Of a stretch of 64,000 nucleotides of DNA, positions 1-64,000 are shown one piece after another. Position 1 is the stretch's first letter. Each line of letters starts with the position of its first letter. The position numbers were made by a program, and so were the translations under genes. Source of the DNA: Ectocarpus siliculosus (taxonomy: Eukaryota; Sar; Phaeophyceae; Ectocarpales; Ectocarpaceae); NCBI GenBank assembly GCA_000310025.1, contig FN648515.1:1-64000 (forward strand), in the 5' to 3' direction. The notes under the pieces are model-generated. The model did no database searches. It had not been told where the DNA came from and saw only the letters and a program-made list of their open reading frames with translations.

Positions 1-509
1 ACACGTTTTCATGGTGCTTCAAGGCGTGTACAGCAGCAGTGCAAGGTGAGGTTGTGTGTGTTTTTGCCGGAGGAAGCCTACACATGGACGAGTCGGCCCT
101 CTCAAAAATTGGCAAACTTGCGGGCGGGTTGCTTCTCTCTCGGCGGGGACCCACACTCACTGCCAAGCTGTCAAGCTAACGTTGCACCTCTACTACATGC
201 CAGGGTACGTGCTCACCGCCACAGAAGGTCGCCTGAGGCCGTTTGGAGCTGCTCCCGACCACGCGCGTTTCAGGACAGGAGTTGTGAAAGGCCTCTCCGC
301 CCTCTCCGCATCTCCGCGGGAGGTTGTTCTAAATCAAATAAATTCCGAATATATGATGGGGGGGTGTTAACCCTTTTGAGTCTTCAGGCGTTCTCACTGA
401 CCATTGATTGATCTTTTGCAAATGCTGGTGTAGTGGCAAGTCGTGGAGTTGCCGCCCTGCGCCGTATATTGGCAAGTCCATAGGTAGATGTGTCTAGATT
501 ATTAGGACC

Positions 510-538
510 CGCGCTAACCGGCTGACCAATGAAGAGAC
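510..538 (+). repeat. 29-bp motif, inverted mate at 23812
   Basis: The core GCTAACCGGCTGACCAATGA is repeated in reverse complement at 23812-23840 with one mismatch over 29 bp. It contains a CCAAT box. The mate lies about 0.56 kb upstream of the start of the CACTA transposase and in its orientation, so a shared promoter module or a small repeat family is possible. The function is not shown. Confidence 0.55.
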
Positions 539-647
539 TTCAGTGACAGCGGCGGGTAATATCAAGGTCTCGGGAATGGGAATGGGGCCAATCAATGCCA
601 AATCATGAATCTCTCAACGTATGCACATGTCAATGAACGCGTGTGTG

Positions 648-677
648 CATACATACATACATACATACATACATACA

Positions 678-707
<30 letters not shown>
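648..707. repeat. (CATA)n microsatellite
   Basis: About 15 tandem copies of the tetranucleotide CATA are uninterrupted over roughly 60 bp. The open frames reading through it on both strands are by-products of the repeat. Confidence 0.95.
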
Positions 708-708
<1 letters not shown>

Positions 709-883
709 GTGTTCTTTCGCAGCACCACACATGCACTCGCCCGAACGTAGGAAGCCACTGCTGCTGCAAAGAGCAGAGTGCAGCAAAAGGGAGGGGTATT
801 GCAATCCCTGCCGAAGCCCAGATATCGAGGATATCGTTGTTTCCCAACAATTTGCAAATCGTTCCCAAGATCCAGCAGTCATA

Positions 884-1087
884 GACCACTTGCAACAGGA
901 CCCCCCGCACAAAAAAAAATGCTCTGGGCGGAGGGGGTGTGGTGGTACAAAACAATTAGATTTAAGTAATCCGCATTTTTTCTTGAAGAAGACACACTCT
1001 ACAGCAGCCTCGCCACGAGCGAGGGCACACACCCTCCACCCCCCACAGCAGTTGGCACACCCTCTCACGGCGACACAACAGGGGACA
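884..1087 (+). repeat. Left TIR of ISL2EU-type element
   Basis: It matches the reverse complement of 11580-11784 over its full length with small indels, by eye about 85-90% identity. It includes a poly-A tract, a TACAGCAG word and a block rich in ACCCTCCACC. Confidence 0.9.
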
Positions 1088-3427
1088 GGATGGTCCCCGT
1101 TTCATCAGAGAAACCGTGCCAAGGAAGGTGGCTGCAAGAACCTGCAGGCCCCCGTGGTAGAAATCCAGATGTGTCTACAACGCTGCACCTATTCCACGCA
1201 CTCCTCGTGCCGCGACTGGGATCACCAACACTGCGGCCGCAACGGTTGCATTAGGCGTGGGTCAGGAGCGGTGCCCGCGGGCACGGGGGTACAGCAGTCC
1301 GTCGGTGAGCCCCCTGCTGGTGGGTCGGTGTCCGCAGCTTGGGCTTCAGCAGAGGGTCAGGCGATCCTGAACACGGCGCAGTGCGCCGCTGGCGGTCGAT
1401 GCAATCAGGGAGGAGATGGAGCCTTGAGCGGCCGGTGCCATTCGTGCGAGGCTGCTTGCCACGCCGTATGCATGCAAGCAAGTGGTCAACGAGGGCCACG
1501 CCTGCACGTTCTGCCGTCCCGAGCAAGCATGTTTGTGTGTCGAGCACGTTATCTTGGAATCTACTGAGGGGGGGGCTTTGTACATGTAGGTGCTGTGTCG
1601 AGTGGAGCCGTTAGGTCCATTTCCAAAAAAGTTGAAAATTTTCAGGCATGTGGGTGGGGGGCACATGCAAAGCAATAGCGCGGAGGATGACCGCCGTCTG
1701 CTGTGCCTATCAGTAGAGCTGTCGGGAACGAGTTCGTTCAGGTAGCAAGACATGAAATGTAGCTGCGCACATGTTCGTTGTGGTATCGTCTTTTTCCGAA
1801 CCACATGTCGATGTTTCCGTCTCGTCCCTGTCGGACAGGTGGGCCAACGGCGGTGAAGCAAGCAAAGGAAAGGAGAAGCTCCGTACGCCACAAGCGGATC
1901 CGCACACAGCAACTTCCACAACCGCTTCCTCCTCAGAAATCTACATACCACGTGATCCTCGCTTAGACGGCGGAGGGGCGGCCAGCTCCCGCAAATCGCC
2001 TTCTGGCCCCGGTCAGTGTCACAGCAGTAGTGCTTTTAGAGGCTATCCCTTTGCTTCCTCAAAACTGAAGTTTGAATTCCCGGACGTGTCGCGTTAGAAA
2101 GAAAGAGCAACGCACTGGTGTTTCAATGGGAACTACATACTTACAGTCTTGGAAGGACCGGGAGGGGTGCAGGCAAGCAGGAGTTTCATGCTATGCTGGT
2201 GCAAGAAACTAGGAGAGACGCGGGATCTAGGGCTTTGCACCAACGCTGGAATTTGAAATCAGATACACCTTGTACGACATGAACGTCGGAGAGGAACGCA
2301 GACTGCGGTGGGGCAAAAAGAAAACGTTTGTTTTCGGAGGTGTGTGTCAACCCTCAAATCTGCAAACAACGTTGCGTTGTTGTTCTATCTGAGCCCTCCA
2401 CGCTTTGCCTTCGGCCTTGATTGCAGCAGAAGCCGCCAAGACGCCCTCATCCGGGGGTCAAGCTGGACATGCAGACACGCCAGGTGATGCTCACATGTGT
2501 GCTTCCCCTTTCCAAGCTGGAATTTGAATTTCGGGCCGTGGATATCCAGATAAAACGCAGACTACATATTTTTGTGCGAACTACAATTAATAGTTGTACA
2601 TGTGCATATTTTCTTGGAAACACAGGCAAGCTGGGGTGTGAAGCCGTTCTGGTGCAAGATGTTTAAGGTGAGCATGTGTGCGAACCGAGATGCACTGGAA
2701 TGCCGCATAGAAAGATGCTCAATGTACTGCTGTATACTAGGATATATTGGGGGCTGTGGCGTTTTCCCCCAGCTGGAGTTTGTGATCAGGTCGGGTAGAG
2801 CTGTTCTAGACAGGGCACAACGCGGACCTGGAAAAGAAAGCGACGCTTTTTTATTTGTCGGATCCCAATGTGGTATCAAACCTACCTCGCCTCCCTCGAC
2901 CCTTTGCCTTCGATCTCGAGGAGGTGCCGGAACGCCGCTTTCACCCGCACCGCCGGCAAAGTTCAACACCGGGGGTATAGCTGGACAAGCCGGAGCGTCA
3001 GGTGATGCGATGTATGTTGCCCTGAAGTATGTTGCCTTGAGCTGGGGGCATAGGCGCCGGGAAGCAATATACGTGCAGGAGGCGTTGCGGGCCACAAAAC
3101 GACGTATGCTGTGTAGGTTGTGTTTACCGTTTCACTACTGCTGTAAGTCGCCTTGACATGACTGCGTAATCGGTACCCGTTTTCGCGGGTGTTTCGTACG
3201 TCAAAACCTGCCTGCTAGATGTGTCGCCAGCACCTTCGTCTTATCTCGCTCGCGACAGAGTCGGGTACCTGCTGTTGGAGATGATTAATCTGCCGTCTCA
3301 GTTTTGTCAGGACTACGGCGTTCGAAAAGGTGGTCCTCGAAATAGGAGGATAGCCGTCAATCCACTACGAATGTTCGGCGTGTGTGCGGTTTTGGTTTAT
3401 CATGTGTACTCGCCTTAGCACCATTTG
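1088..3427. other. Transposon interior, no firm gene
   Basis: I see no gene I can defend. The plus-strand frame at about 1380-1567 is cysteine-rich (HSCEAACHAVCMQ and neighbouring residues), but it has no clear splice sites and matches no domain I recognise. The right part is taken up by degenerate repeats (2040-3050). Confidence 0.4.
2040..3050 (+). repeat. Degenerate ~260-bp direct repeats
   Basis: Similar word series recur, for example GCTGGAATTTGAA near 2246 and 2516 and a variant near 2769. GCAGAC followed by an A-rich tract follows each. CAGGCAAGC...CTGGTGCAAG appears at about 2172 and 2623. Spacing varies from about 250 to 270 bp, so these are old diverged copies. Confidence 0.45.
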
Positions 3428-4356
3428 ATGCCGACATTCTCCTCACTCCTGCACGACGCCCCTCCCCGCCCACCCCACCCAAATCTCATTCGGGCACAGG
3501 TGACGCTGGACGGTACGCAACATGCGAAGCTGGTCGACGACGTTGCCGCAAAAGTGTATGGGTTGATCGAACCTCGACTGATGGCCATGGCCAAGTACAT
3601 CGTTGGGACTGTATCCGCCACAAAACCGGCTGCGACGCCCCCGGACCCGACACCCATCCGGTAAGTTGTCTACGAACCAGTTTGCTCCCTCGGACAGCGG
3701 GGTCGGTCAGAGTAGCTCCGTCGAGCACAAGATTTGTACATGTTTGGCTCATGTCCTCGGTTTGAGTGATGTGCCGGTTACTGCAGTCACCGCAGGTTTC
3801 TGTTCTTAGCTTTGTTTTTCCGTCCCGACCGGGAATCGTACACAGGCGCTCCAAGAAGGCGCCGTCGAAGTCGTCGAGGAGCAAGAAGCACAGAGAGATC
3901 CCATCACCGTCACCGTCTTCCACCGACCCGTCTTCTTCCTCGAGCGACGCCGAGACGCCCTCTCCTCCCAAGAAACATAAGCGGGGCCGCCCGAGGTGCG
4001 TAGAAGATGGTATTGTTTGCTTGAGATTCCGGTGTCGATGTTCTGCGAGTCTTGGGTGGACAAAACCCCGTTCGCAAGAGAACGGATGGTTACCCCCTTC
4101 TAACACATGTTGTTCCCTTCCCTTTGCGGTCGATTGACGCGTGATTGCCCACACAATACACAGGAAGCAGACACTGGCAGCGACCGACATCAATCAGCAG
4201 GCCGTCCCACGGGCTGCCGCTCACCGGCTGCCGCTCACCCCATGCAAGCGCCTGCCCACCCATACTACGGCGCGGCCCCCAGCTTTCATGCAGCACCCCG
4301 CCTACCACCCGCGGCAGCGCCGAGTTTCATACCCCAAAACCCCGGCAGCTGCATGA
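3428..4356 (+). CDS. AT-hook protein of the ISL2EU-type element (3' exons)
   Basis: Three exons join in frame with GT-AG borders: up to 3660 (donor GTAAGT), 3846-3995 (donor GTGCGT) and 4164-4356 (TGA). An ATG lies at 3428, but an acceptor-like CAG at about 3500 leaves open that the first piece is internal and the true start lies upstream. Reading from 3428 gives about 190 residues. The first part is helical and hydrophobic. The middle is rich in Ser, Pro and Lys and ends in KKHKRGRPRKQ. The core RGRPR is a canonical AT-hook that binds the minor groove of A/T-rich DNA, and it is completed only by splicing. The tail is rich in Pro, Ala and His. The position inside the TIRs suggests a DNA-binding accessory protein, but that role is inferred. 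Confidence 0.6.
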
Positions 4357-5477
4357 TGCACAACCTCTTATAGGCTTTTTGTCGGAACGGCAGTGACGTT
4401 CGCGTCACATATCGCATATTGGTAGGGTGTTTTTTCTTCGAAACGTCTAGCGTTACACGATTCTATCTAGTTGTGGGGTATTTTCGTTCATAGTGTGGTG
4501 GCATGTTGCTGTATTTCCCATGCGGGAACATGAAAGTAGAAAAATATTAGCGCTTTGGGATTAGCGTTGACGCGGTTATTTTTTGTTTCCCTACCCGCGC
4601 AAGGAGCACCCGTTTTTTTTACATTTTGTTTTTTTTTAGACAGTTTTAAGGTCGCTCGGTCCTACAAATAGCTCAATAATGGACGAATAGCCCGCAAGAA
4701 CCACAACGGGCCCCAAAAATATTAAGAAATCGGGATCGTATGCGTTCCCATGTTTCTAACGCCCGGATGGACGCCATGGAAAGCGCGAAAAAGTAGGTAG
4801 TTTCCTGTAGGCTTTGAAATCCCTACCTCGGGGGCACACACGAAGTCAACACGTTGCTCTAGTTTAGTATTGGTGTGTTGGTTCCTTGCTTGCATACGTG
4901 GAAATTGTCCGTTGTAACCAAGGTGATGAAAGACAATGACACCTCATTTCGTTGGCTTCCTTCAGATGTGTATCCAGTATAAACCCTTGGGACGCCAAGC
5001 ACTTGTATGCATACGTTTTTCCTGCCTACTACTTTGCCACAAAACCACGAGGGGGGGGGGGGGGGGCACGAAAGAGGGAGGAGGGAAGCTGACACACGAA
5101 CGAAAGCGCGCGCGTTGGTTCTAGCTGCACAAGCGAATAGACCGGTACGTCATACACCCCGTCCACGAGTCAACACTCCACCGCCTACCCAGGGAGGCGA
5201 GGATCTGGGATGCAACCCATGCGGGTTAGCCTGTGTGGATGTCTGGCGATGTTCCAACGACATCGTGGCCACTGGCCACGCGTCCAATCGTAAGATTACG
5301 CTGCAGTCACATCCCGCAAGGGCGATGTATATGATGTATGGTCGTTCAAAAAAGAACCAACAGACTGCCAACGGCAACAACACCGAACGATAAAAAAAAA
5401 GGACTGTCACCTACCTCCACGCAGCAGGAGCACGGCTGGGCTGCGCGATAGCACATCCTTACCTCCAACGGAGTGCC
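4357..5477. other. Spacer between transposon genes
   Basis: No exon can be supported. The stretch is A/T-rich between about 4400 and 4700 and has a long G run at 5053-5067. It may hold the 3' region of the AT-hook gene and the promoter of the XPG-SWIM gene, but no specific signal is recognisable. Confidence 0.5.
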
Positions 5478-8400
5478 ATGGGAGTGAGCGGATTGTCGGC
5501 ATACCTGAAGGAGGTAGCTTCTAAGAGGGTACCTCTCGACGATGAAGATGGCACGAGACAGAAGCACCTGGTCGTCGACGGTAATTTTGCGTTGCACAAA
5601 GCTGCTGACATCGGGAGCGTGGCAGTTCCTCTTGTGCTGGACGACAACGTCGTCTCCCTCACGATGTCGATGGCCCCAAGCCTGAACAAGCTTGCTTCGG
5701 CAGGGTGGGGATCACCGTGGTTTTTGACGGGGCTTCTCCACCCGGCAAAGGGGCAACCACGCGTTCGAGGTCTAGCGAGAGAGAGCGGGCACGGCAGCAG
5801 TGCTTGGGTCTCCGGGAGTCCAACGTGCCGCTTCAGGATCCAGGTCTACAGAAAGCAGCTGTGAAGGCGATACGTTTACGAGTCACATCGTCGCCAGGGT
5901 CTCACGTGTTGTCTCTCGTGCGTTACGATGCGAGTGCATAACCGCGCCCTATGAGGCCGACGCGCAGCTGCGTGTCTTGGAGGAGATGTTTACACGCGTG
6001 GGGAAACGTGTCCTGGTACGTGGAAATGACAGCGACCTCATGGTCATCGGCGTGCGTTCCCTGCTCTGGGAGGTCGTGCCGAAAGAAGGACGACTGTTCG
6101 GTAACATCTTCACGCATGAGGGTATCACGCGCCCGCAGATGCATGCCCTCCGTGCTGGCACGACGCATGGGCATGAGTTCCTAAGATTGTTGCACGGTGT
6201 CGACCAAGGCGGGTCGGGAGATGCAGTGTGGCGGTCGAGTCGACCGGATGAGGTGATGGCCCGCCTGCAGCTGTGGGCATCCGTCTCAGGCAACGACTGC
6301 TGTACAGCAAGTTTCCCGGGATTGGAAAGGCAAAAGCCACGGATTTCTGCCTGCGAAAGAAGGGTGGGCAGTTCCCCACGCGTGTGGATGTGACGGAAGA
6401 TCTGGTTGGGTCAACGCCCTGGACCGAAGCTGAGGTGACGGCGTCGCTAGACCGCTCTCGAGACATGACGCTTCGCCCTGTCGTGTTCTGTCCTGAGGAA
6501 GGAGTTCAACGACACCTGTCCGGTTGCGCTCCGACAAGTCGCGTCACTTCCAACACAGGTATGTCACCGTCCGGGTAGATAGCGACCTCGTAGTCGTGCA
6601 ACAACGCACTGTAGACGATACATATCTCTGCTGTCTGCAGTACTGGTATGGACTGCTGCCATCTAGATGTGCAAATGTACGTAATCTACCATTGTGTGGG
6701 TTGGTCCAATATCATTCAATTCTGGCTCCCGGTGCACCCTCCTCCTGTATGCGTACGTCGACCTCTCTCTCCTGGGTTGATCGATTTTTTTGTCACAAGT
6801 AATTGATTTCCAGCAGCGTACGTGTGCCCCCTCGGGTTGTGGTCGTTGGTTTATGACATCGGAAGGCGCCTGCCTACTTTGGACCAGCGTTAAGACACAC
6901 AACAATCAACACCTTTAAATGCATTGGGATAGTCTATTGCATGCAAAACACCCATGTGTGTATTGGTATGCATACAAAACCTCTTCCTCTCGTATCGTTC
7001 GTGCCATTTAATGGCACACCCTTAGGTATTGGAAACAGGACGACAGCAACTCCGCTAAGTGTGCATGCCGTTTACTCTCCCCCCTCCTGTATCGTGTCGC
7101 TACGCAGGGGTCATCGCTAACCCTGAAGTCGCGGTGAAAGTAGCCTGTGGGAAAATCTGCCCGTGCACATTGCGTCTGTGGGAGTCTGACTTCCCAGAAC
7201 AGCTGGACTCCCTGCCGTCGCACGCCCCGCGAGTCCCCGCTAAACGAGGACGGCGGACACTGACATCCGGAGAAACGAACAACTTCGGGCGCACGGTTTT
7301 TTCGCGGCTGCCTACAGATACCCAACTTAGCAGCATGACCGTAGCTCAGCTGCGTGAATTCTTGGGGGTGAGAGCACTTCAGCGCATTGATAACGGCATT
7401 TCAGAACGTCGATGACTGCGTTTTTTTGTGCTTAGTTTGCGTTTGGAATTCGTTAGAAATCCCTACTTCTTGGCTGCGGCTGTGCAAACTCCCACTTGTC
7501 CGGAAGTGAGTAAATCCTGCCCACAAATACCGCTATCTAATGGAGCGCATATCTCGCTCGTTCGGCGGTGTCTCGTTTGCCCGCCCGTCTCTCTGACATC
7601 TTCCGAGCAGCTGTTCAGGTGTTTGGAGCAGGCTGGAACTACTTCGTTCTTGAAGCCTAAACTCCTCAGCGTAGCGAAAGGGATCGTACAGGTTGTCGAA
7701 CAGAGCGGGTTGGTGGGAAGCTCGCTCGTGTTTCGCATGCCGCAGCAGGACGCCGCTGCTGGCGGCCTTGACCAGCCCTCCGATGGGTGGCTGGATTGGG
7801 AACCTCTTCGCGCGCAACTCCCTGAACTCGCCGGAGACACCATCATTATTGCGTGGCTGCGGGCCCACGGTTCGCTCATCGGAGATACGGGGCGCGTGCT
7901 GTACCGAGGGATGGAACGTGGGTTGGATCTCGGGGCTCTGGGTTGGTTGTCCGGGATCCCGTGCGGCGAAAACGGCGGGACGTTGCACCTGCCCTTAAAA
8001 AGTGAGTGTAATAATTTTGTTTTGTGTTCTTGGTCGAACGTTTTAGTGTGAAGACAACAATAAGAACTAGCAGGGCAACTTGTATTTTTGTTCTCTTTTT
8101 TTTTCGTTGGTGTTGCCAGACTCGAAAGAACGTGTCAAATTATTTCCGCGGTGTTTGCCCAAACCTACATTTCGTCCGCGAATAAAATCCCGCCCTATGA
8201 AGTCATACCCATGCGCCGCGATGCCGTTTCAGTAATCCACAAGCGCGTCGTTCTCGTGAGCCGATCTGTTCGCGTTACTTGGACCGAAAAAAGATAGCAG
8301 GTCCTTGTAGTGGCAAGGGATGTGGGAAATGCACACGACGTTTGCCTTTTAGGTTCCAAAGTCAGGTGTATTCATGCAACCATCACTTCCAAATATCGGC

Positions 8401-9152
8401 ACTACAATGTTGCGGGTGCCGCCCGTTTTTCCAACTGTTCGCATCATGCCTGTGTGTGATTTCAGCTCGCGCGGATCCATGAGAGACAAGGAATATCTCG
8501 TCCAAGCTGATGTGCGTGTGGAGAGGGTGGATGTTGTTGCCGAACACCCCGACGTCAACGAGGGTGACAACGACTCTAGTGACGGAAGGAGCGACGATGA
8601 CATTCGACGGAGACTGGTCGCCACTTGTGTAGAAGCGGCATGGTGCCAGTGCCAGTCGAGAGCGGGGGGGGGTTGCCACCACGTTTGCCAGGTCCTGCAA
8701 CTAGTGCGCCTTCTGCAGCTGACAGAGCACGAGCTAGAGACGTGGGACTCGGATTCGCTCACGAGTGTCGCTTGCCAGTGGATCCTCAACACTGTGGGGG
8801 GGGACGAAATACTGAATTCGACATCTTCAACGGGGCGACGGTCAGGGAAGTCGTGGGAGAGTTACGAACGCTGAGAGATCCCAAGAGAGTCCCGTTCGAG
8901 GGGGGTGGTGACGACGTGCCGAACACTCGTGGAGTGGTGGCAATGGATCGCAGAACTGAGTTTAGCTCGCACCCCGATCATGGCAAATGGGCGAGCGCCC
9001 GCGAGGACTTTGGTGGTGGCGAAAGTATGAGCCACGCACAGTGGGACATGCTGTCCAGGTTTATTGACGGGGAAAGGGTTCCGGGAGCAGGAGGGAGCAC
9101 TAGCTTAGAAGTCGACGTCCTGAGACCCCGCTTGAGGCGTGAATCTACTTGA
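5478..9152 (+). pseudogene. XPG/FEN1-type nuclease with SWIM zinc finger, decayed
   Basis: The ATG at 5478 opens with MGVSGL, as XPG-family nucleases do, and Asp34 sits in VVDGN, the position of FEN1 Asp34. Further metal-ligand motifs follow in order: VVFDG (~5715), APYEADAQL (~5950), GNDSDLMVIG (~6025) and VSGND (~6287), then the helix-hairpin-helix PGIGKAKA (~6320). These lie in different frames, so at least three indels split the nuclease part (near 5700, between 5860 and 5930, and near 6300). Later exons are supported by splice sites: 7108-7367, with a SAP-like segment TVAQLREFLGVR, and 7611-8001 (donor GTGAGT). Then comes WCQCQSRAGGGCHHVCQVL (~8640), a CxC...CxH SWIM finger, followed by SVACQW, and a frame change before the end at 9152. 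The expected product is a structure-specific nuclease with a DNA- or protein-binding finger, serving the convergent transposase. This copy cannot encode it. Confidence 0.8.
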
Positions 9153-9671
9153 AGACGCACGGTATCGACTTTTTTTTTTGTTTTCCCTGTCGCGTCGAAT
9201 GAGTCTGATTTTGAAAAAGGACTCAAGATACATGGTACCCTTCCAAACTCGCTCATTTTAAGCAGGTGGTTGCGAACAAATGTACGTCGAAGTACACCGC
9301 TACTTGCAGCGTGGGTCGCGCCCTTTCTGTGCAGCACGATGCCCCCCACACCAATTGCATCAGAGACCACATTTGTGCTTGAAGAAAAGCATCAATGGTC
9401 GACCTTGGCACCGCCCCAAATGAGAGTCCGCGACAGGGCCATCATACCTAACCCCCCCCCCAAAAGAAAAACAGCGGACAGGGTCGTTGCACGGCTTGTT
9501 GTTTGTACAATAAATTCAAGGACAAGTACAAATGGTTAAAGAACGTTCAGCTCGTCCGCATGTCTCCCCCCTTTCACATAAACTGCTGATATGTACGGGG
9601 AGCGCTCGCGCGCAGACAAAAACCACAACGACCACCCAGGATAAAAAAATATATATTATCACTTCGCGTAG

Positions 9672-11546
9672 TCACTTCGCAGACGCAAAGGGCTTGCGAG
9701 TGAGGTTAACCATGGCATCGCAAACCAGAGCTATCTCTCCTATGTTGTCCATCTGCTGGGAATCGAACTTGGTATCAAAAATACGCCACTTTTTCATGGC
9801 TCCTATCGTTCGTTCTACGTGAATACGGAGGTTGGCCACCTCCCGAGTGACGCCGGCATCCTCCTCGTTGAACTGATCTTCACCCTTTCGCTTGCTCGGC
9901 GGCGCAACGTAGTGCATTCCAATGTGATCAGGAGTGGTGCCATCGCGTTAAATCCTCTATCAGCCATTACGTGCATGCCCTTGCCCCCGAAACCCTGCTC
10001 AGCCAACTCCTCCACAATCCCACACTGTCTAACCAACTCGACGTCACTCGTTCGTCCAACGAACGCATCGGACACGTAGCAGATGGCACCCGCGGGGATG
10101 ATGCCGATGAGTATCTTCGCTGTATATCTCTTCTTGTACTGCAACCACAATGCATGTTGCGCATCTGACTGCCACACTTTATCGCACCAAATCTCTGTCC
10201 CGTCGAGAACAACGGCCACAGAGGAAAGACCTTCCCTTTCGAAATTGGGTGGGGCACTCGACACCACGCTTCCTACATCTGGCAGTCGCACGAGGGGCCT
10301 CAAGCTGTTCGCCAATAAGTCGAGCCAACCCGTGAACGCCCTACCACCGTTCGAGTCACTGACGCCGAACAGGGTGGACGCAGCGCGAATGGAGGTACCT
10401 GTACGCAACACGAACAGAACGAAAAACAGGCCGTTGGCCCCCCCCAACGTCTTCGGGCGCATGACTACCCTCCGCCCGTCTTCTTTCACACCCTCTGCCT
10501 GCACCGGGTTCGCGTTGTAAATGTTCATGTTTTCTGCCACGCCGCCGATGTTGAGGAAGTTGTACAGGTTCTGCTTAGCATCGACAGACGGCAGCAACAA
10601 GTACAAAAATAGTCGGAACCTGCTGTAAGTAGTCCTGTTGTTGGTGACACGATCGACCTCGGGTCGAGGCTAAATGTGTTGTTCGTTTACACCGCCGAGT
10701 ACCGGTTACTTGGCCACTGCGGTGGTTCAAAGTTTGTACAAGTCAACGACGGAAATGCTTACATACAACGGAGCCTCGACATTACAACAGCAGTCGCAAC
10801 TGGAGTTGATTTTGAGTTTAGTCGCGGATGGATCTGGTGCACCAAACAACAGCAGTAGTTTTCAGGACTTAACATTCTTATCGAACCATCCCTGCACACC
10901 GTAAACCCTAAGAGGACAACACGACGGTGTGCGCCAGGCATACCTTCAGGGATTCCGCGCTCCTGAGTCCACACAAGCTCCTAGCTGCCTCGTCTCTCTT
11001 CCCCTCGAGAATGGAATCGTCAATCCTGCTGCTACGTGCACCCGGTGCCTCCCCATCCTCCCCTCGGTTCGCCCTCTGCTGTTTCCCGTCAACCGTGAGC
11101 TCGCGGATTGTCTTCTCCAGCATGTTGACTCGGTCCTGTAGTTCTTGTATTCGAGCATCTTTCTCTACGTCCGTCGTGCTTGCGTCAAGCAGGGATTGTC
11201 GGTGGCGCTCCATGATGGCGTTGCTTCTACGCAGTGCCGACAACAGCTGTCCCTTGGTACCGGCAGACATCTGTTCGTCCGTTTGGCTCGGAAGAGCCCC
11301 TTCTACTAGCTTCACCACGACGTTTGTGCCCCAAGGCCCCGAACCTTGCTTGCTAGCCTCCACGTCGTCAGCTGAGAAATGACCAAGCCACACTCTTGGG
11401 TCTTGCAAGGTGGTTTCATCAGCCAGGCCGAGTGCGTTCTCGTAGGTCGCTCTTTTACCCAAGGGCACCCGCATTTCTCCCTCCCCACCGACCTCTCGGC
11501 ACACCCGTGAGTTGCAAATGCATTTTCTCTGGGTGCTGCTGTACAT
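9672..11546 (-). pseudogene. ISL2EU/IS4EU DDE transposase, one frameshift
   Basis: Exon 1 runs from ATG 11546 to 10944 (donor GTATGC). It encodes a Cys-rich start (CICNSRVC), then VWLGHFSADD, resembling a THAP-type C2CH finger, and a coiled coil (about residues 120-150). Exon 2, from about 10.58 kb to 9672, encodes the catalytic core. The first Asp is in VVLDGTEIW. YKKRYTAKILIGIIPAGAI and YVSDAFVGRTSD are typical of the family. The second Asp is in MADRGFN, and the Glu is in LRIHVERTIG, followed by KKWRIF. The reading frame breaks near 9917, between MADRGFN and the PPSKRKGED segment that should follow it. Without that single indel all three acidic residues would be in one frame. The gene lies next to the right TIR and converges on the XPG-SWIM gene. 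Confidence 0.85.
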
Positions 11547-11579
11547 CTCAAGCTTTTTCCGGCTTCTGGGTACACACTG

Positions 11580-11784
11580 TGTCTTCTGTTATGTCAGCGT
11601 GCGGGGGTGTGTCAACTGCTGTGGGAGGTGGAGGTTGCGTGCCCTTGCTCGTGGCCCGGCCGCTGCTGTAGAGTGTGTCTTCTTAAAAAAAAATGCGGAT
11701 AATTTAGATTCAATTGTTTTGTACCACCACACCCCCCCGCCCAGAGCATTTTTTTTGGTGCGGGGGGTCCTGTTGCAAGTGGTC
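11580..11784 (-). repeat. Right TIR of ISL2EU-type element
   Basis: It is the reverse complement of 884-1087 with small indels. The outer end is GGTCCTGTTGCAAGTGGTC followed by TA (11785-11786). The inner end lies just outside the start codon of the transposase, so the TIR may also carry its promoter. Confidence 0.9.
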
Positions 11785-12030
11785 TATTGTGTAGGCAGCT
11801 ACAACGAACGCTACAACAACGCTACTACTACTGCTGTAGACAAGTAAAACATATCAGCAACACATCCACACTCGTAGCGCCACACATACCACCCTCGCCC
11901 GAACCTACGAAACCACGAGGTACAGGTGTGTGCTGGTGGATGTGCATGTTGTTTGAAAAACACAGGAGCTGTAGAGAGCTGGCAGGGCACATTTCGGGGG
12001 GGGGACAGAGAACGTGCACCACCAGTAAAA

Positions 12031-12256
12031 AAACAGGACTATGTGTCAGGGTGCCTAAACGACTCACAGCAGTCGATCCAGGGTACTCGCTTTCTTTGCG
12101 CATCTAGTGCAAAAACTCGCGAGTTAATCGAGGGCGAGATGGTCGAGTAAGGTCGAGTCAAACACGTGACGGATCGCAGAACTCTTCCTAAAAACCCGGG
12201 GTTTCCTCCTTTTCCTTTTCCTTTTTTTTTTCATGCACCACCAGTAAAAAATCGCC
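12031..12256 (+). repeat. Uninterrupted host repeat (empty site)
   Basis: The left 119 bp match 13001-13119 with about two mismatches, and the right 109 bp match 37121-37230 with about two differences. The two halves overlap only at one TA (12148-12149), exactly where the second copy is broken by the CACTA element. The word TGCACCACCAGTAAAAAA occurs just before the repeat (12015) and near its end (12235), so the repeat may itself be part of a tandem or mobile unit. Confidence 0.9.
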
Positions 12257-13000
12257 CTGGTGGTGCACGTTCCGTCGGTATTGGACATATATATAGAAAA
12301 GAGAGGAGGAGGGGGAAATGTCCAATACCGACAGCAACTGTAACACTCTTCGACGTGTTAGAGACCTCACAGCTGCCACAGACACAGCCGCTACAGAACA
12401 GTCACCACGCCAGCAATGAAGAGTGTTAGCAGCTGGTTGCTGCTGCCGCAACAACAGCGACCCAGAGCAGAGAGAGAGGGAGAGAGAGAGAGAACGTACG
12501 CCGCCCACCAGAGAGCCTCGTTACTGATGCGACAGCTGACGACAGAGAGAGAGTAGAGGGTGCGCCCCCCGGCTAAACAGAGAGTCTGGCAGCCGAATGA
12601 ACCCTTTCAGACCAATACACACGCTTTCCCAAGCAGGTCTTGGTTCCTTGCCCTGCTGCTTATATAATATTTAGTCACGACGCAGAGCTGGGTTGGTCTG
12701 CTGAGTTTTAGAAGCAAGACTAGTTGTGGCCGTTGGAGCGTTTTTAACTTGGATCTTTTCTCATCCTCTGTGCATGATGATCTGTCGAGGCAGCGCCCGC
12801 CATTGTCCTCTGCTCTGCTCGCGACGGCTACTACTTACTCCCATGCAGTGCGGGCTGCGGGCTCTCTGCATGCTATCCGAATACTGGTGGTCACGCGGTT
12901 CTGTTGGATAGAGAGAAAGCCACACCGTACATACATGCATGTATGTGTGTGTATGATATGCCATGTGGTATGTATGTCATAGAAGTGGCTCGTCAAAATC
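12257..13000. other. Gene-free stretch with two stem-loops
   Basis: No coding exon is visible. GTCGGTATTGGACAT at 12274-12288 pairs perfectly with 12318-12332 around a 29-base loop containing ATATATAT. Just after it TAACACTCTTC (12341-12351) pairs with 12418-12428. A GA-rich tract follows (12466-12492). Confidence 0.6.
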
Positions 13001-13119
13001 AAACAGGACTATGTGTCAGGGTGCCTAAACGACTTACAGCAGTCGATCCAGGGTACTGGCTTTCTTTGCGCATCTAGTGCAAAAACTCGCGAGTTAATCG
13101 AGGGCGAGATGGTCGAGTA
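13001..13119 (+). repeat. Left half of host repeat split by CACTA element
   Basis: It is homologous to 12031-12149. The last two bases, TA (13118-13119), are the left copy of the target duplication. The other half of this copy resumes at 37121. Confidence 0.9.
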
Positions 13120-13140
13120 CACTGGTAGCCACTTTGCTCC
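13120..13140 (+). repeat. Left TIR of CACTA element
   Basis: Its 21 bases are identical to the reverse complement of 37100-37120. It starts CACTG, a CACTA-class terminus. Confidence 0.95.
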
Positions 13141-13151
13141 GCCTTTTGCGT

Positions 13152-13290
13152 ACCCTGCGGGACGAACACCCTGTACACACCATGTACAGACCCTGTCGAG
13201 ACCCTGCCAGGACTCTTGTTCTACAAGGTCGCTTATTTGGAGACCTTGTGGAGAGACCACCCTGGTCAGGGGTGCATTGTCTATACCCTG
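13152..13290 (+). repeat. Left subterminal ACCCTG cluster
   Basis: ACCCTG occurs at 13152, 13168, 13189, 13201, 13259 and 13285, all on the plus strand. The same word occurs twice per unit in the 89-bp repeats at the right end. In plant CACTA elements such subterminal motifs bind the accessory protein TnpA. That role here is by analogy. Confidence 0.6.
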
Positions 13291-14201
13291 TGCCACCATG
13301 GCATGTATTTAGAGTGCCAATAGAGGCACCACCATTGAAGAGTCCTCACCCGACGATATGTGTTCGTACTATACAAAGTATCGTAGCAGAATATGCATAC
13401 TCTGGAGTATGATGTGTTTTGATTTCCATAGGCAATCTACAAGTACGGAAAAAAAAACACCCGCAGCACGTACCGGAGGTGACACAAGATACCACACCCC
13501 CTGAACCGCTTTTCAGTGCTCGACTTTACTCCACAAAACAGAATGAGTGGCAGCGCCGAAAACGGCGGCGTTGAAGAAGCCGTCTCGTCAAGAGCTTTCC
13601 GACAAGGTGTCGTTTCATTTGTGCAGTATCCACAAAAGAAAGAAAGAAACATTTAACAGACACCAACACAGACACCAATGAAATTCTCCAACAAGAGGTA
13701 CAATAGTTCAAATGTCACACGGTGACCGCGGTTTAATCTGCTAAATACAAAGTGTGCAGCACGCAAGGATACGCAAAAAGCTTCGATGAACGACACTTGG
13801 CGCAAATGAAAGCAACGGCCCGTACAACGCGCGAATATACAACCAAACATGTGGTGCTACTTTGTTGATGATGAGCATTAGGCCGCGGGCACTAGGTACC
13901 CTTTCCCGGGGTTTGTCTCCCTCGGGGTTTGTCTCCGCCGCGTCGGGTGCATCAGAAACGTCGATCCTGTGACGTCAATGCACACAGGACGAAACGTGTC
14001 GTTGTCAAAGAGGAAGACGACAAAACAACATATACAAGCTCTGCGGCGGCGACGTGTACTCGTACAAGTATACAGTGAATTCAAGGCCCGTTCAATCTCT
14101 ACGTGGATCAAAAATTAATGCGTGGCTCGTACAATGAGGGCTTTTGGCCGCGGCCCGGCCCAACATCCGAATAATGAGAAGCATATAGATCCGTTCCCAC
14201 C
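13291..14201. other. Region 3' of the transposase, no gene seen
   Basis: Only short, unconvincing frames are present. It lies between the left subterminal repeats and the stop of the minus-strand transposase and probably holds its 3' untranslated region. Confidence 0.5.
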
Positions 14202-17200
14202 TCAAACGAAAGTGTCCTGGTTGACGCTGTGGTGAACCTCGTTTAAAAGGTATCTATCGTAGCCGTTGTGAGAGCCCGGATGTGCCAGTCTGAATCTGTG
14301 CTGCCAAGCGCGCGTGGTGCGACCCTCCCCTTGGGTTTGTTCACAAACAAAAGCCTCTCCCGGATCGACGTCTCCTCTCGTAGGGCATTGGTGATGGATG
14401 TGCACTTGGCGTCGGATGGCGTCCACGGGGAAGACCAACGGACGCCCCCGACCACGCAGGAGCAAGGTTGGGTGCCCCGTGATGGAATCGGGCACACGTT
14501 CGTTTCCTTCACCAACCCCCACATACTCGTACCCGAGCACCCACCAGGTAAGCGGGGGCGGCTCCCCGCTCAGGGAACGAGGGTTCCCCTCGTGCAGGAA
14601 GAAGTAGAGGATCTTGACCAATGTCAATTGGTCCGGTGCAACAGTTCCAACGTCAGGTGGTGGCGGTGGTCCTTTGTATACCTCAACATTATCACCACCT
14701 CCGCCCCCCAAGGCCCAGTCATCGCGCGGCCCGGGTCTGTTCGCGGTTTTGGCATCGCCGCCCTTCAAGCGACCCTGTCCGCAACTCGCCACGAGGGGGA
14801 CGCGTATATATGTAGAACACGCGATCTGGTTGACTTCGAGCGCTGAGGCATGACCATCGTCCCAGCACGAGGGACATCGTAGGTTCTCGCACGGCTCTCC
14901 CCTCCCACACCCGTAGTACGTCTCGTAGGCCCTAGACAAAGTTTCTTCGTCGGGTCGGAGATGCCCCGAGGCGACACGATCCGTCCAGGTCCCAGCGACG
15001 TTGCACACGTCCCCGTCTTCGAACAGAGTCGCCGCCCAAACTGCCGAGCCCGGGAACTGTCCCTTTAGCTCGCCTGGCGACTGGCTGGCTTTTGCTTTGA
15101 TGTCTGTAGGCACGCGATCGCGGCCAAGGCTAGGGCCGAGCCATTGCAACATGCGAACGCACCCGGGACCGGGGCTGACCCAGACAACCTCGTGCGTCCT
15201 GGTGCTGTGGTTGTACTTCGTCACTTCGTACTGCAGGCCGTTGGCGAGCGCATGTATGGCAGCACTGGTGTTGGCACGCACAGCATAGTGCAGTGGAGGG
15301 TTACGTCCACAGTCCGACTTGGCGCCAGACTTGTTCTGCTGGTGCGCGAATTCCCCGGAACTCGCGTCCGGGACAGTCCCTATATACGGGGGAGGGTGTG
15401 GGTGGAGAGGAAGCACCTTTGTTAGGGTCTAAAAGTATCGTCCCAGAGCACAGTCCCACACCAATTGTTGTTGTTGAGGGGGTGTTGTATATATAATTGT
15501 CCATCCCAGGTACGCCCACCCTCTGGTATGTGAATAATTATTCCCCGCGAAAAACGACACGCGCAGAGGTCCGTAGATATTCTGTTGGGAATAGAAACAA
15601 ATTGACTGCAACGGCACATGCATTCATGAGCAGCGGCGGTGAAACTTAATGGGAATGCGAAGTAGTACAAGAATCGTGGCGCCACGACAGTTTGCGCAGC
15701 GCGGTCAATAATTACGTGTGAGGAGCGAGTAGAGCAGAAAGGCGCACAAAACAAACGGATGGCCATACGTCCAGACTGAGGGAAACAGGACAAACACAAA
15801 AGAATCGGATGAAGAACTTCTGACGGTACATTGTATAGAAAGGAGTGGTGTGCGGTGCGCGTGTTCGTGTGAGTGCGTATGTAGTCGGATCTGTAGACGA
15901 GATGACTGTTTCAGGTGCCCTGCACATAGGTATGCGTTGGGTAGTACGACCAGAGAATGATTGTGCGGAGCCCCCACGCCAGCTGCTGTCAGCTGGCGTG
16001 CGCGTGGCACTCCCTGCTCTTTCCCCCCAACCGGGTGTGAGAGATAACAAGCATCTAAACATCAAGCACTACAATCTCTACAAAGACAACAAGGGCATAC
16101 CACTTAGGGTTGACGAATAGCGCGCGCGAGTCGGATTCCGGAAGGCGGCTGCATACAAGTGCAGAGGGGAGGGGCGCGTGCCTATGGACTACACGTAAGC
16201 CCAGTGATACGACGGAGGCTGATCGTCGGACCTCAAACACCTACGCATGCATAGGTATACGGTATGCGTTCGTGGGGTATACAAGCTAGGTGGCTTAACC
16301 CATCACCCAATCCCCCCCGAAAGGTAATGGAGATCCTCACCGTGGTCCTTGATGGCGTCGCAGATGTGCAGCATCGAGTGGATGGTAGGTCTCGATCCTG
16401 ACCTCCCCATCACTTGGCTGTAGAAACCAACCTACAGGGGAACGATGTGCGTAGAAAAGTCTTCAAGTACGTTATAGTAGGTTGTACGTTCATCTAAGTT
16501 TCGTTCATACTCGAGGTGTCCCGAGGATCCTGCCGTCGATCCCCCCGACACACTGTGTTTGCTACCTAGTAAACGCATTGTCCACCACGGGAAAACACTA
16601 TACGTAGCCACCCGTGCATGTACGTGGTCGTTGTTGCCAACATGAAATCTCGATATAATAAGAGCTCTTATGACTGAAGTAGTAAAAAGGACGCGGGGAA
16701 TATCGAACATATGCCGTGTGGAGTCGGGGCAAACAAAATCGATTTGTCCAAGCACATGCACGTACCACATCGCGAGCGAGGAGATCCAGGTTCACGAGTT
16801 CGGCGGGGTTGTGAGAAGGTGCGCGCACAGCGAAGGAAAAGTGAGACGCCACTTGTATCAGCTTCTGTAGCACGTGTAGGACCTTGCTGTGGTTCCCCCA
16901 AATGCGTGTCAAATGGTTGAGCTCCTGTCGTTTCACGTTTTGCCTCTGTCAGGGAAGAACGAGGCAGAACCAGAAGTACATGCAGATGAACGCGGTCAAG
17001 TCTGCGCGCACGGTCGGAGGAGGTGTACGTGGGCAAGGATCACGTGTGCAACTCCGACAAAGCTGCGTCGGCCATCATCGGCAACCGCGTGTGCCTACCA
17101 CAACGGCGGAGACAAATTTTCGCCGCCACTATTAATGTCGGAAATCAAGACGTCCTCGCGGGGGTAGTTTGGGCAAGTATCCGACAACACCAAAAGCAAC

Positions 17201-19798
17201 TTGCACTCCTTGCGCTGATTGAAAGATTGTGGAGGTTTGCGATTGATGACAGCGGGCACTACAAAATTCTGCAAGATCAACGGTATGATGAAAGCCAACG
17301 GCATGATAAACGTTCGTGCCTGAAATGATGAAGCGATGAAGGTGTTGAAAGCGTGGGATTTTAGCGTGGGATTTGTCATGGAGTTGAGTTGGACCCGGCA
17401 GGATACTTCAATTGGAATATACAATATAGTTCACCAGAGACTCGACGTCTTGCAGAACGGGTCGAAAGACAAGCAGCAACATAGATTGCAGCGTCCATTT
17501 GTCACTCCCAGTAAGAGACGAGTAGTTCGTCACGATGTCCTTCAGGTGCTCCGTGCCTGGTGGGTACAGCAGGGACGGTGGCTGGGCCATGACACTCTGG
17601 ACGAGCCGGCGGCCTTGTGTCGAGAGCAACTCTAGGACAAAGACCTGGTTGAGCTGGCACGAACCCTGTTGGGATAATGAGAAAATATGGCAAACGCATG
17701 AAAACGGTATTGGAGTTGGGATGATGGTGGATTTCAACTCTTGAACTTGTTGATGGGGGGAAAGTGTTTGACCCCCATGGCTCACGTGGGCTGTCGTGCG
17801 TACACAATATAGTTGAACCCACCCAACCCGAAAAAGGACAACATACTAATTTGGCGCGCACGGGGAGACGTGACTCGAACGGCCCTGCATCCACCGAGGC
17901 TGCGCAACGGAATCTAAACATTCGTTCAAGTAGTCGGTTTTCCTCCTCCGATGGTCACACCATCCGTTTTACACAGAAATACAATTCGGGAGGCACACCG
18001 TTTTAGTGACCGAGTATCCAAATGTCCTATCATCACTTACCAAAGCATCGAAATGCAACCGTTCGATCGGCATGTGCCGAAGAGGGTTGATGTGGAGCGA
18101 TGTCCAGAGAGGTAACCCGGGACCATTGGCGCTACCCGCGGCGAGGCCCAGCTCCATCGATTTTCTAGCCTGCTCAGCCGGCTGATCTACGAGCAACGCC
18201 AGCTCGGCAAAACCGTCCTTCATCTGGCCATACGTACGCCGGTTAGTCTCAATGTCATACCGAGCATTTCCTAGCTCCCCCCCGGTGTCGTCGTCGGCCT
18301 GTGGGCACATGCAGTACAAGCACGAGTACTTCGAAAAGCTGTTCGGAGCCTTGCCGCCCGAACTCTTAGCCCTGCCCACACCATCAGCGGTGAACGTCAG
18401 CAGCCCACCCCGTACGAAAACCTGTAGAGGTACAGTCAAGTCGCGAAAAGGATGCACACACACACACGGCACTGATGCTGTCGGTATTCGGGTTGCCTTC
18501 TATTCTATTATTCCTTGTACACACCGTCTGACTGCGTGAGGTGTACAGACCTCCTTGAGAACCACACTGTCTTCTAAACACAACAACTTTGAGCGAAAAT
18601 GCACACGGCATATGTAAATGTATGTAAGTATGTAATTTCGATCTTTACCGTGCTCACGTTCTTTGATCGTTCTCCTACGGCAGCGACTCTAGGCTCACGC
18701 TTAAAACGATTTCGTTTTCGCGGGCACAGAAACAGCTCGGGGGCAAAATACCAAACACGCTCGAGAATCACGATACACGCGCCGTGGCGAGTGTGCTTGA
18801 CGCGTAGAGTCCTGTCAACTGGCTCTATAGGTAACACTATATTGGTGAAATGGAGAGTGAAGGTTACGATGGAGAGTGACATATATTTCGTATTCGGAAC
18901 ACAAATATAACAGGCATTTGATTCCTGGACAGGTGTACATCTGTTGCTTCTGAACCAACTGCCCCACATGCACTTTCCAGCAGCCGAGGCATTACGCAGT
19001 GGCGTCAGCAGAGGTGCAGAGCAATGTAGACCGTGCAGACACGGTTGGGGTAGGGGTCGGGAGGTTGGGAGGCATACATGTGTGTGTGCACGTGTGCACA
19101 CGCACATGCGGAAGTCAGTCTGAAAAATCCGCAGAACGTGGTATGCATATCGTATGAATATGCACCAACGGGCCAACGGGCAACGTCGAGACAGACACGC
19201 GGGCTCAGCCAACAGCGACACTGCACAGTGGATGGCCGGTATTGCGTAAGATCATCAGGACACTGGTGGTGTGGTATGTGGCTCCCTGCGCGTAGCGAGT
19301 CTTGGGTGTGTAGGCGTAGAGATGGGTGAGCTCTAGGTGCATGGATGCAGGAGGAGCAAATGGTTCGCAAGGTTGCACTGGACTTTCGATTTTGTCATGA
19401 CATCATTTTTTCGAAGAAGTCTCCGGGGGTTGAAAGCTACGTTCCGAATAGTTACGAATATGTGCAATCAGCAAGTTGCGAATTTCGCTTCCGAGATTAT
19501 TGGATTTTTTGAAAGGATGTGTTGGCGGCCTGTCGAATGTGTCAAGTTTAAATCCCTGGACATCTGGTGATTGGCTTGTCATTCCAGACGGAAATTTCCA
19601 GTGGACTCTGTCGGGAGCGGTTAATCTCGTTGATGTCCTTAAACAATGTACTCCCCCGAGAGCCTTGGCGGAATACGAGTGAGAATATTTCTGCATTTAA
19701 TCGGTAATGCAGGGAGATATGCTCTTTCAATTGTGTATCGTTGGACATCGATCACTATGACAAGCTGCAGGGGGAAACATGCGGTAGAGGGCGTTGAC

Positions 19799-19833
<35 letters not shown>

Positions 19834-22800
19834 TGCAGCAGAGTTGTCCCCCGATCTGCGAAGTCGAATACACGCAGCCATCTACATACGGAAGATGATC
19901 GGAGGATGTGATTTATCACCACACCTTGAGAGTATACACGTTGTACAGAGAGAAACTGAGTTGTCTCTCTCCTCCTCGTATCCAAAGCTGGTGGTTTACA
20001 CTCTGGCACAACCCACACGCACAAAGCTGTGCCAGAGACAATACGCTCGGTGTGCGTGCTTGGTGGGTTCGGCCACAGGACGGCGATTGATTGTCCTTTT
20101 TCATCGAGATGGCGGCGGGTAAACTTTTTTTTTTACTAGTCGAAAGGGGCACGTCCGTGTTCGCACCTAGAACTCACCCATCTCTACGCCTACACACCCA
20201 GGACTCGCTACGCCCAGAGAGCCACATACCACACCACCAGTGTCCTGATGACCTTACGCAATACCGGCCATTCACTGTGCAGTGTCGCTGTTGGCTGAGC
20301 CCGCGTGTCTGTCTCGACGTTGCCCGTTGGCGCGTTGGTGCATATTCATACGATATGCATACCACGTTCTGCGGATTTTTCAGACTGACCTCCGCACATG
20401 CGTGTGTGTGCACTTGTTGTGCACAAGTGCACACATGCACACACACATGTATGCCTCCCAACGTTCCGACCCCTACCCCCACCGTGTCTGCACGGTCTAC
20501 ATTGCTCTGCACCTCTGCTGACGCCACTGCGTAATGCCTCGGCTGCTGGAAAGTGCATGTGGGGCAGTTGGTTCAGAAGCAACAGATGTACACCTGTCCA
20601 GGAATCAAATGCCTGTTTTATTTGTGGTACGAATACGAAATATATGTCACTCTCCATCGTAACCTTCACTCTCCATTTCACCAATATAGTGTTAGGTCCG
20701 GTAGTAGGCGTTCAGACCATGTAGACTAAACGCCTTCCCAGCACAAACAGCACAAACGTGCATGCATGCATATGCAAAAAGAGGACTTTGACCCCCGTTC
20801 ATCATGCACACTCTATAATGAACACCATGGGCAACACCGCAAGTACACATGTCCAGACTTATGTAGAGTGCCGCGGAGAGAGACATCTAGGCAGACAGAC
20901 AGAGCATGTGAAGCAGGCTACAGCAGTAGGAAACGCGGAAAAGAGCACAATAGTCTACAAGCAGGCCACACCCACGTAGATTCACAAAGTCACGCTCGAC
21001 ACACATCATGTCACGATGGGCTATTTCGCGTTTGTATTGAAACCAGCACTATCGCACGCACTATCTTAAGATACAGTCTCTGTCATACCCCTGATTGTTT
21101 ACTCTTGCGTGGAAGGTTGCACGCGCGAGAGTCACCAAACTCCCGGGGAGCTTGGAAGATATATACAGTAAGAGGACAGGGTTGTAGACCATACCTCTTG
21201 CTGATATGTTACCTCTTGCTGAAATGTTGATCCATCTTCTCGCGCAAGCCTGCAACTGCCCAAACACACACCCGCGCTCAAGAAGCCCCAGGATTTCACA
21301 TTGCAGCGCGATCTCCCCATTGTTGGATGCCCCGGTACTCGCAAGGGTCCCTACGTGGGTTTGGCGTTTCAGCCTCTGGACGGCAGAGCTTCTCCATGGC
21401 CACCCAAAGTAGGAGCCCCCGACGGAATGCTGCAGGAACGAATGTGTCCACGTTAACGCAAAAAACGGTACGACCATCAACACATGTGGATATGTTGGAC
21501 GCTTTTTGTGTCCGGTCGTCGGCGCATGCCGGTCGCCAACAACGAAACTAAATAGCATAGTAGAACCGTCGGCTTGAACACACACACACACGTCCCTTGT
21601 GGTTTATAAAGCGGAACGAGCAGAGCGCAGAAAAGATGCGAAACAAACCTAAGCATTGACGGCAGGATCTGGTGTTTGGTAGCGGAAGTCAATACGCCTT
21701 CATACCTTGTTCCCCAGACCCCAGCAGTTGAATTCATCGTTGTAGAACGTCACGGGAGCTGAGAAAAACACTCTGTTTTCATCGTTAAGATGATACCCTT
21801 CCCCCCGCACCGCAAAAAGTGGGTTGTCCGGTGTCCCCTCCCTGCTCCACGGCGCGTGTGAGACCTCATACCGCTTTGCTGCTCCGCCGGCACCAGGCCG
21901 TCGCCGTTTCTGCCTTGACAACCGGACGAACCCTTCCCCGACGTAGCGCTCCCATGCGGCGGGGCGATCGCCTTGAGTCCAATCCCCGACGTGTTGGTCT
22001 TGTTCAATATCCGCTACCGTGTATATCTCTGCGAGGTCTAGCACTGCGGAAACCCGCAAAGAGGTCTCCGCGCCAGGACTTGTATCTTCATAGACTCTCA
22101 CAAGCCCCAAATGCGTCTCCTCCCCCCCCACACTCTGCACCACCGCAGCTCTACGGAACGGCAGCACGGACGCTACCACTTGCGCACTGTCCTCGTCCCA
22201 GAAAAGCGCAAGGAGCCTGCACACGTATGTGCCTTCGTCTAATTCGCAGAGACATACGTCGTTGACGTAGATTTTTCGCTCAGACCTGCGGCCCTTGATG
22301 CCATCAATGCCGAAGAAAGGTGATGTCCTGGCTAGTTTCCCGTGCATGTTAGACCCCATAACGTTTCCAGCCGGCAGAGTCGGTACGCCATTGACGTGGT
22401 CGCAAGTCAGGGAATTGTCGACGGCCACCTCGCCGCGCAGTATTTTTCCTGCAGGGTAGGTCTCCGAGAGTTTGGTTTCCGATGCCAAACGCATGTCGCG
22501 GTCGAGCAAAAGGTTCAACGGAAAGTCGTACACCATAGCCTCTCTCCTTCCGTCGCGTGTGGACGGAACCGTTCTCCCGAGTACTTGCAACAGAGGCATG
22601 TATTTCCTGTGCCGACTATTGAAATGTGTTGCGTCGACACCCTCGAGACCACTGACGTCAAACCCAACCCCTTCATCTTGATGCAGGAGAATTTCCAACA
22701 GTCCTCTCAACGCCCTTTGCGATACTTGATGCGTGTGTTGCCACACATAAATGGCTAGCTGTTCCTTGGTACGGAATGGATAGAATGCAGAGGTGGCAGC

Positions 22801-23253
22801 ATTTCTGTTGTATCTCAGGTTTTCTCGACCCCCCTCTATGGTGACGCTTGTTCGATAGGAAGGCGCGGCTGTGTGGAGCCGATCGAGCGAAGGGATGCTG
22901 CCGCTCCCTCCAACAGCGGCGGTTGCATCACCAACACCGTCGGCGTGAAGGTCATCGACGTCAACAAACGGCTGCTCTCGAAATGCGTTGTCTTCGCAAC
23001 CTTCATCGTCGTCGTACAAGCCGTTCGCGAGCTCGCTCGTTTCAGATCCTTCGTACGTATCCGGATGACCAACATCGTTTTCCGCTTGCGTGTGTACCCG
23101 GGTCATCGTATCCGCATGATCACCTACGTCGTCATCCGCTAGGCCACATAAACCTTCGCCATCGTCGGCGAACCCCATATCCAACATGTTGTCATTGTCG
23201 TCGCCTAATGCACACGTGGTAAAAACACAACAGGTCGCGCTGGAGATGATCAT
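14202..23253 (-). CDS. Plavaka-like CACTA transposase, multi-exon
   Basis: Exons read right to left. The first (ATG 23253, to 21706, donor GTATGA) has an acidic N-terminus, then YPFRTKEQLAIYVWQHTH typical of Plavaka-type proteins, and ends NDEFNCWG. 21429-21272 gives SVGGSYFGW...LGLLERG. 18421-18041 (donor GTAAGT) gives VFVRGGLLTFTADG, the YSCLYCMC cysteines and LHINPLRHMPIERLHFDAL, the Tnp_2-like core. Then come 17666-17435, a less certain piece near 17.2 kb, 16924-16766, 16417-16341 (GSRPTIHSMLHICDAIKDHG) and about 15985-15900. The last exon, 15416-14202, holds CRCPSCW-like cysteines and a BAH-like C-terminus ending HSVNQDTFV. Phases were not checked across every junction. No stop or frameshift is evident in the clear exons. 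An acceptor-like TTAG at about 23204 leaves the true start uncertain, and an upstream exon at 26.7-27.0 kb is possible. The product should excise and insert the 24 kb element. The catalytic residues could not be assigned. Confidence 0.75.
18833..19340 (+). repeat. Left arm of long-TIR element
   Basis: It is about 508 bp and pairs with 20163-20693 in inverted orientation. By eye only scattered substitutions and one indel of about 22 bp separate the arms. Confidence 0.85.
20163..20693 (-). repeat. Right arm of long-TIR element
   Basis: It is about 531 bp and is the reverse complement of 18833-19340. A transcript through the intron would fold into a long hairpin. Confidence 0.85.
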
Positions 23254-26200
23254 CTCGGTATATATAGACGATCGGACAGGTGCAGACAAGACTACAATGT
23301 TTGAATCGAGCGAAATCCAGGAGCCTAACGCATCAGAAACGTCTCACATATCGGGTGTGGCGGGGAGGGAGCGGGGGCAGCTACCGCCGATATTCATAAA
23401 AGAGTTAGCATCAATACATACCGCGCCTGGGTGGGCCGTGGGGTTATCCCGGGCATACGGGGTCGGAATGGTGGGGGCTACGAGCGAAGACACGGATATA
23501 CCCCCCACCCGTCCCCCGGGTGGTCCCAAGGAATTGGGGGTATAGTGCCGGGGGGTGAACGCGTGTCCTGTATGCGGGAGACGGCGAGAGGCTCATGTTT
23601 CGACCTCAAAAGTCGGGCCAGCAACACCCCAACAACTGCTTTCGCATAAATAGCAAAACTCTTTTGAGCCCTGCGCAACATATATATCGTCACACACAAT
23701 GAACAATATGGCACATAATAGTATTCAACCAGAGGACAGCTGCGGCAAATAAGCCGGCGCTATAAAGGGCACATACATACAAGACCCCCCCCCCCCCCCA
23801 CACACACACACGTCTTTTCATTGGTCAGCCGGTTAGCGCGGTCGATGCTCATAAAAAAACACACACACACACGTTGGTACGCCCGATGGCACTGACGCGT
23901 CAGCTTTGTTGTTCGGCGCGGTGAGCGGAGTCAATCCTATACTTAGGGACCCCCCCAAAAAAAGCCCCCCCGCATTGGAATGCGTTGTGTGGAAACCAGC
24001 ACTGATGCCGACAGTTGGTACTTCATATATGACAAAATAACACAATATATAACGTTAACCTATGCCCTCTTGCGTCACCCCCGACAAGCAATCCACCAAA
24101 GTGCCAAGGGGAGCCTAACTTAATCTTGAATACCGCTTCAATACCTGCGAACTTTGCCATGCCTTTTCCGTATATTGCGTCATATACCAAGCCCCCTTGA
24201 CCGATTTCTAAGCTCACCACCACTTTGCAGCAAACATACTGGCGGGGTGCCGAAACATGGCGGGAGGTGGGGTGATGCAGCAGAGAGATTGGTGAAACCG
24301 CAAGGCTTTAGTCTCTGTAGCGTAAATTCTCACTCAAACTTGTTTTTGGTTTAGTCTGTTCCCCACTTTCGTTACGCCAGACAAAGCTGACCCCAGTCGC
24401 GCCTCATTTTCGTTTTTTTCACTTGGTTTTACGGTTAACGATCTCCGGATTTTTCTCCATGACAAAGCTGTTTTTTGCGATCGATTTCCTGGAATTTGCA
24501 GTAACAGATTTTCGGCTTACTACGTTCCAGCAGTGTGCTTGCTGCCCCCGTCCGTTCGTCCTGCAACTTTCGTTCACAAGGTTCGGGTGGTTTCTGAGAA
24601 ACAAAGGCGTGTCTTCCTTCGATGACGTTATCGTAGATCTCCTCCGTGTCATCTGAACCGAAACCCGAACCTTCTTACACTTCGACGGACATGACCACAG
24701 GTGGACGTTAACCAGCAGTCCAGCAATTCGCATGCTCATCTGCCGCACTCTAGGACGGTTTTCAGCCCATTTCGTAAAGGACGTGGAAACATTGACCGCT
24801 CCCGACAACCACTGCACCCATCTGCTCGGTCCGGGATGGGCTGGTGTACTTCGTGAGTACATGCACTGCTGGAGTTCTCTTGTGAGACACATAGCATCAA
24901 CCACAGGGAGAACTGCAGTATCTCGTTCGGTTTTACCCCCACGGGTCTCCAACTTGCTACTTCTGGCTCAACTACCTACTTGCCGCCGCCATCAGGAACG
25001 AGGATAGTTCGATGGAAGATGTATCTTGGAAGGAAGATAAAGTTGCAGGCTGTGAGGAAAGAGGACAGATGATGATGGAGCCATGGAGGCCTCTCTCAAG
25101 CCCTACGCCCATGGAAGCGGCTAAACTATTGACAGACGCATCCCGATAAGAACCAGTATCAGAAGGGCAGCCAGCGAAGCAAACACGCACACGAATAAAG
25201 TGTTAGTTCCCCTCCCGATAACCGCTGTTTCCCGCAGGTTCACATACCGGTTGATTCGTTACTACCGATACAACAGCAGTTCTTCACTGACTGTCGTTTT
25301 CCCCTCATCCGTACTCAAACTCTTCCTCGTCTTGCGAGAAAATGGGCACACCCAAGGCACACCCAAGGAATCAAATTCCGACCAACGCACTGAAGTGCAA
25401 GAAAGGCAACTGTCGACTGCCTTGCCCATGAATCGCTCAGCCGTGCCGTGTTTCGAGGTCGCGCGCTTGGGGCTGTCTGTCGCTCGCACGGTCCGATGCG
25501 GTCCGACATGACATGTCTCATAAAGACTCTGTGACGTATATCATCAAACGCAATCATGCTGCAGACACCCCGCGTTTCCGTAAGAAGAGATCCATCATGT
25601 TGCCCTTGCTTTCGATCACCCCACCCGTTCCGTATTGTGCGCCGTCCTTCTCTCTGTCTTTGTGTCCTTTGTCTCTCTCTCTCTCTCATGTTCTTTTCCG
25701 CGTCCGTCGTCAACCATTGACTTTCAGTTTGAGTTCAACCAAGTTCAACCAAGTTCAACGCTTCCTCTCTTGGTGTTTTCCGAATCTTAGTCCACGCATC
25801 GGAAATGAAGTACGAACACCATATATGTGAGAGCTTGGGGGTCGCAGACTACCAGACTGCAGCCCAATCACCTTTATAATCTCGGTTGTGGCACACGCGC
25901 GAGATATGACGCACAAGACGCACATATCCCGTTGCACATCCTACATGCAACGAGGACAATCAATCCTATATACATGTGATGAGAGGTGTTCGGTATATAT
26001 TCTACATCGCTTCGTTCGTTGAACCTAGCCCGCGGCAACAGGCTAGCCGTACGTTTGGCACCTAGTCTAGGTGTAGTCTCCCTCTCTCAGACTGCAGCGT
26101 ACGCACGTACCATTCTCGTTCATACATATGTCATTGAACACATGACAGCTGGCGGTCGTCGGAAATGTATCCGCAGATATCTTCCCGCTGTCAATTGGAA

Positions 26201-26676
26201 TTACCGTTCCCACCCATATCGTCCGGGTTCCCATTCATTACCCCCAAACCGTTTCCAACGAAATTAAGTGCGGTTATCATATATGTGCAACGTCGGGCGG
26301 GTAACGTCGTAAGTGGTTCGGACCCAGGTGACCTGCTGTATTTTATCTTGCCCACAATGTTTGTGTCGATGTTACCATTTTCGTAGTGCGTTTGTTTTAT
26401 CCGACGTCAAACAGATTCCTCTCGTCACGCCGACCAAAACTCGAATCATAGGCGACACATCAGACAGATAGACGGAATCCCTGGTAAAAAAGGAAAAGGT
26501 TTCATCACTTGAGGCCGGGGCTGTATGCGTACACCCTGCTGTTTGTCATGGAGTGTTATCGGGCATTAAAAATCGTTCCAAGGGGGTGGGGTATCTTACG
26601 CAACATACGGCACTGCTTCGCGCGAACTGCAGCGATGATGTCTGTCTATACACTGCTGTTCACATGCAATTATTAC
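23254..26676. other. Intergenic part of CACTA element
   Basis: It lies upstream of the transposase and holds a C run (23786-23799), several (AC)n runs and the 29-bp motif at 23812-23840. A minus-strand frame of 177 codons at 24419-24952 has an ATG but no recognisable domain and no splice context, so I do not call it a gene. Confidence 0.5.
23812..23840 (-). repeat. 29-bp motif, inverted mate at 510
   Basis: It is the reverse complement of 510-538 with one mismatch. On the minus strand it presents a CCAAT box about 0.56 kb upstream of the transposase ATG. It could be a promoter element or a small dispersed repeat. Confidence 0.55.
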
Positions 26677-27018
26677 CTGGAGGCGTTCGAATTGGCGAAG
26701 CCGTTCGGGTCGCCAGATCGACGACTCCACCACCCTCGTCCGGCGGAACTCCATGACCTGCGGCCTCGCCTGCTGCACCCCTACCGCCAAAATGGATCTG
26801 TGTGCCTGACGAAGCGCCTGCTCCTGACAAAGCGTCTCCGAGTGGATCCGTAGGGCTAGCGCAGCCGGAGCAACGCCTCTTATCCCGCTCTCTATCCCAA
26901 CGATTACCACACCGACAAATGTATCCATCCCGGCTCAGGAAATCGCCAAGATGTCCGCTGTGATCTTGGCTCGTCATCGTACGAACGTGATGTGTACCTT
27001 CGCTGTCCGACGCGACAC
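26677..27018 (-). CDS. Possible exon with Cys cluster
   Basis: An open minus-strand stretch of 342 bases has an acceptor (ACCAG before 27018) and a donor (CAG/GTAATA after 26677). It encodes YICRCGNRWDRERDKRRCSGC, which could form a zinc ribbon, followed by a Gly/Pro-rich tail. It may be an upstream exon of the transposase, since related transposases often carry an N-terminal zinc finger, or it may be chance. Confidence 0.3.
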
Positions 27019-27530
27019 CTGGTACATGCACAACGGGAGATCATCAGTAACGAGTAAAAAAAAATTACAAGAAAAACAAAGCCCTACTATGTACAAGTAT
27101 TGCTAATCTATCTTATTATTATAGACTTCTTTCTAGATAGAGATGCATCTATTGCGTCATATGAAAAAAAAAAAAACACTTTTTTTTTTTCTGTGAAGAA
27201 TCAAAGGCCCCCGCTGTCAGAGCCAGCCAGCAGCACGCCGCGCTGTAGCGAGCGTGTGGAGGACGTGCGACCCGGCCGTAATCTGGCGCTAAGGTGACAA
27301 CTGCCCGACATTATAGCCGTTTTCATGGTATCTGCGAACAGTTTGAGTGGTGTTCGTGTGTGTTTATTGGTCCGAGAAAGTGGCCATACAACTTGCACGA
27401 TATTTTGCTCTCATTTTCAAGCGCGCGCACGCTTCCCACCCGAGCTCTCATTCCCTCTCATCCCCCTCTCGTCCTCCCTTTGGACTCCGTTCTCTCACTC
27501 TCCGCCTCTCCATCTTCTCTACTCGTCACG

Positions 27531-30500
27531 ATGTCCTCCGCCCGCGTAGTCCAAGGTCGTTCTGCCGCGAGGGGTGCCCTTTCCGAGGTGAACGGGAATG
27601 AAGCCCATCATCACCAAACCCGTGGGCGCACGGCCGCTAAGGCCACCAAACCCCCGTCCAAGTCCTACACGACTCCGAAGGGGAAGGGTCGCAAGACCAT
27701 CGTCCCGAAGAAGAGGCGAGCGCCATCCTTGGTGAGTCTCGTCATCATGAAAACGCGCTATCGCGAACGTGCTTGCCCCGAATATTTCATCCTGCGTCGT
27801 TTGGAATGTATAGGCGCACGGGCGCATGCGCACATGCACCCATTTTACATTGTTGTCGTTTTTTTTTTATTTTTGAAGTTGGAATCATTGTCACGAGTAT
27901 GTGTGCAGCCTGCGATGGCCGATTCCAAGGAGAGGCATCCATGTTAACTCGCTTCTTTTAGGGCCCGAATTCGGAGTGAGTCATGAGTTGGAGTTAATCC
28001 TGTCAAGAGTATCTACTTTCCTTTGGGGCCCGGTCTAACACATGCACATTTCGTGTTACTGATGTATGCATCAAGTAACGCAACAAAAATAATTTCCTAT
28101 TGGACTTAGACTCGCGGGTTTCCTCTCGGCGCACCACAGGCCAGCATTTTTCTAGGTCCGCCCTTTCGTTCTTTGCTCTCCCTCCTCACTTCCAAGTACA
28201 TTCGTCCGCTGTGGCCGTTGTCGCTGTCTTGGGCCCCTCTGCACCCACCCAGTGCATCCGGGCTCTGCACCCCGTCAGCGTTGCATTCACTCATTGCTTT
28301 CGCCCGCACTTCGCACACTCTTCCATTTTGTTTTCAACCGTAGATCAGTAGCCACATCCCCTGCCCACGGCAGCAGCTCGCATCCATGCTCTCCGCAATC
28401 GACCGTCGACCGTGCTGCAGTCACCCAAGTGTACGCACACACAGAATTCGATAGTGTCTGTATATGCCCGGTCTTTCTCTCTCCTCTCTCTCTCCCTCTC
28501 TCTACCGCTTGCTATTATTGCGTAGAAGCGGGTTATGTGTTTCAATCCTGAGTCGTCATAGGTCGAAACCCGTCCGTGCAATCGCAAGATATGACAACCA
28601 TGGGTTACGCTTATTCTCGACACCTGCACTCATTCGGTCGCGCATGTTCCTCACTCCTCAACGTTCTACCCCACCCCAACTTACTCAGCCTTGTAGCATG
28701 CGTACCGTACCCTGGGCCGGTTTTCAAAACTCGATTACTCCACGAAGAGTTCGCACGAAGGAAACGATACATTTTCGGAAAGCACTCGATGAGATGGCTT
28801 AAACGCCACCGTTTAAAGCGCTGCCACATTCTCGCTGCTGTGGATTAATTGAGCTTTAAACATCGATCCAAGGGGTGTGGTATCCTGTGTCACCTACGGT
28901 ATGTTGGAAGTCTGTATCAATGGTGTCGGGATCTCGATTGCGTTTATCGTGTGTGTGTGTTGTTGGCGGGTATAGACACCGCTGTCGCGTTGTATTGCCT
29001 CCTGTCGTTCCGTCACTCATGACGATCCTCTTCCTGTCTTGAAGTTCGAACGATTGCGCATTTGCTCACGCGGGTATAGTCGCTGCTGGAGTCTCGGAGG
29101 TGTCCTTGGCATAGCCCGTCAGTCAAGATTGTCGTCGATGCTCCCCTTTGATTTCGTCTAGGCTTAGTTAACGTGGGAAACTCATCTCGGTTGCATAATC
29201 GGTGGAAAGCTGCGACATGACAGATCCGGTCAACATCGTTCAAAACACATCAACTTCTGAACACGAACGTCGGGAAAAGCATGCCACACACAAACAACAT
29301 CTACCCCCATGCCCACGTCTCATCGATCGTGTATTTTACGGGCAAACGAAGTAGATGCATGTTGGAATCGCTTCCTTAAGCGTGGCGGCGCGAGCCGCCG
29401 AAACCCTTTGTAGGTGGTATCTTATGCAATCTCGGCCAGGTACACCGTAAAAAGCAGAGAATGGCATGTGTTGTGCCACGTAAGTACGTCCTGTAACGCC
29501 TGAACAGCGGTGACAGGGTAGTACGTGTACACCACACACAAAAATGCATGCACACCCACATACAAGGTGGATAGAATCGGCGTCGGTGCTCCGTCGGGTT
29601 GTTCCGAGCGTGAGTGATAGAGTTGGAACATTCAAGGTCTCGACATATCGGCGTCCCTTCAGCCGGATAATCCGGCAACATGCACTTGATTGTTTGCAAA
29701 TCGGAAATCAACGGTGCCGTACCCCGGGGAGGGGATGAACTTTGCATCTGGAATGCGCGCCCGGAGTACATAAAAACAGGGTGGGGGTCGTATTTTTCCC
29801 GCCATTGAATACCCCGGGGGATGATACAAAAACTCGGAGGGAGAAAAGCAACCTCGACACACATCGAAATAATCTGTGTGTTCCCGCAATGAACAATAGA
29901 TGCGAAGTTTGCATACGAGCATCCAATCCGATCGATACGGCCATGTGCCCTCTTGTCTTGTCGCTCCCGGCAGTCGAATGGTATTGGATATACAGTCTTC
30001 CACGGCGTCCACGTAGGAATTCCAATACATACACCATGTATTTTACAAGCACACAGGGCTTCCACTCGGGAGTTTGGTTTCTTGCTTCCCACGGGGTGAG
30101 CAATAGGACATGGTCGATGTTGGCCCCCCGTTGTATCTTCGATTCGATGGTGTCCTTGCGTGCTGTTTTCCGTACAACTCTTCAATTTCCTCGTCTTCTT
30201 CGTGCGTCCGTGAGAGTGTACGCGTGTGCCTGCAAGATGGTAATTTATTTGCGTCACCTCGTTGTCGTCACAATAACCCAACAAGTTTTTCTCTTGCCCA
30301 GATGCATGCGAGTCCATTGCTGTCTCCCTCTGCCTATAAGGCCGTTTTCTACCGGAAAATCTTTTACAAAAAAGTCGCAATATATCCTGCTTGGCCAAAA
30401 GGATTATCCACGCGCCTCGACGGGCGCGTGCGTGTGGTCTCTTCATTGGCGTCGTCCGTGTATGGGGTTCTTTTTGTTTCTGCAAGAGTTCAAATTTGGG

Positions 30501-33500
30501 GTGGGCCGTATCTCACATTCTGGGTGCAGATCGTCATGGTTGGCCCGAGGCGGTTCATGTGTTCCAATACATACCGCCTGCAACGTTCCCCCCCGCAGCA
30601 TACCACAGTCCGACCAACGCATGTATTTTTCCACCCTCCACCGTTCCTTCCTGACCTCTGTCGCCCCGTGGATGCAGGACTCGGACGATGCCGTCCAACC
30701 CATGCAAGAGTCCGGTTCAGAGTACGACCCGGAGAGCGACCCCGGCAACGACTCCACGGACGAAGAGCTGACCGTCGACCCCAACCGGTTCGACAACAAC
30801 GACAACAGCTGTGAGGGGTCTGATGCAGGCAGCGTGGACCTTCTCGCGTCGCGGCCGCTCCCGGCGACGATGCGCGGCAACGACGCCCGCTCGATCCGCC
30901 TGCCTTCCAGGGGCGGCGGGCATGCAGGGCAGTCCTCCAGCCGCCGCGGCACCGCCACCACCTCTTCGGCCCATGCGGATGGTCGCGCCGCTTCCTCTTC
31001 ACGCGGCGGAGCTGCCGCGGTTGTGCGCAGCTCTGTGACGGGCGGCGGACGCGATGCCGCGAGCACCTCTTCGGCCCACGCGGGTGGTCGTGCCGGTGCC
31101 TCTTCACGCGCAGGAGCTGCCTCGGTCGTGCGCAGCTCTGTGACGGGCGGCGGACGCGATCCCGCCAGCACCTCTTCGGCCCACGCGGGTGGTCGTGCCG
31201 GTGCCTCTTCACGCGCCGGAGCTGCCTCGGTCGTGCACCGCGCTGCCTCCACCGGCGCCTCCGGTACTTCTTCTGCCCCACGTGGTGCATCTGAATCTGC
31301 TGCGCTACGCACTTCGTCGGGCGGAGGCGGCTCAATCTCCGCCTTGACCGCGAGGGGAACGGGTGCTCAGTCCGCGGCCCGCGGCCAGCATCTCGCCCTG
31401 AGTTCTACCCGTGGCGGAGCTGCGTCTGCGCAATTTTCTTCATCGGCCGACGGAGGCGCTGGCTCCAGGCCGACCATGAGGGGCGGAGGAGCGACGTCTT
31501 CCGCGTCGAGGCGCGACGACACCGAGCCCACATCGTCCCGCGGCGGGGCTTCCGCCGCTTCCTCGCGTCGCCCGGGCGGGGAAGGGTCTGCTGCATCAGG
31601 GAGGGGCGCCGGGACTTCCTCTGCCGCCGCTCGTCGCGGTTCGGGTGGTGGTGCCTTCGACCGTATCAGCACCACGAGCTTCACGCGGTTGGGCGATTCT
31701 CCGCTTCCAGCGGCCGCGGCGTTGGAGTCCGACGAGGAGGACCCCTCCGATCCCCTCTACCGTAAGCAGATAAATTCCGGAATGACCGGGGATGAGCTGT
31801 ACGACTGCCTCCTCATGGCGCATGTGAACGTCATGGCTAGGTCGGGTCTGCTCGCACGCCTTCTCACAGCGGTCAACCCGCAGTTGGTAAGCGATCGTTG
31901 TTTTGTAAGATACCGTAGGAACAAGAAAAATACCGCCGGGGTACCAAAAATACATAATGTACGCCCGGATGACCGTAGTTGTTTCTTGTGTGAGCCCCGG
32001 CAGGGTGTTAGGTATTCACGGCAATTTTTTTCTTACCGATAAGGGCATTCAGGTGCTATGGCAGGTGCATAACTGTACAGAACAGACAACACCGCGGGGA
32101 CTATTCGCCCTGTGGCGTTCTTTTTTTTTTATCGTCCTTCTACCGTTGTCTCAGCGTCTTTTTTTTAACAGGGTATTTACGTATGTTTCGATATTGCTTG
32201 TACTACTGCTTCACCCCTCTAGGTAGCCAGAACCGGTTTACCAATAGGATCTTGCTGAGTGTGTGTTTCACATCATAGATCCGCACCGTTCAACCATAGG
32301 GACGGAACTAACACAACACAGAAGCACCTGTAACCCACAGCGTTCACTTGCAGCACTGAACTTGACGACCGCATCGCGCGTGTGTCTCTTGCCACCTCTC
32401 TCTCCCACCCTCCGTGTTCGCGTACTTGCACCCCCCGAAACCCAGGTGCCCATGATGCAAGGGCAGCCTCCCGTTCCGTCCGACAAGGACACAAAGAACA
32501 AGACCCTACGGGGAACTGTGTCGAACATAATGGCGCCCTACGCATATGCCTTCGTCGGGGACGAAAAGAAGGCGTTCTCGGGCGGACGAGCTCCCACCCC
32601 CGACAACAACGCGTTCCTGGCAGCCGTCCGATTCTTGTGGCCGGGTGCCAGGGACGCGAACTCACATTTCCCAGGTTCGGGTGGATTGATGACATGTTGT
32701 TTCTTCTAGAGGTGAACAAAGTCACGCGTAGAGAGGTACTTCGCGCAGGCACACACCTGCCCTCTATTTACCGGGTGGTTTATGCCGTATCTGGTTGACG
32801 TTCTTCGTCGCCAACCAGTCTTGTGCATGTAGATATCTACAGGCACACGCGCTCGCTCATGACATCGAGACCAATGGCAAGCACGGGCGTGTACCCACGC
32901 GCCTAGATACATCCATCCATATTCAGGGTTCTGGATGATTCGTCAGCCATATGCGTAGAAAAGACAACCACAAGACGTGCTCCATAAACAATTTTCGGAC
33001 TTGCACTTGGTGCAAGTGGTACTGTCAGACGTAGTGAAACGCAGTCAAATTCCGTTGTTGTCCCGCCAGTTAGTTGTGTGCATTCGAAAGAACGCCATCA
33101 GTCGTGTTTTTGCGAAATCATGTTACGCCTACTATATACACTCGTGTTTGTCGTGCTGCATTTATAGAAGTCCCTCGAAACCTCTTGGTGAATGGTCGCA
33201 TGTCCTGCAACACGGTGACGTGCAGATATCTTCCGGATGAGGACTTGCACCCATTTTTTCTCGAATACATGACTCATTGCCTTTCTTGTCTCCGTTTACA
33301 CGCGTTGATGTCGCCCCAGCTGATTTCATCACCGCCACCACCACCGCGCGGGTTAGCATCCACCAAGACGCCCGGATGGCTTGCGCGCACATCATCGAGG
33401 GGATGCTCGACCTGGAGCAAGAGGAGCACCACCCGGAGACAATCACCGACCTCTGGCGCGGGGTCCGGAACCGCATCACTACAATCGAGGCGGAGTCGAC

Positions 33501-35340
33501 GGTAACCGTTGTCGTCCAATATACCCTGGTCGCCGTTTGCGGAAACGTAGCTCACATTGTTCAAATCCGGCGTTCACGTGCTATTTATGTAGCACGCAGC
33601 GTGTGTGCGATGCACGCTTTCGCGAGTCTCTCAGGGTACTGCCCCCGAGCCTCTTAGTTGCAGCGGAGCGGTTGTGGGGGCGGCGGGGATGATCAATGCA
33701 CGGACAGTGTACTGTTCTAGGACATTTCACAATCCCGGGCGTTGCTTGTAAACGTACCCGACAGAGGACCTGTGCACCCCATTGCATGTTTTCTGTGACG
33801 CGGATATTTTGTGCTGGCTACCCTCCGTCGGTGGCGGCGACCAACGTTTATCGACGATCCTACAAGGCCGTTCCCACGGCGAAAAATAACACATATAGCT
33901 GTGTTATGTCCCCAGTCGACTGCGCTCTGTTATTCCTACAACATTTTGGTGCGTTCCCTCGCTTCTTGAAGCCGTATATATGCAAAATTGTGTGAGTGAC
34001 TACACGTTTACGTTTGTATTGCAGGCCATGGAGGGCCTATGGCACCGGGTCTTCACCCGCTTTATCAAAGGGCACCAAGGCAACACGCGCAAGGAGTGGA
34101 GCCTCGCACGCCTGGTGCGAGAACCGCGAGCGCTCGCGGACTTCGTCGCGGAGGTGATTACCATGTACAATCGCGTCGAACAGGATGCGTCCCATCGACG
34201 CGTTTAGACAACAGTTCGATTGCTGTATGACACCGCAATATTAGTGTCCGCGTACCACGTGCGAAGTACTTATACGTAGCTTGGCTCACTTGCTGACCCA
34301 CTTGTGTGCTCACCTTTTCTGCATGTAGTTTGCGACTCCTATGCTCCTTCACGCGGTCCGCGACATGGAGTTTCTGCGTGTGTCCGAGATCGGCACGCAC
34401 GAGTCGGCGACGTCCAGGGCCCTAAGGCAGATGCGGTCTTGGTCGAGGTTAATAAACGGTGGATTCCCCGACCGTCAAGCTAGGGCTTTCCAGGAGAGGT
34501 GAACATTTTTGCTGATGTTGTGTTGCGATGAAAGAATAAATACTCTGGCTGGTTTGTCTTGTTTTAGTCCTCCCACTATAAAGAATTAGCTGCCTGCTCC
34601 CGTGCGTACATGTAGCAAACGCACCGATACTTTAGGCCAACCTTATTTCTAGCTTGACCAAGCCCAGGGCATTGTCCATATGTTCGTGATCACACTCCTT
34701 TGTGGCTTTCAGACGTTGCTCGACAGCATCTCGTCTGTCGCCCTATCCGACGACCCGTGTACTGTGTTTTACCTTGCCAGCATGTGGCGCCAGCTGTTCC
34801 ATTATCTCACGGGACCCCGCCGCCACGGGCACGCCCTCCGGACGCTCTCCCACTGGGATTACGACAACCCCAAGATCGTCAAGTTCCTGTGCCCGTACGC
34901 CGTCACCTCAGGTGCAACAAAACGTTAGCTGCTCACAGCTCTCAACAACATTCCCATCGACTTCAATGTTTGATAGCGCGCGTGGTGGGCGTCTGTCCCT
35001 TCCACTTGCTAAGTTAGGCCAATATCGATACGGAAAATAGGTGGAGCACAAAACACGCAGAGTTAATGCACGATTTCCTCCACTCGCCATACCTCGCTTA
35101 AGATATGTACAGGTTCGTCAACACTGCGTGCGATGCCTCACATACCACAAGTATTCCTGCCCCGTCAAAATGGTCCCGTCCGACTTTCCTCTCGGTCTTG
35201 AAAATTTCTCTGCAGAGGGCGCTGCCGGAGAATCGTCCGACACGGAGGGTTGCCTCGTGGTCGCAGAGACCCTCCCCCGGGACGACAGCATCGAGCTGGA
35301 TGGCGAGGAGCTCGAGGACTTCCTTGCCGACATGAACTGA
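27531..35340 (+). CDS. 809-residue CACTA accessory protein, function unknown
   Basis: Eight exons join with GT-AG borders and matching phases: 27531-27731, 30678-31886, 32446-32674, 33320-33501, 34025-34153, 34330-34499, 34727-34911 and 35216-35340 (TGA). The total is 2430 bases. Residues 30-67 are strongly basic (RGRTAAK, PKGKGRKTIVPKKRRAP). Residues 68-125 are acidic. About 125-360 are Ser/Gly/Ala/Arg-rich with three tandem 35-residue repeats. The rest is a predicted mainly helical region starting near FDRISTTSFTRLGD, with aromatic and basic residues in exons 5-7. The tail is acidic (DSIELDGEELEDFLADM). I recognise no known domain and no tyrosine recombinase or DDE signature. The position inside the 24 kb TIRs, divergent from the transposase, suggests a TnpA-like DNA-binding or regulatory partner. 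That is inference. A pyrimidine-rich leader precedes the ATG. Confidence 0.75.
30960..31245 (+). repeat. Three 105-bp coding repeats
   Basis: Near-identical units start at about 30960, 31065 and 31170, in frame with the accessory protein. Each encodes about 35 residues built on TSSAHAGGRAGASSRAG and SSVTGGGRD. The third unit is incomplete. Confidence 0.85.
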
Positions 35341-36865
35341 GCTCAGGTTCTCCCACGCCGTCCTCGCCTTCGGCTTTCGGTGGGGATGGACCTGCCTCCC
35401 TGGGTCGCCATTTAGGACGACGAACCTCGCACTTGTTTTTTTTTTCTCAAGATTTCTGTCTGCCCTCTACACACGGTCCTGCATATGGAGATTCGCGACA
35501 CGTCTGATTGGTTAGAATAAGTTGTGTTGGTGTGCTCTTGGCATGATTCGTCCCAAGATGTCCTACACCTCGCGTCTTGCCGACTTAGGTTCTTAGCGGG
35601 GCACGAGCTGTTCGCAAAGTTTAGATTGGACTTGTTCTGTCGCCCTTTCACATACACAGAGGGGGGCTCCGGAGATCCACTAGTCTGTAGGCTTAGTTAA
35701 GCATTCTATATTGGCTTGTTGTTGCATCGGCTTTTTCTGCTGAAATGCGTGAGGATCCGTCTTTTGTTGTGTGGGTAGTAATCGGCTTGTCGCGTAAACT
35801 CTTTGGGTATCCTGCACTCATGGTGTGCACCACGAGGTTGTTGGCTTATCCGTGTGAGAACGGGGGGAGGGTTGCGGTGTGGATGGGGAGCTCATAATCG
35901 CCGGTTGCTTTGTAGCATGTGTAGCTCATGTGGGAAAGTTTTTTTCCCTCTGTTCTCGTCACAACCTGTGGCAGTGTTTTGGCTCACACGCTTGGGGGGC
36001 GGACGGCTCCTCCTCTTGATTGCGTGTTTTGCTCTGACCTTGTCAGATCATGTGTTCACGAGGTTGCATCGTATCTTTTGGGGCACAAAATGATCCTCGC
36101 ATAGGGTTCGTTGTTGTTGGGATATAGGTTTTCATGGCTGGGTCTCTCGCTAAGCTGTTAGCGGGCTGAGAGCGACTCTCTATTTTGGTCTGTCGCGCGT
36201 GCGTTTTTTTTTTCGTTTTTTTTCTCAAGGAAGTCTTGTGCAGGTCAGAGAAATGCGTGCGTTGGCACGGGTGTAGTTGGTGTGGGGAGAACTCACAGCC
36301 TGTGTGGCAGGTTGTAGTTGAGCACTACAGCTGACCTCTTGGAATTGGGACCCAGTCCGCGTAGAGCGTGTTTTTTTTGGGGCGGGTACCAAGTGATTCT
36401 CTGCTTCGCCTTCAAAAAACGACAGCAGCCTAGCTGAATGCGTCGCGCGAAATGATCTTGTCCACAGTGTTGTTAATGGCGATGTAATTTCTTGTTCTCT
36501 TTTGTCGCACAGAAGCCCCCGCCGGGTGGGTTTCTTCATGTATTGTGAGAGCCGGAGTCCGGGCTACAGCTTTGTGGGGCTGCTTGCCCGAACTTTAGGA
36601 TTGTTGACGATGCTTGAAGTCACGAGGAGAAACATGATGAATGAACAAACCCCGAATACGAAACAAATTGGGAAACTGAATGCTCATAGCTAAATGCTCA
36701 GTGAAGCCTCGGCTTAACCCTGCGCAGAAGTTATCATTGCCAGGCCCCCCCCTGGCACGGTGCCCCCTTGAGGAACCTCTCGGGTCTGTCCCGAGGGTTG
36801 TGACCATGCGACGAGGGTAATAGGGTATACCCTTACTGTTTTTGCCAGGGCGGGACCATAAATTT
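35341..36865. other. 3' side of accessory gene, no gene seen
   Basis: The strand is G/T-rich with T runs and short frames only. It probably contains the 3' untranslated region of the 809-residue gene and a spacer up to the subterminal repeats. Confidence 0.5.
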
Positions 36866-37099
36866 CGTCCGCCATTCTATGTCACCACCCTGCCAAGGTC
36901 GGAGTAGCCCACCCTGCACATGGAGCAAGATTGTCACATGGTAACCATGTGTCTCGTCCGCCATTTTTTGTCACCACCCTGCCAAGGTCGGAGTAGCCCA
37001 CCCTGCACATGGAGCAAGATTGTCACATGGTAACCATGTGTCTCGTCCGCCATTTTTTGTCACCACCCTGCCAAGGTCGAAGTAGCCCACCCTGCCCAT
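36866..37099 (+). repeat. 89-bp subterminal tandem repeat
   Basis: About 2.6 copies with period 89 bp start at 36866, 36955 and 37044. Each unit carries ACCACCCTGCCAAGGTC, CCCACCCTGCAC and the palindrome CATGGTAACCATG. The array abuts the right TIR. With the ACCCTG words at the left end it gives a subterminal set typical of CACTA elements. Confidence 0.85.
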
Positions 37100-37120
37100 G
37101 GAGCAAAGTGGCTACCAGTG
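37100..37120 (-). repeat. Right TIR of CACTA element
   Basis: It is a perfect 21-bp inverted copy of 13120-13140, ending CCAGTG, and is followed by the TA duplication at 37121-37122. Confidence 0.95.
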
Positions 37121-37230
37121 TAAGGTCGAGTCAAACACGTGACGGATCGCAGAACTCTTCCTAAAAACCCGGGGTTTCCTCCTTTTCCTTTTCCTTTTTT
37201 TTTTCATGCACCAACAGTAAAAAAATCGCC
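37121..37230 (+). repeat. Right half of host repeat split by CACTA element
   Basis: It matches 12148-12256, including the pyrimidine-rich tract CCTCCTTTTCC and the end CAGTAAAAAAATCGCC. It continues the copy that breaks off at 13119. Confidence 0.9.
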
Positions 37231-38608
37231 GTACAGAAGTACAAATACCAGCTATGGGTCTTCACTGATCACTTTGCCCTCTCTGGACTGATCATTTACA
37301 ATATACCGAAAATAGACTAGTTGAGGCAGCTAGACGACTGATCATTTCAAAGTCTACACAGCTAACCTGACCTACTGACCGCAGCGCGACCACCCATCAA
37401 CCCTTCTACTGTTGATTGGCCCCAAGCCGAGTGCTGCTGGATGAGCAAGGCTGTCCCGTTTGACAATGTGAAGAGATGGTAAAGTCGTTTTATTGGTCGT
37501 CCTCGTAGACACAAGCAACGGAAGAGAGTGGGCACCCAGGTGCATCACAAACACCGAGGCACGCGAGCAACAGTCGCAAGACGCATTCGGAACTCGGAAT
37601 ACATGACAGCAAGGAATGCGCGACAACTTGCCAAAGATCCTACTACCGGAGATACCCCGAAGATCCAAATGACCGATGGACGGTCACGCACTTGCGCACC
37701 TGCATAGCTCAAAACCACACATGAGTACTACCGCAGTAGCCTTCGTAAGGATGGCATAATCCACCTCACGAACACCCTCCCTGATTCTGTACATCATAAC
37801 GAATGCTCTCAAAACCAAAGCGCTCAGGGTACTCATAGAAAACTCCAAAAAGAAACAAAAATAAAACAAACGAAGGGAAACCCGGCCACCGGATCAAAAC
37901 CCTCCGCCCCCACGGGTCATCCTGCTGATTGAACTGTCAACACAATCAACACAGCAGTCACAAAGTTGCAAACCTACACGTCTACAACTGTCAGGCATTT
38001 GTACTACCCCTTTTCAAGTAGTCCCCTCCCAGCCAACAGGAACCCTACTGTATCGAGTTGCTGTCAGCACCGCGGCGCGCCTAAGGCCACAAGCACCAAT
38101 GCCAAATTGCAGCGGAAAAACGTAAAACCTAACGCTACATCGCTAAATGACATTTTTATAGAGGGCGATCAACCAAGAGGAAGATCAAGCAGTATCTCAA
38201 CCACAACGGTACCCCGCTTCGAGAGACACTGGACCTAGACATTTTTTGCTACTCCTTCACAAGTAACTCCCTCCCAGCAACAGGATCCCTACTGCTGTAT
38301 CCAGCTGCTGTTAGCAACGGGGCGCGTCTGCAACCAACCCCGATCACCATTGTCGATCACATGACAGTGAGGGGTGCCCCCCTCGGTCTGTACATCATTG
38401 AAAGATCATATAAAAGGGCAATCAACCACATGTTAGGGGAGGGTGCCCCCTCTCAGCCTACACACCAGAGGACGATCGAAGCAGCATATCAATCACAAAC
38501 AGTTCATCAACCAGCCTGCCGGTACCTGCTAATATGAGAGACGCTGGTAGCCATCTATCACGGAAAAAGGCGTCATTCATCAGCCCTCCCTGATTTCAGG
38601 CAAAATAA
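37231..38608. other. Gene-free stretch between two transposons
   Basis: I see no exon. Two related blocks near 38000-38090 and 38245-38320 share wording such as CCTACTGT followed by A-T-C and GCTGCTGT(C/T)AGCA, so an old duplication is likely. TGATCATTT occurs repeatedly at 37260-37350. Confidence 0.4.
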
Positions 38609-38623
38609 GGGCCGTTTTAATCG
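38609..38623 (+). repeat. Left terminus of Harbinger element
   Basis: Fifteen bases are identical to the reverse complement of 46315-46329. The similarity continues imperfectly through TCCAAA words. Confidence 0.9.
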
Positions 38624-41600
38624 TTTCCAAATCTCTGTTCCAAATTTCCAAATTACGGTTCCAAATATTTGGAAGCCAGCAAGATTCATTTCAAACGCGC
38701 TGCACGGCAACTTTCCAAATAAATCTCGCCGCGTGTGATGGCGAGTGGGCATGCGCCTATAATCCCATCACGCACTCCACAGACAACGTTCCCACACGCG
38801 CGACACCACGGGAGGGCCCAACATAGATAGGGTTAGTGGTCATCAAGGGCAAATCCCGGCTGGATGCAGCGAACAGGGCGATTAACGGCGCTGCTGTAGG
38901 TCCAGCCGCTTTCGGTTTTCCGTGCTCGGCAGGCCGCCAGACAACACCTCAGGCCAAGGCGAGCAAGGGCGGAGCAGCAAGATGCTGAGAGCATGTCCTC
39001 CTTGCTGGATATCGTCAGCCAGGTTGTTGAAAGGAGAAGCCATCATGTCTCGGGCCTCGAGGTTGCAGCAGCAGGTGTGTGAGAAGCTACTTCTGAAGTA
39101 GTTTTCTGTCTCTCTCGTCATCTGATTATGTATATCAGCCTGGTGTGTCCGCCTGGTGTGCCGCCCGGTGTGTGTGTGTGTGTCGCTCTCGTCCCGGTTC
39201 TCTTGTCTCGCCGCACCACTCGCGCACCCGCAATATCACCCCAACTCTTCGTCTCGCACTGCATATCGACGCATGTGTCTGGTGGTATTCTTGGTTCAAA
39301 AACCTGCTGTACCCACATGTGTGCTTTTCTTGTATCATGGCCTCTGACTCTGTCTGTACGTTACATTTCGAAGCATGCTGGTGCCACTGCGCTGCTGTTA
39401 CCCACTGCGTCGGTGTACAGCAGTAGTCTGCCTGGGCACATACTACTTCTGCGTCGCCGAAACTACTGCTTATCTCCGAAACCTGCTGTAATATGTCAGT
39501 CAAGTCGGCAGCATTGGTAAATCGTTTTTTTTGGTAATCTGACATGAATACCATGTACACAATTTGTACACCATATTTTTATATTTTCGCAGTCATGCGT
39601 TGTGCGTGTTATCCACAGCTGCAGCCATTCTGCCAGCGTGCGATCCCTGTGAGACAGGAGGCGGATTGTTTGGTACAGCAGTACAATGTATTCGTCAGAA
39701 TACCCTCCACCACCCTGCGGCTATTGTCGTCACCAAATGTGCGTGGCCACGAAGCGAGAAAAATACTGGTAGGTTTGATCCTAGACCTACCGCTCTCTGC
39801 TAGCCCCGCACCCGCCAATTTTCGAGGTGCGAATGCTACAACATTTGACTTGAGCGTCCCGCAACGTGGCCACTTTTTTTACGCCTTCAAGGCGAAAAAG
39901 CCGCTGCAGGGGGCGATCGCACGTATTGCAGCCGGAAGAGCAGATTAAGAAATGGTGTCTTCCTCGCGTGACCGAGTGGACGGCTGGTAGAGGAAAGGCC
40001 TTCCTGAGAGCACAGGACTCAGCTGGCGCGAAAGCAGAGCTCGGCAACGAGGATACAGCGCGGAGAAACGGGGTCGTACCGACTACGGCATTCTGGAGGA
40101 CTTCAAGAACGAAATAGTGAAGGTGATCTCCGAACGCCAGAATCAATTCAGGCAGCCAACCCCTTTGATTTTTCTTCTCGCCACAGAACGAGCTTGCACG
40201 ATGATATCATAATCCTGTTCTCCGCTGGCATCGGTAGGAAGGAACCGCCTTTTCTGAGCTATCCCACGCCCCCATCATAGTGTGCCATCTGCCAACGTTG
40301 TTGCTACCTTGTCTCGAGTGCTTGCGCAAAAAAAAAAATCGTTTTACAGTAGCAGTATTGCCGTGCAATTTCCACCCACCCGGTCCCCCCCCGATCGCCC
40401 TTCTCGCTTATTTTTGTGACTGTTAACATGTCGCAGGTTGACGGAGCGGTGGAGGAATATCTCGCAGCATGAGGGAGGGATGAGAGCGAGAGGGAATTGG
40501 GTGGAGATATGGGGGGGCTCGTTGCTGTGGGGGTGATCCAGGTGGCGCACCTGCTTCATCGCCAAATATTTCTGGGACACATCGTTTATCACAACGTGTT
40601 TTCGATACCTTCGGGTTTTGGCGTCCCTTGCATTCGTACTTGGTTATGCATGTCGATGTGGTTCCTGGAAGGCCGAAGCACTTGCCATTCTAGGTTTGAA
40701 AGGACGGGGGGGACGGTACGGTGGCAACTTTTTTTTTTGTTTCACGCCACTCGTAAAACCGTGGGATACTTGTTTCGTGAAAGGCGAAGAAAGCATTGGT
40801 ACGTTGCTTTGTGCGTGCTACACGCAATAAATATTTGTAGGTAAAGTTCCTCTTAAGGAAACAAGCATTGCATAAGAATTGAATGACACCTGCTGAAATG
40901 TAAGTGCAAAAATGTTTGGGGCAGCGTCACATGCGTGCGTACTTTGCGGAGCAGGAAGGAGAGCTGAGCCCATGCTCCAAAATATACTTCGGCCTGACAC
41001 CGATGCCGGGCGACTTTTTTTTTTGCCCTGTAGTAGCCCGTTTGACGAACGACCATTCAGCATGGCTATGTGTATGGTCCATACAACGTCCGTGTTGTGT
41101 GTCTCGTTGCAAAAAATCGTGCATTTTCTGGAAACGTAGTGTGTTTATTTTTGGAGGTAACTCCCAGCTTGTAAAGTTGTGTGGTCCATACAACGTCCGT
41201 GTTATGTGTCTCGCTGCTCTCCTTGTGCAGTTTCTTTTTTGGGGTGTGTTTTTTTTTTGAGGTCGTGTGGCCGCTGTATCGAACGCGGCGAACTATTCGC
41301 TTCGGCAAGCATGTGGTCACTTGACGATTGAATACAGCATCTAGCGTTTTTTGTTTTGTCTTTCAACAGCAGTAGCTTCGCAATTATAACATAAAGTGTA
41401 CTACTACAAGAACAGACTAAGAGGGCCCACCCACAGCCGTGCCGGATGGCACGCACGCTTGATCCTAACATCGCACCGCAAGCTACCAACAGAATGAATG
41501 TGCATGAGTGCGAAAAAACGTTTGTCCGTCCGACGTCGGAAGTCAACGGAGCACCAACTACGAAGTTGAGGGGGGGGGGGGTTCCCCGGGTCAACTACGC

Positions 41601-41980
41601 GGGGTATCGCCACCCTGCCGCACAAGGCACGTGGCGAAACAAAACAAAAACAAAAGATTCTCCAAAACATCCGGAAGAAGTGGAAATAATCATGTTCTCC
41701 CCCCCCGTGAGACGCAAAACCAAGTCGAACAAAACACCAAGCTACAGCCCCATCCCTGTATCAAACATGAACTAACCTGAACGGCACCGACACAGCAAAA
41801 ACAAAAAGAGAAAAAAACACTTACGTACGCACGTACGCACGTCTCCGCCCTGCAAGCGGGCAGGCGAGTCGCGCCTACGACTCCCGCATCCTGAATGTCT
41901 ACGCATCTATACCATGCCCTTGTCCCGACCCCCCCCCCGCCCCGGGCATTTGCAAGTCTTTGGAATATCCCCACGTCCTA
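38624..41980. other. Left interior of Harbinger element, no firm gene
   Basis: This holds many short frames, several CTGCTGTA words (38895, 39305, 39415, 39480, 39670) and a short duplicated block with GTGTGGTCCATACAACGTCCGT-like wording near 41085 and 41190. Plus-strand fragments at 39866-40117 read like decayed coding sequence, but I could not assign them. Confidence 0.4.
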
Positions 41981-42472
41981 NNNNNNNNNNNNNNNNNNNN
42001 NNNNNNNNNNNNNNNNNNNNNNNNNNNNNNNNNNNNNNNNNNNNNNNNNNNNNNNNNNNNNNNNNNNNNNNNNNNNNNNNNNNNNNNNNNNNNNNNNNNN
42101 NNNNNNNNNNNNNNNNNNNNNNNNNNNNNNNNNNNNNNNNNNNNNNNNNNNNNNNNNNNNNNNNNNNNNNNNNNNNNNNNNNNNNNNNNNNNNNNNNNNN
42201 NNNNNNNNNNNNNNNNNNNNNNNNNNNNNNNNNNNNNNNNNNNNNNNNNNNNNNNNNNNNNNNNNNNNNNNNNNNNNNNNNNNNNNNNNNNNNNNNNNNN
42301 NNNNNNNNNNNNNNNNNNNNNNNNNNNNNNNNNNNNNNNNNNNNNNNNNNNNNNNNNNNNNNNNNNNNNNNNNNNNNNNNNNNNNNNNNNNNNNNNNNNN
42401 NNNNNNNNNNNNNNNNNNNNNNNNNNNNNNNNNNNNNNNNNNNNNNNNNNNNNNNNNNNNNNNNNNNNNNNN
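41981..42472. other. Assembly gap (492 N)
   Basis: The bases are unknown. The sequence resumes inside a 150-bp tandem repeat, so the gap probably hides more copies of it and its true length is uncertain. Confidence 0.95.
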
Positions 42473-42700
42473 AACCCTCCACGCTCCAAGCACAAAGGCT
42501 AAGCCAGGCCCTCCACGGTCGCGGCCAGCTCATTGCCGATCGAGTCCAGTCCGCACAGCCCCTTCCCCATCCTCACGTCCTCCCACACCCCTTCTCTCCC
42601 CCCCCCACCCCTGCGAGCTCCAAACCCTCCACGCTCCAAGCACAAAGGCTAAGCCAGGCCCTCCACGGTAGCGGCCAGCCCATTGTCGATCGCTTCCCAG
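42473..42700 (+). repeat. 150-bp minisatellite beside the gap
   Basis: AACCCTCCACGCTCCAAGCA recurs at 42473 and 42623, a period of 150 bp. About 1.5 copies are visible and the left end is lost in the gap. It lies just 3' of the Harbinger transposase stop. Confidence 0.85.
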
Positions 42701-42707
42701 CCCTTTA

Positions 42708-45700
42708 TCAAGCCTGTCCCTTGTTCTGCCCCGCGTTCCGCTCCAGGTTGAACAGCGGGCGGTACTGTCGCTTGTTGTCCAGCATCATTCGCAGCGCCAT
42801 ACGGGTGGCGGCGTCGCCCGACCTCGTCGGCGCGGCCTTGGAGGTCGTCCGGAACCCTGCCGGGAGCGTGCGCTTTTCCGTCAGCTGGGGCCGGTCACGT
42901 CCGGATTCCCCGTCCTCCTCTGACGGGTTGAGAGGCTTCACTTTCTCGTCGCACAGGAAGTTGTCAGACGGAAAAGTGCAGTGATGAGGGTACTGCGCCC
43001 AGGGAACTGGACCCGCAACGGCCTCCACAAAATACCCCACTGTCCAACGAGGATGCCGAAAGCTTGCTCTATCTTCACCCTCAGTTGACTGAGGTAGAAG
43101 TTGAAGGCGTCCTGGGCTGGAGTAGTAGCTCCCCGGGGTACGGCGTGAGGAGTTGGTTGCTGAGGGGGTACGCCGCATCTCCTAGCATATAGAAGCCAGG
43201 CTGCAGGCGCGCCACGGTGTGTGATAGCTCCGAGCGATTCCACGCAGTCCAGTCATTGGTCGAACCGGCTGCGATGGTCGACATGCTGTAGAAGCGGTAG
43301 TTGGCATCACAGGTCGCCTGCACCTTCAACCCATACGCGTTCTTGCTACCCGAATAATAGGAGAGCACGTTCGGGGTTTGCGTGGGAGGTGGAGCATGCA
43401 TCTTGACCAAAAGGCCATCTCCAGCAGCCACACAACCAGCGAACGCGCCACCGGTGCTTTTGGCCTGGCGATTTCGGAAAGAGCAAGAGTTGACGAAGCG
43501 GTGTAGAACACGCATGCGGTGGGGGGGGGGGGAAGGGGCGCCGGGGGGGGTAGAAAACAACGAGCCACAGTTAGAGAGATGTACTGTAGCTTTTTGCTGT
43601 TGTTATAGCATTTTTGATGAAGAGCGGCCCAATTGTTTGTTTTTTTTGCAAGAAAAAGCTGTTTAGAGGGATCATGATGTGCATGTACGTACGTGAAAAA
43701 ACAAAAAATCGTGCACAGGGGGGCCATTTTGCAGCGAGTGTGTCCGGCCGTGTCTGTGTGCCGATAAATACACAGGAGACTCGAGTCCATTTCGCCATCT
43801 AGGCACAAAATTGCAATTCGAGAGTGGTGCACAAAAGTAGAATTTTGCCCGAGCTGTCACAACTGCTTCCAGCTCAATCCGTGCTCGGTGCATCGAGCTA
43901 GCACAGCATCTGCGGCGAAATTGAAGTAGAGAACCAAGCGTCCTCGCCCAAAATCACAGGCAGGCGTGATTTTTTTTGGTTCCGCCGGTCGATGTTCTCA
44001 GCAGCTGCTGCTGCTGCTGTGCCTAAACACACACGCTACACAGAGACAGGGTTGATGGACAAGGGGGGCGGGAGACACACACACACCACCGGAAGAGCAA
44101 GGCCGGAGGGTGTGCCCTGTACTCTACAGCTGTTTGCTATCGGCGGAGGAAGCGAGAGGAGACGAGAAGAAGCGTTGGTTGTGTTGTGCGTTTCGCGAGC
44201 GGCAGCGTTTTTGTCATAAGCGGGAGAGGACAAGATGCACACCAACACGCGGCTAGACACCACTATTGATGATCAATGTGTAAACCTCTCCATACTTTTG
44301 TGCGAGGGCCTGGGGTGCCGCCTGTCCCTTCCGTGTGCTAGTCTGACCACAAATCACACGCTTTGGAGTTGTCTACAGTGCATAGATCAAAGCTCCAACC
44401 AGAGAGAAGAACAAACAGAGAAAGTTTTTTCTTGGGCTGCGATGTATGTAGCTGATGATCACACACACACACCCCTTCTCTGGAAATCAGCATTTTGTAT
44501 AAACGAGCATTTTGTAGCAACGCACGAGCCTACTAGGTACGTTCTCCAACAACAAAGCTATTCCACATTACCCTCTTGTATGACCCGAGTCGACATACAC
44601 ACGTGACAATTTTTTCGTAGGAGTGTGAGGACAGACGCCCGTAAACACACAACAGTACCTCAGAGCGTGGCCGACGGTTCGTACAGCCGTGGTATAGCTT
44701 ACTACCTTATCGGCGGGCGAAATGAAGGTTCGGGGGCGATAGCGCCTCCCGCATGGAACAAAATGTTGCTGACCTTCCCAACGTAAGGGTGGACGCGCGC
44801 GTTTTGACTACGTTTATGGGTCTGATGTCAACCTATTGGGAGGGTGAAAAAAATCTACAGCACTAGTCTACCGCCGTACGGGGCCGGAGGTAGGCAGTAG
44901 TAACCTGTTGAATTTTGCGTGCTGTTGTCCGGAATTTTGAGTGTAGGACTGGGTATTTACGAAATGTCATGCAACACACAGGCGCCCACTCTGTAAGAGT
45001 CGTTCTTGGACTCCACAACACGTTCGCTTCTATGTTGCTGAGTGAGGGGATGCAGGGGAAAATGCCAGAGATTCCCTTCCCGCAATAGTAGAAGTGTATG
45101 GGAGACCACATACGATGTTCCACTAAAGTACAACACCTATGATACAAACACACATGCACCGACCTCCCACTCCTTCGCTTACCGGGAGCACTCCTCTGGT
45201 GTCTGGGGAAAAAAGAACGGCCCAACCGTCGGCGTGTTGTTGATGGCGTCCACCACTTGCCACATGATGTGGAAGACGGACTCCTTCGAAATGCCGAACA
45301 GCAAGCCGACATCGATGTATGACGCCCCTGCGAACATGCACAGCGCAACTGCCAGCCGAATTTTCACCGGCACAGCTCCACTGCTCGCGCGCAACCCTGC
45401 ACCACGCGACCAACAAGAATACAAGCATGGATGTACCGGTAAATTCGAAGCCCAAGCACTTGTCAGGCGCATCGCCGGACGGACATCAGCGCACATGCCA
45501 TCTCCAAGGCGTCTCCTGCGCTGCTGATGTCCCTGGCGGTGCCAATTCATCTTTCGGACATCAGCGGTGAGCAGCAAATACAAGTGCAAACCGGCGGCTG
45601 CGCTCGCGACGGCAAGACAACCCTGACGAAACCTAACCCTACTCCCTCTTCCTCACGCGCGGACGCACCCTGTGTGGGTATATCTCTTACTTGCGTAGAA

Positions 45701-46033
45701 GTCGTTGCGCTCGAAGATGGGTCGTAAAAGTTCCGCGAGCTTGTCGAAGCTGTGCTCCTCCATCCTGTACATGCGTCGGAACAGCTTCCTGCGCCTCACA
45801 TCTTCTAAGTGCTCGTCCCAAACCAGCCGTCACGGCTCGTGGATACGTTGCCGCGTCTTGGGTGTTAGGCGCTGAACGACAGTCGATGTGGCGACAGTCA
45901 GCACCAGCACAATCGCCGCTATTGCTTTGAGCTTGTCGAGGACATCCCGGGTGTGTGTTGGCCGAGCGCGTGCCCGTGGGCGAAGGGAGCCACTACATTC
46001 TGTAGCCGCGCCGCGCTTTCTACGGTCGCCCAT
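42708..46033 (-). pseudogene. PIF/Harbinger transposase (DDE_Tnp_4), inactivated
   Basis: Exon 1 (ATG 46033 to 45691, donor GTAAGA) carries an in-frame TGA at 45827-45829, just before the conserved LVWDEHLED...FRRMYRM segment. Exon 2 (to 45183, donor GTAAGC) holds the helix-turn-helix VPVKIRLAVALCMFAGASY and FGISKESVFHIMW. Exon 3 starts at 43464 with AAGDGLLVKM (first Asp), then YYSGSKNAYGLKVQATCD and MLGDAAYPLSNQLLTPYPG (second Asp). A frameshift near 43135 precedes FNFYLSQLRVKIEQAFGILV (catalytic Glu), and another near 42965 precedes NFLCDEKV. The C-terminal region ends at 42708. The catalytic triad is present but split by three lesions, so this copy is dead. It would otherwise cut and paste the flanking 7.7 kb element. 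Confidence 0.85.
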
Positions 46034-46149
46034 GCCCCAAACACAACCCTAGCTGGTTTCCTATGGTAAGGGGCACTCGTGTTGTAGACGTCGCTGGTGA
46101 GGGGCACTCGCGTTGCAGCCGTCGCAGCCCGCGCGTGCGTCTGTAAGGG

Positions 46150-46290
46150 TGATTTGGAAAGTGCTCCAAAAAAGCTTCCAAAATTTGGAAGCTAGTGGCT
46201 CCAAATTTTCGGGCCCGACTTCGTTCCAAATTTATGTCAAAAATTTTGGAACGGTGGGTTCCAAATTTTTGGAGCTTTTTTGGAGATTTG
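46150..46290. repeat. Subterminal TTCCAAA cluster, right end
   Basis: Words TTCCAAA, CTCCAAA and their complements occur about ten times in 140 bp, matching a similar cluster at 38620-38720. They are candidate binding sites for the Harbinger DNA-binding proteins. Confidence 0.6.
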
Positions 46291-46314
46291 TACAAAATTT
46301 GGATTTTTGGACAT

Positions 46315-46329
46315 CGATTAAAACGGCCC
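46315..46329 (-). repeat. Right terminus of Harbinger element
   Basis: It is the reverse complement of the left terminus GGGCCGTTTTAATCG and is followed by the TAA duplication at 46330-46332. Confidence 0.9.
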
Positions 46330-46737
46330 TAATTCCGAACATCATCAATCAAATTGGTGTGACCGCAGTGCCCTGCGGACCACCATTCCTCAAAGTGAGA
46401 CGACAACGGAATGCCACACCATCCTCAGTATTTCATCGTGCAATAAGCCTCATCATGGCTCAACCTACGCGGTTAGTTACTGAGATGCGCATGGTATACC
46501 GGACAGGCAACATCGAGTTTCGTGGACTGCGTTCGTATCCCGATCGAACACACAAGAAAAAAACAACGAGCGAACGGCGGAAAAGTAACAGGCCAGAAAA
46601 AATTCCCCTTTGTACTTTCGTCAGTCGTATCATCAAAATCGGCTCTTTATGGGGAAATGCCGACGAGCCGAATTGCACGCAAGGCTCGAAAGCGAACGGG
46701 CGTTGATGCACCGTTGGGAAAACAGATCTAGACAACA

Positions 46738-47975
46738 TCAGAGTGCTTCGTATGCGACGTCCAACTCAACACCACCGACTCCAACTTCAATCGCGGCGAC
46801 TGCAGTTTCAGTTCTCGATGGGCAGTTTTTCGCGTTGTGCCCCTTTTTTCCGCACCTCTGGCAAAGCTTCTCTGGGCATGCACTCGCATAGTGGTCACCA
46901 TCACAGACGTAGCCCTTGACTCTCTTATCGCTAGCTAAATTCGCCTTCGTAACCTCGGTTTTGTTTCGGACGTCTCTTTCCTCCCCCCTTCCCCTCTACT
47001 GCTACGAACGCATGATGGTTCGCTCGCCGATCACTCTTCCCCTTCTTTTCCTCCGCTTTCAGTTGCCCAGCCCGTGTGCGAAGCACTCTCAAAATCTCTT
47101 CTTCATCGAGTGTTTTCTGGGCGAGCAGCTGTTGCTTTTGAATCTCAGATTCCGGGGAAAGCGCATCGAGGAACCGTGCATACACGAGCATTTTTGGGAT
47201 GGGCTGGTCGAATGCCAACTCTAGGTTAGTCACTACGGACTTGAACTCCTGGTAAAACACTCGGGGTTCCTGGTTCTTCCCTTGTTGGGCATTATATAAA
47301 CTTTCCGATCAGCGAGATCTGCTCGCCGCCGGTCAAGGGGGTGAATGTTTCTTCTAACGCACGCCACGCTGCCGAGGGCCCCTTTCGATCGTACACCAGC
47401 ATTTTTGTGGAGTTGTTGGATATCGCTCCGGTCAGCATCCCCCACAAATCCCGGTACATGGCTATCTCCCCTACTTCCACTCCTTGCTCTATCATGCCAT
47501 CATCGTCTACGCCTAGGACCTCAATGTCTCTGCTGTCGCTCAAGGCGCGACCCATCCCACAAGTCTGAACCTGCGTAATGAAATCGTTTCGGAACATCAG
47601 CCAGTTTTTCTCGTCTCCGTTGAAGTCCAACTGTTTCAGGCGTGGGATACGGGCATGCGAGCTGAAAGCATACCGTGAAGCTTGCTCCTCTCTGCTGATT
47701 CCCTCTCGCGAGATAGCACCGTGTGGTGTAGGCTCTCGTGTTTCCGGGCCTCGCAGTCCTCTCGCTCCCTCGAGCCCTCGTCCAGTATTCGGCGCTTGGT
47801 CTAGCTGACCCGCGCCAGGGAAGGCGTGCGTCCTCCCCTGTGACTCCCCCCCGCCGCCCGCTGCGGTCGCACTTCCGGCGGGCGGTGTCCCGGGAACTAA
47901 CCGGGACAAGGTGTTCATGATGCCTTCCAGTTTCTCCGTCACCATCTTCTCCATTCTGGTGCTGGCGTCGCCCAC
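46738..47975 (-). pseudogene. Copia-like Gag remnant
   Basis: Reading leftward from about 47975, an N-terminal coiled segment and a Gly/Pro-rich linker precede LDFNGDEKNWLMFRNDF and WRALEETFTPLTGGE, the pattern of the Copia-type Gag (UBN2-like). After a frame change near 47275 come helical segments (YARFLDALSPESE), and after another near 46985 the zinc knuckle CQRCGKKGHNAKNC (CX2CX4HX4C). A stop follows at 46738. Protease, integrase and reverse transcriptase are not seen, and no long terminal repeat was found. The Harbinger element lies 0.4 kb beyond the stop and may have broken the retrotransposon. The frame is open upstream of 47975 without an ATG nearby. Confidence 0.75.
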
Positions 47976-50900
47976 GGCGTCGTCGATGGCCGTCCTAAGC
48001 TCCTCATGAGTCGGGCCAGCCTCGCCCCAGCCAGAAACCGGGAAAACTTAGACTTCGCGTTCAGAACTGGACTTCGCGTTGAGGAACGGTCCCGAACCGA
48101 CGCCAAACCATCGATTTGATTCCGAAAACCAAATCAAACACGTCATGGCCTGCGACACCGAACGACCAATCGCCCCAAAAACTTCCTCATCGGCCGCCGC
48201 TCCAAATGGGCACTGGTAAGCCCCTACACTGGTGTGCGCATGCTCTGGTGTATGGTAGACGTGTTGCCGTTGCTTTGGCGCGTGTAGGCAGCACCGCGGC
48301 CTCATGGCAAAAAACCTAATCACCACGTCGGAGAGAGGGAGAGAGAGAACGAGCAATCGGTCACACACACACCCAAAACAAAAGCTTTACGTGTGTCGTG
48401 ACTCCTGGCGTACATGTTGGAGACTGCTGTCCCTCGCCTCACCCACGCCCTACTCTACACACACACACAGCACGTTGATAGTGGATAGACAGACGTACAG
48501 CAGCAGTAGGGATAGAAGAAGAGATACAGGGCATCATCACGGGTAGGATGGAGAAGAAGAAGAAGAAAGAAGAGCAGGCGGGGCAACAACGAAAAGTCAG
48601 CCCAATGAAGGACAGGCCGATCGTTTGGACATCCATCCGAGCAGGGCGCGCCACAAGCAACGCCTGCCCGATTTACTTGTGATCCTGTCGGCACGCTCTC
48701 TCTTGATACATGTGCGGGTCTATTGTGGCTCTGCCTGTACTCTCTCTTTCTCGAAACGTGTGCCGGTCGGTGGTCTATCCACCTTTTGTTTTTTCGGTCG
48801 CCTGTCCTCCTCCTCCTCCTTCCTGCTGTTTTGACCCTTCCTTGCAACGGCCGCGCCTCATGTATGTATAAACAAAGTGTACGTGCTCCCTCGCACAACA
48901 ACAACAACAGCACACGCGAGCACGCCTTTGACCTGTCTGTAGCTGACCTTCCACACAGCACGCGGCGAAGGAGTAGAGAGCTGCGCAAACCTAGTGGCAG
49001 AAAGGGTTGCGAGGAGCACAGCATGTATGTACGCAGGTAGGTATGCATAGGACTTCGCCCCCCCTCTGTCAGCGTAGGTATTGTAGTAGTCTTCTTTATG
49101 TGTGTTGTCGTACAGCAGTAACTACTGCCGTATTTCCTTCTCCGCCGTGAAACTGAACCTGCAGCAGCAGTATACCACCACCGTCCGTTGCACAGACGGA
49201 GTGGCTAAAATGGACGTGATCATGTGTGATTGTTTGTTCGACGAGTCGAACCAAATGTTGGTGACGGGTACCGTTCGGCAAGGGTGATGAAATGGATGCA
49301 CTGCTTCGATCCCCGCGGACAGGTCAGACAACATCGGGTCCGAGAACAGCAGTGCGTTCCTGCCTAAAGACAAGCAGGGGGTCATCCGAGCTTGGTTTTG
49401 GTCGCCTATCTGGGAGGGCCCATGATGTAATTCTGCTGTAGAAGGGAGATGTCGCCTATCTGGGAGGGCCCATGATGCACTGCTGCTGTGTAGTAGAAGA
49501 AGGGAGACGAGCCAACTTCTTCTATTTGCGAGCCAGGTACGGTGCCTCTCTCACAACAACTGCTGTATTACTGTAGGCTACTTGTTTTGGTGTTTTACAT
49601 GATGAGAAGGTAGGGTATTCGATGTCAACAATGGCACCCACCGGCAGATCTCGGAAGCATGGTGTACAGACGCTCTACCGCGACTTTGTACTGCCTGTTG
49701 ATAAGCACGATGACCACTAGATCACTAGTCAGGGTTGCGGTGCGCTCGCCATTTGACGAGGGGGGTTTCTGTGTAGTCTCACAATGAGTTTTGTCTGTTG
49801 TCATTCTTGGTGTGTAACGTCGTTCCTGCTTTTTTAGTGAAGCTCTCCTTCATTCTGGAGCAGTGACCGATACTAGGAGTTGCAATGTTACGAGATAGAT
49901 TTTGTTTTGTCGTGGTGCTCGTCACGCTTTTCCTCGTTGTTTGGCTCTGTTTTGCTATGCTGCCACTCCATGCCCCTTGTCTAAGCTGATGATACGTTTT
50001 GCCGCGTCTTCCATGGTCAGGGGCGTCGTTGCTTGGACCACCGCTTGGAATGGAGGATAGGGGAGATGGAAAGAGGCTACACAGGAGTGGAACAGCTTGT
50101 AATGGAGGACAGGGGAACATGGGTCGGGGCGGTACCTTGGGAAAGCTTGAGACCACGTCTGGGGCTGCACGTGATCGAAAGAAGGCGACGCGGCGGGGCG
50201 GGGATAATAATTAGAAGTGCGTACCAATCGGATTGCAGGCCGTTTTCCCTCCCAAGTATGGGGCACGTTCGGGCAGCAAGTGGATACTCTTATTTTGTTT
50301 TAGGCGTAAGTTGGCGTAGGATTCGGTGGTAACTGTTTGTTGCGCGGGGGCATGAAGGGTGGAGCACGCACGAGGGACGTGAGAGGTAGCGGCACATCAA
50401 AAATAGTATCAGCAGTGGTGTGGCAGAAGGTTCTGAGTTCGGCGTTTGTAGCGCCCCTCGTGCTTGCTGTTGTCGCAACAGGTTGGAAAGCAGCCGCATG
50501 TGATAAAGGTCGAGAGGCAGCGAGATGAGTAATCCTAGGCACGTTATTCGTGACTGTTTGTACACGCCTCTGTATACAGCATTGGCAACGTCAGGAGACG
50601 AAGCGTTGCCGTTGTCTTACAGCAACCGAATGTCCAAATGTGATGCATGTAGAGGCGCGTACTAAATTGGTACGGTTACCCACTTCGTTTGTGTGGAAGG
50701 TCCAACCCTCCACCCTCTTTTTCAGTAGAAGAGAGTGCCCACCCAACAACACAAGAAAAGTTCCCTTTTTTTTTTTACTGTTGTACCATTGAAAGAACCA
50801 ATCGTCCACTCACATAGAAACAGGGACGATGAAGCGAGGAGATGGCAGTGGCCGCCAACTATTTCGAACAACGCATACGTTTCACACCACACTCCGTCAC

Positions 50901-51400
50901 TCGCTGTGGGTAAACCGACGCCCGTCCAACAAAGTAGATCATTCCGCACACCGATACCGTTGGGACGATGCACGTTGATACTGCCCAAGAAACGGGTGTG
51001 TGTCCGTCGCCTACAATTAATTCGTTCTACCGTGCTGCTACTACTTGAATGTGAAACGATGCGAAATTAGTCGACAGGCAAGAAACGAACAGAAAAAAAT
51101 ATACACCCTGAGAGAAACTGGCGAGGGTGTACTCGGGAGTTCCTCAGTAGACTCAATCATGCTCTTCCCGGTACCTCCTCCCCCCCAAAAAAGAAGAGTG
51201 CACCCTCCCAACCCCCTCCCCTCTCCTATTGCCTTTAGTACCGGAGCAGTCTCCACACCAACGACACAGACAGGAATTATTGTTCCTTGAAGACGGCCAT
51301 CTCTATATTGCCATTACCCATGTGGCCGAAAAAACAAATGCAAGAAAAAAAAACGTTAGTCGACTTCTCTGTACTACCTCTGTATGGAAAACAACAAGCT
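47976..51400. other. Gene-poor stretch
   Basis: No exon is convincing. It has GA-, AC- and AGA-rich low-complexity runs, TACAGCAG words (48497, 49110) and a short direct duplication at 49401-49500. Open frames are short or built from low complexity. Confidence 0.5.
49391..49508 (+). repeat. ~50-bp direct duplication
   Basis: GTCGCCTATCTGGGAGGGCC followed by CATGATG occurs at about 49402 and 49452. Each copy is followed by a CTGCTGT word and GAAGGGAGA. Confidence 0.75.
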
Positions 51401-52534
51401 CTAGGGACTCCCGCCCTCGTCGTTGCAGGATGATTCCGTTTCCGGCGATTTGTACCATCCAGGGCGAACGACAGACAAGCCTGGTTGGACGTGTACCACC
51501 CGACCCCGGCCCTCGGCAGCAATTTCCTGGCACACCTTGAGGAACACAGGGAACTCAGTAGAGCCGGTTCCCCTGAACTTCGCAACCAGATTGCTCGTCG
51601 AGTCAGTTCGTGTACACCTGTTCCGAACCTCGTGGGTTCCAACGTTATCTTCGGATTCATCCCACAAGGCGTAGAACGCCGGGCAAGATGTAGCAACCCT
51701 AAGATAAAGGCCAGCGTCCTCGGACACGACGCTCTCTTCGGACTCCTTGCACATCCGCCTTAGCAGTTGGGTGTCAGGGACGTGAAGGAGTCGCACGTAC
51801 TGGAGGTTTTCGTCGTCGTCGTCGGGTTCAATCGAAGGATAGGCCTGCTCGCGCGAATCATACACGATGTACTCCCCCCACACGGGAAGGTCGGAAGCGC
51901 CCACCTTGTAGCGCTGGGCATCCAGGGCGAAGAGAGCCGCACGAACGCCTAGCTCTTCCGGCGGCTGCGGCACGACATGCGCACAGAGTTGGGGTTTGAC
52001 GAGTTTTGAGACGAACAGGAGCAGGCAGATGGTTCTAACGAACAAGAGGGTAGAGCACTGTACAAATTGGACAACAGATTCGAGGGAGATATTGCGCAAA
52101 TTAGTTTGGAGAGTTTGCGACATGAAACGGTGCACGCTACCTACATTCATTCAAGGGTTCGGTGAGACCGCGATTTTTTTTTTAATCAGATTAAAGTCTT
52201 TGTTTCTGAGAGGCGAATCCATCATGGCCGCCCACCTCCCGACATCCATACATACACATGCCAATACTACTGCAAATATGCAAGGCAGCTTCTTGCAATA
52301 AACTCACGTCCAGGCGTACTTCCCACTGGAAGTCACGAGCCACCTTACACGCCACTTCAACCATGGCTTGGATCCTAGCGCCTTCTTCATCCTTCCCCCC
52401 TAAAACCAAATTTTCCGTCCAGTTGTCGATTTGGTCGACGATACCTCGCGGGGTGTTCTCCGGGGGATTGCCAAGCGGCAGCGTGCCATGGCGGACTTTG
52501 TGGATGTTGGTGGCCGGTGATTTCCGCTTTGGAG
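51401..52534 (-). CDS. Two terminal exons, possible SET-like end
   Basis: One exon (about 52534-52309, donor GTGAGT) encodes NIHKVRHGTLPLGNPPENTP and a helical stretch. The next (about 51969-51401, acceptor GCCGCAG) encodes LGVRAALFALDAQRYKVG, GEYIVYDSR and FPVFLKVCQEIAAEGRG before the stop. The order of G-x-x-A-x-FA, GEYI and P...EIAAEG is reminiscent of a SET methyltransferase fold, but the RFxNHxCxPN motif is absent, so this is weak. They lie on the same strand directly downstream of the ParB-methyltransferase exons and could be its C-terminus or a separate gene. Confidence 0.45.
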
Positions 52535-52889
52535 ATTGGAAGCAGCAAAGTATACAGGAGTTGAGAAAGGAAGGACCGGAGCGGCGGTTGGTGGGCTTAA
52601 AGAACGCGTAACCTGCACGCATATGTAATATCTCGCTCTACTTGTAGACTACATATCCATATATATTTACATGGTATTGAACTTTCCAGCACAGTCATCG
52701 CACGTATCCCCCACGACTTTCCTACAATAAATACCAACGACGGCAGGAAAGCGGACGCATTACCAAGCAAAAGGAAGTTGAGCAAGTCTACCTACACTCA
52801 CTGGGGGGGAGGACCTGTGTTAGGGACGTGCTGACAAGGGGAAAGCTGCAATGCATGTCGCTATTGCACAACAACAAGTATCCTTCGGG

Positions 52890-55800
52890 TGCCCACCATG
52901 AATATTCCCATTCTCCAGGGGTCTTCGAAGGCTCGCTCCGCCCGTGTAATGATGCCTTCGCGCTCATTTGGGTCCGTTATGAACAAGCCCACATTCCGCC
53001 CGTAATTCAGTGCTGTCTCGAGGACACCGTCCTTGTCGGCGGTAAGCGTCATGACGGTGTCCCCTTGCTTCGTGAAACTTGGGGATGCATAAAACGACAG
53101 AGTATACAGAACTGTGAGGTATGAGGGTTACGGTAGGGCTTGTGCGGCATGTGGAATTCTGGTACTTGGCACTCATCGAACGAGGGTTAGGGCGTCCAGG
53201 TATGTTATTATTTGATTGAGTGAAGACGACTATCCCCCGTACACCACCCGCACAACAACAAATAGTTCTTCCCATCCTGCCGATACGCGCCCCCCCCTCG
53301 TACCTGGTCCGGTGAGAACCCGGCGTGCTCCGTCCCGGCTTTGTAGGATGCGAGGTTCAATGGTCTAACGACTACGGCATGCACGACTATGGGTACACCC
53401 CCCCCCCCCTCGTACCCCATGAAGACACACCCCACCCCCATCTACCACGTGGCCCGTCCTGTCAAGGACGCGTGGTTAATGGTCTACCACGCGAGGAGAG
53501 TAACCCCCACCCTACCCCCTCACGGCCCACCGCCATCTACGCAAATGTGCTACTTAGATGGGTGAGGGGTGAGATCCCCCCCGGAAGTTGGGAACAAGAA
53601 ATAAAACAAACTATATGAATGGAGATATATCCAAACCCCACACGCCATGTGGGCATTTCATGGGTGACGAGGATGAAGTATTTATTTTCACGTACGAGCC
53701 TCTCATGTCGCGGAGTAAAGCGGCTCGTTCAAGACTCAGGGGCTCACCGTTGAATCCCCCAGGAGGCGACGTTGTTGTGGAAGCATCGAGAAGCCCCAAG
53801 GTAGGGAACGTCGTTCATGACGCACTCGTGGCCATTGTTGACAGGAATCCGCTCGCCATTTGCCCAAACCTTATCCGGAAAGTTCTGCGGCAGCACGTCC
53901 TTGTTGCATCGGAAGCTAGCGCCATCGGGATGAGCGATAAGAAAGATGTCGACACCCCCTGAAAGATGGTTTGCCTTGGATGTAGCTGTGATTCCACCTC
54001 CCCTCTTTCCGTACACAACCACCAGCGGATTGTCTTCTACAACCAGTCCCAAATCGGGCTGCTTGAGGGCGTCTACACGGTGAAAAAGGAGCAAACAAGA
54101 AGCAACACGAAAAAATCGAACAAGGACGGCGCCTGTTAGTCCGTACGTGACGGAGAGGACAAAGGGCATCGGGAGCGTCTTCTTCTTCGCGCCCAGATAG
54201 TCCCTCCAAACTCCACGTCATTCCCGGCTAAAAAATAATCGAAAGCAAGACGACGACGACCATGCTGACGTGAAAGCTCGTACAAGAGAGAAAAAGCAAT
54301 AAATAGACAACACTGACCCTCGATGCGCCGACCATGGTGAAGATAGGAGTGAAGAACGTGGACGATCATGGTGCCTTCCTCGTGCAAGAAGTCGCACACG
54401 CGGTAGATGATCTTGCTCAGGCGGTCTTTCCAGGGAGCAATTTCCCTGAGCAGATCGTCGTTCACACCGGGATCGACGAACAAGAGCATGGCCTTGTCAC
54501 CGTCGACCTCGATAGGAGAGTCGGGTCCTTCCACGCGGAAATCACGACTAAGCGGCATAGCGTCGTTGATGCGGATGCACTCAGCCCTGTATGTCGACGG
54601 CAAGCAGTGGGTGGTGGGGCATGCGGCATGGAAACCACGGGAACAAAAAGCAAAATACTGTCAGGGTTAGGGATATTCGTTTGTTTATTTATTTCTTGCT
54701 GCTTCGGGCCTAGCGTCGACCAACAAGCTCTAGAGCGAATCTTGGGGAAATGGTACTAGTAGTGTACATCGCGCCTTCATCATTCATTGTCACAGTACCT
54801 GCGTAGGGTCTTGAGGTCGTCACCCGTGCCGCCAGGCGAGGACGGGAGAGTGGGCAAGGTCGGTGCCGGTGACGTGGGCGTTGGGTCCCTCCTGGGCCTT
54901 TTCCCCTTATCCCGCGCGCCGGTTCGTCCGGAGGGGGAAGACGGACCACCGTCCTCCCCGTCTCCCGAACGTCCTGGGGCGGGGCGCTTGCTGGCATCCT
55001 GCTGGCTTTGTTCCCCCTCCTCAGGACCCTCCGGTTCCGCTGGCTCCTCTGGCTGCTGCTGTGGCTGGTTGCTGAGGTGGCAGTCCTTGCAGTCTCTGAC
55101 AGTCGACGTTTCGCTGTCCTCCGAAAAGTCGGGGTTCGCGCAACCACCAGTGTAGCGAATTTTGCAGACGGAACACGAATAGCTGAGGCGAGGGGAGCGA
55201 GAGACAACAAGGGTGAAGAGGGCGGCGATATTTAAACACTGTCGTGTCGTAAAAGAAGTAACTCCTACTTTGTACATGGCGTGATACATGGAGGCCGCGC
55301 GAAAATATACAATGAATGGTAAGATGGACACGAACCAGTGTTAAAGTCGACAAGAAGGGTCACACCGGGCATGGGATGCGAGCGGCGTAAACTCGCGGTG
55401 AGATTGCGACGGTCGGCCACGCGAGCGGACTGGCCGCATATGAAATATAGGCGTGTTCCCAACAGGCGTGATCATTCATCCTGTACCTCCCTGGTCCTTC
55501 CCTCGAAGAGGTTGGTGCTTTGCAGACGGTGCAGGCAAGACCCTCGCTGTTGGGGTTGCCGACGGGTTCTCGTGGACGTGGTTGCACTGGCTGAGTGACT
55601 TGCAGCTTCAAGCTTCTGACCTTGTTCAAAGCGCTTTCGTACAGTTCCTCGTGCTCGACGAGCATCGGGCGAAAGTTGAGGTCTTCGCGCATGACCTGCC
55701 ATACGACAAACCAACAGAAAGCAACAAAACTTTGGCCTTCCACCCGCGACTATGTCCCGCCTGTAATAATTTGCGCGGAGAAACGCGACCAACCCTCCTC

Positions 55801-58363
55801 GCTCGCCCCTATCCGAGTGATTGCAGATGTGCTAGTGAAACCCGTCCCAATAACGGGCAGGGGGGAAAGAAGGGTGTGTGCATATGCAAAACAGCAAAAC
55901 AAACACATAATGACTAGTGCTAGGTTGGCTGCGCCCATCCACAATACCCTGTACAGCACTTGAACCGCAAGGAAAAATACTACAAACACGCTTAGGCGAA
56001 CAAAGCAAACGCAAACGCCCTAAATTGTACGGGATTCACCTTCCTGATGGTGGGATGTAGCTTCGAGCGAATGGCCAACACTACATCTTCGTCGAGCTCC
56101 TTGATGTGCGGAGGAAGCGACTCGCGGAGCTCGCGTACCTCCGCCTCTCTCTCAAGTTGTTGTGGCTTGACGTAGTTAGCGTAGTGGCCCGTCTTCACGA
56201 ACGCGAAGTCGCGGACGGTGCTGTTGATGTGGGCCATGGGAACCCCGGGAAGATATTGAATGCGGTCGAGGTTAGTGAACGTTCGTCGTCTTCTTTCTAG
56301 GGTTGCCCCAACCAATCACGGACAACCACCGCAAGAACAATATTGCCGAGTGCCACGCCCCAATCTACGTTGTCGCTGCACTCACCCCTTCAGCTTGTCT
56401 GACCATTGGTCTTTGGGCACTGCGTGCTCAATACCCTCGACCCAAGACGCCGTCATCTTCGCCCGAGCCAACGCCCAGCCTATCTCGTCCAACCCCTCGC
56501 GGTCTCCTTTTTTGGACGTCTTCGGCATCCTGCAGAAGTACCCAAACCACACGGTGGGGTTCTAATCGAGGATGGTCTGCATGGATGCATGCGCTCCGAC
56601 GCTGATCGTCCGCTTTTATTGGTATGCACGAGTGATCAACATGGCAGCGTAGAACCTTTGACACAAACACTACCGCCAACAGCAATACAGTTGCAGAGGA
56701 TGTCAACGACGAACGAAGCATGTTAATATTTCACGCTTGTATCACACTTGGATGGTCTTACTCGTTGCCTCCAATATTGCATACCTCACGTAAATGTCGA
56801 ACATGAGGGCCTGGGTTTGCGGCTGCTCTTCTTTCAAGTCCCGCACGCGAGGGTCGGCGAGGCCTTGGTGATGCTTTGGTACCCTGGAACGCGTTGATCC
56901 GTCAGAGCACGAAGCGCGATCAGTGCTTCCTGGCTCGTGTCGTTGACGATAGAAATCCACTGGCGAAGGGTGTTGGCTGCCGGTGCCTGGCTACCAGCCT
57001 GAATATTGCAGCAAAAAGCACAGAAAACAATGCTATAATACGAAAATACTGGTGCTTGTACAGTAGTAACAGTACAGTAGTAACATGGCCTGATGTCGGC
57101 GACAGGCTACAGGAATAAACACCCACCAGAAATATGGAGAGGATCAGCACCAAAATAATGTGTCAGTCGCACTCACCCCCTTCCAGCATGACGCTAGCTT
57201 AGCCGCGGTGACAGACGGTTTCGAACGACCATTAGAAGACCGCCGGCGACCTGATGATGCCTCTTTATCCTGGCTCATCAGCGACGTCATCATCCTACTG
57301 TAGAAATAGAGCTGGTCGTAGATTGTCCGCGCTTGGAACGTGGCCGTCGTGACGTTGCACACTGGGGTGTACAGCAGCGGCAGCGGTGGCCCAGGAGACG
57401 AGTCACCGATCCATCGGAAATGTGTGGGTGCGTCGTTGAGGAGTCACTACCGCCACTAATAATGGTGTTATTCATTGGAGTATCTCAAAAGGGTACATCG
57501 TATGCTAGTCTTGTTCTTGCGGTGTTGCTGTGTTTTTCGTGGTATCGATAATTAATTCGGTCAATTCCGCACGTGAAGAGGCGCGCGAGCAGCGACGTGC
57601 TCATCATCATCTCTTCGTTGCTGCTGCGGCTGCGGCTGCTGCTGCTTGCTGCGCCTTTGTAACATTATCGTCTGGCACCTCGACTGCTACACACACACTA
57701 ACATACAAGTAAGTATGTACCATATGCAACATACATACCCTCCAAACAAAGTACAAAAATCCGACGCAATTTCTATGAGAAGCTTGAGAGGCGATAGATG
57801 TGTTTGAGAGCAGCAGGAGGAGTGCTCGTAAGTAAGCGTCATCAACAGACGTCTTCCCAACAAGACCGTGTTTGCTTCATCCACTGTCGAGAGTACACTC
57901 TTCCATCTCACCGTCAGAGGCGATTTGCCTGGCGAAGCTATTCCGCGATGAACCGGTAGCACGTGCACCTGATGAGCCGATCTTCTCCGTACACCTCCTT
58001 GCAGGCAGCCAAGCGATGATTTCCATCGATGACGACGGCATGTAGCCTAGCGGCGAGCTCGGCAGTCATCTCTTGCCCTTCTGTCAGATCCGAGAACATC
58101 ACTCGCGGAAAGCTATCCACCCATCCATGAGCTTGGATGCTCTCGACGACGTCCTGCACCGCGGTCGGGCTGGTTTGCCTGCTGTTCTCCGCCAACGTGA
58201 TGTGCTTTAGTGGCACGTCCCACTCCTTCACGCAGTGCGAAGCCAAGACCTCGCCGATGTTTGTTGCGCTTGTCGGATCATCACCGTGGTCACCCGCAGA
58301 AGACGAAGCACCACCACCGCCACCAACAGCACGACGGCCTCGTCCTCGCTGCCCGTTGGCCAT
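52890..58363 (-). CDS. ParB-domain protein with methyltransferase-like end
   Basis: ATG 58363 opens exon 1 (to about 57950). A Gly-rich start precedes a ParB/sulfiredoxin-like domain: VPLKHITLAENSRQTSP, VESIQAHGW and VVIDGNHRLAACKEVYGED. Further exons with good sites are 57361-57177 (donor GTGAGT), about 56964-56777 (one suspected indel), 56561-56396 (donor GTGAGT), about 56297-56040, 55695-55621, 55182-54799 (CSVCKIRY...CKDC, a zinc-binding pattern, then a long Pro/Ser/Gly linker) and 54586-54318 (MLLFVDPGVND, then FLHEEGTMIVHV). The exon from 54061 and the one from 53077 follow. The last reads GDTVMTLTADKDGVLETALNYGR. DPGV followed by EEGTMIV, and GDTV...ALNYGR near the end, resemble motifs IV, V and I of a permuted DNA methyltransferase, though DPPY is not intact. 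The likely role is DNA-binding chromatin modification, which is inferred. Some junctions are unresolved. Confidence 0.6.
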
Positions 58364-59125
58364 GATAAGGTCGGTCGGAGGAGCCTTGAACCCGCGTGGC
58401 AGGACAGAAAGGAGGAAGGTGACAACAAACAAACTGAGGCCAGAGGGGGACGTACGATTGATTGTTTGGTTGATGGGTGTCGGCACGCCACGCGGCCACG
58501 GGCATCAGCGGGCCTCCTGCGGGGCTAATGCTAAGTACGCATTCGAGGTACCCCGCTTGATTATCGGGAACATAACGAGTAGCGTTGCCCTACGTCTCCT
58601 CTGGACTCCATAATCTCACAGTTCGAGAAATGGGGTGTCTTAGATTAAGGAGCGCAGGGATGAACTTTGGAATCGTAACGACCAAAATTTGGGCCGCTGG
58701 GATTATATTCTTCTTTGCGACGATTTTTCCGTTCGATTCGATTTCAAACTAATCATATCGTTCGTAGAATGAGCGTTTTCTCTTTAGATCTGCGCGGAAA
58801 CGTCCGCGTGTCGGTTCAGACCATGATAGATTCCCATGTAATCGAATTGGCATCTCTGGTCTCCAAAAAGATTAAAAAAATCGTCTGGCCTCTCTCACTG
58901 GTCATTTTGATTACAAAGCGCTGCCCTGAGCCCTGTAATAAAGATGTCCGCTTGTGGATGACACATCGATTATCGACTGCTCGACCACTCTCTCTTTCCG
59001 GGTCGAGACGCGAGAGGTACGATACAGGGAGCTCTACTTCAAGAAACCCACACACACACACGCACACACACCACAGCAACCAACCGAGGAACCAAGGGCA
59101 CACGTAGTAAGCGTCCGACGAAGCC
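58364..59125. other. Divergent intergenic region
   Basis: It lies between the ATG of the minus-strand ParB gene and the ATG of the plus-strand DUF7869 gene, so it should hold both promoters. An (AC)n run at 59047-59070 is visible. No TATA or other motif is distinctive. Confidence 0.5.
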
Positions 59126-59372
59126 ATGCCCGTGGCGGATTCTGCGGCATGGCTCTTCGGGAAAGCAGACACCCCAGCGGACAAAGCGCGCCGGCAGCGC
59201 GAGGAGGAAGAGAGGCGCCAGAAGAGGGCACGAACGACTCCCCTTTTCAGGAGACAGGATGACTCGGGAGACACCCTCGGGGCTCCACAGAAACAGCAGC
59301 GTTCCAAGCGCAAGTGGGGGGAACCACAATCCGCGCAGGAGTGTTGGGAGCGCATGAAGGCAACAAGCAACG

Positions 59373-59408
<36 letters not shown>

Positions 59409-62400
59409 TGCGGTGCTGCAGGTTGAATTGCATCGAGCTGTTCGCCAACGGCGGGGGGGGGAGGGATGATGACGAGGGCGGCGCCAGCAATAGTAACCAC
59501 AGCAGCAACAGCAGCAACGACAACAACAACAACAGCTTTTGTCACGACGGGGATTTCTTGGAACGGGAGCAGGCCATTTTCAAAGGGTTCACGCGAGAGG
59601 AAGACCGCAAGCGGTTCGTCACGGAGCACGTCCCCCTCGCGAAGCTAAGTCAGGGAGGCATGATCGCGGCGGGCACCCCTGTCTGCAATCGAGCCTTCAG
59701 GGAGTTTTTCAGGGTTTCCGACAGCCTCATATGTTCATGCAAAGGGACGGAAAAGGCTCCGGCGTCTAGATCAGCGACAAGGTGTGTGTGTGTGTGTGTT
59801 GGTTTGTGGGCTGCTAGCGTGTTGGGCCTCGTTTGGTAAATTCTACCACTTACTGTCAATAAGCAGTACTACAGGCATGCTGCTCTCAAGATAGACATAG
59901 ACTATGTAAGATTAAGTATGTTTGTAGAGATTGCAGCAGCAGTAAGTAGTAGATAGCTGTCTACTTAATTAAACATACATAAATACGTACATTCGATGAG
60001 CGGGCAGCTCACTTGTACTTGTCCTTTGGCCTTTGGCTGACGACGTCTTTCCCGTTCGTGCATGTTGTCACTTCTGTATCGTTCATAATTGTGTGTTGAT
60101 GGGTCTGTCTAAAGATGTCCTGTGCAAAAGACCAGAGATTCACCCAAGAGGGACAGGGCCATCGGCTTCCTTCAGAACTACCAGGACACGTTCGCGCAGC
60201 ACATGCCGAATTCCGACGACAAGTACCTCTACCTCAAGAACAAAAATGTATGTATGCGTACGCACTTCATATGTTTGTATGTTTGTATGTATGTATGTAC
60301 TGCGCGTATGTATTTGGGTTGTGACGGGAGGGAACATCACCCTCCCTCCTCATCAGTTTGTGGAAGGAAGGATAGTCCAAAGACGCCAACAAGTTTAGTC
60401 TTCTGTATGTGGTGTACTCTTGTTCCATGGTGGCGGTGGTGGTCGTGGGTGTGCGTGTGGAGCATTGCGCAGGTACAAAAAAGGTCGATCCGCAGTAACT
60501 TGATAATATTATATCATTTATTTGTTGACCAGTTCGTGCTGACCGAGTGGTCTATCCAATTGTTAGCCTTTTTCTGATTGGTAATACAAGCCTACTGCTG
60601 CTGTACTCTTCTATCTACCACTACCTATCGACGAGTCGCCATTGCCACAGCAACAGCTGGAGTACGTAAATACTGCTACTGGCAGCCGCATCCACCCACC
60701 ATCCATGCACGCCTCTCTTTTCGACTATTGTCATCTTCGCAGGAGTTGTTTGACGAGTACAAGAGCCAAACCCGGAAGGAGCTCCACGGGGAGCTAGTGG
60801 GACTGGACGCAGCCCTCTGAACGCGCGAGTACTTCAACAGGATATGGGCCCAAGAGTTCCCCCATCTCAAGTTGAAACCAACCGGAGACTTCATGCTTTG
60901 CAAGATCTGCACGCTCCTCAAGTCTGCGATCTTCGGAACGCAGTCCGGCTCCAGAGGCATCCAGGACGAGGCGGAGAAAGACCCGAAGAGAAAGGAGTAC
61001 GACGACCACATGGAGGTGCGTATGTATGTATTTGCTATTTGCGTGGTTTACAGCGTCATACGACGACATCACAACCCAACATGTTTTTTGAACAGACGCC
61101 ACAGCACAAACCCGGGGATGCACAGTATATGTTAGACACCCTTGTCTACCGCACCTACCTCCCCAAGAAGAAGTTCCAGGGGTGGGCACACCGGCTGCTG
61201 ACATGATTGTCGCGCTTACCCTTGAACACGGAGCAGCTAATCTGTGCCTTCGTGTTCGTGTCGACAGGACGTGAGCAACGACCGGAAGGCAATCTCAAAG
61301 CTTAAGACGGCTGCAGCGAATGCCAAGATGAACGGGGTGCCGTGGGACCAGCCCTACTGCATGATGGACGGCCCCAACCAGAGCAACTTCGTTGTCCCTC
61401 TGTCCAAGGACAAGGCTCACGGGATCGACGACAAGTAAGGGAACCCGTTGCTTTAGTAACGTAGTATCAATTTGTCGAGTAGGCTACGCGGAAAACACAT
61501 ACTTTAATGTAATTGGTTACGTTAACTTCAATCAGCGTGGTATCAGCGAACGTGGACAGGTCACCGGTCGTGAGGAAAAGAAGAAATAGGTGGTAGTAAC
61601 AGGCCCGTCGGCCCCTTCATCCAACACGAGGAATCGCAACCCCACACCCCATCGCGCGCTCGCACCGCCCCCTGTCTAATTCCTGTTTTCCAGGGGGTAT
61701 GGCGAACGCGCGAAGGTATACGGTGTGCTCGTCGCCGGGATGATCATGAACGTGTTCTTCGCCCCCCAGATTCTCGGCACGGGTGAGTGCGCATGATGAC
61801 TCACGTTTGAGGCATGTTCGAGCAGGGTAGGAGACTTTACATCTGAGAACGTAGAAGGGAGCAAGCTATTCACGGACGGTAGCAAGATAAAACTCTTTCA
61901 TTGCATGTTCGTTCATGATCGAATTGTTCGCCGCTTGCCGATGAGGCTTGCGTCGGTTGGTGTTAGGGTGCATGGCAGTCGGGCATACTGCCATGCTCAC
62001 ACCTCTAACGCAGGGAAGTACGCTTGGCAGTCGCGTTATATTTACGTTGATTGGCGACCGCCGTCTTCAATGGTTTTGAGCTCAGTTGCATTAATCTTGT
62101 CCTTTCACGCGTATCGCCGTTTGGCTTGGGCCGCGGCACAAGTCTAGTTCTACGTGGCGCGAGATAAAAAGACAGCTAGGTATCATAAACCCAATGAAAT
62201 TGCGGGCATCGTCATGTATGTACGTTTTATTCTCATCATGTATGTTCTCGTGCTATGGGGGCGTGACACGTTTTTCCGTCGCAGGTACAAATCTCGTCGC
62301 AACGGCGCTGTGCTACCAGTTCATGGAACTGACCCTCTCCTGGGAACATGCCCTGGGAGACGTGACCGTGCAGGTGGACAACACTGTCGCCGAGAACAAG

Positions 62401-64000
62401 AACAACTACCTCATGGGCATTTTGGCAGCGATGGTTGGTCGGGGAATCATGAGGACGGTCACGCTCTGCTTCATGATGGTTGGCCACACCCACATCCAGA
62501 TCGACCAGATTTTCTCCTGGTGAGTAGTCGTCGCGGAAGAAACACATAAGAATAATGCACAGGATGGTCGACGTATAGTATGTATCCACTGTGCGTTCGA
62601 GGGACGTTACATTTTTCGTCTTGCAGCGCCTACTATTTGTTGGTGAAATAAATGTATATCCCTCGTGATCGAGCCTTTGTCCTCGGGGTGCGGTTGATCT
62701 AAGGCGTATATCCACATCTTCATCTTGCCGACAAATAGATCCCGACGTCAACCATTTACAAAAGACACCCCAACCTTTCTTGTTCGTCTCGTGCCCCCCC
62801 CTTTTGCCCACGTCGTATTTGCGCCATTTTGATGCGAAGCTTCGCCAAAGCGGTGAAAGGGGTCGACATCTTCACGCGAGAGGAGCTGGGGGACGCCTTC
62901 AGACGCGGCTACAAAAAGGTACAAGTGAAATGCCGGACCCTAGAAAACCTCGCCAACTTCAAGGACCTGGTGGCTCCCGTAACACGACGCATCCCAAACA
63001 TCACCAACTACCAAGCTTTCAAAATCTACAAGGAGGGGCCCTCGATGGTGGTGACGGTAAAGATGAAGATGCACCACGAGGACTGGTTAGGCTTCAGCGA
63101 AGATGGGAAGACGGTGGGGAGTGGGGACGGATTCAGCCCTTGGCGCCTGATGCACGCACATGCAGTGCACTTGGAGGCAACCCCGCCCTACGAGCTCAAA
63201 CTGGTCCAGGATGAAATAATTCACCGGGTAGAGCTGCGTCAACAAGCCTCGTGGCAGAAGCTACCAGTCGCCTACGTCGGCGGTACGTTTTCGTTTTTTT
63301 TCGCAATATCGTTCAACGAGAGAATCCCAATATGTTGCTTGCCGTACAAGAGCCCTGGTAATGACGTATCCTGAGTTCGTTGTTCGCCTTTGTCAATGAC
63401 ATGATGCTGCAAGAAACAAAGCTCTCAAGCGTTGCAAAACCGTTGTCCCGAACTACGACGCGCCGTAATGGATCCAGACCCGGAAAAGCAAAAGCGCGTC
63501 AAGCTGGATCACGCCGACAGCCTCAGAATATTAAGGACGACGGGAACCAAGGCATTCGACCTGGACACATCCTGGCTTCCTCTTCAGGTCTCCGGCGACG
63601 ACTCTGAACCAGACCTGGACGACGGTGGCGACGAGGGGGGTCTCTCACACGGTCTCTCCGACGACGACGACAACAGCTCGTTCGGAGACGATCTCAATGA
63701 ACGTCTACGGCAGCATCAACAAAGTTGCCGTGCCGCCCAGGGGGGGGGGCGGCGGCTGCGGGATAAACAGACATGGGCACATGGCACAATGCACTCTTTC
63801 TCGTTCTTTCTGTCGGATGGAGCCCCTTTTCTTGTGAGAAAGGTCATCGACAAGCGCGAAGTTGACGGGCAGGAGGAGGTAGCTCTTCACTGGTACACCC
63901 CTAGGAAACGCCTGGTCGACAGCGCGGTGAATGTGTCCTTCGACACGTACGCCGGAGCGTCCTTCTCTCCTACCTACATAGCAGGGGACGCGACTTCCCG
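59126..64000 (+). CDS. DUF7869-type transposase-like protein, runs off window
   Basis: Exons by GT-AG and phase: 59126-59781, 60136-60247, 60743-61015, from 61096, 61268-61434 (donor GTAAGG), 61694-61782, 62285-62519 (donor GTGAGT), 62840 to about 63282, then from about 63414, open to the edge. Exon 1 is charged, has a run of 11 Gln and CCRLNCIELF, and ends AGTPVCNRAFREFFRVSD. Exon 3 has LCKICTLL. Exon 5 has MMDGPNQSNFVVP. Exon 7 has VTVQVDNTVAENKNNYLMG and VGHTHIQIDQIFS, the signature of the DUF7869 family, which looks like an RNase H-fold integrase or transposase. The acidic residues of these motifs are candidate metal ligands. An in-frame TGA at 60818-60820 interrupts exon 3 between LDAAL and TREYF. 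The exon 4 donor and the last junction are uncertain. It may be a decayed or a host-adopted copy. Confidence 0.7.
59379..59411 (+). repeat. (CAG)11 polyglutamine tract
   Basis: Eleven CAG codons run in frame in exon 1 of the DUF7869 gene. Pure CAG runs are unstable, so the length is likely to vary between individuals. Confidence 0.9.

Follow-up and report, generated by a model that had tools for sequence, protein, structure and literature searches.

In animals, the partner proteins of ISL2EU transposons contain SWIM together with a C-terminal YqaJ, a lambda-exonuclease-like 5'-3' exonuclease. Academ transposons carry XPG, and the AcademX transposase belongs to a different family from that of DDE_Tnp_4/HTH_Tnp_4 elements.

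According to PMC4482050, ISL2EU elements have AT target-site duplications (TSDs), a transposase with DDE, HTH and THAP parts, and a YqaJ partner, the last in 'most' autonomous candidates. Their terminal inverted repeats (TIRs) usually start with GG, the inferred target A|AT|T is backed by empty sites, and the elements as published come from animals only and average ~4.8 kb. The same paper gives PIF/Harbinger a 3-bp TWA TSD and a Myb/SANT partner, and describes what the PHIS second ORF does as unknown. TSD and partner vary among PHIS groups (PMC4482050 and PMC12730594), and AcademX encodes a nuclease and has a TSD of 3-4 bp (PMC10045372).

Here, we analysed 64,000 nucleotides of Ectocarpus siliculosus contig FN648515.1 (positions 1 to 64,000; the window) and found a transposon that, in our reading, adds a new variant to ISL2EU: its partner contains a predicted Rad2/XPG 5' nuclease, in contrast to the YqaJ of animal elements. 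The open-access literature (Repbase lay outside the scope) gave no report of XPG in ISL2EU or Harbinger elements or of a transposase with XPG and SWIM. Open-access matches for a transposon with XPG and SWIM were unrelated, judged by title and start of abstract, and none of the open-access matches listed for Academ with XPG deals with Academ transposons, judged by titles.

Results

A DNA transposon occupies positions 883-11785 of the window; its TIRs are ~205 bp long and its TSD is AT. As the preliminary description had stated, there are TIRs at both ends (left, 883..1087; right, 11580..11785), and these are 87-88% identical across 201-207 bp; self-comparison of the element (blastn, E <= 1e-3) gave no further inverted repeats. 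Its ends had been set at 884-11784 and its TSD given as TA. However, a paralogous empty site of the relative C390 revealed a 2-bp AT TSD and an element starting with A. Hence, the window element spans 883-11785, with AT at 881..882 and 11786..11787, and TA is ruled out.

The insert was absent in 9 of 9 copies read of the C390 insertion site, and one of them (L067) is an exact flank-AT-flank. C390 gave the only clean empty site of ten insertions searched (best 40 of 1,475 candidates); the candidate empty site for L058, a MITE, did not align over the junction. C13, C53 and the window element are each flanked by AT on either side; the window insertion lies in C|AT|T, and the other sites are A|AT|A, C|AT|G and C|AT|G. 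TIRs start with AGG in family A and at the right ends of family B and with AGA in family D (families are defined below); element size is 10.9-15.2 kb. Copies with the same TIR ends that lack XPG-SWIM, an outcome the preliminary description had set against its own claim, do exist; the seven read at both ends are MITE-like and 434-490 bp long, share the first 53 bp of the left TIR, and in 3 of 7 cases have AT/AT flanks.

The transposase gene lies on the minus strand, convergent with the XPG-family gene. Its exon 2 (9670..10669) matches Pfam DDE_Tnp_4 (E 8.5e-19) and HTH_Tnp_4 (E 4e-7), and since the third DDE motif, NLRIHVERTIGAMKKW, is present in another frame, we place one frameshift near 9,900-9,930. 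HTH_Tnp_4 exceeds the cut-off in families A, B and D; the scanned exons of C25, C38 and C28 gave no match to it, and C25 matches Plant_tran. Exon 1 (10911..11588) is an open frame with a THAP-like C-x-C-x4-C...HF segment followed by weak coiled-coil matches, and this CxCx4C...HF exon is conserved across families A, B and D. Families A and B gave Pfam THAP matches below cut-off (E 0.0041-0.026) and family D gave none, and a whole-genome THAP search returned none of these exons and one sub-threshold match elsewhere (C40). We read the element as ISL2EU from its TSD, HTH_Tnp_4 and sub-threshold THAP, and not from a tree with ISL2EU references; the DDE core noted earlier is confirmed, and the earlier ISL2EU assignment is supported in this qualified form.

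The second gene lies on the plus strand, and its N-terminal part is an XPG/Rad2-family (EXO1-like) nuclease exon (5478..6558, the 3' end taken from a GT). Frameshifts break it in the window: VVDG (5571), VFDG (5720), APYEAD (5944), NDSDL (6025) and SGND (6286) are spread over three frames, and aligned copies differ from it by single bases, not introns. Pfam matches in the window are only sub-threshold (XPG_N E 0.22, XPG_I E 0.0029), whereas XPG_N exceeds the cut-off in families A, B and C, and XPG_I does so in family C and stays below it in B and D. The exon is fully open in C390, C71, C131 and C239, the last with K for one catalytic E. In C13, C53 and C15 the frame stays open for ~287-300 residues from the start, and in C372, E replaces one catalytic D.

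A PDB profile search matched EXO1 (E 3.4e-16), and the nuclease scores closer to EXO1 than to FEN1. The AF2 model of the C390 exon matched EXO1 in Foldseek (1.6e-13) and in VIA (Z 18.2, rmsd 4.9 over 281 residues), at ~20% sequence identity. Elsewhere in families A, B and C, copies retain the residues that we take to be the EXO1 catalytic acids and Lys/Arg cap, although the segment that aligns the last catalytic Asp with EXO1 is weak (3.8 bits). Alignment and model together predict that the exon is an EXO1-like fold with catalytic acids. Hence, the acidic motifs of the XPG/FEN1 nuclease noticed earlier are all there, but in three frames of the window copy and in a domain closer to EXO1.

Exons 2 and 3 of the partner gene (7108..7367 and 7611..8001) have inferred borders. 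Exon 2 ends in a SAP-like MTVAQLREFLG (Pfam SAP E 0.016-0.024, below cut-off) and is conserved with family A, with the intron at the same place; of nine related loci inspected for exon 3, eight have matches with 30-37% identity. Exon 4 (8466..9152) has a SWIM-type CxCx7CxH with C.W, here CQCQSRAGGGCHH at 8644-8682 and then CQW, and the window copy has a frameshift after CQWIL. The three Cys and the His are invariant in 9 aligned sequences, and of 16 loci whose sequence was taken across this region, 13 have the motif. Pfam SWIM reached E 0.052, below cut-off, in one of eight members, and the AF2 model of this exon was unusable (mean pLDDT 38.7; one chain at Z 2.1 was left unused). We call the exon SWIM-type on the conserved CxCx7CxH motif, so that the SWIM finger with CQW reported earlier is retained as a motif rather than as a profile match. 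The four exons probably form one protein, judging from their order, the conserved intron place and analogy rather than transcripts.

A possible third gene is marked by a Cys-rich PHD-like motif at approximately 1370..1570 on the plus strand, where the window copy is frameshifted but C261 and C4 keep an open frame; the match to PHDvar_NSD is below cut-off (E 0.0049). On this left side, family D has the PHD-like motif and family A a different Cys-rich ORF; the two ORFs gave no match to each other.

The copy at C261:3399-14779 has the same flanks as the window copy, and hence represents the same insertion on an allele or haplotig. The window copy has frameshifts in both genes; separate insertions of its family are all partial (C4, C223 and C200, with an end fragment in C460), and no copy with every gene intact was established among the loci examined.

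Across the genome, we found XPG-like ORFs at 17 loci, with the window copy (C94) and its allele C261 counted separately. At 13 of them, these two alleles included, a related DDE gene lies no more than 10 kb away and converges on the XPG ORF as in the window, which confirms the convergent second gene and the recurrence that the preliminary description had proposed as a check; four loci have no DDE gene within 10 kb. The transposase-XPG pairs fall into four divergent families (A-D), with a spacing of 3.4-4.5 kb in 12 of 13 pairs and 9.2 kb in C122. Spacing and orientation rule out chance pairing. In families A and B, some copies combine an open XPG exon, the EXO1 catalytic acids and the SWIM motif. 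Less damaged relatives are predicted to encode a THAP-like/HTH/DDE transposase and a convergent partner with an EXO1-like nuclease at its N-terminus, a SAP-like part and a SWIM-type zinc finger at its C-terminus.

Between families A and B, dN/dS was 0.14-0.19 for XPG and 0.09-0.12 for DDE, ratios that are only rough because dS is saturated. As estimated from these alignments, amino-acid changes are far rarer than silent ones.

None of the SWIM exons matched YqaJ. In the whole genome, YqaJ had two matches, and the sole one over cut-off sits inside a run of intronless virus-like genes; a YqaJ transposon partner elsewhere in this genome was set aside. No relatives beyond this genome were confirmed in viral_contigs or genome_contigs, which says little, as these collections are viral or prokaryotic.

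Discussion

We consider it likely that the window element is a damaged cut-and-paste transposon that belongs to the PHIS group and the ISL2EU lineage, and whose XPG-SAP-SWIM partner would trim 5' strands. The transposase would cut the AT-flanked ends and insert the element by its 3' ends at an AT target. Meanwhile, the partner would be held at the element ends by its SAP-like and SWIM parts, perhaps also by the transposase, and would trim 5' strands where short 5' flaps are left at the insertion junctions. Alternatively, its substrate could be the 5' ends of the donor break; trimming there would lead to copying repair, by which the element would be regained. Since YqaJ is a lambda-exonuclease-like 5'-3' exonuclease, an unrelated 5' nuclease may do the same step and may have replaced it. 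That the algal ISL2EU branch swapped nuclease folds in this way, with a shared SAP-SWIM scaffold, YqaJ absent and an N-terminal EXO1-type nuclease gained, is quite possible, and we put it forward tentatively. That the SWIM exons do not match YqaJ fits the earlier proposal of XPG in place of YqaJ; the replacement itself is a comparison with published animal elements.

Instead, the element could come from a different, perhaps new, branch of PHIS that lies outside ISL2EU and has always had an XPG-type partner of its own; there would then have been no exchange for YqaJ. The TIR start AG(G/A) rather than GG would suit such a branch, as would the THAP-like Cys pattern (CxCx4C, third Cys missing), which is unlike the THAP consensus. 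So would the variation of TSD and partner among PHIS groups (PMC4482050 and PMC12730594) and the animal-only range of published ISL2EU (PMC4482050), the genome here being photosynthetic (72 light-harvesting matches). Nevertheless, AT TSD, HTH, THAP-like N-terminus and nuclease partner jointly fit only ISL2EU among the PHIS groups compared from PMC4482050, and we regard a separate branch as unlikely, though a serious contender.

A lesser alternative to a 5'-trimming ISL2EU partner is an XPG domain that has lost its cutting activity and merely binds DNA. Catalytic residues are changed in C239 and C372 (K for E and E for D), the window copy is broken, and nuclease activity is predicted from sequence and a model. 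However, the EXO1 acids and Lys/Arg cap are kept in other A, B and C copies, and amino-acid changes between families A and B are few, which makes a non-cutting domain improbable. That Academ transposons carry XPG could point to an XPG gene nested in the element (Academ-like or other), or to a host nuclease captured once by one copy. Such an origin is hardly credible, even with a nuclease encoded by AcademX (PMC10045372): nesting was rejected because 4 of 4 elements examined have no inner inverted repeats, whose presence the preliminary description had said would refute its claim. Moreover, order and spacing are alike in four families, the transposase is of the DDE_Tnp_4/HTH_Tnp_4 type, and a TSD of 2 bp differs from the 3-4 bp of AcademX (same source).

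Hence, we keep to an ISL2EU-like element, now outside animals: this genome holds an old cut-and-paste group with its own predicted EXO1/FEN1-type nuclease, where the animal relatives have an unrelated nuclease. If the fold swap is true, it is a natural exchange in the PHIS second ORF, and nuclease chemistry would matter rather than the YqaJ fold. Two unrelated 5' nucleases would then serve the same transposition step, so this step would be 5'-strand processing of element or donor ends. This is a hint that what these elements need from their helper enzyme is its nuclease activity, and EXO1-type substrates offer a bench test of partner function.

Among known systems, AcademX resembles our element in its nuclease gene, an XPG, beside the transposase, and differs in transposase family, here DDE_Tnp_4/HTH_Tnp_4. 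PMC10045372 speaks of a 'nuclease' and gives a TSD of 3-4 bp instead of 2 bp, and an Academ reading was rejected on TSD and transposase. PIF/Harbinger shares the PHIS-group DDE transposase with a second gene, but has a TWA TSD and a Myb/SANT partner (PMC4482050) where our element has AT and XPG, and a Harbinger reading was likewise rejected. The partner is like Exonuclease 1 and other Rad2/XPG nucleases in predicted fold and motifs, but has only ~20% identity, lies inside a transposon, and has SAP-like and SWIM-type parts after the nuclease. With ISL2EU, the element shares the 2-bp AT TSD, the DDE and HTH transposase, here with a THAP-like part of sub-threshold score, and a nuclease as second gene; it differs in its algal host, its length (10.9-15.2 kb against ~4.8 kb on average), its TIR start (AGG/AGA instead of the usual GG), its insertion sites (other than A|AT|T, which we count as a secondary feature), and above all in its partner nuclease, which is XPG/EXO1 rather than YqaJ and N-terminal where that of the YqaJ partners is C-terminal.

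XPG nuclease and transposase recur as a pair

The transposase and its partner, a convergent second gene, form a conserved gene pair in Ectocarpus siliculosus. Searching the genome with the XPG exon of the relative on contig C13, we found at least 23 match rows at at least 17 loci, C13 itself included (counts are lower bounds). Identity to this exon was 91-98% for C390, C71, C53, C407, C178 and C33, 51-54% over the longest piece for C131, C15, C239, C376 and C122, and 29-39% for C261, the window's contig C94, C4, C187 and C372. A related, convergent DDE gene lay within 10 kb on the same contig at 13 of the 17 XPG loci found, counting the window element and its allele on C261 (flanks match) as two; the recurrent co-occurrence that the preliminary description proposed to look for is therefore observed. 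At C239 the two genes are 15 kb apart, outside the limit; C376 has no DDE gene within 10 kb, its contig stopping 3.7 kb beyond the XPG match, and none was found near XPG at C372 and C4.

Conversely, relatives of the window's transposase occur at 19 loci, of which 14 have XPG (C239 among them). C223 and C200 have lost the XPG start and kept the SWIM part, the C454 contig ends 0.6 kb on, and no XPG was found at C114 and C12. Of 16 loci fetched over the SWIM region, 13 had the pattern C.C.{7}C.H where expected, and C114, C12 and C4 did not; C178, C239, C376, C372 and C122, fetched for the XPG exon alone, are outside this count.

The window copy

The window's transposon (883-11785) has TIRs of ~205 bp that are 87-88% identical, and no further inverted repeats were found in it. 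On the minus strand, the transposase has one exon with a THAP-like CxCx4C...HF segment (open frame 10911-11588) and one with HTH_Tnp_4 and DDE_Tnp_4 (9670-10669). Converging on it, the partner gene (5478-9152, plus strand) has four exons: the first encodes XPG, two lie in the middle, and the last contains CQCQSRAGGGCHH...CQW. Exon borders were inferred from GT-AG signals and relatives. Because the XPG motifs are spread over three frames and frameshifts occur in the transposase (near 9,900-9,930) and following CQWIL in the SWIM exon, this copy looks dead.

Near the left end (1370-1570) is a Cys-rich PHD-like motif, open in C261 and C4 and broken in the window, which is possibly a third gene of the element; a different Cys-rich ORF occupies a comparable place in family A (C390:2290-3056). 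Between this motif and the XPG gene, possible basic exons with an AT-hook-like KKHKRGRPR (3500-4370) gave no Pfam match over cut-off. A further DDE_Tnp_4 fragment (56.9 bits) lies at 43105-43419 (minus).

Insertion duplicates AT

The element inserts with a 2-bp AT duplication. The C390 insertion lies inside a repeat, and its joined flanks matched end to end at at least 31 places and partially across the junction at at least eight more; the insert was absent in all nine places read. Comparison of the empty stretch L067 (GAGA-AT-ACTCC) with filled C390 (GAGA-AT/AGG...CCT/AT-ACTCC, slashes at the borders) therefore gives AT as the duplication and AGG as the element start. Seven other empty copies have T instead of C after AT-A, and L073 lacks two further bases. 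The TA duplication of the preliminary description would make the empty site 2 bp longer than observed. Ends at C13, C53 and the window are consistent with AT; among the matches listed (40 of 1,475 candidates), the other nine query insertions had no clean empty site.

Eight MITE-like copies carry the element's first 53 bp; of seven legible at both ends, three are flanked by AT/AT and four by AC/GT, AC/TT, TC/GC and CT/AT. Those in L056-L062 are 434-490 bp long and begin like the TIR of the window family over these 53 bp. L057 and L061 read CA/GACC...GGTC/TG, with flanks that are palindromic instead of repeated, and an empty-site candidate for L058 did not align across the junction.

The partner has a predicted EXO1-like fold

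The XPG profile found EXO1 (3.4e-16), FEN1 (1.3e-7), XPG (2.6e-5) and 6vbh (1.5e-7), an entry that bears both the XPG and the FEN1 label. VVDG, LDG, READ, NDSD and AGND align with the catalytic residues of EXO1 (D, D, E-x-D, D-x-D and D); the match to the last falls in a second, weak segment (3.8 bits). Substitutions occur in single copies: C239 has K for E, and C372 has E for D. Of five AF2 models of the XPG exon, the best (mean pLDDT 74.7, pTM 0.75; the other four, 51.8-67.7) matched EXO1 (Foldseek 1.6e-13; VIA Z 18.2, rmsd 4.9, 281 aligned). Pfam XPG_N exceeded cut-off in families A, B and C, and XPG_I in C only. As modeled, the partner nuclease has an EXO1-like fold with EXO1's catalytic acids.

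Animal ISL2EU partners have SAP and SWIM alongside YqaJ. Here, exons 2-3 of families A and D encode a SAP-like helix at an intron of identical place (Pfam E 0.016-0.024, below cut-off). In the SWIM exon, C56, C58, C66 and H68 are invariant in nine sequences; Pfam SWIM matched one of eight members (E 0.052), and an AF2 model lent no support to a SWIM fold. Hence, the SWIM-type assignment is supported by the invariant residues, neither by Pfam nor by the model. The word SWIM does not occur in the two papers searched on ISL2EU coding capacity.

Four divergent families

By divergence, the loci fall into families A (C390 and others), B (C131, C15, C239, C376, C122 and C114), C (C187, C372) and D (window). 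Comparing one member per family, with some stretches of D translated through frameshifts, families A and B are closest to each other in every part: 75% for the transposase (other pairs 42-50%), 57% for the XPG_I region (31-41%), 49% for XPG_N (35-38%) and 69% for the SWIM exon (32-42%). Three family A elements with both ends are 12.2, 14.3 and 15.2 kb, with 310-bp TIRs 96-98% identical; identity between C390 and C53 reaches 99%. Both ends of family A and of the window family share the core ATAG....CTTGCAA.AG.

An open XPG exon runs full length in C390, C71, C131 and C239, and in C53 as far as the fetched piece reaches; the exon is frameshifted after ~290-300 residues in C13, C15 and C376, and also damaged in C33, C407, C178 and C122. 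Hence, families A and B each hold copies with open and copies with damaged XPG exons. In the A-B comparison, dN/dS of 0.14-0.19 for XPG and 0.09-0.12 for DDE are rough values because dS is saturated; for the SWIM exon, dN is ~0.29 and dS beyond measure. Within families, ratios of 0.39 to 2.13 reflect few changes and carry little weight.

Possible mechanism and relation to ISL2EU

The partner would work as a 5' nuclease at the ends of the element or of the donor. It would either trim 5' flaps at the junction of the insertion or resect the donor break, so that the element would be copied back during repair. We advance 5'-strand processing, in either form, only tentatively. YqaJ is a lambda-exonuclease-like enzyme that likewise acts 5' to 3', which makes an exchange of YqaJ for XPG plausible.

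The one YqaJ ORF in the genome that exceeded cut-off (L028-L029, C16:4382000-4392500) sits in a group of long virus-like ORFs without introns, with collagen-like repeats and, by eye, a helicase-like ORF; this region resembles the integrated genome of a large DNA virus. Other DDE_Tnp_4 elements differ from the window family: C25 matches Plant_tran, and the exons scanned in C25, C38 and C28 contain no HTH_Tnp_4. A C25 ORF considered as a SANT-like partner was dropped after a Pfam scan without match. Compared with the THAP consensus, the THAP-like CxCx4C segment of families A, B and D (L002, L031, L037, L039, L043 and window 10911-11588) is missing the third zinc Cys and has one Cys added; it may be a rearranged zinc site.

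In the published description, ISL2EU elements have an AT duplication, a DDE, HTH and THAP transposase, a YqaJ partner, TIRs usually starting GG, the target A/AT/T, and 14 host species, all animals (PMC4482050). The Ectocarpus element shares the AT duplication, DDE and HTH; THAP is weak and absent from the genome-wide THAP listing. Unlike ISL2EU, its nuclease is of XPG type, its TIR starts AGG/AGA, its wider target is other than A/AT/T, and its host is photosynthetic (72 light-harvesting matches in the genome). Judged by duplication and domains, the Ectocarpus element is probably a variant of ISL2EU.
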